Shown here one piece after another: positions 1-64,000 of a DNA stretch of 64,000 nt. The position numbers and the translations under genes were made by a program. Location: contig NZ_DS990556.1 in NCBI RefSeq assembly GCF_000155635.1, forward strand, positions 672,416 through 736,415, in the 5' to 3' direction. The notes under the pieces were generated by a model. It was not told where the DNA came from, did no database searches, and saw nothing but the letters and a program-made list of their open reading frames with translations. The DNA is from Cyanobium sp. PCC 7001 (GTDB lineage: Bacteria; Cyanobacteriota; Cyanobacteriia; PCC-6307; Cyanobiaceae). Every line of letters starts with the position of its first letter. Position 1 is the stretch's first letter.

Positions 1-928
1 GGATGAGCACCAGGGCGATCAGCAGTCCGGCCCAGGCCACGCTGAGCAGCCGGCTGGGGAAGCTCAGCAGACCGAGCATCACGAACAGCACGATCTGCCC
101 CAACCAGGCGATGGCATCGTGAAAGGCGAGGATGCCCGGCCGGAACACCAGCGAGCTGCTGCCGATCACCATTCCGGCCAGATACACCGCCAGAAAGCCG
201 CTGCCCCCCAGCACGGACGCCAGACCGAAGGCCACCAGTCCGAAGCCGAGCGCCAGCAGCGGATAGAGGCCGGGGTAGTCGAGGTTGATGCGGTTGACGG
301 CTCGGGCCGCCAGCACGCCCACGGCGGCCCCGCACAGGCTGCCCACGCCGAACTGGGCCAGAAACAGCAGCAGCAGGGCCTGGGCCGAATCCGCCTCGCC
401 GCTGATCACGCCGATCAGGCCGATGGTGAGGAAGATCGCCATCGGATCGTTCGAGCCGCTCTCCACCTCGAGCGTGGCGGTGAGCTTCTCGGGCAGCTTC
501 AGTCCACTGGTGCGGAGCATGGAGAACACCGCTGCCGCATCGGTGGAACCCACGATGCTGCCCAGCAGCAGCCCCTGCAGGATGGGCATCCCCAGCACCC
601 AGGCCGCTGCCAGCCCCGTGATCAGGGAGGTGAGCAGCACACCCAGGGTGGAGAGCGCCAGCGCCGGCCGCCAGACCCGGCGCGCCGAGGCCGGCGAGGT
701 GCGCAGTCCGCCGTCGAACAGGATCAGGGCGAGGGCCACGCTGCCCACGTTGTTCGCCAGCGGGTAATCCTCGAAGGGAATGCCGCCCAGTCCTTCGGAG
801 CCGGCCACCATGCCCAGCCCGAGGAACAGCACCAGCACGGGCACCCCCAGCCGCGCCGAGAATTTGCTGGAGGCGATGCCCAGCAGCAGCAACACCCCGC
901 CCAGCAGCACCGAGGCCTGTATCGACAC
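1..928 (-). CDS. CPA1/NhaP-type Na+(K+)/H+ antiporter, 3' end missing
   Basis: Integral membrane cation/proton antiporter that would exchange Na+ or K+ for protons at the cytoplasmic or thylakoid membrane. About 309 codons are visible and the frame is still open at the left edge, so the C-terminal part is missing. The translation is a series of hydrophobic segments. It carries family hallmarks: GVPVLVLFLGLGMVAGSEG near the N-terminus, GSTDAAAVFS mid-protein, and ESGSNDP, which contains the Asn-Asp pair typical of the CPA1 branch. I chose GTG at 928 because the first membrane segment starts just after it; the frame stays open further upstream without an ATG, so a slightly earlier rare start is possible. 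The fold is sure; the transported ion cannot be read from the sequence. Confidence 0.85.
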   Translation of the reverse strand, partial: MSIQASVLLGGVLLLLGIASSKFSARLGVPVLVLFLGLGMVAGSEGLGGIPFEDYPLANNVGSVALALILFDGGLRTSPASARRVWRPALALSTLGVLLTSLITGLAAAWVLGMPILQGLLLGSIVGSTDAAAVFSMLRTSGLKLPEKLTATLEVESGSNDPMAIFLTIGLIGVISGEADSAQALLLLFLAQFGVGSLCGAAVGVLAARAVNRINLDYPGLYPLLALGFGLVAFGLASVLGGSGFLAVYLAGMVIGSSSLVFRPGILAFHDAIAWLGQIVLFVMLGLLSFPSRLLSVAWAGLLIALVLI

Positions 929-958
929 CTGCTCGCTGGCGGGGATGGTCCAGAGAAT

Positions 959-995
959 GCCGCAGGGAGACGCTGCGGGGCCATGGCCCTGCGGC
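959..995. promoter_or_regulatory. Inverted repeat upstream of the antiporter gene
   Basis: GCCGCAGGG (959-967) and its exact complement CCCTGCGGC (987-995) flank 19 bases that include the 12-base palindrome GGGCCATGGCCC. It lies 30-70 bases upstream of the antiporter start and could be an operator or a leader hairpin. Nothing else is visible in the roughly 210-base gap up to the next gene (929-1141) except extra copies of CTGCGG. The role is unknown. Confidence 0.3.
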
Positions 996-1141
996 GTCCG
1001 TTCTGGATCCGGAGATCCCGATCGCGGTATACCTGCGGCATCCGCGGCGATCCCTGCGGTTCCTAGCGTGTCCTGGCGTGGCGCCCACACTTCGCCGCGC
1101 GTCCGGCCACAGCTCCCGTCTCTCGCCCCGCCTCCTGCCCC

Positions 1142-1438
1142 ATGTCTCCGCTGCTGCTGGTTCTGGCGCTGATGGCCCAGGCGTCGCCCTGGTGGGAGAA
1201 CTACGACACCACCGAGAGCTTCCTCTGCCCCAACCGCGGCCGGGTGCTGCTGGAGCGCAACGACTCCCAGGCCTCGCTGATCAGCGGCGGCTACCGCAGC
1301 ACCTATTTCCGGGAACCCTCCCAGCTTCCGGGGATCCGCTACCGCAACCAGGGCCGCAGCCTGATCCTCAAGGGCGACATCCTCACCCTCGAGCAGCTGC
1401 CCAGCCGGATCCAGTGCACCCGCACCGAGCGGGTGTGA
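1142..1438 (+). CDS. Small secreted protein of unknown function
   Basis: 98-residue protein that starts with a short hydrophobic segment (residues 3-13) ending in a cleavable-looking AQA, so it is probably exported. The mature part has two cysteines (29 and 92) that could form one disulfide. The C-terminal half alternates polar and hydrophobic residues (IRYRNQGRSLILKGDILTLE), which suggests beta strands and loosely recalls MliC-type lysozyme inhibitors. That resemblance is weak and I assign no function. It is followed 34 bases later by another small gene on the same strand. Confidence 0.6.
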   Translation: MSPLLLVLALMAQASPWWENYDTTESFLCPNRGRVLLERNDSQASLISGGYRSTYFREPSQLPGIRYRNQGRSLILKGDILTLEQLPSRIQCTRTERV

Positions 1439-1472
1439 CCCACACTGGGTGCCGACGTCCTCAGCCACGTCC

Positions 1473-1670
1473 ATGACTCCCCTGCCCGACCGCGTGGTGA
1501 TCGTGGCTCTGCTGGCCACCGTGGGCCTGTGTTTCGCCCTGGTGTTCTGGACCGTGAAGCTCCACCCCCGGCAGGAGCTGCCGATGCAGTGGAAGGACGC
1601 TCCCTCCGTCCGCCTCGACGGCCGGCCGTTCCCATCGCCGGCCACCACCCGAGCGCTGACCGTGACGTGA
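1473..1670 (+). CDS. Small single-pass membrane protein
   Basis: 65-residue protein with one clear membrane segment at about residues 6-27 (RVVIVALLATVGLCFALVFW) and a short polar tail that probably faces the cytoplasm or lumen. No family is recognised. ATG at 1473 gives a short polar N-terminus followed at once by the membrane helix. Its stop codon overlaps the start of the next gene (GTGA at 1667-1670), so the two are probably translated together. Confidence 0.6.
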   Translation: MTPLPDRVVIVALLATVGLCFALVFWTVKLHPRQELPMQWKDAPSVRLDGRPFPSPATTRALTVT

Positions 1671-2014
1671 CCGATCCTCCGCAGGCACCCCAGGAACCGA
1701 GCGAGCGCCAGCTCCACCCCCTGCCCACGGGACTGGTGGAGCTCTACGGGCTTCTGGCCGTGCTGTTCGTGCTCGTGCCCGAGTGGATGGCCGGTGGTCT
1801 GATGCTCGGGCTCCAGGGCCGTCAGCAGCGTCAGCTGCTGGCACCGGCGGCCGTGGCCTGGCAGCGTCTGCCGGAACTGCGGCTGGCCAGCATGTCCCTG
1901 GCGGAGCTGCGCCTGCTGGCCCGCAGGCTGCGCCTATGCGGCTATGCGGGGATGGCGCGGGAGCGGCTGGCGGCCCGGCTGCTGCGCCGGCTCAGACGCC
2001 GCAAAGCGTTGTGA
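1667..2014 (+). CDS. Small membrane-anchored protein with basic C-terminus
   Basis: 115 residues from GTG at 1667, which shares GTGA with the stop of the gene before it. After about 20 polar residues comes a hydrophobic stretch (LVELYGLLAVLFVLVPEWMAGGL, residues about 23-45). A C-terminal half rich in Leu, Arg and Ala follows (MSLAELRLLARRLRL...), likely a helical hairpin that ends in a basic tail. A MSLAELR-type start is common in small SAP- or HeH-like helical motifs. No firm family can be named. It ends 15 bases before the tRNA gene. Confidence 0.55.
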   Translation: MTDPPQAPQEPSERQLHPLPTGLVELYGLLAVLFVLVPEWMAGGLMLGLQGRQQRQLLAPAAVAWQRLPELRLASMSLAELRLLARRLRLCGYAGMARERLAARLLRRLRRRKAL

Positions 2015-2029
2015 TAGCTTCTGTTCCGC

Positions 2030-2103
2030 CGGGGCGTAGCGCAGCTTGGTAGCGCACCACTTTGGGGTAGTGGGGGTCGTGGGTTCAAATCCCGCCGCTC
2101 CGA
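2030..2103 (+). tRNA. tRNA-Pro (anticodon GGG)
   Basis: A 74-base cloverleaf can be folded by hand. The acceptor stem is CGGGGCG/CGCTCCG with one G-T pair and discriminator A. The D stem is GCGC/GCGC, the anticodon stem CCACT/AGTGG with loop TTGGGGT, and the T stem GTGGG/CCCGC with loop TTCAAAT. The anticodon at positions 34-36 is GGG, which reads proline CCC and CCU codons. No 3' CCA is encoded. This fits a genome that uses CCC heavily. Confidence 0.95.
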
Positions 2104-2155
2104 TTTCACCGGCCTGACGGTTCCCTGATCCCCAGACTCCTCCAGGGGCGCGGGT

Positions 2156-2464
2156 TCAGGGTTCATGCTGTCGATCAGCCGGCTCAGTGCCGGTTGGCTC
2201 GATCACCGTTGCCGACCCAGTGCACGGGCCGCCGCCCTCCCGTTCAGCCCCCTCCGCCGTGAACCCGACGGGCAGGGCGGACGTGATCAGTCGGGTGCTG
2301 ACCCGGAAGCCCTCCAGCCAGCGGTTCACCTGGTGCCGCAGGGTCGCGGGAACCTCGCGGTGGAGCTGTCCCAGTTCCTGGGCCGCGATGCGCCTCAGGG
2401 CGCGCACATCCACCCGCCAGAGCGCCTCGGCCTCCCGGATCAGCCGGGCCCAGCTGCGGCTCAC
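2156..2464 (-). CDS. Conserved-looking small protein of unknown function
   Basis: About 102 residues from GTG at 2464; the frame is open to a start at 2596 if longer. The core is helical and charged (SWARLIREAEALWRVDVRAL, then a segment rich in Gln, Leu and Arg ending NRWLEGFRVSTRLITSALP). The last 35 residues look disordered. No motif is recognised. Support is only that the residue composition is protein-like on this strand and that no better frame exists. It could still be a chance frame in GC-rich DNA. Confidence 0.45.
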   Translation of the reverse strand: MSRSWARLIREAEALWRVDVRALRRIAAQELGQLHREVPATLRHQVNRWLEGFRVSTRLITSALPVGFTAEGAEREGGGPCTGSATVIEPTGTEPADRQHEP

Positions 2465-2639
2465 CTGCCAGCGGCCGAGTTGTCGCCGCGGCGAGCGGGG
2501 CTCGGGGTGGCGGTTGGAATGAACGGTGCTGGCGATGGCATCACGGCCCGGATGCTCCCAGGCTGATGACGTTGCCGCGTGGCGAGGGGAATCCACCGGA
2601 GGCCTTCATCCACTGGAAGGAAATCCGTGGCCCAGGCCC

Positions 2640-3518
2640 TCAGGCCGCCCGTTGGGATGGCTCCACGGGCACCACGGGAAAGGGAAGGGCCGAAACCTCC
2701 CTGGCGCTCAGCCGCCGGCTCCAGGCCCCGGGCACCGGATCGTTCCAGCGGAAGCCGGCCTGCTTGGCCTTGTGCCGCTCGGCGTAGGAGAGCTGGGCCC
2801 GGAACAGTCGGCGCGGTTCGCGGGCGACCACCAACAAGGCCTCCAGCTCCTCGCAGCGCTGCAACACCTGCGCCAGGTAGATGCAGTCGGTGAGGGCCCG
2901 ATGGGCCGCCCAGACGGGCACGCCATAGGCCAGGGCCAGATCGCGCACGGAGGGGTTGGGCCGCAGTCCCCGTTCCGCCGGCCAGCGGATGTCCTCCATC
3001 GAGCAGATCCAGGGCGCCCCGAGGGCGGGCAGCTCCCCGCGGCCGAACCACTGGCGATCGAAGGCCGCGTTGTGGGCCAGCACCGCGTCGGCGTCAGCGG
3101 CCATCGCCTCGAAACAGCTCAGTCCCTGGCGCCAGGGCTGGGGCAGGCGCGTGGTGGCGGCGGCGATGCCGTTGATGGCCTCGGCCGGGTTCTCCCGCAC
3201 CGGCAGCAGAAAGGAGATCTGGCTCAGCACGGCGCGGCTGGGCACGTGAAACAGGATCGCGCCCACTTCCAGGCAGTGGTCCTGCTCCGGATCGAGACCG
3301 GTGGTCTCGGTGTCGAGGATGAGCAGCGTCTGCGGCAGGGGTTCCGGGCCTGCGGGTGCGGGGGTCGGGGAGACCACGGGCACGGGGGGAGCGGAGGGGT
3401 CTGTGGTCTCGGCCGCAGCGACGGTGGGCGCATCCGCTGCCGGGGTGGAGAGCATCAGGCCGCTCAGCAGATCCTGCTGCTGCCAGGAGCCGCTGGGTTG
3501 CGCAGGGGAGCCGCTCAT
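2640..3518 (-). CDS. DnaQ-like 3'-5' exonuclease (DEDDh family)
   Basis: Cytoplasmic exonuclease of the DNA polymerase III epsilon type. It removes nucleotides from 3' ends using two metal ions held by Asp and Glu. ExoI is DTETTGL (about residue 69), ExoII includes HNAAFD, and ExoIII has the catalytic His and Asp in HRALTD, so all DEDDh residues are present. The exonuclease core is followed by about 60 residues with an RLFRAQLSYAERHKAKQAGFRW segment, seen in stand-alone cyanobacterial members. The first ~65 residues are Pro/Ala-rich and probably disordered. The frame is open to 3599, but that would leave only 11 bases to the divergent peroxiredoxin gene, so an internal ATG (3518, or 3541) is more likely. 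Confidence 0.85.
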   Translation of the reverse strand: MSGSPAQPSGSWQQQDLLSGLMLSTPAADAPTVAAAETTDPSAPPVPVVSPTPAPAGPEPLPQTLLILDTETTGLDPEQDHCLEVGAILFHVPSRAVLSQISFLLPVRENPAEAINGIAAATTRLPQPWRQGLSCFEAMAADADAVLAHNAAFDRQWFGRGELPALGAPWICSMEDIRWPAERGLRPNPSVRDLALAYGVPVWAAHRALTDCIYLAQVLQRCEELEALLVVAREPRRLFRAQLSYAERHKAKQAGFRWNDPVPGAWSRRLSAREVSALPFPVVPVEPSQRAA

Positions 3519-3610
3519 CGACGGAAGGGAGGCTGACCCCATCGTCCCAGCTGCGGCAACCGGCAGGCTGGTGCCGCTGCCTAGGGTTCGCACAATCACC
3601 TGCCAACCGC

Positions 3611-4069
3611 ATGGGTCTTGCCGTGGGCGACCGCGCCCCCCTGATCGCTCTGGCCGACCAGAGCGGCACCGAACGCCGCAGTGACCAGCTGGGCGGCCGA
3701 GCGCTGGTGCTCTTCTTCTACCCGAAGGACGACACCCCGGGCTGCACCATGGAGGCCTGCGCCTTCCGCGACAGCTTTTCGGATCTCCAGGCTCTCGGCG
3801 CCGAGGTATGGGGCGTGAGCGGTGACGATGCCGCCAGCCACCAGCGCTTCGCCCAGCGTCACAACCTGCCCTTTCCCCTGCTGGTGGATCGGGGCAATGC
3901 CCTGCGCAAGGCCTTCGGTGTGCCCAGCGTGCTGGGGCTGCTGCCAGGACGGGTCACCTACGTGATCGACGGGGAGGGGGTGATCCGCCACGTGTTCAAC
4001 AACCTGCTCGATGGCGCCGCCCACCGCCGGGAGGCGCTCGACGCCCTGCGGGCGCTCCAGGCCGCTTGA
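3611..4069 (+). CDS. bcp: Thioredoxin-dependent peroxiredoxin, Bcp/PrxQ type
   Basis: 152-residue thiol peroxidase that reduces H2O2 and organic hydroperoxides. The peroxidatic cysteine lies in FYPKDDTPGCTMEACAFRD. The second cysteine of the CxxxxC pair, five residues later, is the likely resolving cysteine of atypical 2-Cys PrxQ enzymes. The length is normal for the family. The gene is divergent from the exonuclease gene and is followed after about 30 bases by the DUF1350 gene. It probably helps to protect the photosynthetic cell from peroxide. Confidence 0.93.
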   Translation: MGLAVGDRAPLIALADQSGTERRSDQLGGRALVLFFYPKDDTPGCTMEACAFRDSFSDLQALGAEVWGVSGDDAASHQRFAQRHNLPFPLLVDRGNALRKAFGVPSVLGLLPGRVTYVIDGEGVIRHVFNNLLDGAAHRREALDALRALQAA

Positions 4070-4100
4070 GGGCTGACGGGGTGGCCATGACGGGGTGGCG

Positions 4101-4844
4101 ATGACCGGCTGGCGTCAGCGGGGCGAGATCTGGACCCTTGAGCCGGTGGAGACCCCCCGCGGGCTGATCGAATTCATCGGCGGCAGCTACCTGGCCGCCA
4201 CGCCCCAGCTCAGCTATCGGCGCTTCCTGGAGGCCCTGGCCGGCCGCGGCTGGCGGGTGCATGCCTGGAGCTACGTGCCGGGTTTCGATCACCAGGCCCA
4301 GGCCAACACAGCCTGGCGCCAGTTCCGGCAGCTGCGGGAACTCGAGCCCGTGCCGGTGGGTGCGCCTCGGCAGCACCTGCTGCGCCTGGGCCACAGCCTC
4401 GGCTGCAAGCTGCATCTGCTCGCCCCCGATGGCGGTCGCCGCTGTGATGGCCTCGCCGCCCTCAGCTTCAACAACTTCTCGGCGGAGCGCTCCATTCCCT
4501 TCCTGGCGGAGATCGGCCAGCAGCTGCGTTTCCGCAGCGAATTCAGCCCCTCGCCGGAGCAGACGCTGGAGCAGATCGCCGGCAGCTACCTCCAGCCCCG
4601 CAACCTGCTGGTGCGGTTCAGCCGTGACGGCATCGACCAGAGCGGCCGGCTGATCGGCGTGCTGCAGGGCCGGGCGGAGGACGCCTCAACGCTGCTGGAG
4701 CTGCCGGGTGATCACCTCACCCCGGCCAGCGGCGCCCTGCGCAAGCAGCTGCTGGGCGAATGGGCCGACGACCCGGGGCGGCAGCGGCGCATGGAGCGGC
4801 TGGCGGAGCAGATCAGCGTCTGGGGATCGAGGCAGGCGGATTGA
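4101..4844 (+). CDS. DUF1350 family protein (alpha/beta-hydrolase-like)
   Basis: 247 residues from ATG at 4101; a GTG at 4095 is two codons earlier. It matches the DUF1350 family found in cyanobacteria and plastids: RGLIEFIGGSYLAATPQLSY near the start, a nucleophile-elbow-like GHSLG (about residue 97), and LSFNNFSAERSIPF. The elbow suggests an alpha/beta-hydrolase fold, but the family's substrate is unknown. It converges with the DUF502 gene, with 15 bases between the stops. Confidence 0.85.
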   Translation: MTGWRQRGEIWTLEPVETPRGLIEFIGGSYLAATPQLSYRRFLEALAGRGWRVHAWSYVPGFDHQAQANTAWRQFRQLRELEPVPVGAPRQHLLRLGHSLGCKLHLLAPDGGRRCDGLAALSFNNFSAERSIPFLAEIGQQLRFRSEFSPSPEQTLEQIAGSYLQPRNLLVRFSRDGIDQSGRLIGVLQGRAEDASTLLELPGDHLTPASGALRKQLLGEWADDPGRQRRMERLAEQISVWGSRQAD

Positions 4845-4859
4845 TCGGCAGGCCTGCTG

Positions 4860-5486
4860 TCACTCCAGGGACTTGGGCTGCAGCGGTCCGTGGCGTTGCT
4901 CGAAGGCCTTCACCATGGCTTCGCTGCCGGACCCCCAGCGCGCCACGCTCTGCATCGCCTCGGTGAAGGGCACATCGAGCAGGTGCACGCGGCTGGCATC
5001 CACTACGTACACCGCTCCGGCAAAGGGCGTCGGAATGGAAGGCACGAACACCGTGAAGCGGCCATCCTCGAACTCCTCGATCACGAACGCAGGCAGCAGG
5101 CCCTCATCGCTCTCGAAGAAGGCCGGCTTCCACACGTTCTCCTCGCTGTAGCCCAGCATCTGCTGGAACAGGCTGCGGAACAGCGAATAGCCCGGAATGC
5201 GGTCATACAGGCGGCGTTCCAGCCGCTGGTGCAGCGCATGCCCCGCCGGCGTGGCCACCAGGAAACCCACCAGCAGGCAGACCCCTGCCAGCAACAGCAG
5301 CGAGAGCACCTTCTCCACCGGCAGGGAATCCGGCACCAACACCGCCACCGGCTGCACCAGGCCGGAGACGGCCTTCATGGCCTTCACCACCAGCAGAAAG
5401 CTGAGGTAGGCGGGCACCACGATCAGCAGCCCCCGGAAGAAGCTGGTCAGCAGCGAGGCCTGCAGGCGGCGCACCTTGCGGCCCAT
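4860..5486 (-). CDS. DUF502 family membrane protein
   Basis: 208 residues from ATG at 5486, or 211 from GTG at 5495, which would share GTGA with the acsA stop. Two membrane segments lie in the first half (SFFRGLLIVVPAYLSFLLVV and VLSLLLLAGVCLLVGFLV). The second half has the family pattern IPGYSLFRSLFQQMLGYSE, then a strand-rich C-terminal domain with VFVPSIPTPFAGAVYVV. DUF502 proteins are widespread and lack a proven function. Co-orientation and contact with acsA suggest one transcript. Confidence 0.85.
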   Translation of the reverse strand: MGRKVRRLQASLLTSFFRGLLIVVPAYLSFLLVVKAMKAVSGLVQPVAVLVPDSLPVEKVLSLLLLAGVCLLVGFLVATPAGHALHQRLERRLYDRIPGYSLFRSLFQQMLGYSEENVWKPAFFESDEGLLPAFVIEEFEDGRFTVFVPSIPTPFAGAVYVVDASRVHLLDVPFTEAMQSVARWGSGSEAMVKAFEQRHGPLQPKSLE

Positions 5487-5491
5487 GGGCG

Positions 5492-7459
<1,968 letters not shown>

Positions 7460-7629
7460 CGTGGGTCGGTCGGCGACCGCTCCATTGTGATCGGAGACCC
7501 TTCCCCGAGACCGCTCACCGCTCAGGCTGAAACCATCCCGGGCTCCCTTCGGACTCCCTGATGGCCCCCTCGCACCAGCCTCCTGGGCGGGTCCCGGGGG
7601 AGGCCTTCTCCACCGCCCATAACCGCCCC

Positions 7630-7962
7630 ATGCCGGGCCGCCGCTGGTGGTTCTGGTACCTGCACCGCAGCAAGAGGGTGTGGTTCCGGATCGCCCCCAC
7701 TGCCGTGGGTTCGCTCCAACCCTGCTTCCGCTACGACGGCCGCCCGATCCTGCACACCTCGCAGCGCAGGGCCTGGCTGCAACGCAGGCCACCGGGTTCA
7801 CCGCAGCCGGTGGTGTGGGGGGACCGGGTGGGCAGCGGCTTCGGGGCAGGTCCGGCCGGCACCTCGCTGTACCTGCAGCTCTGGACCCGCTGGACCTGGC
7901 TCCACCCCGAAGCCTGCGGACGGCCGGAGCGCTTCAGCGTGGAATGGCCGCGGACGGAATGA
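7630..7962 (+). CDS. Hypothetical Trp/Arg-rich protein
   Basis: 110 residues from ATG at 7630; the frame is open back to 7561. The protein is basic and rich in Trp and Tyr ([20 protein letters not shown] at the start, [18 protein letters not shown] near the end). It has no signal peptide or membrane helix. The aromatic pattern does not look like a shadow of another gene, and the opposite strand has no better frame. No family is recognised. It sits between divergent acsA and the HAD gene. Confidence 0.5.
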
Positions 7963-8047
7963 CCCCAGGGAGGGCCGGGCTGCACCACGGGCCGTGCAGC
8001 CAGGTGATTCCGTGCCGGCGAGACCTTCGGACTGAGAGGATCGCGGC

Positions 8048-8689
8048 ATGTCTCTGCCTCTGGCCTGTCTATTCGATCTGGATGGTCTCCTGCTGGACAC
8101 CGAGCCCCTGCAGGGGCAGGCCTGGCGGGAGGCGGCGCGCCGGTTCGGCGCGGAGCTCACCGACGCCCAGCTCCAGAGCCTGCGGGGCCGCCGGCGCCTG
8201 GACTGCGCCCGCAGCGTGCAGGCCCTGCTGCCGGGGCGGGTGAGCCTGGAGGAGCTGCTGGCAGTGCGGGAGCCGATCGCCAACCGGCTGCTGCCCGGGG
8301 CCGCCCCGATCGCCGGCGCCCCCGAGCTGCTGCAGCGCTGCCAGCGGCTCCGGATCCCCATGGCCCTCGCCACCAGCAGTGCGGCGGCGGCGGTGGCGGT
8401 GAAGTGCGCCCCCCACCCCTGGCTGGAGGCGATCACGGTGCGGGTGATGGGCGACGACCCCGAGCTGCAGCGGGGCAAGCCTGACCCCGGCATCTTTCTG
8501 CTGGCCCTCAGGCGCCTGGGGGTGGCTCCCGAGCACGCCTGGGCCTTCGAGGATTCGATCGCGGGCAGCCATGCCGCGGTGGCGGCCGGCTGCCGGGTGT
8601 GGGTGCTGGCCCCTGCCGACGCCGAGCGGAGCCTCTACCCGCCAGGGGTGGAGTGGCTGGCGTCGCTCCATGCGGTGCCGCTCCCCTGA
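8048..8689 (+). CDS. HAD-superfamily hydrolase, beta-phosphoglucomutase-like
   Basis: 213-residue cytoplasmic HAD phosphatase or phosphomutase. Motif I is FDLDGLLLDTEP (residues 9-20) with the nucleophile and acid/base Asp pair. Motif II is ALATSS, motif III the lysine in RGKPDPGIF, and motif IV FEDSIAG. The layout with a helical cap after motif I is that of the beta-phosphoglucomutase/CbbY group. The substrate cannot be read from the sequence. It converges with the sds gene. Confidence 0.88.
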   Translation: MSLPLACLFDLDGLLLDTEPLQGQAWREAARRFGAELTDAQLQSLRGRRRLDCARSVQALLPGRVSLEELLAVREPIANRLLPGAAPIAGAPELLQRCQRLRIPMALATSSAAAAVAVKCAPHPWLEAITVRVMGDDPELQRGKPDPGIFLLALRRLGVAPEHAWAFEDSIAGSHAAVAAGCRVWVLAPADAERSLYPPGVEWLASLHAVPLP

Positions 8690-8709
8690 GGAGTGGCCAG
8701 TGCGTCGCG

Positions 8710-9681
8710 TCAGTAGAGGCGGCTGAGCACGAAATCCGGCAGGGCCCGCAGCGCACTGCGGGGCTCGGAGGGCTGCAGCCACTCCAGGGCTTCGGCGGCT
8801 TCCCGGGTGAACTGTTCGGCCAGCGCCCGCGAGCGGGGGATGGCATCGCAGCCGCGCACCAGCTCGAGGGCCTGCTCGAGGTCGCCCTCCTCGGAGAATT
8901 CCCGCTCGATCAGGCCGGCCAGGGCCGGGCGCTCCTGCAGGGCGTAGAGCGCAGGGGCGGTGAGGTAGCCGGAGGCCAGGTCGCTGGCGGCGGGTTTGCC
9001 GAGCTGCTGGTCGCTGCCGGTGAAGTCGAGGATGTCATCCACCACCTGGAAGGCCAGGCCCAGCTGGCGGCCGAAGCGATAGAGGTCATCGAGCCGTGGC
9101 GCCGGCAGACCCGAGAGCACGCCGGCGGCCCGGGCGCTGTTGGCGATCAACGAGGCCGTCTTGCAGTAGCTCTTCTCGAGGTAGGTCTCGAAGCTCTGGG
9201 TGGTGTCGTAGCGGAACAGCCCCTGCTTCACCTCGCCGTCGGCCAGATCCATGATCACGCGGCTGAGCAGCTTGACCACATCGAGGTCGTCGAGGTTGGC
9301 CAGGTGCCAGCTGGCCTGGGCGAAAAGGAAGTCGCCGGCGAGCACGGCCACCCGGTGGTTGAAGCGGCTGTGCACCGTGTCGACGCCGCGCCGGGTGGCG
9401 GCCTCGTCCACCACGTCGTCGTGCACCAGCGAGGCGGTGTGGATCATCTCCGTGATCTCCGCCAGGCGCCGGTGCCGCGGGGTGAGTTCCCCGTCCGGGG
9501 CCACGGCGCGGGAGAGCAGCAGCACGATGCCGGGGCGCAGCCGCTTGCCACCGGCTGCAAAGAGGTGCTCGGCGGCGGCCTGAAGGATGGGGTGGCCCGC
9601 TCCGATCAGGCTGCGCAGATCGGCCAGGAGGGTATCGAGATCCGCCTCGACCGGATGGAGCAGCTCTGCAACCGTTGCCAC
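8710..9681 (-). CDS. sds: Solanesyl/polyprenyl diphosphate synthase
   Basis: 323-residue trans-prenyltransferase that lengthens allylic diphosphates with isopentenyl diphosphate. In cyanobacteria this enzyme makes the plastoquinone side chain. GGKRLRP (about residues 44-50), the first Asp-rich motif DDVVDEAATRRG (from residue 88) and the second, DDILDFTG, are intact. The residues before the first motif are small, as in long-chain enzymes. The start is GTG at 9681. It lies 23 bases downstream of murI on the same strand, in the run amidase-murI-sds. Confidence 0.93.
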   Translation of the reverse strand: MATVAELLHPVEADLDTLLADLRSLIGAGHPILQAAAEHLFAAGGKRLRPGIVLLLSRAVAPDGELTPRHRRLAEITEMIHTASLVHDDVVDEAATRRGVDTVHSRFNHRVAVLAGDFLFAQASWHLANLDDLDVVKLLSRVIMDLADGEVKQGLFRYDTTQSFETYLEKSYCKTASLIANSARAAGVLSGLPAPRLDDLYRFGRQLGLAFQVVDDILDFTGSDQQLGKPAASDLASGYLTAPALYALQERPALAGLIEREFSEEGDLEQALELVRGCDAIPRSRALAEQFTREAAEALEWLQPSEPRSALRALPDFVLSRLY

Positions 9682-9704
9682 AACACCTCCGTCGTGGCTT
9701 GATC

Positions 9705-10528
<824 letters not shown>

Positions 10529-10529
<1 letters not shown>

Positions 10530-11605
10530 CAACGCCCCCCCAGGTACTGGAGGATGCCAGTGGCCAGGGCCAGGGCGAGGCGGCGGCGATGGGCGGGATC
10601 GGCCAGCCGCGGCGCGTCGAGGGCGCCGGTGACGAAGCCCATCTCCACCAGGGCGGAGGGCATCACCGTGCGGCGGATCACGAAGAAGCGGCCCTGTTTC
10701 ACGCCCCGATTGGGCGAGCCCGGCGACACCGCCAGCATCTGGCCCTGGAGGGAGCCGGCCAGGCGGCGGGACAAGCCACTGGAGAAGTAGAAGGTTTCGA
10801 TTCCGTTCACATCGGGGCGGGCCATGCTCAGGGCGTTGGCGTGCACGCTCACGAACACGTCGGCGCCGACGCGGTTGGCCAGGGCCACCCGGGGTGGCAG
10901 GTCCACGTCCACCTCGGACGTGCGGGTCATCACCACATTGACGCCGCGGGCCTGCAGCAGCCGCGCCACCTGCAGCGACACATCCAGCACCACGTCGGTC
11001 TCGCGCAGGCCGCGGATGCCCACGGCGCCGGGGTCAGGCCCTCCGTGGCCTGGGTCGATCACCACCCTGAACCGTCCCCGCGGCACCACAGGCAGGCCGT
11101 CGGCCGAGAGCGGGGTGCTGGCGGTGGGGAAGCTGGCAGGGGGGACGGAGACCACCGCCGTGCCGTCGAGGTCCCCCTCCCCGAGGCCCAACACCACCAC
11201 CCGCTTCAGCCCCTTGAACTCCAGCTTCCAGCGGTCGGGGGAGGTGCCCACCAGGCGCAGGTCGGCGGGATCGAGGTCGGTGCCGGGCCTGAACTCCACC
11301 ACGATGCGAGTGGTGGTAGGCGTGGGCTTGCCGATCCGCACCTCCCGCACCTCGCCGCTGCCCCGGATGGAGCGGGTGCGGGAGGGTGCGCCGGGGAGAT
11401 CGACCCAAACCCGCGGTCCCTGAAGCCGGGAGCCGTCCTCGAAGAACGCCTCCGGCCGCACGTTGGGGCTGGTGCGCAGCTCCAGCGCCCCCTCTCGGGT
11501 GAGGCGCCAGGCCGCCAGGCTCGAGGCCCAGGCCGGCAGGTCGGCCAGCAGCAGGGCCAGCACCAGCAGGCCGCGTATCACGTTCCAGGGATGCCTGCGG
11601 GTCAT
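10529..11605 (-). CDS. N-acetylmuramoyl-L-alanine amidase with AMIN-like N-domain
   Basis: 358-residue exported amidase that cuts the bond between muramic acid and the stem peptide. A signal peptide (GLLVLALLLADLPAWA, about residues 11-26) is followed by a strand-rich AMIN-like domain (about 30-150), then an Amidase_3 catalytic domain. That domain has the zinc ligands His in VIDPGHGGPDPGAVG, Glu in RGLRETDVVLD and His in VSVHANA, and the catalytic Glu in LVEMGF. ATG at 11605 gives an ideal signal peptide. It is coupled to murI by TGATG. It likely acts in septal splitting or wall turnover. Confidence 0.93.
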
Positions 11606-11639
11606 GGGCGGCCGGGGTGACGTTGGCTTGGAACGGGGC

Positions 11640-12458
11640 TCAGAACAGGGCCGGCCGGCGGTGCTGCAGGCTCGGCATCTGGGCCCGCACCCGTTCGCCA
11701 TGGCGGGGGTCGATCGGGGCGACCGCCAGCCCCGGGGCATCGCCGGCATCAGCCAGCACCGTGCCCCAGGGATCGATCACGAGGGCATGGCCGTGGCTCT
11801 GGCGGCGCCCGTAGTGATGGCCCGTCTGGGCCGGGGCCACCACATAGGCCGTGTTCTCGATCGCCCGGGCCTGCAGCAGCACCTGCCAGTGGTCCTTGCC
11901 GGTGAAGGCGGTGAAGGCCGCAGGCACCATGAGCACATCGGCACCGGCGGCGGCCAGGTGGCGGTAGAGCTCAGGGAAGCGGACGTCGTAACAGATGGAC
12001 AGTCCGATGCGGCCCAGGCCGGGCACCTCCACCACCGGCGGCAGCACCTCACCGGGCCGCACCGTGGCCGACTCCCGGTAGGTGTTGCCGTCGGGGAGGT
12101 CCACATCGAAGAGGTGGATCTTGTCGTAGCGGGCCAGCAGCTGTCCCTCGGTGCTCACCAGCTCGGCCCGGTTGAGGGTCTGCCCCTCGCCCGAGGGCAC
12201 CGGAAAGCCGCCGCCGAGCAGCGTCACCTGGTAGCGGCGCGCCATCGTCACCAGGAACGTGCTGCAGCGTTTCGCCAGGGCAGGGGCCAGCTCCAGACGC
12301 AGCTCGTCCTCCCCCATGAAAGCGAAGTTCTCGGGCAGTCCCACCAGCTCGGCGCCGCGGCGGGACGCCAGCTCGATCTGCTCCTCGGCGGCGGCGAAAT
12401 TGGCATCCGGATCCGGCGTGCTGGTGAGCTGCACCGCTGCCGCCAGAAAACTGCTCAC
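11640..12458 (-). CDS. Nitrilase-superfamily amidohydrolase (Nit1-like)
   Basis: 272-residue carbon-nitrogen hydrolase with the catalytic triad of the family: Glu in LPENFAFMG, Lys in RYDKIHLFDVDLP and Cys in GLSICYDVRFPELYR. The close match to the DKIHLFDVD and CYDVRFPE patterns points to the Nit1/deaminated-glutathione amidase branch, a repair enzyme. The substrate is inferred from this. GTG at 12458 starts right before the first strand (FLAAAVQLTSTPD); the longer frame to 12533 lacks resemblance. It is downstream of the ComB-like gene. Confidence 0.88.
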   Translation of the reverse strand: MSSFLAAAVQLTSTPDPDANFAAAEEQIELASRRGAELVGLPENFAFMGEDELRLELAPALAKRCSTFLVTMARRYQVTLLGGGFPVPSGEGQTLNRAELVSTEGQLLARYDKIHLFDVDLPDGNTYRESATVRPGEVLPPVVEVPGLGRIGLSICYDVRFPELYRHLAAAGADVLMVPAAFTAFTGKDHWQVLLQARAIENTAYVVAPAQTGHHYGRRQSHGHALVIDPWGTVLADAGDAPGLAVAPIDPRHGERVRAQMPSLQHRRPALF

Positions 12459-12529
12459 CTGGTGACAAAAACGAACCGCCGCACTGTAGGGGTGCTGCCA
12501 AGGGCGATCCCTCCAGACCGGCAGGGGGC

Positions 12530-13285
12530 TCAACTGGCCCGCAACACTCCCGGCGTGTCCTGGATCGGCACGATGCCGAGGCTGTCCACGGCGCTGCAGC
12601 AGGCGAAGTCGCCGTCATGGTTGCCGAGGCCGCTGAGCCGCTGGCCGTGGCTGGCGGCGCGGAGGCAGGTCTCGGTGTCGGTGTGCCACTGCTGCCAGAG
12701 GGCCAGGGCCGCGAGCATCTCGTCGTTGCCGAAGGTCACGCCCTGGTGGGGAGCCACCGCGAGCTCCGTGGCGGCCGACGCCACGGCACCGGCCGCCAGG
12801 CTGTCTTCGAGGGAGTAGTCGCCTTCCCAGCCGCTGCCCACGATCCACACCCGCTCCACGCCGGACTCCACCAGGCGCCGCGCCACGGCCGTGCGGTTCG
12901 GCAGGCAGGCCGTGAGCAGAAGGGGCACCGGACGCACGGCCTGGAGCGATCGGGTGCCGTTGGTGGTGCTCATGAAGATGCGCTTGCCCTGCACCAGCTC
13001 GGGGGTCACCGCCAGGGGGGAGTTGCCCAGGTCGTAGCCCTCCACACGCTGGCCGCCCCGCTCGCCGGCCCGCAGGGTGCGCTCGGGGGGCCAGGCGGCG
13101 GCGGCGGCATTCAGCGCGGCCAGGTCGGCGAAGGCCTCGATCGCCTCCGCCCCGTTCTGCAGCGCCCAGGCGATGGTGGTGGTGGCCCGCAGCACATCGA
13201 TCACGACGGCAGCGTCCGGCCCACCCTCCGCCACGGGCCCCACGGGAGGCACGCACTCGGAGGTGTGGAAGTAGGAGATCTGCAC
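12530..13285 (-). CDS. ComB-like 2-phosphosulfolactate phosphatase family protein
   Basis: 251-residue protein of the ComB family, with [21 protein letters not shown] near the start, [13 protein letters not shown] in the middle, [10 protein letters not shown], and a C-terminal [19 protein letters not shown]. Archaeal ComB dephosphorylates phosphosulfolactate in coenzyme M synthesis. Cyanobacteria do not make coenzyme M, so the true substrate here is unknown. GTG at 13285 begins right at the first strand (QISYFHTSE). About 200 bases separate it from the divergent ubiD-like gene. Confidence 0.85.
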
Positions 13286-13488
13286 GACGGACGCCGAAGG
13301 TTGGGCCTCACAGTAGGAATCTCCCTGCTCTGGCCGGATCGCAGCCGCTGGAACCCGTGGCCGCAACGCAGCGGACCGCCTGGCTGCGGCACAGTGCGCT
13401 TCAACCGGGGGATCCGGCTCCGGCCCAGGGGCCGCAGACCTCGCCACGGCACCAGCCCCGCCTCCTCCCCGCTCCCTGCCCCGCGTCC

Positions 13489-15075
13489 ATGACCGCCACC
13501 GAGGCCGTTCCCGTGACCCGCCGTCGCCTCCGCCGCGATCTGCGCGGCTTCCTGGAGCTGCTGGAGAGCCGGGGCCAGCTGCGGCGGATCCAGGCATCGG
13601 TGGACCCCGACCTGGAGCTGGCGGCGATCGCCGACCGGGTGCTCAGCTGCGGCGGTCCGGCCCTGCTGTTCGAGAACGTGATCGGCAGCACCATGCCGGT
13701 GGCGATCAACCTGCTCGGCACCCAGGAGCGGGTGCTGTGGAGCATGGGCATGGAGGAGCCGGCGCAGCTGGAGGCCCTGGGGGAGCGGCTGGCGCTGCTT
13801 CAGCAACCCCGGCCGCCCAAGGGAGCCAGGGAGGCAGTGCGCTTCGGTTCGGTGCTGCTGGATGTGCTCAGGGCCCGGCCCGATCTCGACCTCACGCCCC
13901 CCTGCCATCAGCAGGTGTTCAAGGGGGAGCGCGTGAACCTCGATGCCCTGCCGCTGCTCCGCCCCTGGCCTGGGGATGGGGGCCGGATCATCACCCTGGG
14001 GCTGGTCATCACCAAGGACCCGGAGACCGGCACCCCCAACGTGGGGGTGTACCGGCTGCAGCAGCAGTCGGTGAACACCATGACGGTGCACTGGCTGAGC
14101 GTGCGCGGCGGCGCCCGCCATCTGCGCAAGGCAGCGGCCCTGGGCAAGACGCTCGAGATCGCCATCGCCATCGGCGTGCATCCCCTGCTGGTGATGGCAG
14201 CCGCCACGCCGATCCCGGTGCAGCTGAGCGAATGGCTGTTCGCGGGCATCTACGCCGGCGAGGGGGTGCGGCTGGCCAAGTGCCGCACGGTGGACCTGGA
14301 AGTGCCCAGCCACAGCGAAGTGGTGCTGGAGGGCACGATCACCCCGGGCGAGGAGCTGGCCGACGGGCCCTTCGGCGACCACATGGGCTTCTACGGCGGC
14401 GTGGAGCCCTCGCCGCTGGTGCGCATCCAGTGCGTCACCCAGCGCCGTGAGCCCATCTACTTCACCACCTTCAGCGGCCGGCCCCCCAAGGAGGACGCCA
14501 TGCTCGCGATCGCCCTCAACCGCATCTACACCCCGATCCTGCGCCACCAGATCCCGGAGATCGTGGATTTCTTCCTGCCGATGGAAGGGCTCAGCTACAA
14601 GCTGGCGGTGATCGCCATCGACAAGGCCTACCCGGGTCAGGCCAAGCGCGCGGCGATGGCCTTCTGGAGCGCCCTGCCCCAGTTCACCTATACGAAGTTC
14701 GTGGTGGTGGTGGACCGCAGCATCAACATCCGCGATCCGCGCCAGGTGATCTGGGCGATCAGCGCCCTGGTGGATCCCCAGCGCGACCTGTTCGTGCTGG
14801 CCGACACCCCCTTCGACAGCCTCGACTTCGCCAGCGAGCGGCTCGGGCTGGGCGGCCGTCTGGCCATCGACGCCACCACCAAGGTGGGCCCCGAGCGGCG
14901 CCATCCCTGGGGCGACCCCCTCAGCCGGCCGGCGGAGCTGGAGGCCCGCCTGGACGCCCGCTGGGAGGAGCTGGGGCTCGCTGACGTGGGACTGGAAGCA
15001 CCGGATCCCGCTCTTTTCGGCTACACCCTGGAGCACGTGCTCGAACGTCTGACGCGCTGTGCGGCCCAGGCCTGA
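13489..15075 (+). CDS. UbiD family (prenylated-FMN) decarboxylase
   Basis: 528-residue UbiD-family decarboxylase, the group that uses prenylated FMN made by UbiX. Typical stretches are [18 protein letters not shown] at the start, [43 protein letters not shown] and the late segment [12 protein letters not shown]. Length and order fit UbiD itself. In cyanobacteria it is the candidate for 4-hydroxybenzoate decarboxylation in plastoquinone synthesis, which would tie it to sds in this window; that link is inference. ATG at 13489. An Rrf2-like gene follows 23 bases downstream. Confidence 0.9.
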
Positions 15076-15098
15076 GCCGCCCGCCTCTCCTGCCCGCC

Positions 15099-15533
15099 AT
15101 GCTGGCCAAGAGCACCACGGATGGGATCAGGGCCCTGCTGGAGCTGGCCACCGTTCCCGAACGCTGGCGCAGTGGCCCTGAGCTCGCGGCGGCCCAGCAG
15201 CTACCGGAGCCCATGCTGGAGCAGCTCCTGCTGCGCCTGCGCCGCGCCGGGGTGGTGGTGGCCCGCCGCGGTCGGCTGGGCGGCTACCGCCTGGCGCGCC
15301 CGGCGGCCGAGATCCGCCTGGCCACGGTGATCGCCGCCCTGCAGGCTCCAAAGCACCAACGGAATCCGGGGCTGGCGGCCTCCGCGGCCGAGCAGGTGAC
15401 CCAGGCCCTCGAGGCTCGATTGGAGCGGGCGGTGGGCCGGGCCCTGGAGGAGCTGAGTCTCGAGGAGCTGCTGTTCGATCTGCGCAGCGCCGAGGCCTGC
15501 CGCGACGGCGATGCCGGCCTGCTGCTGGGGTAG
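15099..15533 (+). CDS. Rrf2-family transcriptional regulator lacking Fe-S cysteines
   Basis: 144-residue winged-helix regulator. The HTH region covers residues 1-65 and ends in the family wing [14 protein letters not shown]. Members such as IscR bind a 2Fe-2S cluster through three cysteines at about residues 90-110. Here that region ([16 protein letters not shown]) has none, and the only cysteine is near the end. It therefore should sense something else, or bind DNA constitutively. It is co-directional with the ubiD-like gene and aroA. Confidence 0.85.
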
Positions 15534-15576
15534 GGCGGAGCGCTCCATAGGATCCCCGCACCGCAGAGCCTCCGCC

Positions 15577-16902
15577 GTGGCCCAGCCCAGCAGCAGCAGC
15601 GCCCCGCTCCCCCTGCCGGCCGGCGGCAGCCTGCGGGGCCGGGTACAGGTACCTGGCGACAAGTCGATCTCCCACCGGGCGCTGCTGTTCGGCGCGATCG
15701 CCTGCGGTGAAACCCGGATCGAGGGGTTGCTGCCCGCCGAAGACCCCCTCAGCACCGCCGCCTGCCTGCGGGCCATGGGGGTGGAGGTGTCCCCCATCGC
15801 CGCGGGCGCGGTGGTGCGGGTGCAGGGCGTGGGCCTCGATGGGCTGCAGGAGCCGGGTGACGTGCTCGACTGCGGCAACTCCGGCACCACCATGCGGCTG
15901 ATGCTCGGCCTGCTGGCGGGCAGGGCCGGGCGCCATTTCGTGCTGAGTGGCGATGCCTCCCTGCGGGGACGGCCGATGCGGCGGGTGGGGGCGCCGCTGG
16001 CCCGCATGGGCGCTGTGGTTCATGGCCGCAAGGACGGCAACTTCGCCCCCCTGGCGGTGCTGGGCCAGGCGCTGCGGGGCACCACCGTGCGGACCCCGGT
16101 GGCCTCCGCCCAGGTGAAGAGCGCCCTGCTGCTGGCAGCCCTCACGGCCGAGGGGCCCACCACCGTGATCGAGCCGTCCCAGAGCCGCGACCACAGTGAG
16201 CGCATGCTGCGGGCCTTCGGTGCCTCCCTGGTGGTGGACGGCCCGGGCAACACCTGCGTGACGGTGCAACCGGGTGCCCCGCTTCAGGGCCAGAGCGTGG
16301 TGGTGCCCGGGGACATCAGCTCCGCCGCCTTCTGGCTGGTGGCCGGAGCGATCACGCCGGGGGCCGATCTCACCGTGGAGAACGTGGGCCTCAACCCCAG
16401 CCGCACAGGCATCCTGGAGGTGCTGGAGCAGATGGGGGCCAGGCTCACGGTGCTGAATCGCCGTGATGTGGCCGGAGAGCCCGTGGGCGACCTGCGGGTG
16501 CAGCATGGCCCGCTGCAGGCCTTCAGCATCGGCGGCGAGCTGATCCCCCGCCTGGTGGATGAGATCCCGGTGCTGGCCGTGGCGGCCTGCTGCGCCGAGG
16601 GCACCAGCCGCATCCACGATGCGGCGGAACTGCGGGTGAAGGAGACCGATCGGCTGGCGGTGATGGCACGCCAGCTCGGGGCCATGGGGGCCCGGATCGA
16701 GGAGTACGAGGACGGCATGGCCGTGGAGGGGGCCGGGGCGCTGCGTGGCGCGGAGCTCGACAGCGAAACCGACCACCGGGTGGCCATGAGCCTGGCCGTG
16801 GCCGCCCGCATCGCCCGGGGCGACAGCCTGCTGCACCGCCATCAGGCCGCGGCGGTGTCCTACCCCGGCTTCTGGGATGACCTCCAGCGCCTCTCCGCTT
16901 AG
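15577..16902 (+). CDS. aroA: 3-phosphoshikimate 1-carboxyvinyltransferase (EPSP synthase)
   Basis: 441-residue enzyme that joins phosphoenolpyruvate to shikimate 3-phosphate for aromatic amino acids. [17 protein letters not shown] near the start, [12 protein letters not shown], the [13 protein letters not shown] phosphate-binding segment and the late VKETDRLAV motif are all present. The active-site loop is of the bacterial class whose motif has Ala ([15 protein letters not shown]). GTG at 15577 gives a normal N-terminus. The gene overlaps the following methyltransferase by 26 bases. Confidence 0.96.
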
Positions 16903-17806
16903 GCCCAGGGTCGGAGCCGATGGCAGCTTCAGCCTCTTCAGCGAGGCCTTCGGCGAGGGCTTCCACAGCGCCGAGGGAGCGCTGCGGGAAGCCCGGCTCA
17001 CCTACGTGCGGCCTGCGGAACTCCAGCGCCTCGCTCCCGGCGGCGAACTGCGGGTGCTGGATGTGGGGGTGGGGCTGGGCTACAACAGCGCGGCCCTGAT
17101 CGAGGCGGCCAGCGGCCGCGGGCTCACCCTGCAGTGGCTGGGGCTGGAACTGGATCGGCGGCCCCTGGCCCTGGCGCTGGAGCAACCGGGATTCCAGGCC
17201 CAGTGGCAGCCCTCCACCCTGGGCCTGCTGCGGCAGATTCTGGAGACAGGCCAATGGTCGGCCGGATTCGGGCAGGGCCGGCTGCTCTGGGGCGATGCCC
17301 GCCAGCAGCTCCCCACGCTCGAGGTGGCGGGGCATGGCTGCTGGGACCTCATCCTGCTGGATGCGTTCTCGCCCCGGCGCTGCCCGCAACTGTGGAGCCA
17401 GGAGTTCCTGCAGCGTCTGGCCGGGCTGCTGGCCCCCCGTGGACGGCTGCTGACCTACTGCTCCGCAGCGGCGGTGCGGAGCAGCCTCCAGGCCGCTGGT
17501 CTGGCGCTGGCCGCCATCCGCGTGGCCGATGACGGTGCTGCCACCTGGAGCGGGGGCACGGCCGCCAGTCCCTCGCCGCTGCTGCCCTCCCCGGCGCTGC
17601 GTTCGCTCTCTGCCATGGAACGGGACCACCTCGGCACCAGAGCCGCCGAGCCCTATCGGGATCCCACCGGCACGGCGACGGCGGAGCAGATCCTGGCCGC
17701 TCGCCAGCGGGCCCAGGCCAGCGGAGCGCGGGGGAGCACCAGTGCCTGGCGCCGGCGCTGGGGGCTGCCGGAGCGGGGACCGGGTCGACCCGGGCGGGCC
17801 ACGTAG
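16877..17806 (+). CDS. MnmC/MnmD-like SAM-dependent methyltransferase
   Basis: 309-residue methyltransferase of the DUF752/MnmC N-domain type. Features are [19 protein letters not shown] at the start, the SAM-binding motif [17 protein letters not shown] (about 62-78), and [18 protein letters not shown], whose DAFSP is the family catalytic signature. MnmC/MnmD methylates 5-aminomethyl-2-thiouridine at tRNA position 34; here the FAD oxidase domain of MnmC is absent. The last ~60 residues look disordered. The start overlaps the end of aroA. Confidence 0.87.
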
Positions 17807-17832
17807 ATTCCGCCCAGCCGCTGCTCCTCGCC

Positions 17833-19188
17833 ATGCTCGCCGTTGCCGTGTTGGCCGCCGGGAAGGGCACGCGGATGAAGAGTGAGCTGCCGAAGGTGCT
17901 GCAACCGCTGGCCGGCTCCACCCTGGTGGAGCGGGTGCTGGCCAGCTGCCGCCATCTGGCGCCCCAGCGTCAGCTGCTGATCGTGGGCCACCAGGCCGAG
18001 CGGGTGGAGGCGTCCCTGGCGGGGCAGCCCGGCCTGGAATTCGTGCTCCAGCAGCCCCAGCACGGCACCGGCCATGCCGTGCAGCAGCTGCTCGCGCCCC
18101 TGGAAGGCTTCGAGGGGGATCTGCTGGTGCTCAACGGCGATGTGCCCCTGCTGCGGCCCGCCACCCTGGAGGCCCTGCTCGAGCAGCACCAGCGCACCCG
18201 GGCGGCGGTGACGCTGCTCACGGCCCGGCTCGATGACCCCAGCGGCTACGGCCGGGTCTTCGCCGCTGACGACGGTCGCGTGAGCGCCATCGTGGAACAT
18301 CGCGACTGCACCGAGGAGCAGCGGCGCAATCCCCTGATCAATGCCGGGATCTACTGCTTCAACTGGCCGCAGCTGGCGGCGGTGCTGCCCTCCCTCACCA
18401 CCGACAACGACCAGGGCGAGCTCTACCTCACCGACACGGTGGGGATGCTGGAGCCCGCCATGCACCAGGAGGTCGCCGATGCCGCCGAGATCAGCGGCAT
18501 CAACGACCGGCTGCAGCTGGCCCAGTGCGAAGCGGCCCTGCAGGAGCGGCTGCGGCGCCACTGGATGGCCGAAGGGGTGACCTTCGTGGATCCGGCCAGT
18601 TGCACCCTGAGCGAGGGCACCCGCTTCGGCCGTGATGTGCTGGTGGAGCCCCAGTGCCATTTCCGCGGTGCCACCAGCATCGGCGCCGGCTGCCGCATCG
18701 GCCCCGGCTGCCTGATCGAGGACTCCCGGCTGGAGGAGGGGGTCCAGGCGCTGTACAGCGTGGTGCGCCAGGCCGTGGTGGGGGCGGGCTGCTCCCTCGG
18801 CCCCTTCGCCCAGGTGCGGCCCGGCTCGACGCTCGCCGAGCACTGCCATGTGGGCAACTTCGTGGAAGTGAAGAACAGCAGCCTGGGTGCGGGGGTGAAG
18901 GTGAACCACCTCAGCTACATCGGCGATGCCGACCTCGGCGAGCGGGTGAACGTGGGGGCGGGCACGATCACCGCCAACTACGACGGCGTGCGCAAACACC
19001 GCACGGTGATCGGTGCCGGCAGCAAGACCGGTGCGAACTCGGTGCTGGTGGCCCCGATCAGCCTGGGAGAGAACGTGACCGTGGGGGCAGGCTCCACCCT
19101 CACCCGCAACGTGCCCTCCGGCGCCCTGGCCCTGGGCCGGGCCCGGCAGCTGGTGAAGGAGAACTGGAGTGGCCCCCAGAGCGGTTGA
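17833..19188 (+). CDS. glmU: Bifunctional UDP-GlcNAc pyrophosphorylase / GlcN-1-P acetyltransferase
   Basis: 451-residue enzyme that makes UDP-GlcNAc for peptidoglycan and glycans. The N-terminal uridylyltransferase has [16 protein letters not shown] (residues 6-21) and NGDVPLL. The C-terminal half is a left-handed beta helix of hexapeptide repeats from about residue 255, with the acetyltransferase segment GNFVEVKNS and [10 protein letters not shown]. Full length. It starts 26 bases after the methyltransferase and converges with murF. Confidence 0.97.
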
Positions 19189-19236
19189 GCGCTTCAGGGC
19201 CTCCGATCCGATCGCCGTAGCCGAGGCCGTGGCTGT

Positions 19237-20646
19237 TCAGGCCGGGTCGGCCATCGCCTGCTGGAGCAGGGGAATGAGGCGTTCGAGCGCCACACTCCGG
19301 CTGGCTTTGAGCAGCACGGTGTCGCCGGGAGCAAGCCACGGCTGCAGCACCGCGGCCGCCGCCTCGGGGCTGGGTACCAGTGCCAGCCGGGACATCCCGG
19401 CAGCCTCGGCTGCCATCGCCTCGCCCTCGGCGCCGCCATCCACGATCAGCAGCCCATCGAGATCCAGCTCGATCGCCCGGCGGGCCACCCGGCGGTGCAA
19501 CGCCAGGCTCTTGTCCCCGAGTTCGAGCATGGTGCCGAGCACGGCGTAGCGGCGGCCGCCGGCCTGGGTCGCCAGCAGCTCCAGGGAGGCCAGAACCGCC
19601 TCGGGGGAAGCGTTGTACGTCTCATCGAGCAGGCGAATCCCACCCACCGCAAGGCGGCGGCTGCGGCCGCCCGGCAGGGCCACGTGCAGCTGCTGCAGCC
19701 GCTCGGGCCCGACGCCAAGGTGCCGGGCCACGGCCAGGGCCAGCATCAGGTTGCGGGCGTGGTGACGGCCCTCCAGCGGCAGCGGCACCGCCACGCCGTC
19801 CACCACCACGCTGCCGGCGGCGGGATCCTCCTGGCCCACCCAGTCCGCCTCGGCCTCGCCGGGATCACCCGCCAGGGCGATCCGCAGCACGGCCCCCTGC
19901 CACACCGCGGCCAGGGCAGCATCGAGCAGGGGGTCGCCGGCGGGGATCACCACCACCCCCTGGGGTTGGAGGGAGGTGGTGATCTCGCACTTGGCCTGGG
20001 CGATCGCCTCGCGACTGCCCAGGCGGCCGATGTGGGCCGTGCCGATGTTGGTGATCACCGCCACGTCCGGCTGGGCACAGCGGCTCAACCGCTCGATCTC
20101 CCCGAGCCCCCGCATCCCCATCTCCACCACGGCGGCCCGGTCGGCGTCGGTGAGGCGCAGCAGCGTGAGCGGCACCCCCAGATCGTTGTTCTCGTTGCCC
20201 CTGGAGGCCACCACCGAACCGAGCGGCGCCAGCACGGCTCGGATCAGCTCCCGGGTCGTGGTCTTGCCGGCGGACCCCGTCACCGCCACCACGGGCCCGG
20301 CAAAACCGCGGCGCCAGCCCGCCGCCAGCTGCTGGTAGGCCAGCACCGTGTCGGGCACGGCCCACAGGCCGCAGCCGCGCTCACCAGCCAGGGCCATCAG
20401 GCTCTGGAGGCTCGCCGGCGGCAGGTGGTCGCCCTGGAGCACCACAGCCGCGCTGCCGGCCTGGATCGCCTGCTCGAGAAAGTCATGGCCGTCGAAGCGC
20501 TCGCCCACCAGAGCCAGGAACACCCCGCCCGCGCTCAGGCGCCGGCTGTCGGTGCTGACGGCCGCAACCGGGTCCTGCGAGGGTGAGGCCGGATCAAGCA
20601 GCGGCGTTCCCAGGATCTCCGGCAGCTGGTGAAAGCGGAGCGGCAT
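19237..20646 (-). CDS. murF: UDP-N-acetylmuramoyl-tripeptide--D-Ala-D-Ala ligase
   Basis: 469-residue Mur ligase that adds D-Ala-D-Ala to the UDP-MurNAc tripeptide in the cytoplasm. The domains are an N-terminal UDP-binding domain (DSRRLSAGGVFLALVGERFDG), a central ATPase domain with P-loop VTGSAGKTTTREL, VEMGMRGLGEI and NIGTAHI, and a C-terminal domain with LLDETYNASPEAV. Its first 53 bases overlap the end of the preceding gene on the same strand, so it is probably co-translated with it. Confidence 0.96.
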   Translation of the reverse strand: MPLRFHQLPEILGTPLLDPASPSQDPVAAVSTDSRRLSAGGVFLALVGERFDGHDFLEQAIQAGSAAVVLQGDHLPPASLQSLMALAGERGCGLWAVPDTVLAYQQLAAGWRRGFAGPVVAVTGSAGKTTTRELIRAVLAPLGSVVASRGNENNDLGVPLTLLRLTDADRAAVVEMGMRGLGEIERLSRCAQPDVAVITNIGTAHIGRLGSREAIAQAKCEITTSLQPQGVVVIPAGDPLLDAALAAVWQGAVLRIALAGDPGEAEADWVGQEDPAAGSVVVDGVAVPLPLEGRHHARNLMLALAVARHLGVGPERLQQLHVALPGGRSRRLAVGGIRLLDETYNASPEAVLASLELLATQAGGRRYAVLGTMLELGDKSLALHRRVARRAIELDLDGLLIVDGGAEGEAMAAEAAGMSRLALVPSPEAAAAVLQPWLAPGDTVLLKASRSVALERLIPLLQQAMADPA

Positions 20647-21370
20647 CGGCGGGAAGCGGCGCGAGCAGGATCATGCCTGAACCCACCCGGGCACTCCGGC
20701 CGAGGGGATGGTGGCCCTCGCTCTCCAGCATGAGGCTTGTGTAGCCGAGCCGTCGGCCCTGCTCCAGCCAGCCATCGGCCAGGTGCTGCCGGCGGCGGGC
20801 ATCGAGGCTCAGGAACGGCCGGTCGAGCACCAACCGCAGCCGGGCGGCGGCGGCGATGGGATGGACGGCCCGGATCAGGGTTCCCCCTTCGCCGTCCTGG
20901 AACGCCTGCCGCAGGTCTGTCAGGGCAGGATCAGGCTCTGGGCCGGTTCCAGGCGTTGGCGTTGCCACTGGGGATGGCCGTGGCGCTGCCGCTGGGGATG
21001 GAGGGGGCAGCTCCGATGCCTTCGGAGCCCCCTCGGATGGTTCGGCCTCCACCGCCGTGGCGTCGGCAGGATCCAAGGCGGCAGGGACCTCCAGCGGCAC
21101 CGGCTCGGGCCGAGGCTGGGTCCGCTGACCGTCGAAGGACCGCACGCCCAAGACACCCAGGCCGAGAACCAGACCAAGCCCCAGGGCCAGGACCAGCGGC
21201 CAGAACAGACCTGCCAGCGGCGGCGGCCAGAAGGAGGGCCGGGGCAGATCCCCCTGGCGATTGCGGCGCCACAGCTCCCACAGCCGCAGCCTGGTGCTGG
21301 CCGCAGCGGCCCGCAGGTCCCGCCCCAGCAGCTTCCAGGGACTCACATAGGGGGCGGGCAGATGCGACAC
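20594..21370 (-). CDS. Membrane-anchored protein of unknown function upstream of murF
   Basis: 258 residues in three parts. A basic cytoplasmic N-terminus (about 1-48) is followed by one membrane segment (GLFWPLVLALGLGLVLGLGV, about 53-75). A Pro/Ala/Glu-rich linker (about 80-145) leads to a C-terminal domain (about 148-240) with ALTDLRQAFQDGEG and LVLDRPFLSLDARRRQHLAD. No family is recognised. The architecture is that of a single-pass envelope protein whose C-terminal domain lies outside the cytoplasm. It lies between glgA (31 bases) and murF (53-base overlap). Confidence 0.65.
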   Translation of the reverse strand: MSHLPAPYVSPWKLLGRDLRAAAASTRLRLWELWRRNRQGDLPRPSFWPPPLAGLFWPLVLALGLGLVLGLGVLGVRSFDGQRTQPRPEPVPLEVPAALDPADATAVEAEPSEGAPKASELPPPSPAAAPRPSPVATPTPGTGPEPDPALTDLRQAFQDGEGGTLIRAVHPIAAAARLRLVLDRPFLSLDARRRQHLADGWLEQGRRLGYTSLMLESEGHHPLGRSARVGSGMILLAPLPADAAPLSPAAGDPGNAAA

Positions 21371-21401
21371 CGTGGCAACTCAGTGGCGACACTGTGGCAA
21401 C

Positions 21402-22874
21402 TCAGCGGCGCCGCAGCAGGCCCGCCAGCCCCTTGCGGCTCGGATCGGCATCCTGACCCTGGGAGAAGCGCTCCACCTCATCGGCCGCCGGCGTGGGCTC
21501 CTTCACGCCGCACACGTCGCGGTACATGGCGTCATAGGCAAGAGCCGAGCGCGCCCAGCTGAAATCCACGGCCATGCCGCGCCGCTGCAGCTCCTCCCAG
21601 CTGGCCTGGTGGCGGTAGGCCTCCCAGGAGCGCACGATCGCGGTGTAGAAGTCGATCGGCTCGAACCGATCGAAGCCATAACCCGTGCCGGTGCCGGCCA
21701 GGGGGTCGTTGGGCGGCACGGTGTCCACCAGGCCGCCCACGCGCCGCACCACCGGCACGGAGCCGTAGCGCATCGCCAGCATCTGGCTGATCCCGCAGGG
21801 CTCGAATCGGCTCGGCATCAGGAAGGCGTCGCTGCCGCCGTAGATCAGGCGGGAGAGGGCGTCGTCGTAGGTGAGGAACACGGCGAAGCGGCCAGGATGG
21901 CGGGCCGCCATCTGCCAGAGCCCGGATTCGAAGGCCCGGTCCCCGGTGCCCAGCACCACGATCTGGCTGTCGGTGTAGGCCAGCACCCGATCGGCCACCT
22001 GCAGGAGCAGGTCCACTCCCTTCTGGTCCACGAGCCGGCTCACCAGACCCATCAGGTAGGTGCGGGGGCTCACCGTGAGCCCGAAGCGTTCCTGCAGGGC
22101 CTGCTTGTTGCGGGCCCGCGGCGCCAGATCGCCGGCGTCGAAGCAGGCCGGCAGGGTGGAATCGGTGGCGGGGTTCCAGTCCTCGGTGTCGATGCCGTTC
22201 AGGATGCCCCGCAGCTTGCCGCTGATGTAATTCAGCAGCCCATCCAGCTGTTCGCCGTACTGGGGGGTGCGGATCTCCATCGCGTAGGTGGGCGACACGG
22301 CATTCACCCGGTCGGCGTAGAGCAGGGCCGCCGCCATGGTGTGATCGCCCTGCATGTACCAGGGGCACCAGGTCATCCGGTCGAGCTTCCAGCGCCAGGG
22401 CCCCTGGTACTTGAGGTTGTGGATGGTGAACACCGTGCTGATCTCGGGGTCCTGGTGCATCCACACCGGCAGCATGCCGGTGTGCCAGTCGTGGCAGTGC
22501 AGCACCTGCGGCTTCCAGTGATGCCAGCAGAACTCCGCCGTGGCGGAGGCGAAGAAGGTGAAGCGCCAGTCCTCGTCGTCGCCGCCGTAGATGCGCTCGG
22601 CATCGAACACCGGATGACCCACCAGGAAGAGGGGCAGCCCGTTGGTGGGATGACGTGTCTCGAACACGGCGAAGTCGTTGCCCATGGTGTGGCCGCGCCA
22701 CACTGGTTCGGAGGGAATGGGCAGCCGTGACCAGAGCCGGCCGTAGCCGGGCATCATGATGCGCACGTCGTGGCCGAGCTGGGCCAGAGCGGGGGGCAGG
22801 GATCCCACCACGTCACCCATGCCTCCCACCTTGATCAGGGGGGCGCACTCCGCGGCTGCAAACAAAACCCGCAT
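21402..22874 (-). CDS. glgA: Glycogen (starch) synthase, GT5
   Basis: 490-residue glucosyltransferase that extends alpha-1,4-glucan from ADP-glucose. The ADP-glucose-binding [13 protein letters not shown] motif is at residues 15-27. The C-terminal half has [13 protein letters not shown] and [15 protein letters not shown], whose Glu is catalytic in GT5 enzymes. ATG at 22874 gives the usual [12 protein letters not shown] start. The branching enzyme glgB is also in this window, but 40 kb away. It lies in the minus-strand run menD-menB-L,D-transpeptidase-glgA. Confidence 0.96.
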
Positions 22875-22917
22875 GCTGTCCGGCCCGAGGTGGGCGCAAC
22901 TGTAAAGGCGGTGTCTG

Positions 22918-23457
22918 CTACGGCAGAACGGTGACCGGGGTGCCGATCCGCACCAGCTCGAACAGTTCCCGGGCGTGCTCATCGAAGAGGCGGACGCACC
23001 CGTGGGACACGGCCTGACCCACACTCTCCCGGTTCGGCGTGCCGTGGAAGCCGGCGCTGACGCAGCCCTCCACGACCAGATAGTTGCGGCCGTTGAAGCC
23101 CCGCCGGCCGCGGCAATCGCGGTGGAAGCCGATCCAGCGGCTGCCGAGCGGGTTGCTGGGACCCGGCGGCACCTTCTGCCCCGTGGCCGGATGCTCCCAC
23201 ACCGGATCCCGCACCAGCTCGATCACGGCGAAGCGTCCCACCGGGGTCTCCCAGCCGGGCCGCCCCACGGCCACGGGAAAGCGGCGCAGCTCACGGCCGC
23301 CCTCCAGCACGCGCACGTGGCGCTGACGGCGGTCCAGCACCACCTCCCGGGATCCGGGCACTGCAGGGCCTGCGGTCTGGGCCAGGGCCCCCGCGCCCCC
23401 CAACGGCAGGGCCTGGAGGCTGAGGGCCAGCACCAACCCCGGGAGCGACCGGAGCAC
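22918..23457 (-). CDS. L,D-transpeptidase (YkuD domain), exported
   Basis: 179-residue periplasmic transpeptidase that would form 3-3 peptidoglycan cross-links or attach proteins to the wall. A signal peptide ([23 protein letters not shown]) is followed by the YkuD domain, with [12 protein letters not shown] and the catalytic [16 protein letters not shown] (His and Cys present). GTG at 23457 gives the best signal peptide; the upstream frame is not family-like. It lies 43 bases before glgA. Confidence 0.9.
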
Positions 23458-23530
23458 GGAGCGGACCTCGGGGCTCGGGAACGGAGAGGGCGCCACTGGA
23501 ATCGAAGGGTGGTCCGGGCCTTGCAGAGGC

Positions 23531-24376
23531 TCAAGGTAACCAGGGGGCGTCGGAGAAGTCGGGCTGGCGCTTGGCCAGGAAGGCATCGCGCCCCTCCTGC
23601 CCCTCGGCCGTGCGGTAGAAGAGGTGGGTGGCCTGGCCCGCCAGCTCCTGGATTCCCGCCAGGCCATCGGTCTCGGCATTGAACGCCGCCTTCAGGCAGC
23701 GGATCGCGGTAGGGCTGTGCTGCAGCACCTCCCGGGCCCAGCGCACACCCTCCTCCTGCAGGGCCTCGAGCGGCACCACGGCGTTGACCAGGCCCATGGC
23801 CAGCGCCTCGTGGGCGTCGTACTGCCGGCACAGGAACCAGATCTCCCGCGCCTTGCGCTGCCCCACCACGCGGGCCAGGTAACCCGCGCCGAAGCCGCCG
23901 TCGAAGCTGCCCACCCGCGGGCCGGTCTGGCCGAAGCGGGCGTTCTCCGCCGCGATCGAGAGGTCGCAGAGCAGGTGCAGCACCTGGCCGCCGCCGATGG
24001 CGTAGCCCGCCACCAGGGCGATCACCACCTTGGGCAGGCTGCGGATCAGCCGCTGCAGGTCGAGCACGTTGAGCCGGGGCAGGCCATCGTCACCCACATA
24101 GCCCCCGTCCCCCCGCACGCTCTGATCCCCACCGGCGCAGAAGGCCCAGCCACCATCGGCCGCCGGACCGGCACCGGTGAACAGCACCACCCCCACCCGG
24201 GGATTGTCCCGGACCCGGGCGAAGGCGTCACACAGCTCCTGCACGGTGCGGGGCCGGAAGGCGTTGCGCTTGTGGGGCCGGTTGATTGTGATGCGGGCGA
24301 TCCCCTCCTCGCAGAGCTCGAAGCGGATGTCCTCGTAGTTGCCGGCCTCGCGCCAGTGGACAGGGTCGGCGGTCAT
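23531..24376 (-). CDS. menB: 1,4-dihydroxy-2-naphthoyl-CoA synthase
   Basis: 281-residue crotonase-family enzyme that closes the naphthoate ring in phylloquinone synthesis, the photosystem I electron carrier in cyanobacteria. Motifs are [12 protein letters not shown], the oxyanion-hole region [31 protein letters not shown] and [21 protein letters not shown], all typical of MenB. It shares ATGA with the end of menD, so the two are translationally coupled. Confidence 0.97.
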
Positions 24377-26130
24377 GAACGCGGCGCCAGGGCGGTGGCC
24401 ATTCTGCGCAGATCGTGACGCCAGGCCGCGTCCCTGCGGCGGTCGGTGGCCAACCGCATCAACGCCATCGGCTGCGCGCGCGCCCAGGCCAGGGCCGCCG
24501 GCAGCTCCGCCGCGATGGCCACGCTCCGGGCCGGCACGCCATGGGCGGCCGCCAGCCGCAGGGGATCCACGGCCTGGGGCATGGCAAACAGGCGCTCGAA
24601 GTCCAGCGTTGTCTCGCCATCCGGGCGGATCGCCAGCTGCTCGAAGATGCCGCCGCCGCCGTTGTCGATCAGCACCACGGTGAGCCGCCCCCGCAGGCGC
24701 CGATGCCAGAGCCAGCCGTTGCTGTCATGCAGGAGCGCCAGATCGCCGCTCAGCAGCACCGCCTCGCCCCAGGCCTCCGCCACGCCGCAGGCCAGCGACA
24801 GGGTGCCGTCGATGCCGGAGGCGCCGCGGAAGGAGAACACCGGCCGGGCCGGGGCAGACGCGGGGGTGAAGCTGTCCCAGTCCCGCACGGGTGAACTGTT
24901 GGCGATCACCAGGGGCAGGCCGGCGGGCAGCAGAAGACTGAGCTGGCGGGCAATGGCCGGCTCCCCCCAGGCTGGCGGTGCCAGGGCCTCGCCCAGGTGT
25001 GCCTGCACCGTGGTTTCGAGACGGCACCAACGGTCGGCCAGGGCCAGGCTGGCCGCAGCGGGGCTTCCTTCCCGCGCCGCCGTCGGCAGCTGCTGCCACC
25101 AGCGGGCCAGTCCCCCGGGCCACTGGGGGCAGTCCATGGCCAGGGCATCGAGGCAGCGGGGCTCGGCTTCGCTGATCAGCAGCTGGCGACCGGCGCAGCC
25201 GCGCAGCAGCTCCTGCAGCCGGCGGCTGGCCGACAGAGGACCGAGCCGCAGCACCTGCGGGGCCAGCAACCCAGCGGCGGCAGGCTGCTGGCACAGATCC
25301 GCACAGCCCACCAGGACAAGCCCGGCTTCCCCCCGCAACCCACTGAGTCCATCGGCGAGCACCGGCCAGCCGGTGCGTTGCTGCCAGAGCCGCAGGGCCT
25401 CACAGAAGGCAGGCCACCCCTGCGGAAGGCCGCGCCATGGCCCGGCCACCACCAGGCCAGGGGCATCAGGATCCAGTCCCCCCAGGCCGATGCCCGGCAG
25501 CGCGGAGCTGGCAGCCGCCGCCGGATTGGACGGGGCCTCGACCGTGACGTCAGAGAGCTTGAGGCCCCGGAGCGTGGCGGCATCGGCATGGAGCGGCTCC
25601 TCGATGGGCAGGTTCACGTGCACCGGGCCGGGGGGCTGCTGGGTCGTGGCGGCCATGGCCCGGGCCGCCAGCTGCTCCAGGGCCTGGGGAGCCATCAGCG
25701 CCAGGCCGTCCCCATCACCGCGGAGCAGATCCCGCACGTTGGAGGCCAGGAAGTCCTGCTGATTCACGGTCTGGTTGGCGCCACAGCCCTGGAGGCGCCG
25801 GGGGCGGTCCGCCGTGATCAGCAGCAGGGGGATGGTGCCGAAATCCGCCTCCACCACGGCGGGAAGCAGGTTGGCCACCGCCGTGCCTGAGGTGGTGATC
25901 ACGGCGGCGGCCCGTCCCGCCGCGCGCGACCAGCCCAGGGCGAAGAAGGCCGCCGAACGCTCGTCCACGGCGGTGTGCAGCTGCAGCTGTTCCCCCTCCA
26001 CCAGAGCGGCCGCAACGGCCAGCGGAGCGGAGCGGCTGCCGGGGCAGAGCACCACGAGCCCCAGCCCCTGCCGCACCAGGGCCTGGAGCAGCAGCAGGGC
26101 AGCTTCGAGATTGCGGCGGGCCAGATCCAA
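24373..26130 (-). CDS. menD: SEPHCHC synthase (menaquinone/phylloquinone biosynthesis)
   Basis: 585-residue thiamine-diphosphate enzyme that adds succinic semialdehyde to isochorismate. The N-terminal domain has [17 protein letters not shown], the catalytic Glu in [12 protein letters not shown], and [17 protein letters not shown]. The C-terminal domain has the ThDP-binding stretch [16 protein letters not shown] and [11 protein letters not shown]. The start appears to be TTG at 26130, 41 bases from the divergent signal peptidase gene. The stop overlaps the menB start (ATGA). Confidence 0.96.
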
Positions 26131-26171
26131 CCCAGGACCTGCAGGATGGGGCGTCCATCCTCCCTGTCGCC

Positions 26172-26768
26172 TTGTCCTCCCCGAGCCCCTCGCCGCTGCA
26201 GGGCCTGCGGCGCCAGCTGCTGCCGGTGCTGGCCTGGGTGGCGGTGGCCCTGCTGCTGCGCTGGGCGGTGCTGGAACCCCGCTGGATTCCTTCCGGTTCC
26301 ATGCTCCCCACCCTGCAGCTGCAGGATCGGGTGCTGGTGGAAAAGGTGCGCACCCGTCTGCACCGCCCTCTGCCAGTGGGCACGGTGGTGGTGTTCCACC
26401 CGCCGCCGGTGTTGCAGGCGGCGGGTTACCGGGCCGATGCCGCCCTGATCAAACGGGTGGTGGCCGTCGCTGGTGATCAGGTGGAGGTGCGTCAGGGGCG
26501 GCTGTGGCGCAACGGCTCCGCCGTGGCGGACGACTGGGCAGCCGAGCCGATGGCCTATGCGCTGGCACCCGTGACCGTGCCAGCGGGCCACCTGCTGGTG
26601 CTGGGGGACAACCGCAATGCCAGTCTCGATTCCCACCTCTGGGGCCCACTGCCGGAGGAGCAGCTGATCGGCAGCGCCGTCTGGCGCTACTGGCCGCTGC
26701 GACGCTTCGGAGCCATTCGGTTCTCCCCCACGGCAACCGAACCGGTGCCACCGCGACAGCTGGGTTAA
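26172..26768 (+). CDS. lepB: Signal peptidase I
   Basis: 198-residue membrane protease that cleaves signal peptides on the outer side of the membrane. One N-terminal membrane segment (LPVLAWVAVALLLRWAVL) is followed by box B with the catalytic Ser in IPSGSMLPTL, the catalytic Lys in ALIKRVVAVAGD, and the late boxes VLGDNRNASLDSHLWGPL. The start is TTG at 26172; no ATG or GTG lies in frame before the membrane segment. It is divergent from menD and close to the DUF760 gene. Confidence 0.94.
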   Translation: MSSPSPSPLQGLRRQLLPVLAWVAVALLLRWAVLEPRWIPSGSMLPTLQLQDRVLVEKVRTRLHRPLPVGTVVVFHPPPVLQAAGYRADAALIKRVVAVAGDQVEVRQGRLWRNGSAVADDWAAEPMAYALAPVTVPAGHLLVLGDNRNASLDSHLWGPLPEEQLIGSAVWRYWPLRRFGAIRFSPTATEPVPPRQLG

Positions 26769-26798
26769 GGTTTGCTGGTGACGCGGAGCACACCGGAA

Positions 26799-27161
26799 AT
26801 GTTCAACCCGGAGTTCCTGACGACAGACAACGAGGCCATCAGCGGCAATTCGCTGATCCAATATCTGCAGGAACAATCTCCGGATGTGTTGCAGCGGGTG
26901 GCCCGCTCGGCCAGCGGCGACATCCAGGACATCATTCGCCACAACGTGCAGGGTCTGCTCGGCATGCTTCCGGCCGAGCACTTCGAGGTGAAGATCCAGA
27001 CCAATCGCGAGAATCTGGCCGGCCTGCTCGCCTCCGCGATGATGACGGGCTATTTCCTGCGGCAGATGGAGCAGCGCATGGAGCTGGAGACCAGCCTGCT
27101 CGGTCGGGATGGGGCCGAGGATTCCGGCGATGACGCCGATCCCGGCGAACTCCAGCTCTGA
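26799..27161 (+). CDS. DUF760 family protein
   Basis: 120 residues from ATG at 26799. The signature of this cyanobacterial and plastid family is clear: SLIQYLQEQSPDVLQRVARS, then DIIRHNVQGLLGMLPAEHF, then LAGLLASAMMTGYFLRQMEQ. It is an all-helical soluble protein with an acidic tail. The biochemical function of the family is not established. It starts 30 bases after lepB. Codon use is less GC-extreme than its neighbours (for example AAT, ATT), as expected for a conserved, expressed gene. Confidence 0.88.
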   Translation: MFNPEFLTTDNEAISGNSLIQYLQEQSPDVLQRVARSASGDIQDIIRHNVQGLLGMLPAEHFEVKIQTNRENLAGLLASAMMTGYFLRQMEQRMELETSLLGRDGAEDSGDDADPGELQL

Positions 27162-27187
27162 GCCGGCCCAGGCTGAACTGCTTGCAT

Positions 27188-27204
27188 CCCGGCCACGTGC
27201 CGGG
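27188..27204. terminator. Hairpin between convergent DUF760 and DUF4336 genes
   Basis: CCCGGC (27188-27193) and GCCGGG (27199-27204) form a perfect 6-base stem with a 5-base loop. It sits between two convergent stops and could end or protect both transcripts. No T-tract follows on either strand, so it is not a classic intrinsic terminator. Confidence 0.4.
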
Positions 27205-27239
27205 TCAGGGTTGATGGGTCAGGCGTGATGGGTCAGGGC
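27202..27239. repeat. Tandem 14-base repeat at the end of the DUF4336 gene
   Basis: GGGTCAGGGTTGAT (27202-27215), GGGTCAGGCGTGAT (27216-27229) and a partial third unit GGGTCAGGGC (27230-27239). The DUF4336 stop codon (27233-27235 on the minus strand) lies inside the third unit. The units differ at only two positions, so the duplication looks recent or is maintained. Confidence 0.7.
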
Positions 27240-28423
27240 TCGTGTCCGGCAGCCGGACGCATCGGAGGGGTTTCCGGAACCACACCCCAGGCCAACAGTC
27301 GGCGGTCGAGCTCGGCCAGGAAGCGCCAGCTGCCGCCATCAGGAGCCCACGGCCGGCCTTCCAGCTCCTCGGCCAGGGCCTTGAGGGCCAGTGCATCACA
27401 GACCACCGGAGCCTCGTAGTGGGCGGGAACCAGCTGGCGGATCCGCTCCAGCGCGGCCAGGCGCCGCAGCCAGGCCAGCAGGGCATCACGGCAACGGGGA
27501 AACACCAGCCGCTCCAGCAATGGGGCCACCTGCATTCTCAGAGGTCCGGCCGGTACGAGGGCCTGGAACTCCTCCTGCCAGCAAGGCGACCAGCGGAAGG
27601 GGTAGAGGCCGAAGTAACTGCGGGGCCGCCGCAGGCCGGGGGCCATCGCCTGGCCCAGTTGTTCCCGCAGAGCCGGCACCTGCAGCTGCGCCGGCCTCAG
27701 GTAGGAGGCGAAGAGCACCAGCCGTTGCCAGCCGCGCCGGCGCCGCTCCGGCGTGTCCACGAGGGGTTCATCGCCGCGGTCACGGGCATGGAACAGCAGT
27801 GGGGTGGGGTCGGCATCGAACAGGGGAGGGGGCTCCGCCCCGATCGCCACCAGGGCATCGGTGACCAGCAACGTGCCACTGGCCCTGTGGAGGCAGGCCA
27901 CTTCCATGAAGGTGCCCAACCCCAGGTTCAAGGGCCCGAGGGGCTCCCAGTGGAGCTGATCGGTGTGGGGCAGGCCCTGTTCGAACAGCGTGCGGGTGCG
28001 GCTGGGGGGCACTCCCAGCCAGGCCAGGGGCATCCGCATCGGGAAACTCCACTGGCGCGGGCTCACCCACACCTCGGCCTTGGGGAAGGCCCTGGCCAGG
28101 GCCGGCAGAGGCAGCTTGTGCTCCAGCCCCGAACTGGTGGGCAGCACGATGGTGCACACCGGGCCATGGCGCTGCTCCAGGCGTTCCAGCTGGCGGCGCA
28201 GCTCGCGCGTGGGCGGCAGCGGCGCGTAGAGCAGCAGACCCTCCTGCAGACGCACCACCGTCATCCGGATCGGCACGGCCACATAGAGCAGTCCCTGCAG
28301 TTGCTCGAAGCTCCACACCTGGCCGGGGATCAGTTCCCGCACCAGGGTGCGCCTGCGGCCATAGGGATACAGGGGCAGCAGCGGCCACCAGGGCCAGCGT
28401 TGCTCGGCGGCCGGAGCACTCAC
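27233..28423 (-). CDS. DUF4336 family protein in the manganese transporter operon
   Basis: 396 residues from GTG at 28423, which shares GTGA with the stop of mntB. It resembles cyanobacterial DUF4336 proteins: PYGRRRTLVRELIPGQVWSF near the start, VPIRMTVVRLQEGLLLYAP, IVLPTSSGLEHKLPLPALA, and TFMEVACLHRASGTLLVTDA. From memory the family is thought to adopt a metallo-beta-lactamase-like fold; the H and D residues in the stretches above would be candidate ligands, which I cannot verify. It is the fourth and last gene of the mnt operon. Its C-terminus runs into a tandem repeat. Confidence 0.8.
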   Translation of the reverse strand: MSAPAAEQRWPWWPLLPLYPYGRRRTLVRELIPGQVWSFEQLQGLLYVAVPIRMTVVRLQEGLLLYAPLPPTRELRRQLERLEQRHGPVCTIVLPTSSGLEHKLPLPALARAFPKAEVWVSPRQWSFPMRMPLAWLGVPPSRTRTLFEQGLPHTDQLHWEPLGPLNLGLGTFMEVACLHRASGTLLVTDALVAIGAEPPPLFDADPTPLLFHARDRGDEPLVDTPERRRRGWQRLVLFASYLRPAQLQVPALREQLGQAMAPGLRRPRSYFGLYPFRWSPCWQEEFQALVPAGPLRMQVAPLLERLVFPRCRDALLAWLRRLAALERIRQLVPAHYEAPVVCDALALKALAEELEGRPWAPDGGSWRFLAELDRRLLAWGVVPETPPMRPAAGHEP

Positions 28424-29280
28424 GGGCGGTGGTGGTGGAGGATCCCGTAACGGGGCGCAAAGACGAAGGCCAGAAGGAACAGCAGGGTCTGCACCAAGAC
28501 GATGCAGCCGGCGGTGGAGCTGTCGCTCCAGTAGCTCACATACACCCCAATCACACTGGACACCACGCTGCTGGCCACGGCCAGGAGGGTCATGCGATCG
28601 AACCGGTCGGTGAGCAGGTAGGCGGTGGCGCCGGGTGTGACCAGCATCGCCACCACGAGGATGATGCCGACGGTCTGGAGGCCGGCCACGGCCGCCAGGG
28701 AGAGCACCGACAGCAGCAGGTAGTGCAGCAGGCCGGTGTTGATGCCGATCGATCGGGCGTGGGTGGGATCGAAGCAGAAGAGCATCAGGTCGCGCCGCAG
28801 CACCAGCAGCACCAGCAGCACCAGGCTGGAGATCACCAGCGTCTGCAGGATGTCTCCGGCGGAGATGCCGAGCACGTTGCCGAACAGGATATGGGTGAGG
28901 TCGATGTTGCTGCGGATCTTCGACACCAGCACCAGCCCCAGGGCGAAGAAGCCCGTGAACACCAGCCCGATCACCGTGTCCTCCTTCACTCGGGATTTCT
29001 GTTTCACGAAGCCGATCAGGGCCACCGAACCCACCCCGAACACAAAGGCCCCCACCGCGAACGGCAGACCCAGGGCGTAGGCCAGCACCACGCCGGGCAT
29101 CACCGCGTGGGACACCGCATCCCCCATCAGGGCCCAGCCCTTGAGGGTCATGTAGCAGGAGAGCAGGCCACACACCCCACCCACCAGAGCACTGACCAGC
29201 AGGGCCCGCACCATGAAGCCCTGGCTGATGGGCTCCAGCAGCCAGGTGAGCAGCGATGGGGTGGTGAGCAGCAGGCTCAT
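28420..29280 (-). CDS. mntB: Manganese ABC transporter, permease
   Basis: 286-residue ABC-3 family permease with eight or nine membrane segments. The family stretches GDAVSHAVMPGVVLAYALGLP and VGIILVVAMLVTPGATAYLL are present. With MntA and MntC it forms the high-affinity Mn2+ importer in the cytoplasmic membrane. Both ends overlap neighbours by four bases (ATGA with mntA, GTGA with the DUF4336 gene). The metal is inferred from the solute-binding protein. Confidence 0.92.
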   Translation of the reverse strand: MSLLLTTPSLLTWLLEPISQGFMVRALLVSALVGGVCGLLSCYMTLKGWALMGDAVSHAVMPGVVLAYALGLPFAVGAFVFGVGSVALIGFVKQKSRVKEDTVIGLVFTGFFALGLVLVSKIRSNIDLTHILFGNVLGISAGDILQTLVISSLVLLVLLVLRRDLMLFCFDPTHARSIGINTGLLHYLLLSVLSLAAVAGLQTVGIILVVAMLVTPGATAYLLTDRFDRMTLLAVASSVVSSVIGVYVSYWSDSSTAGCIVLVQTLLFLLAFVFAPRYGILHHHRP

Positions 29281-30071
29281 CGTTCGTTGTCGGGCAGGGG
29301 AGCGGGCCCGGTGATCAGATTGGGCGGCAGGCCCCCGAAGGTGAGCGCCAGGTTCTCCGGCGTGAACACCTCCGAGGTCTCGCCGTAGGCGAGCACCGTC
29401 TTGTTGATCAGCACCACCCGGTCGCAGAAGTCGCGCACGTGGCTCAGATCATGGGTGGAAATCAGGATCGAGCGGCCCTCGTCGCGGAACTGGAAAAAGA
29501 GCTCCGCCATCAGCCGCTCGGTGCGCACGTCCACGCCGTTGAAGGGCTCATCCAGCAGCAGCACCGAGGCCCCCTGGGCGATCGCCCGGGCCAGGAACGC
29601 CCGCTTGCGCTGGCCGCCGGAGAGGGCACCGATGGGGCGGTGGCGCAGCTCCAGCAGATCCACCCGCTCCAGCGCATGCCGCACGGCGGCCCGGTCGGAG
29701 GCACCAGGGATCCGCAGCAGGTTCATGGAGCCGTAGCGACCCATCATCACCACGTCCCACACGCTGACGGGGAACGAGCAATCCACGCTCTCGTTCTGGG
29801 GCACGTAGGCCACCGCCTGCTGCCGCTGGGCTTCCCGCACCGACACGCCGTTGATGCGGATGTAGCCCCGGGAGGGGCGCAGGAAGCCCATCAGGGTCTT
29901 GAACAGGGTGGTCTTGCCCGCCCCGTTCATCCCCACCAGCCCGCAGATGCAACCTGGCTCCAGGCGGAGGCTGGCGTCGTGGAGCGCCAGGAGGCCGTTG
30001 TAATCCACACAAAGCTGGTCGGCTTCAATCCTCAGAGCCGTTGGGCCCATGGGGGGTCTGGCCTGGCTCAC
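29277..30071 (-). CDS. mntA: Manganese ABC transporter, ATP-binding protein
   Basis: 264-residue ABC ATPase that powers the importer. Walker A is GMNGAGKTT, the Q-loop region is VPQNES, the signature is LSGGQRKRAFLARA, Walker B is VLLLDEPF and the switch His is in ISTHDLSHV. About 20 extra residues lie before the first strand. The gene overlaps mntC and mntB by four bases (ATGA) at each end, so the three are translationally coupled. Confidence 0.93.
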   Translation of the reverse strand: MSQARPPMGPTALRIEADQLCVDYNGLLALHDASLRLEPGCICGLVGMNGAGKTTLFKTLMGFLRPSRGYIRINGVSVREAQRQQAVAYVPQNESVDCSFPVSVWDVVMMGRYGSMNLLRIPGASDRAAVRHALERVDLLELRHRPIGALSGGQRKRAFLARAIAQGASVLLLDEPFNGVDVRTERLMAELFFQFRDEGRSILISTHDLSHVRDFCDRVVLINKTVLAYGETSEVFTPENLALTFGGLPPNLITGPAPLPDNER

Positions 30072-31006
30072 GGCTGGCCTCCCGCTGCCGGAGCTGGGGT
30101 GGCGTTGAGTCCCTTCAGAATCAAGCCCACGTTGTACCGCTGCAGGTCCAGCAGGGTGGAGGCCGGACCGTCGGGGCCCGAGAGCGAATCCACGTAGAAC
30201 GTGCCGCCGAAACGGGCCCCGGTGGCGCGGGCCACTTCCCGCTGGGCCTCGTCACTCACGGTGCTCTCGCAGAAGATCGTCGGCACCTGCCGCTCCTTGA
30301 TCGTGGCGATCAGGCGGGTCATCCGCTGGGGAGTCACCTCGCTCTCGGCATTGACCGGCCAGAGGTAGGCCTCCTTGAGGCCGTAGTCGCGGGCGAGATA
30401 GGTGAAGGCCCCTTCACAACTCACCAGCACCCGCTGGGCCGGCGGAATGGTGGCCAGGGTGGTGCGCAGCTCCTGATCCAGCTGACGCAGGCGGCTCTTG
30501 TAGGCCTCGGCATTGGCCCGGAACACGGGAGCCCCCTTGGGATCGAGCTGGGAGAAGGCCGCGGCGGCCTGGTCCACGTAGTGCATGGCCCGCTGGGGAG
30601 ACATCCAGGCGTGAGGATTGGGCTTGCCGGTGTAGGCATCCTCCTCGATCGGCAGGGGGGTGAGGCCTTCAGTGAGCGTCACGGTGGGCACGTTCCCGGC
30701 GGCGGCGGTGAACTTGCGGGCCCAGAGCTCCAGGCCCAGGCCGTTCTCCAGGATCAGATCGGCCCGGCTGGCCCGCTCAATGTCACTGGGGGTGGGCTGA
30801 TAGCCGTGGATCTCCGCCCCCTGCTTGGTGATGGACTCCACCCGCAACCGGTCTCCCGCCACCTCCCGTGCCAGATCGGCCAGCACCGTGAAGGTGGTGA
30901 GCACCACGGGCCGGCCATCGTCGCCGGCGGGGGTGAGGCCGGACGGACTCCGGGTGCAGGACACGGCCAGCAGGCCCACAAGGGCGGCGGCACAGCCACG
31001 AACCAT
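30068..31006 (-). CDS. mntC: Manganese-binding lipoprotein (ABC solute-binding protein)
   Basis: 312 residues from ATG at 31006; the frame is open to 31057. A lipoprotein signal peptide ends in LLAVSC, so the mature protein is membrane-tethered in the periplasm. The four metal ligands of cluster A-I proteins can be placed: His in AEIHGYQPTPSD, His in NPHAWMSPQ, Glu in SCEGAFTYLARDYGL and Asp in YVDSLSG. Glu at the third place, rather than His, marks Mn2+ binders such as cyanobacterial MntC against zinc-binding ZnuA. First gene of the operon; regulation by a Mn sensor is expected, but I see no clear operator. Confidence 0.92.
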   Translation of the reverse strand: MVRGCAAALVGLLAVSCTRSPSGLTPAGDDGRPVVLTTFTVLADLAREVAGDRLRVESITKQGAEIHGYQPTPSDIERASRADLILENGLGLELWARKFTAAAGNVPTVTLTEGLTPLPIEEDAYTGKPNPHAWMSPQRAMHYVDQAAAAFSQLDPKGAPVFRANAEAYKSRLRQLDQELRTTLATIPPAQRVLVSCEGAFTYLARDYGLKEAYLWPVNAESEVTPQRMTRLIATIKERQVPTIFCESTVSDEAQREVARATGARFGGTFYVDSLSGPDGPASTLLDLQRYNVGLILKGLNATPAPAAGGQP

Positions 31007-31173
31007 GCCCCGCAGCCGGAAGCGGCTGGCGCGGGCAACGGAACAGGGGGCAGGCAAGCCGCACGTCCTCTCAGGTTGTGGGAAACGCTACAGAACGTTG
31101 GCCTCCACCCCGGAGAGCCCTCCGCCACCGACAGGGGCTGAAACAAAGACTGCCCGCCCGTCGTTCGGGCAGC

Positions 31174-31198
31174 AAAAAGCCCCCGCCGCAGCGGGGGC
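31174..31198 (-). terminator. Intrinsic terminator of psbA
   Basis: On the minus strand, downstream of the psbA stop, GCCCCCGC and GCGGGGGC (31179-31198) form an 8-base stem with a 4-base loop, followed directly by five T residues (31174-31178). A second hairpin (CGGGCA/TGCCCG, 31151-31171) follows. This is a textbook rho-independent terminator that separates psbA from mntC 170 bases further on. Confidence 0.85.
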
Positions 31199-31237
31199 CG
31201 TCCGGGGAAGTCCCGGGGGAAGGGCGCGAGAGCGGCC

Positions 31238-32314
31238 TCAGCCGATCGCGGGAGCCGAGAGCGCCACAGGGGTGCTCTCCACGGCCGCCAGGTCGAGCGG
31301 GAAGTTGTGAGCGTTGCGCTCGTGCATCACTTCCATGCCCAGGTTGGCGCGGTTGATCACGTCAGCCCAGGTGGGAACCACCTTGCCCTGCGCATCCAGG
31401 ATCGACTGGTTGAAGTTGAACCCGTTCAGGTTGAAGGCCATGGTGCTGATGCCCAGGCTGGTGAACCAGATCCCCACCACCGGCCAGGCCGCCAGGAAGA
31501 AGTGCAGGCTCCGGCTGTTGTTGAAGCTGGCGTACTGGAAGATCAGGCGACCGAAGTAACCGTGGGCAGCCACGATGTTGTAGGTCTCTTCCTCCTGGCC
31601 GAACTTGTAGCCGTAGTTCTGGCTCTCGCTCTCGGTGGTCTCCCGCAGCAGCGAGGAGGTCACCAGCGAGCCGTGCATGGCGGAGAACAGGCTGCCGCCG
31701 AACACACCGGCCACACCCAGCATGTGGAAGGGGTGCATCAGGATGTTGTGCTCAGCCTGGAACACCAGCATGAAGTTGAAGGTGCCGCTGATGCCGAGGG
31801 GCATGCCGTCAGAGAAGGAACCCTGACCGAAGGGATACACCAGGAACACGGCGAAGGCAGCCGAGAGCGGGGCGCTGTAGGCCACGCAGATCCAGGGGCG
31901 CATGCCCAGCCGGTAGCTCAGCTCCCACTGGCGGCCCATGTAGGCAGAGATGCCGATCAGGAAGTGGAAGACAACCAGCTGGTAGGGGCCACCGTTGTAC
32001 AGCCACTCGTCGAGGCTGGCGGCTTCCCAGATGGGATAGAAGTGCAGGCCGATGGCGTTGCTGGAGGGCACAACAGCACCGGAGATGATGTTGTTGCCGT
32101 AGAGGAAGGAACCCGCCACGGGCTCACGGATGCCGTCGATGTCGACGGGGGGAGCGGCGATGAACGCCACGATGAAGCAGATGGTGGCAGCCAGAAGGCA
32201 GGGGATCATCAGCACACCGAACCAACCCACATAAATGCGGTTGTTGGTGGAGGTGATCCACTGGCAGAAGCTTTCCCAGCTTTCCGCGCGGCTGCCGCGA
32301 ACAGCAGTGGTCAT
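31238..32314 (-). CDS. psbA: Photosystem II reaction-centre protein D1
   Basis: 358-residue thylakoid protein with five membrane helices that binds the primary donor, QB and ligands of the oxygen-evolving Mn4Ca cluster. Recognisable sites are [32 protein letters not shown] (chlorophyll His), and [16 protein letters not shown] with Mn ligands and the CtpA cleavage point after the final Ala; 15 residues would be trimmed. The residue equivalent to position 130 (here 129, in YMGRQWEL) is Gln, as in the low-light D1:1 form, not Glu. ESQNYGYKF and FNQSILD also fit D1:1. The N-terminus is one residue shorter than the common form. Confidence 0.99.
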
Positions 32315-32477
32315 GAAATCAGGATCCGGGACGGATCAGGAAGAGAACGGGCTCCTGAAGGGAGGAGCTCCAGAAAACGCTACGCAAACCAGCCCACTTG
32401 GGGCCCGATTCACAACAAACGTGGGATTGCTTAGGGAAACTTCACTTTGCACGTAACGATTTCGTCACGTCCTGAGC
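32315..32477 (-). promoter_or_regulatory. psbA upstream region and leader
   Basis: The 163 bases before psbA are richer in A and T than the surroundings and must hold its promoter. I cannot name -35 and -10 boxes with confidence; TTACGT and TAAGCA 17 bases apart are a weak candidate. The leader holds the palindrome GGAGCTCC (32364-32371) and a small hairpin GATCC/GGATC (32323-32337) just before the start codon, which could influence translation or mRNA stability. Confidence 0.4.
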
Positions 32478-33863
32478 TCAGCCGCCGGCTACGGCGGGAC
32501 GCTGGTCGCTCCACCACTGGCGGCCCTGCTGCAGAAAGCTGTTCCAGTCCAGCTTCTCCGCCTCGGCAGCTCGCGCCACCAGCAGCGGTGCCTCCCGCTT
32601 GATCCGCTCCAGATCGGGCTCCGGCACCCCTGCCGACAGGGCGAGCACGTCGGCCATGGCCCGGCCCACCACCCGGGTGAGATAGGCGGCGCTGAGGGCC
32701 TGAACCGCGCTGCCCACCAGCCAGGTGGCGCCGTGCAGCCGGATCAAGGAGCACAGCATCTGGCTGCTCCACTCCACCACCCCCAGGGCCAGCGAGGCCT
32801 TGGCCAGCTCGGTGGCGGCGGCCCGCAGCTGGGGAGCCGACCAGGGGCAGTGCCAGAGGCGCGCCATCTCCTGGAGCATCAGGCCATTGGCCACGGCCAG
32901 CACCACCACATCGAGGCTCGGCAGCGGGGCGGCCACCACACCCGCGGCCACCAGCCACTGGGTGCGCTGCTGCAGGAGCTGAAACCGCTGGCGCCGCAGG
33001 GTCTCAAGCTCGGCCTGCCAGCGGTCGTGAAGGTGGCGCAGCCCGCGCAGCTGGCGCTGGCGACGCAGCGGGGCCGCCTCCCGGCTGAGCTGGCGGGCCA
33101 GGGGGGCCAGCACGGCCTCCAGCGGCAAGGCGGCAGGCTGCCAGAGCAGCAGCTGGTGGTCGCGGCGCAGGGCCAGCTGGGCGGTGAGTTCCTGGCGCAG
33201 GACCTCGGGGTCCTGGCCGGCGTCGTGCTCCACCAGCAGCCAGGCCGGCAGGCCTTCGGGCAGGGCCTCGAGCCAGCGGAGGTCTGCCGCGGAGAGCGGC
33301 GTACGCAGCCAGTAGAGGAGGGCTTCCGCCATCCGGAACGGTTCGGACCAGGCCCAGTCGGGGCTCCAGCTGGCCAGGGGATGGGACCAGTGCAACGTGA
33401 TCGGCACCGATCCCCGCAGGGCATCGGCCAGCAGCGGCCGCCGTTCCTCGGCGACCGTGGACGTCCCGGCCACCCCGATGGTGAGCCCGGGACGCTCCAG
33501 CAGCCGGCGCTGGGCCTCCAGGGCCCGGGTCCGCTCCAGAGCCCGGCCCCCTTCGGACCCCGCACCCGCAGCAGGAACGGCGTTCGGGGTCTCGAGGCAG
33601 AGAAACTGCTCCTGGAGGCTCTCCAGGCGCTGCAGCCAGCCGGCCACATCCTCCCGCCCGGGCGGGATCGGGCCGGCAGGGCCGCGGCGGAACCACCACA
33701 GGGCCCCCAGGGCAAGAGCACCGGTTCCAACCGTGGTGAGGGGAAGGTGGATGAGGTGGCCGAGTCCATCCACCACCACACCGCCGCCCACCAGAGCCAG
33801 GCCGAGGGGCCACCAGCGCGAAGGCCCCCCGGCCAGCAGGCGCAGGACCGGTGCTGGGAGCAT
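32478..33863 (-). CDS. DUF697-type membrane protein with degenerate GTPase domain
   Basis: 461 residues from ATG at 33863, or 483 from TTG at 33929. Two membrane segments lie near the N-terminus (about 17-55). A Rossmann-like part begins GLTIGVAGTSTVAEERRPLL at the place of a P-loop, but the GKS/T is gone. The last third has the DUF697 pattern: VVAAPLPSLDVVVLAVANGLM, LARLWHCPW-like, then VQALSAAYLTRVVGRAMADVL. In relatives DUF697 follows an Era-like GTPase; here the GTPase looks dead. The function is unknown. It is divergent from the CDF-like gene. Confidence 0.75.
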   Translation of the reverse strand: MLPAPVLRLLAGGPSRWWPLGLALVGGGVVVDGLGHLIHLPLTTVGTGALALGALWWFRRGPAGPIPPGREDVAGWLQRLESLQEQFLCLETPNAVPAAGAGSEGGRALERTRALEAQRRLLERPGLTIGVAGTSTVAEERRPLLADALRGSVPITLHWSHPLASWSPDWAWSEPFRMAEALLYWLRTPLSAADLRWLEALPEGLPAWLLVEHDAGQDPEVLRQELTAQLALRRDHQLLLWQPAALPLEAVLAPLARQLSREAAPLRRQRQLRGLRHLHDRWQAELETLRRQRFQLLQQRTQWLVAAGVVAAPLPSLDVVVLAVANGLMLQEMARLWHCPWSAPQLRAAATELAKASLALGVVEWSSQMLCSLIRLHGATWLVGSAVQALSAAYLTRVVGRAMADVLALSAGVPEPDLERIKREAPLLVARAAEAEKLDWNSFLQQGRQWWSDQRPAVAGG

Positions 33864-34021
33864 CGCCCCAGACGCCCCAGGCGCGGCAGGCGGCGGCGAA
33901 TCTGGCCCGGACGGCAGTGGCGGCGTCAACGCTGCTGGAAGAGCTGAGTCTCTTTAGCTCACCTGGCGGCGGCACGCCTCCCCGGGGCTCAATAGCGTGA
34001 CAGCAGTCGCAGGCCATTCCG

Positions 34022-34975
34022 GTGGCGAGCCAAGGGCCACAGTTCCATTACTTTTCTGCACCGCCGCAGCGGGCGACGGAGGTGAGCCGGGCCCTGACCC
34101 GGATCCTGGGACTCGGCCTGGTGATCGGCGCCGTCAAGGGAGCCCTGGGTCTGCTGGGCGGCTCGCTCTCTCTGATGGCCGATGGGTTGCTGGGACTGGG
34201 GGAAGGTGGCGCCGCCCTGGTGGCTCTGCTGCATCACGGCATCGGAGCGGCCCGGCCGGATCGCGACCATCCCTACGGCCACCAGAAGCTGCTGGCGCTC
34301 GGCGCCCTGGCCGGTTGCGTCCTGCCGCTGTTCGTGGGGGTCGAGATCCTGCAGGCGGCCCTGGCCCGCTGGCAGGGGGCCGGGGCCGCCGGGCTGCCGG
34401 TGTTGCGGCCGGGGCCGGCCGGCTGGGCCGTGCTGGCTCTGGTGCTGCTGGCCCAGCTGGGGTTGTGGCGGTGGAGCCTCCGGCGGGCCGCTCAGCTGGC
34501 CAGCCCGGTGCTGCAGCTGCGCAGCCGGGGCCTGGGCCTCTGGAGCGGGGCCTCCGGGCTCGTGCTCCTGGGCCTGGTGATGGCCGCGACCCGGGGCTGG
34601 GGCCGGCTGGATCTGCTGCTGGCCCTGCCTGTGCTGCTGCTGCTGGTGCTCCAGTGCTGGCGGGTGATTCAGCAACTCCTGCCGGAGCTGGAGGATCGGA
34701 TCGCCATCCCGCCGGAGGCCATCCACGCCGCCGTGCTGGCCGTTCCGGGCGTGCTGAACGCCCACGACATCGGCAGCCGCGGTGTGCTGGGTCAGCTGGT
34801 GTTCGTGGACATGCACCTGGTGGTCGATGCCGACGACCTGCCCACGGCTCACCGCATCACCGAACTGGTGGAGGAGCACCTGGAGGCTCGCTTCGGGCCC
34901 CTGCGCTGCAACATCCACCTGGAACCGCGGGAATACGCCAGTGATCGGATCACGTTCCATGGGGCCCATGGCTGA
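34022..34975 (+). CDS. Cation diffusion facilitator-like protein lacking metal ligands
   Basis: 317 residues from GTG at 34022. Overall it is CDF-like: a membrane domain with several helices including GAVKGALGLLGGSLSLMADG, a DRDHPYGHQKLLALGALAG loop typical of the family, and a C-terminal cytoplasmic domain (VPGVLNAHDIGSRGVLGQLV, VDMHLVVDADDLPTAHRI). CDF exporters bind Zn, Fe or Mn through Asp/His pairs in helices 2 and 5. Here ADGLLGLGEG replaces the usual ADxxHSLSD, and SRGLGLWSG replaces the helix 5 motif, so site A is missing. Whether it transports metal is doubtful. Confidence 0.82.
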   Translation: MASQGPQFHYFSAPPQRATEVSRALTRILGLGLVIGAVKGALGLLGGSLSLMADGLLGLGEGGAALVALLHHGIGAARPDRDHPYGHQKLLALGALAGCVLPLFVGVEILQAALARWQGAGAAGLPVLRPGPAGWAVLALVLLAQLGLWRWSLRRAAQLASPVLQLRSRGLGLWSGASGLVLLGLVMAATRGWGRLDLLLALPVLLLLVLQCWRVIQQLLPELEDRIAIPPEAIHAAVLAVPGVLNAHDIGSRGVLGQLVFVDMHLVVDADDLPTAHRITELVEEHLEARFGPLRCNIHLEPREYASDRITFHGAHG

Positions 34976-35480
34976 CCCTGCCCTGCGCTTCACCCCCAGC
35001 CAGTGGCAGCAGCTGCGCGCCTGGGAGGCGGTGCTCGAGCAGTGTGCGGGCTGGAGCGGGGAGCTGCCGGTGGTGGTGCACGAACGCTGCTGGCTGCGGC
35101 TGCGCGCCGTGCCCGTGGCCAGCCTCTGCCGCCACGTGCCGCCGGACACCAGCGCCGAGGCACCGGAGCTGGTGCGCTACCGCGAGCGGCTCAGCCAGGG
35201 CGAGGATCCCTGGGTGGCGCAGCTGCACTGCTGGGAGGAGTTCGGGCAGCAGGCCTGCCAGCAGGCCCAGCGCACCTACTGGCAGCGGCAGGAGGCTGGT
35301 GGCGGGGGGTGGACCCTGAACCACTACCTGGCCCTGATCAGCCGCTACCGGCGTCAGCTGGAGCAGGGCGGGCCGCGCTCCCTGCCTCTCCTGCTCCTCC
35401 CCCGGTCCGCCAGCCGCGAGTCGCACCGCTTGCTGTGGCTGCGGCCGTCCCGTCAGTCGATGCGGCACACTTGCGCCTGA
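34968..35480 (+). CDS. Hypothetical soluble protein downstream of the CDF-like gene
   Basis: 170 residues from ATG at 34968, overlapping the stop of the CDF-like gene by 8 bases. It is rich in Trp, Gln and Arg and helical (FTPSQWQQLRAWEAVLEQC at the start, WTLNHYLALISRYRRQLEQG near residue 120), with the clearly hydrophilic profile of a cytoplasmic protein. No signal, membrane helix or known motif is present. Coupling to the transporter-like gene suggests a shared process, which is inference. Confidence 0.65.
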   Translation: MADPALRFTPSQWQQLRAWEAVLEQCAGWSGELPVVVHERCWLRLRAVPVASLCRHVPPDTSAEAPELVRYRERLSQGEDPWVAQLHCWEEFGQQACQQAQRTYWQRQEAGGGGWTLNHYLALISRYRRQLEQGGPRSLPLLLLPRSASRESHRLLWLRPSRQSMRHTCA

Positions 35481-35487
35481 CTCCCAG

Positions 35488-36015
35488 ATGGCCGCCATGG
35501 CTGACGAGACGAGCACTCCCTCGCCCCAGGGCGGCAGACCCGGCGGCAACCGTGAGCCCGGCGGATTCCGGATCCGGTTGAGCGACAACGAGATGCGGGC
35601 AGCCCGGGCGGTGCAGGAGGCCTTCCGGCTGCGTTCCACCGTGGCGGTGCTGGGCTTCTGCCTGCGCACGGTGGCCCAGCTGCTCGAGGAGGGAAAGCTC
35701 GATGAACTGGTCAACGAGGCCCGCAGCCAGGCCCCCCGCGACAGCGGCCGTGGGGGCCGCCGGGGAGGCCCCGAGGGCCGGGGATCCGACACGCGCGGGG
35801 GTCGTTCCGAGCGGGCACCCCGCATCGACCCCTTCGCCCGCCCCAGCCGGCCCAAGCCGGCACCTGCGGCGACGGAGGTCCCCACTGCCTCCGCCGAAGG
35901 GGAGGAGGTCACGGCGGTGGAGCCGGAGCAAGCCGCCAGGGCTGACGCCAACGTCCTGACAGCTGAAGCCAGCGAGCCGGCAGAGGATGAACCCACCACA
36001 ACCCAGGAGGTCTGA
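35488..36015 (+). CDS. Small conserved protein with disordered Gly/Arg-rich tail
   Basis: 175 residues. A conserved-looking helical core (about 25-75, FRIRLSDNEMRAARAVQEAF then RTVAQLLEEGKLDELV) is followed by a Gly/Arg-rich stretch (about 80-105) with RGG-like repeats, and then an acidic tail rich in Ala, Glu and Thr. RGG-like tracts often bind RNA, but no RNA-binding domain is seen. It is 5 bases from trpS, so a common transcript is likely. Confidence 0.7.
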   Translation: MAAMADETSTPSPQGGRPGGNREPGGFRIRLSDNEMRAARAVQEAFRLRSTVAVLGFCLRTVAQLLEEGKLDELVNEARSQAPRDSGRGGRRGGPEGRGSDTRGGRSERAPRIDPFARPSRPKPAPAATEVPTASAEGEEVTAVEPEQAARADANVLTAEASEPAEDEPTTTQEV

Positions 36016-36020
36016 CGCCG

Positions 36021-37058
36021 ATGGCACGGCCGCGGGTCCTCTCAGGGGTGCAGCCCACGGGCGCCCTGCACCTGGGCAACTGGCTCGGTGCCATCCGCAA
36101 CTGGGTTGACCTGCAGGACAGTCACGACACCTTCTTCTGTGTGGTGGATCTGCATGCCATCACCGTGCCCCACGATCCAGCCCAGCTGGCCGAGGCCACC
36201 CTCACCACGGCGGCCCTCTACCTGGCGTGCGGCATCGACCCGGCCCGGTCCACCGTGTTCGTGCAGAGCCACGTGGCCGCCCACAGCGCCCTGTGCTGGC
36301 TGCTGAACTGCGTGACGCCGCTCAACTGGCTGGAACGGATGATCCAGTTCAAGGAAAAGGCGCTGAAGCAGGGCGATCAGGTGTCGGCGGGCCTGCTCGA
36401 CTACCCGGTGCTGATGGCCGCCGACATCCTGCTCTACGACGCCGATCTGGTGCCCGTGGGGGAAGACCAGAAGCAGCACCTCGAACTGGCCCGGGACATC
36501 GCCCAGCAGAGGATCAACGCCCGCTTCGGCAGCCCCGGACCCGACGGGGAACCCCTGCCGGTGCTCAAGGTGCCCGAGCCGATGATTCTCACGGAGGGGG
36601 CCCGGGTGATGAGCCTCAGCGACGGGCGCAGCAAGATGAGCAAGAGCGATCCCAACGAGGGCTCCCGCATCACGCTCCTGGACCCGCCGGAACTGATCAG
36701 CAAGAAGATCAAGCGGGCCAAGACCGATCCCACCCTGGGCCTGGAATTCGGCAACCCGGAGCGGCCCGAGGCCGACAACCTGCTCGGCCTCTATGCCCTC
36801 CTGAGCGGCAAGGGCCGCCAGGCTGCCGCCACCGAGTGCGCCGAGATGGGGTGGGGACGCTTCAAGCCCCTGCTCACCGAGGTGTTGGTGGAGGCCCTGG
36901 CCCCGGTGCAGGAGCGCTACCGGAACTGGCGGGGGGACCCCGGGGCCCTGGAACAGGTGCTGGCGGAGGGTCGCCAGCGGGCGGAGAGCGTGGCTGAGGC
37001 GACGCTGGAACGCGTCCACGACGCCCTGGGCTTCCTGCCACCCAGGCCCCTGGCCTGA
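36021..37058 (+). CDS. trpS: Tryptophanyl-tRNA synthetase
   Basis: 345-residue class I synthetase that charges tRNA-Trp. The HIGH-like motif is HLGN (residues 17-20) after LSGVQPTGAL, the KMSKS motif is in RSKMSKSDPNEGS, and GEDQKQHLELARDIA is the conserved Rossmann segment. Length is normal for bacterial TrpRS. ATG at 36021. A hairpin-rich non-coding region follows. Confidence 0.98.
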   Translation: MARPRVLSGVQPTGALHLGNWLGAIRNWVDLQDSHDTFFCVVDLHAITVPHDPAQLAEATLTTAALYLACGIDPARSTVFVQSHVAAHSALCWLLNCVTPLNWLERMIQFKEKALKQGDQVSAGLLDYPVLMAADILLYDADLVPVGEDQKQHLELARDIAQQRINARFGSPGPDGEPLPVLKVPEPMILTEGARVMSLSDGRSKMSKSDPNEGSRITLLDPPELISKKIKRAKTDPTLGLEFGNPERPEADNLLGLYALLSGKGRQAAATECAEMGWGRFKPLLTEVLVEALAPVQERYRNWRGDPGALEQVLAEGRQRAESVAEATLERVHDALGFLPPRPLA

Positions 37059-37527
37059 GGGCGAGCGGGCCCCTTCAGGCAGAGCCTCCGGGACTGCCGC
37101 GGAGCGAAGGGAAACCCCGCGGCGGAGTTCGCTGCGCCGGCACTGGAGGGGGTCGCATGGGGGACAGTTGCAAGACCGTCCGGGCCACCCTGGCCAGACT
37201 TGCCGGTTCTCGTGAGGGTTGAGTGGGTAGGTATATCTGCGGCCAGGGGGGCAAATTATGCCGCTGGCGGCTTAACACTTTCGACAGGATCGATCAGCCG
37301 CGCTGATCCTTCCGGGCCCCTACGCCCCCTTGACGCCCTCTTCGCCAAGGCCGCGATCCTGAACCACCAAGCCTGTGCCGGCAGCCCTCGCGGGCTTCAG
37401 GAGACCAGTCTCACGGCTTGTCCAAGGTCTGGATGCATGCGCCGATGCCTTTGTCAACTCCCCAGGCCAGGGAGTAGCTGCCGTCACCCACGGATCAGCA
37501 ACGTGTGGCGACTCGCTTGATCCCTGA
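37059..37527. other. 469-base non-coding region with a series of hairpins
   Basis: The only stretch over 300 bases without a convincing gene. Hairpins found by eye are: AGCGAA/TTCGCT with an outer GCCG/CGGC (37096-37141); a nested GCAAG/CTTGC plus GGCCA/TGGCC (37170-37203); GCCAG/CTGGC (37242-37268); GATCAGC/GCTGATC (37292-37308); AGCCC/GGGCT (37383-37396); GAGAC/GTCTC (37401-37412); and ACTCCC/GGGAGT (37457-37475). It is less GC-rich than its surroundings near 37225-37300. It could be the trpS 3' region plus a long leader of the next gene, or a structured non-coding RNA of either strand. Confidence 0.5.
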
Positions 37528-38193
37528 CTGAAGCCCTCCTTTCTCCAGCACCCGGCCCGCCGTCCCCTGGCGATCGCGGCCTGCCTGGTGGCGGCACTCC
37601 CCACCACCCTGGCGGCCTCGGCCGAACTGCCCGGAGGTCCCGCCCGCCTCGACGCGGCCGCCAGCCGCCTCCCGGCCGCCACCCGCGTGGCCGCGCGGAA
37701 GGCCCAGGGGCCGTTCACGATCACGCCGCAACGCCGGGCCCTGCTGGACACGATCCGCTACGCGGAGGGCACCTGGAAGGGTGGACGCCCCGAGGGCTAC
37801 CGCGTGCTCTACGGCGGCCAGCTGTTCTCCCGCCTGGATCGCCATCCCGAGATCACCGTGCGGCGCCGCTACACCAGCGCGGCCGCAGGGGCCTACCAGT
37901 TCCTTCCTGGCACCTGGAGGGAAGTCTCACGGCGCATGGGCCTGCGCAGCTTCGAACCCCACAACCAGGACCAGGCAGCCCTCTACCTCGTTCAGCGCCG
38001 GCGAGCCCTGCACCTGTTCGACCGGAAGGGGCTCGACGCTGAGGTGATGGCCCGCCTGGCACCCGAATGGGCCTCCCTGCCGGCGCAGCATGGGGGCAGC
38101 TACTACGGACAGCCCGTGAAGAGCCGCCAGGAGCTCACCCGCTTCTACCAGGGGGCACTGGCCCGGGCCCGACAGCAGAACCGCGCGGCCTAG
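37528..38193 (+). CDS. Exported lambda-endolysin-like muramidase (GH104)
   Basis: 221 residues if started at CTG 37528. The only frame that gives a signal peptide begins there: KPSFLQHPARRPLAIAACL, then VAALPTTLAASA. The next start, GTG 37588, would cut the signal in half. The catalytic domain matches phage lambda R point by point: catalytic Glu in YAEGT, then VLYGGQLF, SAAAGAYQFL, NQDQAALYLV and EWASLPA with a closing GGSYYGQ. It should cut peptidoglycan between MurNAc and GlcNAc in the periplasm. No phage genes lie nearby, so it looks domesticated. Confidence 0.85.
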   Translation: MKPSFLQHPARRPLAIAACLVAALPTTLAASAELPGGPARLDAAASRLPAATRVAARKAQGPFTITPQRRALLDTIRYAEGTWKGGRPEGYRVLYGGQLFSRLDRHPEITVRRRYTSAAAGAYQFLPGTWREVSRRMGLRSFEPHNQDQAALYLVQRRRALHLFDRKGLDAEVMARLAPEWASLPAQHGGSYYGQPVKSRQELTRFYQGALARARQQNRAA

Positions 38194-38621
38194 GGCTCCC
38201 GGTAGATCACCCGGCCCCGTTCATCGTTTCCCACATCGAGCAGGTGGGCATGGAGCAGCCGTTCGATCACGCTTCGCAGCTCCTCGCTCTCCAGGGCGTC
38301 ATGGTCCTCCAGGCTGAGCACCGCATCGTTCAGGGTGAATCCCCGTTCCCCCCGCATCCGGGCCAGTTGCAGCAGCTGGCGCTCGGTGGACACCCCTCGG
38401 CCTCGGCGCAGCAGCGGCACGGTGTTGGCCTGCTCCACCAGTTCAGGCAGCAGCCAGAGGTCCACGAGCTGGCCGAGGAAACAGAGCCCGAAGGTGAACA
38501 GGTAAAGCGTGCCGCTCAGGGGCTTGCGGGCATAGAAGCGCTGCAGGCCGCACACGCCCACCAGCCCCAGGGCCCACACCAGGTAGGCCAGGGCGAGATG
38601 ACGCCGCTGCGACAGCACCAT
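38190..38621 (-). CDS. TM2-domain membrane protein
   Basis: 143 residues from ATG at 38621. The N-terminal half is a TM2 domain: two membrane segments joined by the motif GVCGLQRFYARKPLSGTLYLF, then LCFLGQLVDLWLLPELV. The C-terminal half is a soluble, helical winged-helix-like stretch (RQLLQLARMRGERGFTLNDA). The function of TM2 proteins in bacteria is unknown. The start overlaps the DUF2605 stop (ATGA). The stop shares CTAG with the convergent muramidase gene. Confidence 0.82.
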   Translation of the reverse strand: MVLSQRRHLALAYLVWALGLVGVCGLQRFYARKPLSGTLYLFTFGLCFLGQLVDLWLLPELVEQANTVPLLRRGRGVSTERQLLQLARMRGERGFTLNDAVLSLEDHDALESEELRSVIERLLHAHLLDVGNDERGRVIYREP

Positions 38622-39016
38622 CAGCCGTGGGGCTCGGGGGGCAGCAGGCCGCCGGGCATGGCAGGGGGGTCGGGCCAGACCATCGGCGGCAGGTCCACAC
38701 CGCTGCTGCGCAGCCGGGCCGAGAGGGACCACAGCTGCATCACCAGCTGGTGCCAGGGTGCCAGCGAGTCCATGCCCAGGGCCATCGGCACCGGAGCGGC
38801 CTGGCGGAGGCTGGAGGCCGCTGCCAGCTGGCTGTTGGCTTCCGCGAGCCGCTGGCGCAGGGCACGCCGTTCCTGCGGTGCCATCACCTCGTCGGGGCAC
38901 AGTTCGAGCAGCAGCTCACCGCGGCTGAACCACACGCGGAAATCGGCCAGCAACGACCCCAGCAGGTGGTCGAGCAGATCGGCGGCGGGCTCCTGGGGCG
39001 AGGAGGAGGGGCTCAT
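38621..39016 (-). CDS. DUF2605 family protein
   Basis: 131 residues. The start LLDHLLGSLLADFRVWFSRG followed by ELLLELCPDEVMAPQERR fits the small cyanobacterial DUF2605 family. A region rich in Ala and Leu and a Pro-rich tail follow. It is soluble and helical, without signal peptide. It precedes the TM2 gene with ATGA overlap; this pairing suggests a joint role in the envelope, which is inference. Confidence 0.72.
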   Translation of the reverse strand: MSPSSSPQEPAADLLDHLLGSLLADFRVWFSRGELLLELCPDEVMAPQERRALRQRLAEANSQLAAASSLRQAAPVPMALGMDSLAPWHQLVMQLWSLSARLRSSGVDLPPMVWPDPPAMPGGLLPPEPHG

Positions 39017-39071
39017 GAAATCAGCCTAGAAGGGCTGCGTAGGATCAGTCTTCACCACTCCCTGACGCATC

Positions 39072-40931
39072 GTGCCCGCTTCCGCGCCCGCATCCCGCCC
39101 CCATCAGGATGCGAGCGGGACCGGCACCGGGGCCGAGGCGACGCCGGCGCTCACCCTGCCCAGGACCAGCGAGAGCGAGGCGCTGCTGCGGATCCGCCAT
39201 TCCATGAGCCATGTGATGGCCATGGCGGTGCAGAAGCTGTTTCCGAAGGCCCAGGTCACGATCGGGCCCTGGACCGAGACGGGCTTCTACTACGACTTCG
39301 ACAGTCCCGACCCCTTCAGCGAGGCCGACCTCAAGGCCATCAAGAAGGAGATGATCCGGATCATCAACCGGAAGCTGCCGCTCGAGCGCCTCGAGGTGAG
39401 CCGCGCCGAGGCCGAGGCGCGAATCCAGGCCCAGAACGAGCCCTACAAGCTCGAGATCCTGGCGGGAATCACCGAGCCCATCACCCTCTACACCCTGGGT
39501 GAGGAGTGGTGGGACCTCTGCGCCGGCCCCCATGTGGCCAACACCGGTGAACTCAACCCCCGGGCCTTCGATCTGGAGAGCGTGGCGGGCGCCTACTGGC
39601 GCGGTGACGAGAACAACGCCCAGCTCCAGCGCATCTACGGCACCGCCTGGGAAACCCCCGAACAGCTGGCGGAATACAAGCGCCGCCAGGAGGAGGCCAG
39701 GCGCCGCGACCACCGCCGCCTCGGCACCGACCTGGACCTGTTCTCGATCGAGGACGAGGCCGGCGCGGGCCTGGTGTTCTGGCACCCGCGGGGTGCGCGC
39801 ATGCGGCTGGAGATCGAGAACTTCTGGAGGGAGGCGCACTTCGCGGCCGGCTACGAGCTGCTCTACACCCCCCACGTGGCCGACATCGGCCTCTGGAAGA
39901 CCTCCGGACACCTCGACTTCTACAGCGAGAGCATGTTCGGACCGATGCAGGTGGATGAGCGGGAATACCAGCTCAAGCCGATGAACTGCCCGTTCCACGT
40001 GCTCACGTACGCCAGCACGCTGCGGAGTTACCGGGAGCTGCCGATCCGCTGGGCCGAGCTGGGCACCGTGTACCGCTACGAGCGGCCCGGGGTGATGCAC
40101 GGCCTGATGCGGGTGCGGGGCTTCACCCAGGACGACGCCCACGTGTTCTGTCTGCCCGAGCAGATCAGCGACGAGATCCTGGCGATTCTCGATCTCACGG
40201 AGAGAATCCTTTCCCGGTTCGATTTCCGCAGCTACGAGATCAACCTCTCCACCCGGCCGGAGAAGTCGATCGGTGAGGACGCCGTGTGGCAGCTCGCCAC
40301 CCAGGGCCTGATCGAGGCTCTGGATCGCAAGGGCTGGGCCTACAAGGTGGACGAGGGCGGCGGTGCCTTCTACGGGCCGAAGATCGACCTCAAGATCGAG
40401 GATGCGATCGGCCGGATGTGGCAGTGCTCCACGATCCAGCTGGATTTCAACCTGCCCGAGCGCTTCGACCTCCACTACGTGGCCGCCGATGGCTCCCGGC
40501 AGCGGCCGATCATGATTCACCGCGCCATCTTCGGCTCGCTGGAACGGTTCTTCGGGATCATGACCGAGAACTACGCCGGCGATTTCCCCTTCTGGCTGGC
40601 CCCCGAGCAGATCCGCCTGTTGCCCGTCACCGACGAGGTGCGTCCCTACGCCGAGGAACTGCTGGGTCAGCTCAAGGGCGCCGGCGTGCGCGCCAGCGTC
40701 GACCATTCGGGGGATCGCCTCGGCAAGCTGATCCGCAACGGCGAGCAGATGAAGATCCCCGTGCTCGGGGTGATCGGCGCCAAGGAGGCCGAGACGGGGA
40801 GCGTGAGCCTGCGCAGCCGTCGGGATGGCGATCTGGGCTGTGTGGCCGCCTCGACCCTGCTGGAGGCCGCCCTGCGGGCCAACCAGGACCGGGCGGCGGG
40901 GCTGGCCCTCACGGCCGTCGCCGAAGCCTGA
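39072..40931 (+). CDS. thrS: Threonyl-tRNA synthetase
   Basis: 619-residue class II synthetase for tRNA-Thr. The order is: the N2 editing domain with RIRHSMSHVMAMAV and DLCAGPHV, the catalytic core with zinc ligand Cys in LKPMNCPFHVLTYAS, RYERPGVMHGLMRVRGFTQDD and the motif 3 region IMIHRAIFGSLERFFGI, then an anticodon domain (RLLPVTDEVRPYAEELL). The usual TGS domain at the N-terminus is absent, as in other cyanobacterial ThrRS. About 30 variable residues precede the editing domain. GTG at 39072. Confidence 0.97.
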   Translation: MPASAPASRPHQDASGTGTGAEATPALTLPRTSESEALLRIRHSMSHVMAMAVQKLFPKAQVTIGPWTETGFYYDFDSPDPFSEADLKAIKKEMIRIINRKLPLERLEVSRAEAEARIQAQNEPYKLEILAGITEPITLYTLGEEWWDLCAGPHVANTGELNPRAFDLESVAGAYWRGDENNAQLQRIYGTAWETPEQLAEYKRRQEEARRRDHRRLGTDLDLFSIEDEAGAGLVFWHPRGARMRLEIENFWREAHFAAGYELLYTPHVADIGLWKTSGHLDFYSESMFGPMQVDEREYQLKPMNCPFHVLTYASTLRSYRELPIRWAELGTVYRYERPGVMHGLMRVRGFTQDDAHVFCLPEQISDEILAILDLTERILSRFDFRSYEINLSTRPEKSIGEDAVWQLATQGLIEALDRKGWAYKVDEGGGAFYGPKIDLKIEDAIGRMWQCSTIQLDFNLPERFDLHYVAADGSRQRPIMIHRAIFGSLERFFGIMTENYAGDFPFWLAPEQIRLLPVTDEVRPYAEELLGQLKGAGVRASVDHSGDRLGKLIRNGEQMKIPVLGVIGAKEAETGSVSLRSRRDGDLGCVAASTLLEAALRANQDRAAGLALTAVAEA

Positions 40932-40933
40932 GG

Positions 40934-41932
40934 ATGCACGCAGACGCGCAGCCCCTCAGCCTGCTGGCGGGCGACATCGGTGGCACCAAGACCCTGCTGG
41001 CGCTCTACGCCAGCCATGGCGACCAGCTGGAGCTGCAGCGCAGCGAGCGCTACGTCTCGGCCGACTGGCCCGATCTGGCCCCGATGGTGCAGGACTTCCT
41101 GGGTGGCGCGTCTCCTCCTGCCGCCGCCTGCTTCGCCGTGGCCGGGCCCGTGGAGGGTGAGCGGGCGCGCCTCACCAACCTGCCCTGGGAACTGTCGGAA
41201 TCGAACCTCAGCCAACACACCGGCATCGGCCGGGTGGATCTGGTGAACGACTTTGCCGTGCTGATCTACGGCCTGCCCCACCTGCAGCCGCAGCAGCAGG
41301 CCTGCATCCATGCAGGCAGCGCCCAGGACGGCGAACCCCTGCTGGTGCTCGGCGCCGGCACCGGCCTGGGGGTGGCCTTCGGGCTGCCGGGCCCGCAGGG
41401 GCTCACCGCCGTGGCCAGCGAGGCGGCCCATGCCGAATTCGCGCCCCGCTCGGAGCAGGAATGGGCGCTCAAGCAATGGCTGCAGCGGGATCTGGGGGTG
41501 GAGCGCCTCTCGATCGAGCGGGTGGTGAGCGGAACGGGCCTGGGCCATGTGGCCCGCTGGCTGCTCCAGGAGCACGACCCCGAAGGCTGCCATCCCCTCC
41601 GCCAGGCCGGCGACGATCTGCCTGCGGCCACTGCCGCCGCCGCCGCGGAGGGCGATCCCATCGCCAGCGAGGCCCTGGCGCTCTGGCTCGGGGCCTACGG
41701 CAGCGTCTGCGGAGACCTGGCCCTGGCAGCTCTGGCCAGGGGAGGGATCTGGCTGGCGGGCGGCACCGCCGGCAAGTTGCTGGAGCCGCTGAAGGGCAGC
41801 GGTTTCCGCCAGGCCTTCCTCGCCAAGGGCAGGCTCGCGCGCCTGCTGGACGCCATTCCGATCACGGCGGTGATCGATCCGGCCATCGGTCAGTTCAGCG
41901 CCGCCTGCCGCGCCCGGATGCTGGTGAGCTGA
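40934..41932 (+). CDS. glk: Glucokinase (Glk family)
   Basis: 332-residue kinase that phosphorylates glucose with ATP in the cytoplasm. LLAGDIGGTKTLLALY is the phosphate-binding loop (residues 10-25), LVNDFAVLIYGLP carries the catalytic Asp, LGAGTGLGVAF is the second phosphate motif, and SEAAHAEFAPR holds sugar-contacting residues. It begins 2 bases after the thrS stop. A second, ROK-type sugar kinase gene lies at 53.8-54.7 kb. Confidence 0.95.
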   Translation: MHADAQPLSLLAGDIGGTKTLLALYASHGDQLELQRSERYVSADWPDLAPMVQDFLGGASPPAAACFAVAGPVEGERARLTNLPWELSESNLSQHTGIGRVDLVNDFAVLIYGLPHLQPQQQACIHAGSAQDGEPLLVLGAGTGLGVAFGLPGPQGLTAVASEAAHAEFAPRSEQEWALKQWLQRDLGVERLSIERVVSGTGLGHVARWLLQEHDPEGCHPLRQAGDDLPAATAAAAAEGDPIASEALALWLGAYGSVCGDLALAALARGGIWLAGGTAGKLLEPLKGSGFRQAFLAKGRLARLLDAIPITAVIDPAIGQFSAACRARMLVS

Positions 41933-41960
41933 GACACTGGGGCGAGCCGGAGTCATACCG

Positions 41961-42935
41961 ATGGTGCGCCCCCGCATCGGCCAAGGGGTTGTGGTGCACG
42001 TGCCTGCCACCACCGCGAACCTGGGACCCGGCTTCGACTGCCTCGGGGCGGCCCTCGCGCTCGACAACGTATTCGAGATGCGCTGCATCGAGGGCGGCAG
42101 TTCCCGCTTCGACCTCATCATCGAAGGTCCCGAGGGTTCCCACCTGCGCGGCGGGCCGGACAACCTCGTGTACCGCTCCGCTCAGCGGGTGTGGAAGGAG
42201 GCCCAGGAGGAACCGGTGGGGCTGGAGGCGCGGGTGCGGCTGGCGGTACCGCCGGCCCGGGGTCTGGGCAGCAGCGCCACGGCGATCGTGGCCGGGCTGA
42301 TGGGGGCGAACGCCCTGGTGGGGGAGCCGCTGAGCAAGGAGAAACTGCTGGAGCTGGCGATCGACATCGAGGGCCATCCCGACAACGTGGTGCCGTCACT
42401 CGTGGGCGGTCTGTGCATGACCGCCAAGGCGGCCTCGCACCGCTGGCGGGTGGTGCGCTGCGAGTGGGCCCCCGAGGTGGTGGCTGTGGTGGCGATCCCG
42501 GCCATCCGGCTCACCACCAGCGAGGCCCGGCGTGCCATGCCCAAGGCCATCCCGGTGGGCGACGCCGTGACCAACCTCGGAGCCCTGACCCTGCTGCTGC
42601 AGGGGCTGCGCACGGGCAACGGCGATCTGATCACTGACGGCATGCACGACCGGCTGCACGAGCCCTACCGCTGGGGGCTGATCGCCGGAGGCCGCCAGGT
42701 GCGGGAGGCCGCCCTGGAGGCCGGGGCCTGGGGGTGCGTGATCAGTGGCGCCGGCCCCAGCCTGCTGGCCCTGTGTCCGGCCGGTGACGTGGCGGAGGAG
42801 GTGCGCCGGGCGATGGTGCGGGCCTGGTACCACGCTGGTGTGGAATCGCGCGCCGAGGTGCTCCAGGTGCAGCAGGAGGGCACCCACTGGCAGCCCCTGC
42901 CCGATCGGGTGCCGGCCGCGGGCGGCGCCGGATGA
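41961..42935 (+). CDS. thrB: Homoserine kinase
   Basis: 324-residue GHMP kinase that makes O-phosphohomoserine for threonine synthesis. VHVPATTANLGPGFDCLGAAL is the N-terminal motif, the ATP loop is VPPARGLGSSATAIVAGL, and GCVISGAGPSLLALC is the C-terminal motif. It starts 28 bases after glk. It lies close to thrS, but no leader peptide is visible. Confidence 0.96.
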   Translation: MVRPRIGQGVVVHVPATTANLGPGFDCLGAALALDNVFEMRCIEGGSSRFDLIIEGPEGSHLRGGPDNLVYRSAQRVWKEAQEEPVGLEARVRLAVPPARGLGSSATAIVAGLMGANALVGEPLSKEKLLELAIDIEGHPDNVVPSLVGGLCMTAKAASHRWRVVRCEWAPEVVAVVAIPAIRLTTSEARRAMPKAIPVGDAVTNLGALTLLLQGLRTGNGDLITDGMHDRLHEPYRWGLIAGGRQVREAALEAGAWGCVISGAGPSLLALCPAGDVAEEVRRAMVRAWYHAGVESRAEVLQVQQEGTHWQPLPDRVPAAGGAG

Positions 42936-43012
42936 GCGGCGGCGCCTGAGTACATCTACCCAGCCGCCATCGCGAGACTGATAAGTTGCACCACACCATG
43001 ATTTGATTCGGG

Positions 43013-44626
43013 ATGGACGCCAACCTGGCTCAGCTGGTCGCGTCCTTCCCGCTGTCCTTCGGGCTGTCCTTCGGGGCCCTCCCCCTCCAAGCCGCCGCCT
43101 TCCCCTGGCTCAGCCTGATCGTGCTGCTGCCGGCGGCCATGGCTCTGCTGATGCCCCTGCTGCCCGGGGATGGCAGCGATCCCCGCTGGCCCCGCACCCT
43201 GGCGCTGGGAACGCTCCTGGTGGATCTGGGGCTGATGCTCGTGTGCTTCAGCCAGCGGTTCGACGGCGGCAGCAGTGGCCTGCAACTGGTGGAGCGGGTC
43301 AGCTGGGTGCCGGCCCTCGGCCTGGAATGGTCCCTGGGAGCGGACGGACTCTCGGCCCCGCTGGTGGTGCTCTCCGGCCTGGTGACCCTGCTCTCGGTGG
43401 CGGCCAGCTGGAACATCAACCGCAAGACCCGGCTCTACTTCGCCCTGATGCTGGTGCAGGCCTCGGCCCAGGGCCTGGTGTTCCTCTCCCAGGATTTCCT
43501 CCTCTTCTTCCTGGCCTGGGAGCTGGAGCTGGTGCCCGTCTACCTGCTGATCGCCATCTGGGGAGGGCAGCAGCGCCAGTACGCCGCCACCAAGTTCATC
43601 CTCTACACGGCCACCGCGTCCCTGCTGATCCTGGTGAGTGGCCTGGCCCTGGCCTTCTCCGGCGACAGCTTCAGCTTCAACCTCTCCGACCTGGCAGCCC
43701 GCAGCCCCGGAGGAGTGTTCGGCCTGCTCTGCTACGCCGGCTTCCTGATCGGTTTCGGCGTGAAGCTGCCGATGTTCCCGCTCCATACCTGGCTGCCCGA
43801 TGCCCACGGCGAAGCCAACGCGCCCGTTTCGATGCTGCTGGCGGGGGTGCTGCTGAAGATGGGGGGCTATGCCCTGATGCGCTTCAACGTGCAGATGCTG
43901 CCGGAGGCCCACCTCACCCTGGCACCGGCCCTGATCGTGCTGGGCATCGTCAACATCGTGTACGGCGCCCTCAACGCCTTCGCCCAGGACAACGTGAAGC
44001 GGCGCATCGCCTGCAGCTCGGTGAGCCACATGGGCTTCGTGCTGCTGGGCATCGGTGCGATCGATGCCCTGGGCATGAGCGGGGCGATGCTGCAGATGAT
44101 CAGCCACGGCCTGATCGCCGCCGCCATGTTCTTCGTCACCGGCGTGTTCTACGAGCGCACCAAGACACTCTCCATTCCCAACATGGGTGGATTGGCCAAG
44201 GCGCTGCCGATCACGTTCGCCTTCTTCCTCGCCAGTTCCCTGGCCTCCCTCGCCCTGCCCGGCATGAGCGGCTTCGTGAGCGAGATCACCGTGTTCCTCG
44301 GCATCACCGCCAACGACGGCTTCACCACCGGCTTCCGCGTGATCACGATCGTGCTCGCCGCCATCGGCCTGGTGCTCACGCCGGTGTACCTGCTGAGCCT
44401 CTGCCGGCGGGTGTTCTTCGGGCCGAGGATTCCCGCCCTCGCGGTGGTGGGCGACATGAAGCCCCGGGAGCTGCTGATCGGCCTCACCCTGCTGGTGCCC
44501 ACCCTGGTGATCGGCTTCTGGCCGCGGGTCGCCATCGACTTCTACGAAGCCAGCACCAACGCTCTCGCCAGCCAGCTGGCCAGTGTCAGCAGCATCGCCC
44601 TGGACGGATTGCCCCCCATCGGCTGA
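43013..44626 (+). CDS. ndhD: NAD(P)H-quinone oxidoreductase chain 4 (NdhD)
   Basis: 537-residue antiporter-like subunit of the NDH-1 complex in the thylakoid and plasma membrane, used in respiration and cyclic electron flow. About 14 membrane segments can be seen. The proton-channel residues are in [21 protein letters not shown] (Glu) and [14 protein letters not shown] (Lys). [22 protein letters not shown] and GGYALMRFN are typical of NdhD. The sequence is closer to the NdhD1/D2 branch than to the CO2-uptake forms, a judgement from overall feel that needs a tree. Confidence 0.95.
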
Positions 44627-44677
44627 ACCACGCCGGCGGGCGGCATCCGCTGAAATGGCGTGAGATGACCCCTGGAG

Positions 44678-46798
44678 ATGGGCAACGCCACCGCAGTTCA
44701 GCCCCTGCTCGCCGGCCAGGGTCTGCCGGCCTTCGAAGCCATCACCCCGGAGCAGATCAACGCGGCCATGCCCCGGTTGCTGGAGGAGCTCGACGCGGAG
44801 CTCACGGCGCTGGAACACCGGCTCGAGCAGCAGCCGGCCCAGCCTGAGGCCGCGCTGCACTGGGAGAGCGTGATGGATCCGCTCCAGCGCCTCGGCGAGC
44901 GGCTGCGCTGGAGCTGGGGGGTAGTGAGCCACCTGCACGGCGTGTGCAACAGCCCCGAGTTGCGGGAGGCCTACCAGCAGCAGCAGCCGGCCGTGGTGGC
45001 CTTCGGCAGTCGCGCCGGCCAGAGCCGGGTGGTGTACCGGGCCCTGGAGACGCTGGCCCAGCAGCACGCCGCCAGCCAGCCCGGTGATCCTGCGCACCTC
45101 GATCCCACCCAGCTGCGCATCCTGGAAGCGGAGCGCCTCGACATGCAGCTGCGCGGCGTGGGGCTGGAGGGGGCCGAGCAGGATGCCTTCAACGCCGCCA
45201 CCGCCGAGCTGGCCAGCCTGGCGAGCACCTTCGGCAACCACGTGCTCGATGCCACCAACGGCTGGAGCCTCACCCTCACCCGCGAGGAGGAGCTGGCCGG
45301 GCTGCCGGACAGCCTGCGCGAGCTGCTGGCCCAGGCCGCGCGGGAAGCCGGGGAGGAGGGCTGGCGCCTGGGGCTGGACATGCCACGGGTGGTGCCGTTC
45401 CTGAAGTACAGCCAGCGGCGGGACCTGCGCGAAACCGTCTACCGCGCCCATGTGAGCCGAGCCTCCAGCGGTGAGCTCGACAACGGCCCGCTGATCGAGC
45501 GGATCCTCACCCTCAAGCGGGACCAGGCGCGCCGCCTGGGCTACGCCAACTGGGCCGAGGTGAGCCTGGCCACGAAGATGGCCGGATCCGTGGCGGACGT
45601 GGAGCAGCTGCTTGAAGAACTGCGGGCGGCGGCGTTCCCGGTGGCCGAGGCGGAGCTGGAGGCCCTCAGAGCCTGTGCCCGGCGCCATGGCGCCCCCGAA
45701 GCCGACGCCCTCAGACCCTGGGACGTGAGCTACTGGGCCGAGGTGCTGCGCCGGGAATCGTTCGACCTCGATGCCGAGGCCCTGCGTCCCTGGTTCCCAC
45801 TCGAGCAGGTGCTGCAGGGCCTGTTCGGCCTCTGCCAGCGCCTGTTCGACATCCGCATCGTGAGCACCGAAGGGGAGGCGCCCCTCTGGCATCCCGATGT
45901 GCGCTACTTCCGGGTGCTGGATGCCGGCAACGGCACCCCCCTGGCCGGCTTCTACCTCGATCCCTACAGCCGGCCGGGCAGCAAGCGCGGCGGCGCCTGG
46001 ATGGACGAATGCCTGGGCCGCTCGAGCACCCCATCCGGCGAGACCGTGCTGCCGGTGGCCTACCTGATCTGCAACCAGAGCCCGCCCGTGGGGGACACCC
46101 CCAGCCTGATGACCTTCGAGGAGGTGGAGACCCTGTTCCACGAGTTCGGCCACGGACTCCAGCACATGCTCACCACCGTGGAGCGGGCCCAGGCCGCCGG
46201 CATCAACAACGTGGAGTGGGATGCGGTGGAGCTGCCCAGCCAGTTCATGGAGAACTGGTGCTACGACCGGGCCACGCTGATGGGAATGGCGCGCCACTGG
46301 CGAAGCGGCGAGCCCCTGCCGGAACGGGAATACGAGAAGCTCCTGGCCGCCCGCACCTTCATGGGGGGCACCGCCACCCTGCGCCAGGTGCACTTCGCCC
46401 TCACCGACCTGCGCCTCCACAGCCAGTGGACGCCGGATGGGGGCCAGAGCCCGGAGCAGCTGCGTCGTGCCATCGCCCGCAGCACCACGGTGCTGGAGCC
46501 GATTCCCGAGGATGCCTTCCTCTGTGCCTTCAGCCACATCTTTGCCGGCGGCTATGCCGCGGGCTACTACTCCTACAAGTGGGCGGAGGTGCTCAGCGCC
46601 GACGCCTTCAGCGCCTTCGAGGAAGTGGGTCTGGAGCAGGAGGAGGCGATCGTGGCCACGGGCCGCCGCTTCCGCGACACGGTTCTCAGCCTGGGGGGCA
46701 GCCGCTCCCCGGCCGAGGTGTTCGAGGCCTTTCGCGGCCGCCAGCCCAGCAGCGAAGCCCTCATCCGTCATTCGGGCCTGGCGGCCTCCAGCGGCTGA
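44678..46798 (+). CDS. M3-family oligopeptidase (PrlC/OpdA-like)
   Basis: 706-residue cytoplasmic zinc metallopeptidase that degrades short peptides, such as cleaved signal peptides. The zinc site is LFHEFGHGLQHML with the two His and Glu, and the third ligand Glu lies in VEWDAVELPSQFMENW. GGYAAGYYSYKWAEVLSADAF is the C-terminal family motif. ATG at 44678 gives GNATAVQPLLAGQGLPAFEA, a normal OpdA-type start. It follows ndhD after about 50 bases. Confidence 0.94.
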   Translation: MGNATAVQPLLAGQGLPAFEAITPEQINAAMPRLLEELDAELTALEHRLEQQPAQPEAALHWESVMDPLQRLGERLRWSWGVVSHLHGVCNSPELREAYQQQQPAVVAFGSRAGQSRVVYRALETLAQQHAASQPGDPAHLDPTQLRILEAERLDMQLRGVGLEGAEQDAFNAATAELASLASTFGNHVLDATNGWSLTLTREEELAGLPDSLRELLAQAAREAGEEGWRLGLDMPRVVPFLKYSQRRDLRETVYRAHVSRASSGELDNGPLIERILTLKRDQARRLGYANWAEVSLATKMAGSVADVEQLLEELRAAAFPVAEAELEALRACARRHGAPEADALRPWDVSYWAEVLRRESFDLDAEALRPWFPLEQVLQGLFGLCQRLFDIRIVSTEGEAPLWHPDVRYFRVLDAGNGTPLAGFYLDPYSRPGSKRGGAWMDECLGRSSTPSGETVLPVAYLICNQSPPVGDTPSLMTFEEVETLFHEFGHGLQHMLTTVERAQAAGINNVEWDAVELPSQFMENWCYDRATLMGMARHWRSGEPLPEREYEKLLAARTFMGGTATLRQVHFALTDLRLHSQWTPDGGQSPEQLRRAIARSTTVLEPIPEDAFLCAFSHIFAGGYAAGYYSYKWAEVLSADAFSAFEEVGLEQEEAIVATGRRFRDTVLSLGGSRSPAEVFEAFRGRQPSSEALIRHSGLAASSG

Positions 46799-46845
46799 AC
46801 CGAGGGGCTGCCGGGCCAGGTCAGCCCCTTGGGCAGGATGGGGCG

Positions 46846-47961
46846 ATGGAGTGCACGCTGAGCGACCTGCGCGGCATCGCCGACCGCTTTGCCCTGCCGG
46901 CAGCGGTGAGCGCCGTCACACCCCTGGGCAACGGCAACGTCAACGACACCTTCAGGGTGGAGACGGAGAGCGGACAGCGTTTCGTGCTGCAGCGCCTCAA
47001 CACCCGCGTGTTTCGCCACCCAGAGCAGGTGATGGCCAACATCGTGGCCCTCAACCGCCATGTGGCCGGCCGGGCCCCCCTGACGGCCACGCCGGAGAGA
47101 CGCTGGGAACTGCCCGAGGCGATTCCGCTGCGCGACGCCACGGCCTTCCAGCTCCGGCATCCGTCGGGGGTGTGGCGGATGCTCAGCCATGTGGACCAGG
47201 CCAACACCCACGACACGGTGCTCCACCTCGACCATGCGGCCGAACTGGGCCGGGGCCTGGGCACCTTCCACCGGCTGATCCACGATCTGCCCTGCCGGCA
47301 GCTGGCCGACACCCTGGAGGGCTTCCACATCACGCCGGGCTACCTGGCCAGCTTCGATCAGGTGCACGCCGGCCTGACGGGGCGGACGCCCCAGCACCGC
47401 TTCGACGCCGATGAGCACCATTGCATCGCCTTCGTGAACCAGAGGCGGGCCCTGGCCGGGGTGCTGGAGCAGGCCAAGGCCGCAGGGGTGCTGCAGCTGC
47501 GGCCGATCCACGGCGATCCGAAGGTCAACAACGTGATGCTCGACACCGCCACCGGTCGCGCCGTGGCCCTGGTGGATCTCGACACGGTGAAGCCCGGGCT
47601 GGTGCACTACGACATCGGGGACTGCCTGCGCTCCGGCTGCAACCCGGCGGGAGAGGAGAGCCGCGATCTGGAGGCGGTGGTGTTCGATCTCGATCGCTGC
47701 CGCGCCATTCTGGGGGGCTATCTGGAGCAGGCCCGCAGTTTCCTCACCGCCGCCGATTTCGACCACCTCCCCGTGGCGGCCCGGTTGATCAGTTTCGAGC
47801 TGGGCCTGCGCTTCTTCACCGATCATCTGGCCGGCAACCGCTACTTCAAGGTGAGCCATCCGCGTCACAACCTCGAACGGGCCCTGGTGCAGTTCCGCCT
47901 CACCGAAAGCATCGAGGCCCAGGACACCGCCCTGAACGCCCTGATCGAGGAGCTGCGCTGA
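46846..47961 (+). CDS. Phosphotransferase-family kinase (APH/N-acetylhexosamine kinase-like)
   Basis: 371-residue kinase-fold protein. GNGNVNDTFRVETESGQRFVLQRLN is split here for length as GNGNVNDTFRV and FVLQRLN (nucleotide loop and lysine). The catalytic loop is IHGDPKVNNVML and the metal-binding Asp is in ALVDLDTVKPG. The layout resembles bacterial N-acetylhexosamine 1-kinases and homoserine-kinase-type APH proteins. A sugar substrate would fit the glycosyltransferase gene two genes on. The stop overlaps the next start (TGATG). Confidence 0.82.
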   Translation: MECTLSDLRGIADRFALPAAVSAVTPLGNGNVNDTFRVETESGQRFVLQRLNTRVFRHPEQVMANIVALNRHVAGRAPLTATPERRWELPEAIPLRDATAFQLRHPSGVWRMLSHVDQANTHDTVLHLDHAAELGRGLGTFHRLIHDLPCRQLADTLEGFHITPGYLASFDQVHAGLTGRTPQHRFDADEHHCIAFVNQRRALAGVLEQAKAAGVLQLRPIHGDPKVNNVMLDTATGRAVALVDLDTVKPGLVHYDIGDCLRSGCNPAGEESRDLEAVVFDLDRCRAILGGYLEQARSFLTAADFDHLPVAARLISFELGLRFFTDHLAGNRYFKVSHPRHNLERALVQFRLTESIEAQDTALNALIEELR

Positions 47962-48569
47962 TGGCGCGCCAGACCTTCCGGCTGGTGCCCTTCGAGGCCG
48001 GCGGACCGGCCGTGACCATCGACGGCCAGCTCACGCTGGCGGCGGCCATGCCGGGGGAGGGCGCTCCGGTGCTGGAGCTGGCGCTGCTGGTGCGCGACCG
48101 GGACCCCGGGGACGGTGCCGGCAACGGTGTGGCCAGCCTGGCCATCCCCGAACTCCTGCCGGACGCCCCCACCGCCGGCGCCGAGGGCCTGCGCCGCGAC
48201 GGGCTCTGGCAGCACACCTGCCTGGAGTGTTTCGTGGGCCCCGCCGGCCAGCCGCACTACCTGGAGTTCAACCTCGCCCCCCACGGCGCCTGGACTGTGT
48301 ACGCCCTCGACGGCTACCGGCAGGGGCTGCGGCCCGCTCCCGACTACCGCAGCCTGCCGTTCCGGTGCACCAGCAGCCCCGAGGGCCTGGAGCTGAATCT
48401 GCGCTGTGCGCTGCCGCGCGGCTGGAAGGCTGTGGCGTGCCTCGACTGGCAGGTGAGTGCCGTGCTGGAAGACCGCCACGGCAGCCTCAGCTACTGGGCG
48501 CTGCGCCATCCCCGCGGGGCCGCGGACTTCCATGACCGGAACCAGTGGGTGCTGGACCAGCCGTTGTGA
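47961..48569 (+). CDS. DOMON-like domain protein
   Basis: 202-residue beta-rich protein with the pattern of cyanobacterial DOMON-like proteins: GLWQHTCLECFVGPAGQPHYLEFNLAP (quoted in parts: LWQHTCLECFVG and YLEFNLAPHGAW), then a C-terminal HPRGAADFHDRNQWVL. DOMON-type sandwiches bind carbohydrate or heme elsewhere; which ligand applies here is unknown. No signal peptide is present, so it is cytoplasmic. It is coupled to the kinase (TGATG) and to the next gene (GTGA). Confidence 0.8.
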   Translation: MARQTFRLVPFEAGGPAVTIDGQLTLAAAMPGEGAPVLELALLVRDRDPGDGAGNGVASLAIPELLPDAPTAGAEGLRRDGLWQHTCLECFVGPAGQPHYLEFNLAPHGAWTVYALDGYRQGLRPAPDYRSLPFRCTSSPEGLELNLRCALPRGWKAVACLDWQVSAVLEDRHGSLSYWALRHPRGAADFHDRNQWVLDQPL

Positions 48570-49585
48570 GCGGAGCGCCGGAGTTCGGAATCGTGGTGGT
48601 GCACCGCTCGGCCAGTCCCTACCTGGCGGTGTGCCTGGAGCAGGCCCGGCGCTGCAATCCCCATGTGCCCGTGGTGCTGGCGGGCGACGCCAGCAATGCC
48701 GCCTTCGCCGTGGACCGCTTCGTGGCCATCGACCAGCTGCCCCGCTCCGCCGCCCACACCCAGTTCCTGCGCTGCTACCGCCACTACAGCCCGTCCCAGA
48801 GCCTGTTGTGGGAGCGCTTCTGCATCGAGCGCTGGTTCGTGGTGCTGGCCGTGATGGAGCTGGAGGGGTTCGAGCGGGTGCTGGCCCTCGATTCCGACGT
48901 GCTGCTGTTCTGCGATGCAGCCGAGGAGGCGCAGCGGTGTGCCGCCTACGCCGTGGCCCTGAACCACTGGGACGGGCAGCGGGCGCTGCCCCACTGCACC
49001 TTCATCCAGCGGCGCGAGGCCCTCGAGGAGTTCTGCGCCCTGGTGAGCGCCACCTACGCCAGCGAACACCGCCTGGAGGAGCTGAAGCAACGCAACCAGA
49101 AGCGGCTCGGCCGCCACTGGATCTCGGACATGTCGCTCTGGCACGCCTGGGCCATGACCACGGCCCGGCCGGTGCTGATCCGGGAGCGGCTGGGGGAGGA
49201 GCCGGCGATCTACGACAGCTGCATCGAACACGTGCGGGGCTTCGAGGCGGTGAATCCGCTGCCGCTGCTGGTGCGCCCCTGGAAGCGGCTCGTCTTCGAG
49301 CAGGGCCGCGCCTATGGCTTCCGGCGGCACGACGGCCGGCGGGTGCGGTTGCTGTGCGTGCACTACCACGGACGGTTCAAAGCTCTGATGGGGCGCCATG
49401 CCCGCGGACAGGCCGATGGTCTGGTGGCAGCCCTGGTGCTGCTGCGGCTGAAGCTGGCGGAGCTGCCCCTCAAGGCCCTGCGCAACTGGCGGAGCTACCT
49501 GCGCCGTCTGCTGGCAGGACCACCTGCCCCAGATCGGACGCCTGCACCACGGCCGCTGCAGGAGGACCAGGAGCCCCGGAGCTGA
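48566..49585 (+). CDS. Glycosyltransferase-like protein (GT-A type, unassigned family)
   Basis: 339 residues from GTG at 48566, which overlaps the preceding stop (GTGA). The start is a nucleotide-binding strand (EFGIVVVHRSASPYLAVCLE). FERVLALDSDVLLF carries a DxD motif for metal and sugar nucleotide, and SDMSLWHAWAMTT recalls the acceptor region of GT-A enzymes. The sugar is unknown. The last 115 bases are antisense to the end of the convergent membrane glycosyltransferase gene. Confidence 0.72.
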   Translation: MSGAPEFGIVVVHRSASPYLAVCLEQARRCNPHVPVVLAGDASNAAFAVDRFVAIDQLPRSAAHTQFLRCYRHYSPSQSLLWERFCIERWFVVLAVMELEGFERVLALDSDVLLFCDAAEEAQRCAAYAVALNHWDGQRALPHCTFIQRREALEEFCALVSATYASEHRLEELKQRNQKRLGRHWISDMSLWHAWAMTTARPVLIRERLGEEPAIYDSCIEHVRGFEAVNPLPLLVRPWKRLVFEQGRAYGFRRHDGRRVRLLCVHYHGRFKALMGRHARGQADGLVAALVLLRLKLAELPLKALRNWRSYLRRLLAGPPAPDRTPAPRPLQEDQEPRS

Positions 49586-50993
49586 GCGGGGCCGCAACGA
49601 AGCAGAGGGGCGTGTCCGGATCCAGGCGCTGGGCCAGGGCGATGGCCTCGCCGAGGCTGGTGGGCGAGCGCACCAGCCGCAGCTGGCTGCCGGGGTGAGC
49701 CCACAGGGCCGCCTGCACGCGCGTGGGCCTGTACAGGCGGTACTGATGCCACCAGGTGTCGGCCGCGAGGATGGAGCGGCACGACAGGGCACCTGCCAGC
49801 AGCGCGGCCACCAGCAGCAGCACCCCGGCCGGGCGGCTCCCCCTGACGCTCACCAGGCCCCAGAGAGCGCCAGCCACCAGCATCTGGGCGCCCAGCAGGC
49901 CCGGCAGCAGGTAGCGGGTCATCTGGGCGTGTCTGCCGCCGGTGGCCAGGTCGCCGGCCTCCAGCACCAGCAGATTGAGCAACAGCAGCAACACCAGCAG
50001 CGACCATCCCGGCGACGTCGTTCGCCGCGCCAAGACCAGAGCGCCAGCCCCCGCCAGGGCCAGCACCACCGTGAGTGCCGCAGCGGGCCACCACGGCGGC
50101 GGCTGCCCACCCAGATCCACGAAGGGGGCGCTCCAGTGCAGCCCCCGCAGCCAGGCATCCGGCGGGGCCGGCGGCACCACCCGCAGCCAGGCGGTGTGGC
50201 GCAGAAACGCCTCCAGCCGCACCCCCAGAATCCACAGCCAGGGCAGGAATGCCACCAGGGCGATCGCCATGGCGGCGCCCCAGCGGCGCCGGTGGCCGGC
50301 GGGCTGGCCCGGCAGCAGACCATGGAGGCCATGGCTGAGGGGAACCAGCACGAAGATCAGGCTGGTGTACAGGCCCGCCACGAGGGTGAGCACATAGCTC
50401 CAGAACGGCAGCGGGCCCGGGCCCCGTCTGAGGCGCAGCAGGCCCGCACAGGCCAGGGCCGTAAGCAGCACCAGAAGGCTGTAGGGCCGGGCCTCCTGGG
50501 CATAGAGAAGCTGCAGCGGCGACACGACGGCCATGCCGGCCGCCAGGGCAGCAAGGCCAAGGGATCCCGATACTTCCCATCCGAGCCAGTACACCGCCGG
50601 CACGAGCAGCACACTGAACAGGGCCGAGAGCAGACGCACCGAGACCATGGCCTCGCCGAATCCTTCCCGCACCAGCCGGGCCAGCAGGAAGTAGAGCGGC
50701 GGGTGCTCGGGATGGCGCGCCAGTTCCCGCAGGGTCGCACTCCAGCCATGGTCGGCGGAGAGTCGCAGGAACTGCTGCAGCTCACCGGCCGTGAGCTGGG
50801 CTGGCGGCTCCAGAGGAGGGAAGCCGGCGGTGCGCAGCGCGGTGTACACCTCGTCGTGGGAGAGCCACTGGTGCCCGGGGTCGTGAAAGCGGAGTGCCGC
50901 CGCCGCCACCATCAGCACCAGGAGGCCCCAGCCGGTCCTGGGACGCCAGGGGCTCAACCGGGGTCCCAGTCTCGCCTCACCATCCCGAGCCAT
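49470..50993 (-). CDS. Membrane glycosyltransferase, GT39/ArnT-like (GT-C)
   Basis: 507 residues with about ten membrane segments. After the first helix comes the GT-C signature in an outer loop: LSHDEVYTALRTAGF, with an acidic catalytic Asp-Glu pair. HPEHPPLYFLLARLVREGFG follows, as in ArnT/PMT-like enzymes that use polyprenyl-linked sugars. The C-terminal part (about 430 on) is soluble. It begins 20 bases after the pyruvyl transferase gene, so it is probably an envelope glycan enzyme. Sugar and acceptor are unknown. The 3' end overlaps the convergent gene. Confidence 0.85.
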   Translation of the reverse strand: MARDGEARLGPRLSPWRPRTGWGLLVLMVAAAALRFHDPGHQWLSHDEVYTALRTAGFPPLEPPAQLTAGELQQFLRLSADHGWSATLRELARHPEHPPLYFLLARLVREGFGEAMVSVRLLSALFSVLLVPAVYWLGWEVSGSLGLAALAAGMAVVSPLQLLYAQEARPYSLLVLLTALACAGLLRLRRGPGPLPFWSYVLTLVAGLYTSLIFVLVPLSHGLHGLLPGQPAGHRRRWGAAMAIALVAFLPWLWILGVRLEAFLRHTAWLRVVPPAPPDAWLRGLHWSAPFVDLGGQPPPWWPAAALTVVLALAGAGALVLARRTTSPGWSLLVLLLLLNLLVLEAGDLATGGRHAQMTRYLLPGLLGAQMLVAGALWGLVSVRGSRPAGVLLLVAALLAGALSCRSILAADTWWHQYRLYRPTRVQAALWAHPGSQLRLVRSPTSLGEAIALAQRLDPDTPLCFVAAPLSSGAPGPPAAAVVQASDLGQVVLPADGAGSSASCAGP

Positions 50994-51013
50994 CAGCCAC
51001 TCCCACACAGCCC

Positions 51014-52015
51014 TCAGCCGGCCTTTTCCTGAACCAGGGCCACAGAGGCCTGGAGCGCCTGGCGGGACAGCAGGAGCATCCGCGCCTGACTGGCGGCGAT
51101 CGCCTCCAGGGGGCAATCCTCCAGACAACCGCGCATCAAGGCGGCCAGTTGATCCGGGCTGCAGGCCTCAGCGGGGAAGAGGTGGGGCCAGCCGGTGCGG
51201 CTGAGCACCTCGGTGAGCTTGCCGCCCCCGGCGATCTGATCCACGGCGATCACGGGCACACCGGCCGCCAGGGCGAGCAGCGAGCCATGCAGCCGGGTGG
51301 TGATCACCAGATCCACCCCGTCGAAGGCCGCTTCGATGTCAGCCGCGGAATTGCGGGCCGAAAGCACCGTGTCGATCGGCAGCACGGGGCCGGGGTGATC
51401 GGCCAGCACCTGCCTGAACAGGCCCTCCACTGCCGCCGAGCGGTCCCGCGCCGGGCCGTAGTCCTTCTGAGGCCCCCTCAGGCAGAGGCCGATGCGTGCC
51501 TGGGCCGGGCTGGCGGGCCGGGGCCGCTCCAAGGGCGGCTGGCAGCGGGCAATGGCCAGATCAAAGGTGGCGGACTCGGTGCCGTCGCGCGCCACCACCC
51601 CATCGAGCAGGACATTGAAAGGTCGTTGGCGCTCCAGCAGCGACACCCCGGCGGCGAGCTTGCGGGCATGGCCGCAGGCAGCGAGCAGCCGTCGCACCCG
51701 CTTGGTCAGCACCAGCGGCCCGCAGACGAACACCAGCGTGTGCAGCTGGCTGGCCAGCCGCCAGGGCCGGCGGATCGCCAGATGGCTCGGCAGCGCGTGG
51801 CTGGGGTGGGAGAGCACGCTGTGGGGCACCCCGGCCGTGCGCAGCGCGGCCGAGAGGTTCTCCACCGCCAGCAGATCGCCAAGGGTGGCGCCCCTGGGCC
51901 AGCTGCCCCACCACACCAGCGCCACCGGGGCAGTGGGAGGGGGCTGGCGCCATCCCCGAAGGCCGGCGGGCACCAACCGGGCCAGGCCGGAGGACGAGTG
52001 AGCGCGATCAGCCAT
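51014..52015 (-). CDS. Polysaccharide pyruvyl transferase family protein
   Basis: 333 residues from ATG at 52015, overlapping the folB stop by 8 bases. The family pattern is visible: VALVWWGSWPRGATLGDLLAVE near the N-terminus, LVFVCGPLVLTKRVRRL, RIGLCLRGPQKDYG mid-protein, and the C-terminal LVITTRLHGSLLALAAGVPVIAVD. These enzymes (CsaB, WcaK, AmsJ type) add pyruvate ketals to surface sugars, which can anchor S-layer proteins. Here the next gene is a membrane glycosyltransferase, consistent with a cell-surface glycan. Confidence 0.85.
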   Translation of the reverse strand: MADRAHSSSGLARLVPAGLRGWRQPPPTAPVALVWWGSWPRGATLGDLLAVENLSAALRTAGVPHSVLSHPSHALPSHLAIRRPWRLASQLHTLVFVCGPLVLTKRVRRLLAACGHARKLAAGVSLLERQRPFNVLLDGVVARDGTESATFDLAIARCQPPLERPRPASPAQARIGLCLRGPQKDYGPARDRSAAVEGLFRQVLADHPGPVLPIDTVLSARNSAADIEAAFDGVDLVITTRLHGSLLALAAGVPVIAVDQIAGGGKLTEVLSRTGWPHLFPAEACSPDQLAALMRGCLEDCPLEAIAASQARMLLLSRQALQASVALVQEKAG

Positions 52016-52415
52016 GGGCACCCTCGAGGCCGAGCAGCGGCGGCGGCCCGGCGGGCCAGTGGCGGCTGCGGCGCACGGCCACCAGGCCCGAGAAGCCCGG
52101 CACCGGAGCGGCGCACTTGCGCAGTTCGAGCCACACCGGCACGGGCCCGTACAGGGCCTCCACCCGGGCAAGGATGCGCTCGCTGAAGTGTTCGAGGGTG
52201 AGGCACTCCAGACGCGGTGCCAACTGCAGCAGATCGGCGATCAGGCGGCTGTAGTCGAGGCTGGCGGCAAGGGAATCGGCCCGGGCGGCCTCGGCCAGGT
52301 CGGCCCCGAGCACCACGTCGAGTTCGAACCGCTGGCCCAGCCGCCGCTCCTGCTCCAGCACCCCCACATGGGCCCACAGGCGCAGGCCCCGCACCACCAC
52401 CTGATCGCCGCTCAC
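52008..52415 (-). CDS. folB: Dihydroneopterin aldolase
   Basis: 135-residue folate enzyme that cleaves dihydroneopterin to 6-hydroxymethyldihydropterin. [25 protein letters not shown] carries the family start (in parts: [15 protein letters not shown]), [11 protein letters not shown] and [14 protein letters not shown] hold the pterin-binding Glu, and the catalytic Lys is in [17 protein letters not shown] at 52415 overlaps the proA stop (GTGA). The length is normal for the family (about 120) plus a short tail. Confidence 0.93.
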
Positions 52416-53776
52416 AGGGGCAGGGAACGGTGGGTGAAGCGGCGTTCCCCCTGGGCGTAGTCGGCGGCGATGTGGCCTTCGCCCCGCAGGCGATAGCGGT
52501 AGGTCACCAGGCCTTCCAGGCCCACCGGCCCCCGCGGCGGCAGGGTCTGGGTGCTGATGCCCACCTCGGCCCCGAAGCCGTAGCGGAAACCGTCGGCGAA
52601 GCGGGTGCTGCAGTTGAGGAACACCCCGGCGCTGTCCACCGCCGCGAGGAAGCGATCGGCCGTGGCTGCATCGGTGGTGCAGATCGCGTCGGTGTGCCTG
52701 GATCCGTAGCGGCCGATGTGCTCCAGGGCAGTCTCCAGATCCTCCACCACCTTCACCGCCAGGATCAGATCGGAATACTCCGTGCCCCAGTCGACCTCCG
52801 TGGCCGCCACCGGCACCCCCAGGGCCTGACTGGCCCCATCGCCGCGCAGCTCCACCCCGGCCCGGGCGAAGGCGGGGATGGCCAGGGAGAGAAAGGCCGG
52901 AGCGATGGCCCGATGCACCAGCAGGGTTTCGATGGCGTTGCAGGCCGCCGGGTACTGGGTCTTGGCATCGAGGGCCACCCGCAGGGCCTGCTCCGGATCG
53001 GCGGCGGCATCGACATAGAGGTGGCACACCCCATCGGCGTGGCCCAGCACCGGGATGCGGGTGTTGTCCTGGATGAAGCGCACGAGGGCATTGGAGCCCC
53101 GGGGGATGATCAGGTCCACCAGGCCATCCAGCTTCAGCAAGGCCAGGCTCTCCTCCCGGCTGGTGAGCAGGGTGAGGGCCTCCGGCGCCACGGCGCTGCG
53201 GCCCAGCCCCGTCTGCAGGGCGGCGAGGATGGCCCCGCAGCTGCGGCTGGCCTCCCGGCCGCCCTTCAAGATGGCGCCATTGCCGGAGCGGATGGCCAGG
53301 GAGGCGATCTGCATCACCGCATCGGGCCGGGCCTCGAAGATCACCCCCACCACCCCGAGGGGCACGCTGAGCCGCTCCAGCACCAGTCCCTGATCCAGTT
53401 CCGTATGGAGCTGGCGCCGTCCCACCGGGTCTGGCAGACCAGCCACCTGGCGCACGCCGGCGATCGCCCCATCGAGCTTGGCGGCATCGAGCTTGAGCCG
53501 CGCCACCAGGGCAGGCGCCAGGCCATTGCCGGCGGCAGCCTCCAGATCGGCCTGGTTGGCGGCCAGGATCGAGGGGCGGGCCTGCTCCAGCGCCTCGGCC
53601 ATCGCCAGCACGGCCTGCTGGCGGGCCCCATCGCCGCACTGGCCCAGGGCCATGGCGCAACGGCGCACGGTGGCGGCCCGCTGCAGCAGCTCGGGGCTCG
53701 GATCGGGAACGGCAGCCGCCGGAGCGGCGGTGCCCGGCGGGCCGGATCCGGGCGGCGGTGTGGCGGTGACGGTCAT
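52412..53776 (-). CDS. proA: Gamma-glutamyl phosphate reductase
   Basis: 454-residue aldehyde-dehydrogenase-fold enzyme for the second step of proline synthesis, NADPH-dependent. The catalytic Cys is in [34 protein letters not shown] is the ProA-specific segment, and [15 protein letters not shown] follows. About 25 Pro/Ala-rich residues precede the usual start. It lies between the ROK kinase (7 bases) and folB (GTGA overlap). Confidence 0.96.
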
Positions 53777-53783
53777 GCCCCCA

Positions 53784-54743
53784 TCATCCCAAGCGGACGG
53801 ACTGGAGCCGTTGGAAGGCCAGCCGGGCGGCCCCCAGCCGGCCGGCCCCGTTGCCGAGGGCGCAGCGCTCGATCCGCAGACCCTCGCGGCTCACCTCCAG
53901 CACCCGCTGCTCCACCTGCTCCCAGACGGCCGGCAGGAAGTGGTGGCTGGCGCCGCTGAGTCCCCCTCCCAGCAGCACCAGCTCCGGGGTGAGCACGTAG
54001 AGCAGCGAACTCAGGCCGGTGCCTAGCAACCGCCCGTAGGCCCGCCACACCGCCAGGGCCTCGCCATCGCCGCCATCGGCGCGGCGGCAGAGCTCCTCGG
54101 GATCCAGGCCGCTGAGCCGGCCCAGACCGCCGATGCTGCAATAGCTCTCCAGAGAGCCCCGGTTGCCGCTGTTGCAGGCGGGGCCATCGGGCTGGATCCC
54201 GATCAGGCCGGGCTCGGCCGCAGCCCCGCCATGGCCGGTGAACAGCTCGCCTCCCAGCAGCACCGCTCCACCCACGCCCGTGCCGAGGGTGAGGAGCAGC
54301 ACATCCGCGCTGCCCCGGGCGGCACCCTGCCAGAGCTCGCCGATCAGCGCACAGTCGGCGTCGTTGGCCAGGGTGACGCGCCGCTCCAGCAGCGGCTCGA
54401 GCCAGTCCGCCAGGGGCACATCCCGCCAGCCCGGCAGGTTGATGGCAATGCGGGCACGGCGGCAGGCCCGGTCGCTGGGGCCGGGGTGGCCGATTCCCAC
54501 CCGGTCGGCCCGACGCTCCGGGTCGATCGCCTCCACCGCCTCGGCGATCGCCATCGTCACCGCCCCGGGCACGGCCGGCTGGGGAGTGGGATGCACCGCC
54601 TGGGCCAGCAGGGTGCCCACTGCGTCGAAGCGGCCGACCTTGATGGCACTGCCGCCCAGATCCACGCCGATGGCCTGGGGGCCTGGGCGGCTCTCCGCTG
54701 CTCCCGGGTCCATCCCCTGCCCGCCCTTGCTCTCGGGATCCAT
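53784..54743 (-). CDS. ROK-family sugar kinase with incomplete zinc motif
   Basis: 319-residue ROK protein, probably a glucokinase or related sugar kinase. The phosphate loop is [17 protein letters not shown] (about 24-40), [12 protein letters not shown] carries the catalytic Asp, and [15 protein letters not shown] and EPGLIGI follow. The zinc motif of ROK kinases is CxCGxxGCxE; here [10 protein letters not shown] keeps only the first Cys. No N-terminal HTH is present, so it is a kinase, not a repressor. It starts 2 bases after the tamB stop. Confidence 0.9.
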
Positions 54744-54745
54744 CG

Positions 54746-57700
54746 TCAGAAGCGGAAGAACACCTGCAGCTGGGTCTGCCACACCCCCTCGGTGTCCACC
54801 GATCCCTGCAGGTTGATCAGTTCGGAGGCCTTGAAGTTGAGGTTCAGCTGCGGAGGCACATCGGAGCGGTTCGGAGCCGCGAGCACCGAGGCATTGAAGC
54901 GCTCCGTGATGTCCAGGCCGATCTCGGCACCGAGCACGAGCTGGGGTGGCACCCGCTCCGAGCGACGCTCCGATCCGCTCCCCACCGACTGGTTCACGTA
55001 GGCCGGATAGAGGGCGAAGCTGAGACGCTGATTGAAGGCATCACTGAGGGTGCCGAGCAGGGGCGAGAGCAGCGACTGGCCCACCACCGTGGCCAGGGCC
55101 GCTCCGGCTCCGGCCCCGGTGAGACCCGCCAGGGAGTTGCCGCCGATCAGGGCCAGCAGGCGATCCTCCGGCAGGGGGGGACTGCTGCGCAGGGAAATGG
55201 TGTCGGCGAGCCGGTCGGCCGGGCCGCTCACCGAGAGGTAGACCCGCACCAGGTTGAGCTGGTCGAGGCTGTTGGCCCCGCCCTGGGCCTCGATCTCCGC
55301 CACCGATGGCGCATAGGAGCCGCTGGCGCCCAGGGCCCCCACCCGCAGGCTGTCGGACACCCGGGTCTGCAGGGCGATGTCCACATAGGGGATCAGGCCG
55401 GCCGAAGGGGTGAACACCGCCACGTTCGGGGCGTCGGGATCGAGGCTGAAGGTGGTGGTGAACAGGGTGAGGCGGCCGCGCCTGAGCCGCACCACCCCAC
55501 GGGCCTCCAGCGTGGGGTCGAGGCGGCCATTGATCGTGAGCAGCCCTTCGGAGGCGAAGCTGGCCAGGTTGGGCACCCCCACCGTGAGATCCGGGCCGAG
55601 CGTGAGGCGCAGGTTGTCGAAGCCCACCACGCTGAACCTGGGCAGCAGGTCCCGCAGGCTGGCGCTGGCCTGGCTCTCCACCCCGGGGCCGTAGAGCACC
55701 AGGGGCCTCTCGAACCGCCAGCCCTCAAGCGCCAGCTTGGGCACGCTGTCCTCGCCGGTGGAGCCCACCTCGGCGGGCTGCACGTTGATCGAACCCCGGG
55801 CCACAGCCAGAGCGCCGCTGAGGTCGAGTTCGGCCAGGCTGCCCGACACCACCAGGGTGCCGGCCACCTCCGCCTTCACCCGGGGCAGGGCGAACGGCAC
55901 ATCCTTGAGGACGATCTGAAGCCGGGAGGGCTCCTCGGCCTCGGTGAACGCCGGCTTGAGCAGACCGAGGCTGCCGCTGCCGCTGACGCTGCCGCCCTGG
56001 CCCACCCGGGCCGTGAATTCCTGGAGGAAGAGCTGCTCGAAGTCGAACAGCATGGTGGCCTGCAGGTCCTCCACGGTCTGGCCCGCCAGGACCATCGTGG
56101 TGTCGCGGAAGCGCAGGAACCCGTTGGCGATCGGCCGGTTGAGGCTGCCCCGCACCAGCAGCTGCAGATCGCCCGCGCCCTGCTTCCACGCCACCTCGGG
56201 CCCCGCCAGCTCGGTGAGGAAGCGCAGGCCGTCATCCCGGCTGGCCAGGCGCAGCTCCATGCCCTCGGTGGCGGGATTGAGGGGCACGGTGCCCGCCAGC
56301 TCGATGTTGCTGGACGCCCCCTCGGCCCGCACGGCCAGATCCAGCGTGAGCATGTCGTCAGCCACCGCCACGGCACCGCGCTCCAGCGCCAGGGAGGTCT
56401 CGCCCACGGCGGCCCCGTCGAGGGTCATGGCGATCGCGAGCTCCGGCTCCGGTCCGCCCAGCCGGTAGGTGCCGCTCGCGCCCAGATTGCCCCGCAGGCC
56501 GGCCGGCACGGGGGTCAACAGGGCCAGCAGCGCCAGGGGCAGACCGGAAAAGGACAGCTCCCCGGACCCGAGGCGGAACGGGCCGCGCAGCTGCAGCCGC
56601 ACCGGCTCTCCGGTGAGGGCCAGGTCCACGTCCTGGCCGGGCAGCCACAGATGGCCGTCGACACGCAGGTCGGCCCGGGTGTCCACCAGCCGGGGGCCCT
56701 CCAGGGTGGCGTCCAGGTTGAAGCGGGCAGCGAGCCTCTCCAGCCGCTCGGCCGTGCTGAGGCCGCTGAGGGGATCCTGCCGTGCCCCCCGCAGGGCGGC
56801 GCGGGCCCGGTCGAGGGCGGCCAGCTGGTCGTCCAGGCTGCCGCCGAGGGTGTCGATCAGCAGGGTGCCCAGATCCATGGCGGAGCCCTGGGTGATCGGC
56901 CCTTCGCCCTGCCAGCGCGGCCAGGCCTCCAGCAGCTGGCGCACCAGCGGATCCCGCAGGTTGCGGCCGGTGATCGTGGCCCGGAAGGGTCCCTTCCAGC
57001 GCCCGCGCCAGTCGATGGCGATCTCGCCGGAGCTGAGCGGCTCCACCTCGAGGCGGGCCCGGTAGCGCCGCTCGGTGTAGCTGCCCTCGATCGTGGTGCT
57101 GCGTGCCCAGACCCCCAGCAGCACGGGCCGCTCCAGGCGGGCCTCTCCCCGGAACGCCAGGGGCTGCAGTTCCAGCTCCCCGCCACCGCTGAGGTTGCCC
57201 TGCAGGGGCTGGCGTTGACTGCGGGGCCCCAGGGTGAGCAGCAGGCCGTCGAGGGGAAAGCTGTCGGCGGTCCAGCGGTAGAGACGGGGCGTGCCGCGCA
57301 GCGCCAGCTCCCCGCTGCCGCGCCGCAGCACCACCGTGCGGGGAACCCAGCGTCGATCGAGACTCGCCTCCAGGGCGGCGGTCTCCGCCGTGCCGCTGGC
57401 CTCCATGGCCAGCCGCCCGCCGCCGGCAGGATCCCCGAACCAGTTGCCCACCCAGGTTTCCGACACCCGAAGCGGTCCCGCCCCCGGAGCGCTGACCCTC
57501 AGATCGAAGTCGGGGGTGAGACCGGTGAGCGGTCCGCGGATGGTGCCGCTGGCCTGAAGCACCCCCTCCAGGCTGGTGCCAACCAGGGCACCGAGCTTGG
57601 GGAGGGGGTAATCGCGCAGGGTCAGGCGCAGATCGAGCGGACCCAGCCGGGGCTCCTGGCCGGGCTGGAGCCGCAGGGGCAGGGATCCGCTGGCCGTGAG

Positions 57701-59071
57701 GTGATCGCTGCGGAACCGGTCCAGGCGCAGCCGCTGGTCCTGCCAGCGAAGCCGCCCGGTCCAGCTGCCCAGCACGGGATTGCCGGGCTGGCGCAGATCG
57801 GTTTCCACCAGCGGGGTGGGCCATGGCCCTTCGACCCGGAGCCGTCCGGTCACCGCGGCGCCGATCAGATCCAGAGGCGTGTCTGGCGGCAGGGGCAGGT
57901 CCGCGGGCTGCAGCCGCCAGTCGCCGCGCAGCTTCAGCTGCCGCCCCACCTCACCGCTGGCCTTCAGCCAGGAGCCGCGGCGGCGGATCTCCAGGGTGTC
58001 GACAGCCAGCTGCTGGCGGTTCCAGCGGGCCTGCAGACCCACCCGGCCCGACAGGTCCCCCCAACGCCAGTCGGTGGGAACCAGAGAGAGGCTCTCGCCA
58101 CGGCAGCGCAGCCGGGGATTCTGCACACCGACGGGCGGATTCGATCCGGGGGCCTGCCACTCCACCTGCCGCAGGCGCAGCTCACCCTGGCAGTCGGGCC
58201 GCCCATCCCGCCAGCCCAGACGGACGCGGCCATCGCCGCTGCCCTGGAGGGCTCCGGGAAGACCCAGCAGCCGCGCCGGCAGCTGCAGGGGAAAACCCTG
58301 GCTCAGCACCTCGGCCTGGAGCCGCTGCTGGCCCCAGTTGCCCTTCGCCACCAGACGCACCCTGCCATCGCCGGCCACCCCGCGCCCGTCCAGCGGCTGC
58401 AGGGAACCCCGCACCTGAATCGCCTCCTCGTGCACCTGAAGCTCGGCGCCGGCCTGCACCGCCAGGCGCAGCTGACGGGAGGCCTCGGGCGCCGGGCGGA
58501 TCGTCACCCGTGCCGGCTGCTGCATGCGCAGGCGCAGATCCAGCCTCGGCGGCGGGACGTCGGGATCTCCCGCGCCGAACACCCAGTACTGGCCCTGGGC
58601 GTTGCGGCGCAGGTCCACCTCCAGGCCCGCCAGGGTGAGCTGCAGCACCGGCAGCCGGCGCCGCAGGCTCGAGACCGGATCCAGGCTCACCGAGAGCCGG
58701 GAGGCCCGCAGGCTGGAACCGTCCGCCCTGCCGGGCAGCACCCGGGTGGGGCCGAGCCTCAGGCCCGCCCAGCCGAAGCCGCGGTAGTCGCCCAGCTGGA
58801 GGGGATGGCCGAGGGCCTTGCCGATCTGCTGCTCCAGGCGGGGCCGGACATGGCCATAGACCGACCGGGCCACATGGTCGGAGGAACCGATGGCAAGAGC
58901 CGTCACGCCCAGCCCGGCCAGAAGAGCGACGGGCAGGCCGCTGGGGCGCCGGGGGCCTCCCGGCCTCTGCCGTCGCCGGCGGGACGGGGCGGGGGGTTCC
59001 GGCGGAATCCGCTGGTCTGGCAACCCCTCCCCATGGCCTGGTCCGGGGGTGTGCTCAGGCAACTCCGCCAT
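54746..59071 (-). CDS. tamB: TamB/DUF490-type envelope protein
   Basis: 1441-residue protein. The N-terminus is Pro/Arg-rich with one membrane anchor (LPVALLAGLGVTALAIGSSD, about 48-67). A very long run of beta-rich AsmA/TamB-like repeats follows, for example LRVEGPWPTPLVETDLRQPG. The C-terminal DUF490 domain (about 1000-1441) holds NGRLDPTLEARGVVRLRRGRL (in parts) and LALIGGNSLAGLTGAGAG. TamB-like proteins form periplasmic bridges that move lipids, or help outer membrane proteins to insert. ATG at 59071. It is the first gene of the minus-strand run with the ROK kinase. Confidence 0.92.
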   Translation of the reverse strand: MAELPEHTPGPGHGEGLPDQRIPPEPPAPSRRRRQRPGGPRRPSGLPVALLAGLGVTALAIGSSDHVARSVYGHVRPRLEQQIGKALGHPLQLGDYRGFGWAGLRLGPTRVLPGRADGSSLRASRLSVSLDPVSSLRRRLPVLQLTLAGLEVDLRRNAQGQYWVFGAGDPDVPPPRLDLRLRMQQPARVTIRPAPEASRQLRLAVQAGAELQVHEEAIQVRGSLQPLDGRGVAGDGRVRLVAKGNWGQQRLQAEVLSQGFPLQLPARLLGLPGALQGSGDGRVRLGWRDGRPDCQGELRLRQVEWQAPGSNPPVGVQNPRLRCRGESLSLVPTDWRWGDLSGRVGLQARWNRQQLAVDTLEIRRRGSWLKASGEVGRQLKLRGDWRLQPADLPLPPDTPLDLIGAAVTGRLRVEGPWPTPLVETDLRQPGNPVLGSWTGRLRWQDQRLRLDRFRSDHLTASGSLPLRLQPGQEPRLGPLDLRLTLRDYPLPKLGALVGTSLEGVLQASGTIRGPLTGLTPDFDLRVSAPGAGPLRVSETWVGNWFGDPAGGGRLAMEASGTAETAALEASLDRRWVPRTVVLRRGSGELALRGTPRLYRWTADSFPLDGLLLTLGPRSQRQPLQGNLSGGGELELQPLAFRGEARLERPVLLGVWARSTTIEGSYTERRYRARLEVEPLSSGEIAIDWRGRWKGPFRATITGRNLRDPLVRQLLEAWPRWQGEGPITQGSAMDLGTLLIDTLGGSLDDQLAALDRARAALRGARQDPLSGLSTAERLERLAARFNLDATLEGPRLVDTRADLRVDGHLWLPGQDVDLALTGEPVRLQLRGPFRLGSGELSFSGLPLALLALLTPVPAGLRGNLGASGTYRLGGPEPELAIAMTLDGAAVGETSLALERGAVAVADDMLTLDLAVRAEGASSNIELAGTVPLNPATEGMELRLASRDDGLRFLTELAGPEVAWKQGAGDLQLLVRGSLNRPIANGFLRFRDTTMVLAGQTVEDLQATMLFDFEQLFLQEFTARVGQGGSVSGSGSLGLLKPAFTEAEEPSRLQIVLKDVPFALPRVKAEVAGTLVVSGSLAELDLSGALAVARGSINVQPAEVGSTGEDSVPKLALEGWRFERPLVLYGPGVESQASASLRDLLPRFSVVGFDNLRLTLGPDLTVGVPNLASFASEGLLTINGRLDPTLEARGVVRLRRGRLTLFTTTFSLDPDAPNVAVFTPSAGLIPYVDIALQTRVSDSLRVGALGASGSYAPSVAEIEAQGGANSLDQLNLVRVYLSVSGPADRLADTISLRSSPPLPEDRLLALIGGNSLAGLTGAGAGAALATVVGQSLLSPLLGTLSDAFNQRLSFALYPAYVNQSVGSGSERRSERVPPQLVLGAEIGLDITERFNASVLAAPNRSDVPPQLNLNFKASELINLQGSVDTEGVWQTQLQVFFRF

Positions 59072-59137
59072 GCCCCCGGGGCTGCCCTTGCGTTGGTCGG
59101 GCGCAATATAACGGCGTTGCCCAGCCCTCCCCAGCCC

Positions 59138-59617
59138 ATGCCCACCGACCCGATTCTCTTCAGCGCAGGGGAGTGGCTGGGCGCCGCCAGCGGGCTTCTG
59201 GCCATCGCCACGATCGCCGGCTTCCTGCTGCGCTGGGGGATCCGCTTCCGGCTGGTGGGCATCACCAGCTTCACGGCCCTGCTGGCGCTGTCGTGCCTGG
59301 CCTTCGCCGTGAGTTACCGGCCCCGGGTCAGCGTCGAAGGCGCCATGAGCGTGCCGGTGGTGTTCGACAACGGCGGCGATCTCGTGATCGCCGCAGCGGC
59401 GGCGGATTTCCCCGCCGGTGCCGAGGCGGCCACGGTGGAACAGGTGGCCCGCAACCTGCGGGGCAGCGGCCGCAACACCTCCGAGGGCCTGGTGACCGTG
59501 CGCCTGCGGCGGGTGGAGCCCCTGGGGCCCGGGCTGAGCGCCCCGAAGGTGCTGGCCGAGGCCCACCGTGACCTGCGCGACGGCAGTGTGGTGGTGACCC
59601 CCAGCGGACAACCCTGA
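59138..59617 (+). CDS. ycf51: Ycf51 family protein
   Basis: 159 residues with two membrane segments (LGAASGLLAIATIAGFLLRW and LVGITSFTALLALSCLAFAV) and a soluble domain behind VSYRPRVSVEGAMSVPVVFDNG. The order and the SVEGAMSVPVV stretch fit Ycf51, known from cyanobacteria and red-algal plastids. Its function is unknown. ATG at 59138, with 66 bases to the divergent tamB gene. Confidence 0.85.
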   Translation: MPTDPILFSAGEWLGAASGLLAIATIAGFLLRWGIRFRLVGITSFTALLALSCLAFAVSYRPRVSVEGAMSVPVVFDNGGDLVIAAAAADFPAGAEAATVEQVARNLRGSGRNTSEGLVTVRLRRVEPLGPGLSAPKVLAEAHRDLRDGSVVVTPSGQP

Positions 59618-59629
59618 GCCGGAACGACC

Positions 59630-60034
59630 CTGAACGCCAATACCCGCTCCGGGGACAGCCCTACCTGGACCCTTCCCCCCCACTTCTCACGGGAACGCCG
59701 GCAGCTGGAGGCCGCCGGCATTGCCAGCTGGCCTTCCCTGGCCGCGATGGACGATGCCACGCTGCGGCAGCTCGGGCGCTCCGGGGGAGCCAGCGAAGCC
59801 CGGATGGTGCGGCTGCGGGGCCAGGCCCGGCTGATCGTGGAGGTGGGGCTTGAACCCGCCGACGCCGCCCTGCTGCTCCACGCCGGGGTGCCGGACCGGC
59901 GGGCCCTGGCCGAGGCCGACCCGCAGCGGCTGCTGGTGCAGATGGGACGGCTGCAGCGCCGCCTCACCGGCATGGCGGCGCCCCTGATCAGCCTGGGCAC
60001 GCTCCAGGGCTGGATCCGGCGGGCCCGCGGCTAG
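59630..60034 (+). CDS. DUF4332 family helix-hairpin-helix protein
   Basis: 134 residues if started at CTG 59630. The family resemblance begins well before the first ATG (59747): LPPHFSRERRQLEAAGIASW, then LRGQARLIVEVGLEPADAAL and LLHAGVPDRRALAEADPQRL, typical of DUF4332 with two helix-hairpin-helix-like units. Between the ycf51 stop (59617) and 59747 the frame has no ATG, GTG or TTG; the only plausible starts are CTG 59630 or a rare ATT. It may bind DNA or nucleotides, but no function is proven for the family. Confidence 0.78.
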   Translation: MNANTRSGDSPTWTLPPHFSRERRQLEAAGIASWPSLAAMDDATLRQLGRSGGASEARMVRLRGQARLIVEVGLEPADAALLLHAGVPDRRALAEADPQRLLVQMGRLQRRLTGMAAPLISLGTLQGWIRRARG

Positions 60035-60116
60035 GGGCCGCCGGGACAGAAACTGACCCTCACAACCGGAACAATCCGCGCCCCACTCCTAGATCGGAGT
60101 CAGATGAGGGCAGACG

Positions 60117-60506
60117 ATGGTCTCCTGCCACCACCACCGGACCCGCAACCGCCCCCGGCAGCTGAGCGTTCCGTCGCCCGGCGCCCGGCACAGGCCGAGG
60201 CGCCCCGGCCTGCACCGCTTCCCCGTGGCGGCGGCGCTGCTGGCCCTGGTTTCCGTTGGCATCGCCCCCCTGGCCTTCACCGCGCCGCCGGCCTGGAGCC
60301 AGTCCCAGATACTCGACAGCGTCAAGCGCAACCCCGGCAAGGCCAAGCAGATCTGCGCTCAGCTGCGGCAGATGAATGCCGAGGGCGTGTCCTACACGAG
60401 CCGCAAGGCCACCCGTCAGATCGCCCAGCAGGAAGGACTCACCCCGGGCGATGCCGAGGTGCTCACCACCTACGTGGTGGGGTTGCACTGTCCCGACGTG
60501 CGCTGA
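60117..60506 (+). CDS. Small secreted protein of unknown function
   Basis: 129 residues. A long basic N-terminus (about 1-35) precedes a hydrophobic signal segment (FPVAAALLALVSVGIAPLAF) that ends in PAWSQ. The mature part of about 65 residues is helical (ILDSVKRNPGKAKQICAQLR, then QIAQQEGLTPGDAEVLTTYV) with two cysteines that could pair. The basic leader may mean a later true start, but no better one is visible. Its stop abuts the next start (TGAATG). Confidence 0.65.
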   Translation: MVSCHHHRTRNRPRQLSVPSPGARHRPRRPGLHRFPVAAALLALVSVGIAPLAFTAPPAWSQSQILDSVKRNPGKAKQICAQLRQMNAEGVSYTSRKATRQIAQQEGLTPGDAEVLTTYVVGLHCPDVR

Positions 60507-62165
60507 ATGGGGCCAGGGCCGCTCCCGGGTGGACCGCCCCCCCACCACGACGCCTGGCTCACCTGCCGCGACGGCGTGAGGCTCGTGAGCCGCATCTGGA
60601 GCCCGCCGGGCCAGGGGCCCTGGCCGGTGCTGCTGATGCGGCAGCCCTACGGCCGGGCCATCGCCTCCACCGTCACCTACGCCCACCCCAGCTGGTACGC
60701 CGCCCACGAGTTCCTCGTGGTGATGCAGGACGTGCGAGGGCGCGGCGACTCCGAAGGGGAGTTCGGCGGCTTCGCCCAGGAAGCCCGCGACGGAACCGAC
60801 ACCCTGCAGTGGGTCAGGACGCTGCCCCGCAGCAATGGTCGGGTGGGCTGCTACGGCTTCTCCTACCAGGGGCTCACCCAGCTGCTGCTGGAGCCTGACG
60901 GCCCCCTGCCGGACTGCCTGGCACCGGCGATGGCCGGCCTGGATGAGCGGCTGCACTGGGCCAGCAGCGGCGGTGCCCACTGGTGGGCCCTGGGGCTGGC
61001 CTGGGGCCTGCAGCTGGCGGCCGAGGGCTGCCGGCGGCGGGGCGATGCGGCCGGATGGAGCGAGATCCGCCGCAGCCTGGCCAGCCAGTCCTTTCTGGAG
61101 AACGGCATGGAGCTCCTCGGCCGCTTCGATGCCGCAGGGATGGCCCGGGCCTGGCTGGGGCGGGATGCCGCCGACAGGGCCGACTGGCGGCGGCATCCGG
61201 TGCCCGAGGCGCTCTGGCGCCGGCCGATGCTGCTGATCGGCGGCTGGCACGATCCCCACCTCGAGGGGGTGCTCGATCTCTGGCAGCGGGCGCGGCGCCA
61301 TGGCGGCCATCCCCTGCTGCGAATCGGGGCCTGGAGCCACCTCGACTGGCACGGAGGTATCGACACCCTCCTGCTGGCCTTCTTCCGGCGCCATCTGCAG
61401 GGGCAGGGCGACGCGGCCGGGCTCCGCGACGATCCGGCCGTGGCCATTGCGCTGCAGGACGGCCGCAGCGGGGCCTGGCGGGCCGCCGGGGAGGCGGCTC
61501 AGGCCCTGGCCACTTCTCCTCGCGCCGCTCCCGAGCCGCCATGGCGGCTCGGGGTGAGCCCTGGGGGCTGTGCGACCAGCTGCGGCGGACGCCTGGCCGC
61601 CTCGGTGGAGGGGATGGCGCAGCCCTGGGTGGCCCTGGTGCATGACCCCTGGCGGCCGGTGCCGGGCCGTGGCGGCCATCTCGGCCTGGATGCGGGGCTG
61701 TGTGACCGGGCCGATCTGGATCAACGCCGGGATGTGGCCTGCTTCACCGCTGAGCCGCTGCAGCAGGCCTGCCTGGTGGAGGGGCGGCCGAGGCTCGATC
61801 TGGTGCTGCGAGCCGACCAGCCCGGTTTCGATCTGTGCGTGGCGCTCTCGGCCGTGGCGGCGAATGGAACGGAGGTGCGCCAGCTCTGCACCGGCGTGCT
61901 GCGCTGCCGCGGGGAGCGCTGCCTGGAACCCGCTGAGCACCGGATCCGACTCCAGCCCCTGAGCGTGAGGCTCGAGCCGGGCGAGCGGCTGCGCCTCTCC
62001 CTGGCCGGAGCGGCCTGGCCCCAGGTGGCGGTGAATCCCGGGAACGGGGAGCTGCCCCCGGGCCCGGTCACCGCAGGGCACCGGATCATCACCGTGTGGA
62101 TGTCCACCGCCTCGGCCCAACTGCACCTCGAACCCTTCCCCTGGGTGGAAGCTGGGGCAAACTGA
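60507..62165 (+). CDS. CocE/NonD family hydrolase (S15 peptidase-like)
   Basis: 552-residue alpha/beta hydrolase. The nucleophile Ser is in VGCYGFSYQGLTQ, the acid in IGGWHDPHLEGVLDLW and the His in GAWSHLDWHG. VVMQDVRGRGDSEGEF is the family oxyanion region. The C-terminal third is the beta-sandwich of X-Pro dipeptidyl acyltransferases (RLDLVLRADQPGFDL). No signal peptide is present. Members act on acyl esters, amides or dipeptides, and the substrate is not predictable. It follows the small secreted gene directly. Confidence 0.88.
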   Translation: MGPGPLPGGPPPHHDAWLTCRDGVRLVSRIWSPPGQGPWPVLLMRQPYGRAIASTVTYAHPSWYAAHEFLVVMQDVRGRGDSEGEFGGFAQEARDGTDTLQWVRTLPRSNGRVGCYGFSYQGLTQLLLEPDGPLPDCLAPAMAGLDERLHWASSGGAHWWALGLAWGLQLAAEGCRRRGDAAGWSEIRRSLASQSFLENGMELLGRFDAAGMARAWLGRDAADRADWRRHPVPEALWRRPMLLIGGWHDPHLEGVLDLWQRARRHGGHPLLRIGAWSHLDWHGGIDTLLLAFFRRHLQGQGDAAGLRDDPAVAIALQDGRSGAWRAAGEAAQALATSPRAAPEPPWRLGVSPGGCATSCGGRLAASVEGMAQPWVALVHDPWRPVPGRGGHLGLDAGLCDRADLDQRRDVACFTAEPLQQACLVEGRPRLDLVLRADQPGFDLCVALSAVAANGTEVRQLCTGVLRCRGERCLEPAEHRIRLQPLSVRLEPGERLRLSLAGAAWPQVAVNPGNGELPPGPVTAGHRIITVWMSTASAQLHLEPFPWVEAGAN

Positions 62166-62188
62166 GCCCACCGATCCCCCTGCAGCTG

Positions 62189-63097
62189 ATGCGGTCCTCC
62201 CTGCGGCCAGGCCAACCGGGCTGGCTCTCCATCTGCCGCGCCGCCATTCACCGCACCGCCGTCCACCGCACCGCCATTCGTCGCACCGCCATTCGCCGCA
62301 CCGGCAGCCAGGTGCTGGCCCTGGCCCTGGTGCTGGGCGCCCCGGCCGGTGGGCTGATCGGCAGGGCCGTGCAGGCCGCACCGGCCACCGCCAGCCCCGG
62401 TGTTACGGGCACGTCGGCGCTGAAGCCTGCAGCGGCCGCGGCCGGTCCCCTCAGCGTGGACGAGGCCCGGGCGGCGGCCGAGCGCATCCTCAAGGCCGTG
62501 CAGACCAAGGATCCCAACCTGCGCTTCGCCCAGTTCTCCCCGGAACTGCAGGCCATCAGCAGCCCGGCGATGGTGGCCGACACCATGCGCACCCAGCCGG
62601 ACCTGCTCGGCTGGACGTTGCTCAGCGTGCGGGGCGGTCTGTCCTCCACCACGGTGGAAGCGAGCCTGAGAACCAGCGACGGCGTGCGGGACCTGTTCAT
62701 GGTGCTGGATCCCCAGGGCCGCCTCACCGGTTACCACTTCGATCTCACCGACGCCCAGTCGAGCCGCGTGGCGGCGGATTTCGTGCGCGAGCTGAGCCGG
62801 GGCCACTTCATCAGCGCCCGCAGCTATCTGGCCCTGCCCCTGCAGGAGGAACTCACGCCGGCCACACTCCAGGCCAAGTGGCAGCAGCTGCAGCGGAGCA
62901 CCGGCAATTTCGTGAAGGTGGTGCGGGTGATCGAGGCCAGCCGCAGCGAGGACAGCCAGCTGGTGCTCGTGAACACCGAGTTCAACCGGGTGACCGACAA
63001 CCTGTTCGTGATCCTGAACACCAACAACGAGATCACCGGGGTCGATTTTCCCAAGGACCCCAATCCCCCCCAGCCGGCCTCTGCACCGGCCCGCTGA
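62189..63097 (+). CDS. Secreted protein with DUF3887-like domain and N-terminal repeat
   Basis: 302 residues from ATG at 62189. The N-terminal ~35 residues hold a four-fold pentapeptide repeat (AIHRT, AVHRT, AIRRT, AIRRT). A signal segment (VLALALVLGAPAGGLIGRAV) follows, so the protein should be exported. Two similar halves of about 100 residues come next (KAVQTKDPNLRFAQFSPELQ and ELSRGHFISARSYLALPLQE), which suggests a duplicated DUF3887-like module. The function is unknown. The long basic n-region is unusual for a signal peptide. Confidence 0.7.
   Translation: MRSSLRPGQPGWLSICRAAIHRTAVHRTAIRRTAIRRTGSQVLALALVLGAPAGGLIGRAVQAAPATASPGVTGTSALKPAAAAAGPLSVDEARAAAERILKAVQTKDPNLRFAQFSPELQAISSPAMVADTMRTQPDLLGWTLLSVRGGLSSTTVEASLRTSDGVRDLFMVLDPQGRLTGYHFDLTDAQSSRVAADFVRELSRGHFISARSYLALPLQEELTPATLQAKWQQLQRSTGNFVKVVRVIEASRSEDSQLVLVNTEFNRVTDNLFVILNTNNEITGVDFPKDPNPPQPASAPAR
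62243..62302 (+). repeat. Four 15-base tandem repeats inside a signal peptide region
   Basis: Four consecutive units of the form GCC-ATT-CGC-CGC-ACC start at 62243, 62258, 62273 and 62288. They differ at three positions (GTC for ATT in unit 2; CAC for CGC in units 1 and 2; CGT in unit 3). Each unit codes five residues, so changes in copy number keep the frame. Confidence 0.85.
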
Positions 63098-63166
63098 CAC
63101 GGGCGGATTGCCGGCCAACCCGCCTGGACGGGCCGCCTAAGCTCGCGGCGCGTTCGCTGCGTCTCG

Positions 63167-64000
63167 ATGCCGGTCCCCTCGCTGGAGTGGTTGGTGGAGG
63201 ATGGTTCGCGCCTGGCGGAGTGCCGCCACGACCATCCCTTCGCCGTGCTCGGCCCCCAGCCGATCGAGTCCGGCCGCTGGCTGGTGCGGGTGTGGATGCC
63301 GGAAGCCGACGAGGTGCTGCTGCTGCGGGGTCAGCAGGTGCTGCCCACCACCACGCCCAACCATCCCTGGGTGTTCGAGGCGGAGCTGGACCACGACCCC
63401 GGCTGCGACTACCGGGTGCGGGTGCAGCGGGGCGGCATCACCCATGAGACCCACGATCCCTGGTCCTTCCGCGAGGAGTGGATGGGCGAACTCGATCGCC
63501 ATCTGTTCGCCGAGGGCAACCACCACCACATCTGGCGCCGCATGGGCGCCCACCTGGTGGAACGCAACGGGGTGGCCGGGGTGATGTTCTGCCTGTGGGC
63601 GCCCAACGCCCGCAGCGTGGCGGTGCTCGGACCGTTCAACAGCTGGGATGGCCGTCACCATCCGATGCAGTCGCGGCTGGGCGGCATCTGGGAACTGTTC
63701 ATCCCGGGGCTGGGGGCCGGCGAGATCTACAAGTACGAGATCCGCAACCAGGCGGGGCACTGTTACCAGAAGGCCGACCCCTACGGCTTCCGCCACGAGG
63801 TGCGCCCCGCCAACGCCTCGATCGTGCACCCCCTCGGGGGCTTCGCCTGGAGCGATGCCGCCTGGATGGAGGAGCGGGACAGCCGCAACCCGCTCGACCA
63901 GCCGGTGGCGGTGTACGAGATGCACCTGGGCAGCTGGATGCACGCCAGTGCCGACCAGCCCTACATCGAGGCCGATGGCAGCGCCAGGCCCCCGATCCAG
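63167..64000 (+). CDS. glgB: 1,4-alpha-glucan branching enzyme, N-terminal part
   Basis: First 278 codons of a GH13 branching enzyme that makes alpha-1,6 branches in glycogen; the gene runs off the right edge. Visible are the N1 domain ([20 protein letters not shown]) and the CBM48 domain ([20 protein letters not shown] with WDGRHHPM), followed by the entry to the catalytic domain ([11 protein letters not shown]). ATG at 63167. The start follows the DUF3887-like gene after about 70 bases that hold a weak hairpin. Confidence 0.96.

Follow-up and report, generated by a model that had tools for sequence, protein, structure and literature searches.

Between trpS and a gene for a lambda-lysozyme-like muramidase, the 64-kb stretch of Cyanobium sp. 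PCC 7001 DNA analysed here (the window) contains a gap of 469 nt (37059–37527). Its borders are the TGA stop codon of trpS (37056–37058) and an in-frame TGA (37525–37527) standing before the frame that opens at 37528, so that the intergenic gap described in the first-pass annotation is real. The longest listed ORF lying wholly within it has 106 aa; the first-pass view that none of its ORFs looks like a protein was judged against relatives only. As part of the joint reading set out below, we lean towards a description of this region as a variable intergenic spacer in which two conserved elements, block A and element B, are set (Table 1).

Table 1. Features of the trpS–muramidase region, in window coordinates
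Feature	Position	Strand	Evidence or remark
trpS, tryptophan--tRNA ligase	36021–37058	+	NCBIfam TIGR00233, E 2.5e-102, above cut-off; Pfam tRNA-synt_1b
Variable spacer	37059–37270		blastn against the closest relative's spacer: no convincing match
Conserved block A	37271–37311		Closest relative aligns at 90% identity (E 1.6e-12)
Dyad GATCAGC-CGC-GCTGATC	37292–37308	+	Probable trpS 3'-end hairpin, or protein-binding site
Small dyad GAGAC-CA-GTCTC	37402–37413		Possible operator, a lead only; upstream-dyad excess over shuffles, post hoc
Element B	37433–37510	+	Alignments A1 and A2; leave-genus-out model match at 37434–37507
Element B motifs	CA 37436–37437; TTGTCAA 37451–37457; AGCAACGT 37497–37504	+	
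CTG, probable start codon	37528–37530	+	In-frame TGA directly before; 75 bases after the GTC of element B
Lambda-lysozyme-like muramidase, probably exported	37528–38193	+	PHROG 90; PDB 1am7; signal peptide by eye

The downstream gene encodes a probable secreted lambda-type lysozyme. Its product matches the PHROG 90 endolysins (E 2.6e-36) and, over residues 65–192, the lysozyme structure PDB 1am7 (E 9.4e-20), while no Pfam or NCBIfam family matches it at E 0.001. It resembles the phage lambda-type lysozymes and endolysins in sequence (1am7, PHROG 90) but, unlike those, its gene is chromosomal, is fixed beside trpS and encodes an N-terminal signal-like peptide. Both trpS and a lysozyme of this family are present in all 13 genomes of the genus, and the two genes are linked in 12 of them; in the thirteenth, which is 77% complete, no lysozyme lies beside trpS. 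Across the family, 70 of the 73 loci compared carry both genes on the fetched stretch, the remaining three (L104, L106, L156) having been left out for want of a trpS on it. Two of the retained loci, L085 and L157, are one place in one genome, and both are counted among these 70 as well as among the 68 loci discussed below. One locus, L084 (Synechococcus sp. CCY 9618), has about 1.1 kb of extra DNA between trpS and the lysozyme gene, coding for a protein that, by eye, looks exported and has a PEP-CTERM-like end.

Most of the gap is variable. A nucleotide search of 300 family genomes, in which only two candidates per genome were scored, gave as its best genome one (G072) that aligns with window positions 37451–37600 at 81% identity and with 37271–37311 at 90%, followed by a second (G099) with 70% identity over 37432–37577. 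Because of the restriction to two candidates, we aligned the gap directly with the spacer of the nearest relative. The same two blocks emerged (E 1.7e-37 for 37451–37600 and 1.6e-12 for 37271–37311), and the remainder matched only in pieces of 10–30 bases with an E-value of 0.40, among them the 30 bases at 37362–37391. The distance from the trpS stop to the GTC of element B ranges from 111 to 394 bases across loci.

What the relatives have in common ahead of the lysozyme gene is a linear pattern of CA, some 15 bases, TTGTC[C/A]A, a G-rich stretch with TnG, and AGCA[A/G]GGT. This pattern, element B, was assigned in 68 of the 70 loci (43 by a scripted pattern and 25 by hand with anchors chosen by eye), the two exceptions, L153 and L154, having no recognisable copy. 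From the GTC to the second motif there are 43–46 bases in 41 of the 43 scripted loci, and 36 and 39 in the other two; since the script allowed only 36–52 bases between the motifs, and 25 of the 68 loci were set by hand, this spacing and the conservation of the anchored columns are partly built in. An independent test came from a model built from the 53 rows of other genera only. Its best match fell on element B in all 12 loci of the window's genus (E < 0.01 in six, 0.012–0.057 in six), and in the 64-kb window its top match was 37434–37507 on the + strand, with an E-value of 0.043 and 11.4 bits against 5.3 bits for the next. In the reverse test, a model of the genus alone placed its best match on element B in only 27 of the 53 other loci, with E < 0.01 in seven.

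With a sequence-only model of all 65 rows, 12 of the 13 genus genomes each showed a single strong match, which lay at the lysozyme gene; 133 of 250 family genomes had at least one match with E no higher than 0.1, counting weak matches too. We dropped the idea of a regulon: among the matches listed, seven weaker ones were opened, of which six fell within long ORFs or on the strand opposite them and the last (L195) was itself element B before a lysozyme gene. Element B is of near-constant length across the family and is defined by its linear motifs, not by hairpins. Like the conserved promoter and 5' leader regions of single bacterial genes, it is short, occurs in single copy, is tied to one orthologous gene and stands at a fixed distance from the start codon; unlike them, it has no recognised promoter or Rfam family, its length is nearly constant and the start codon that follows is weak. 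The first-pass annotation had proposed that the gap might be a long regulatory leader of the hydrolase gene. In reduced form this proposal is supported by the comparisons above, in that the last 95 or so bases appear to be a conserved control region (promoter or leader) of the lysozyme gene; the control region is not hairpin-based, however, and does not take in the whole gap. A limited literature search returned, among the matches listed, nothing on element B or on CTG starts in cyanobacteria.

Element B may act as DNA, in a promoter, or as RNA, in a leader. If it were mainly DNA, comprising a promoter and protein-binding sites, its constant distance to the start codon would follow from a constant transcription start, and this reading is a serious one, although we stop short of calling it probable. 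It is favoured by the lack of RNA pairing in element B (see below) and by what lies just upstream. Five relatives within the genus (L067, L068, L069, L070, L071) carry a palindrome, GTCGCAnnTGCGAC, whose end is exactly 42 bases ahead of the GTC in each; it is absent in the window, and all five copies come from close relatives, which counts against their weight. In the 68 loci, the two 10-base bins that span positions 50 to 30 ahead of the GTC each contain dyad centres from 13 loci, against about five in shuffled sequence, but other 10-base bins also exceed the shuffles, with up to 10 loci. The words GTCTC and GAGAC peak at −60 to −46 (18, with eight or fewer in other bins), and the window's own GAGAC/GTCTC pair (GAGACCAGTCTC, one of the hairpins of the first-pass annotation) is centred at −46.5. 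Since the palindrome counts came only when the pattern was already known, the test being picked once the motif was seen, and used mononucleotide shuffles only, we take the upstream dyads as a post hoc lead in favour of a protein-binding promoter region and not as proof of one. Also against the DNA reading, no sigma-70 −35/−10 pair or other promoter-like site was recognised on the + strand, the only match being on the − strand (37284–37255), and the motifs run on to the start codon. DnaA boxes, sigma-54 and ECF promoters, CRP and NtcA sites and a Yfr1 target site were considered by eye from their motifs and dropped.

The dyad of block A has counterparts in much of the family. Dyads of the GATCA-N7-TGATC type follow trpS in 45 of the 70 loci, with a 7-base centre in 44; in 15 of the 45 the dyad begins 16–17 bases past the trpS stop, and in the window it lies 233 bases past it. 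We consider the dyad probably a hairpin at the 3' end of trpS, weakly supported but likelier than a protein-binding site. Like an intrinsic terminator, block A would offer a GC-containing stem-loop just after a gene; unlike one, it has no T-run behind the stem, no terminator-like site was called in it, and the compensatory evidence is weak, as contiguous runs of pairing in the flanks of the dyad are longer than in shuffled flanks (p 0.0096) and total pairing is not above them (p 0.87).

Block A could instead be an array of protein-binding sites built from TGATC half-sites, with no terminator role, which we think possible but rather unlikely. The p-value for total pairing would suit such an array, as would the constancy of the 7-base centre and a further CTRATC copy at the trpS stop codon itself in 16 of the 70 loci, its partner or right arm lying 31–32 bases on. 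So would the 12 matches to the dyad pattern, at 10 places, in the window's own genome, where a reversed control gave none; yet, with one exception, these places lie within ORFs 240 nt or longer, not all of which are genes, and not in promoters. The longer contiguous pairing also argues against the array, and a start 16–17 bases after the trpS stop in a third of the dyads fits a 3' end. Loci in which the first of the CTRATC copies sits at the trpS stop include L069, L070, L115, L120, L132 and L145, among others.

On the far side of element B, an NTG codon in the lysozyme frame lies 73–83 bases (median 76) after the GTC in 64 of the 68 loci. With canonical codons preferred, it is TTG in 32, CTG in 20, GTG in seven and ATG in five. 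The window's genus has CTG at +75 to +77 in 11 of its 12 loci, and in none of the 12 is there an ATG, GTG or TTG from +60 to +84. Outside that interval, L066 has a TTG at +87, and L077, the sole locus of the genus without CTG at +75 to +77, has a GTG at +36 and a TTG at +54. An in-frame stop abuts the CTG in the window and in its closest relative and stands two codons before it in three more loci, whereas in L070 and L074 the frame is open further upstream and holds in-frame NTG codons there. In control windows of five codons inside the gene, CTG occurs in 121 of 340 and ATG, GTG or TTG in 80 of 340. CTG being so common in the controls, the case for it draws on the lack of alternatives and on a distance that stays constant, and taken together these suggest that the lysozyme gene in this genus probably starts at this rare codon.

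Against a CTG start, the AGCA[A/G]GG motif is too distant from the CTG for a usual Shine-Dalgarno site, and in E. coli the normal initiator tRNA is reported to favour GUG and UUG over CUG (PMC11497404). A changed initiator tRNA was considered as the basis of CTG use and ruled out: the normal initiator-type stem-loop, GGGCTCATAACCC, is present in 12 of the 13 genus genomes, the miss being the genome that is 77% complete, and its copy in the window's own genome sits in a tRNA-Met, so that no special tRNA explains the codon.

The gene might alternatively start at GTG 37588, 60 bases past the CTG, which would then go unused. This is the first ATG, GTG or TTG in the lysozyme frame of the window, and gene callers would take it. 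We nevertheless judge such a start improbable, since by eye the GTG lies in a hydrophobic stretch and would cut the signal peptide, and since in the closest relative the first 160 bases past the GTC contain no codon of this kind, yet the peptide is conserved there. With no ATG, GTG or TTG before GTG 37588, a CTG start at 37528 would be missed by gene callers restricted to those three codons, and automatic annotation would probably truncate the gene, at the cost of the lysozyme's signal-like peptide.

The gap had first drawn attention for its hairpins, read as a possible sign of a structured RNA or a regulatory leader. All nine arm pairs then named are present in it, each an exact reverse complement, but the stems are no commoner than elsewhere. 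Perfect stems of at least 5 bp number 21, against 15.4 ± 4.2 in 300 dinucleotide shuffles (9% of which reach 21), and 51% of 159 window tiles of equal length have as many or more (tile mean 21.7). For stems of at least 6 bp the count is eight, against 4.2 in shuffles (5.7% reach eight), and 26% of tiles reach it. On the + strand the gap has the folding energy expected from shuffles (z −0.03), and on the − strand one close to it (z −0.82). The number of stems is at background. Moreover, since only 37271–37311 and 37451–37600 align convincingly, the conserved blocks leave out four or five of the seven hairpins. The GATCAGC/GCTGATC hairpin is inside the first block, ACTCCC/GGGAGT is in the second but its pairing is not general among relatives, and GAGAC/GTCTC is at a site where some relatives also carry a small dyad.

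The alignments of element B likewise yielded no covarying helix. RNAalifold returned no consensus pairs on alignment A1 (60 of the first 65 element B rows), and in a covariation analysis of 52 non-redundant rows no helix stood out, its two top column pairs being non-complementary and marking instead two element B subtypes, GTCmACCCCC and GTCCAGnnCGG. (Alignment A2 holds 65 of the 68 rows, with L114, L117 and L157 left out.) The mean folding z over 65 element B sequences was −0.33, and −0.50 on the other strand. By eye some relatives had suggested a closing helix, TTGTCCAG/CTGGGCAAGG, but it failed across the alignment.

Searches with Rfam 15 (4227 models, riboswitches and tmRNA included) agree with the first-pass annotation, which could match the gap to no known riboswitch or tmRNA. 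Up to an E-value of 5 they give two matches, both eukaryotic, below threshold and within the adjoining coding regions, and none in the gap itself. At the gathering score a tRNA at 2030–2103 is all that passes in the whole 64-kb window, and in 20 of the 70 relatives' loci there were two sub-threshold matches, both outside the spacer. Some riboswitches, like this gap, lie 5' of a wall hydrolase gene; unlike them, it has neither a model match nor a covarying helix. Although every named stem exists, and the element B of a few relatives (e.g. L136 and L148) folds as a single long hairpin, a fold that is not general, a structured non-coding RNA or riboswitch spanning the entire gap, as in the initial interpretation, is very improbable, given folding at shuffle level, stems at background, element B with a mean z of −0.33 and no consensus pair, no Rfam family, and a sequence mostly unconserved even in the nearest relative.

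We therefore arrive at a joint reading that we favour by a modest preference, in which block A ends trpS and element B belongs to a promoter-proximal control region or leader followed by a weak CTG start. The trpS message would end at the short stem-loop of block A, which would act as a terminator without a T-run. The lysozyme gene would have its promoter-proximal control region and its leader in element B and the bases on to 37527, where the spacing of the motifs, both among themselves and relative to the start codon, is nearly fixed. With a transcription start near TTTGTC, the leader would be about 80 nt long and largely without structure. Translation would begin at a weak codon (in this genus CTG), and this weakness may serve to keep a wall-cutting enzyme low. 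Several results sit less easily with this reading: neither a promoter-like nor a terminator-like site was found on the + strand, the E-value in the window is modest (0.043), the genus-only model does best on element B in barely half of the other loci, CTG is frequent in the control windows, and L070, L074 and L077 have upstream NTG alternatives.

More tentatively, the arrangement may hold throughout the picocyanobacteria. A sequence-conserved, unstructured leader of near-constant length, about 80 nt, would then set translation of the secreted lysozyme, whose start codon would have to be a weak one: TTG or GTG, or the very rare CTG seen in this genus and certain others. The leader would stand in for a normal Shine-Dalgarno signal and make the enzyme low or signal-dependent. 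A vague hairpin-rich gap would in either case give way to a testable control element of some 95 bases, common to a large picocyanobacterial group. Should initiation at CTG prove true, the orthologues with ATG, GTG, TTG and CTG behind one leader would make up a natural series in which to ask how weak starts are used by bacteria. The genus also has a second lysozyme gene (paralogue loci L050–L062, e.g. L052, G000:C1:358189-361767), which by eye seems often to be started by TTG.
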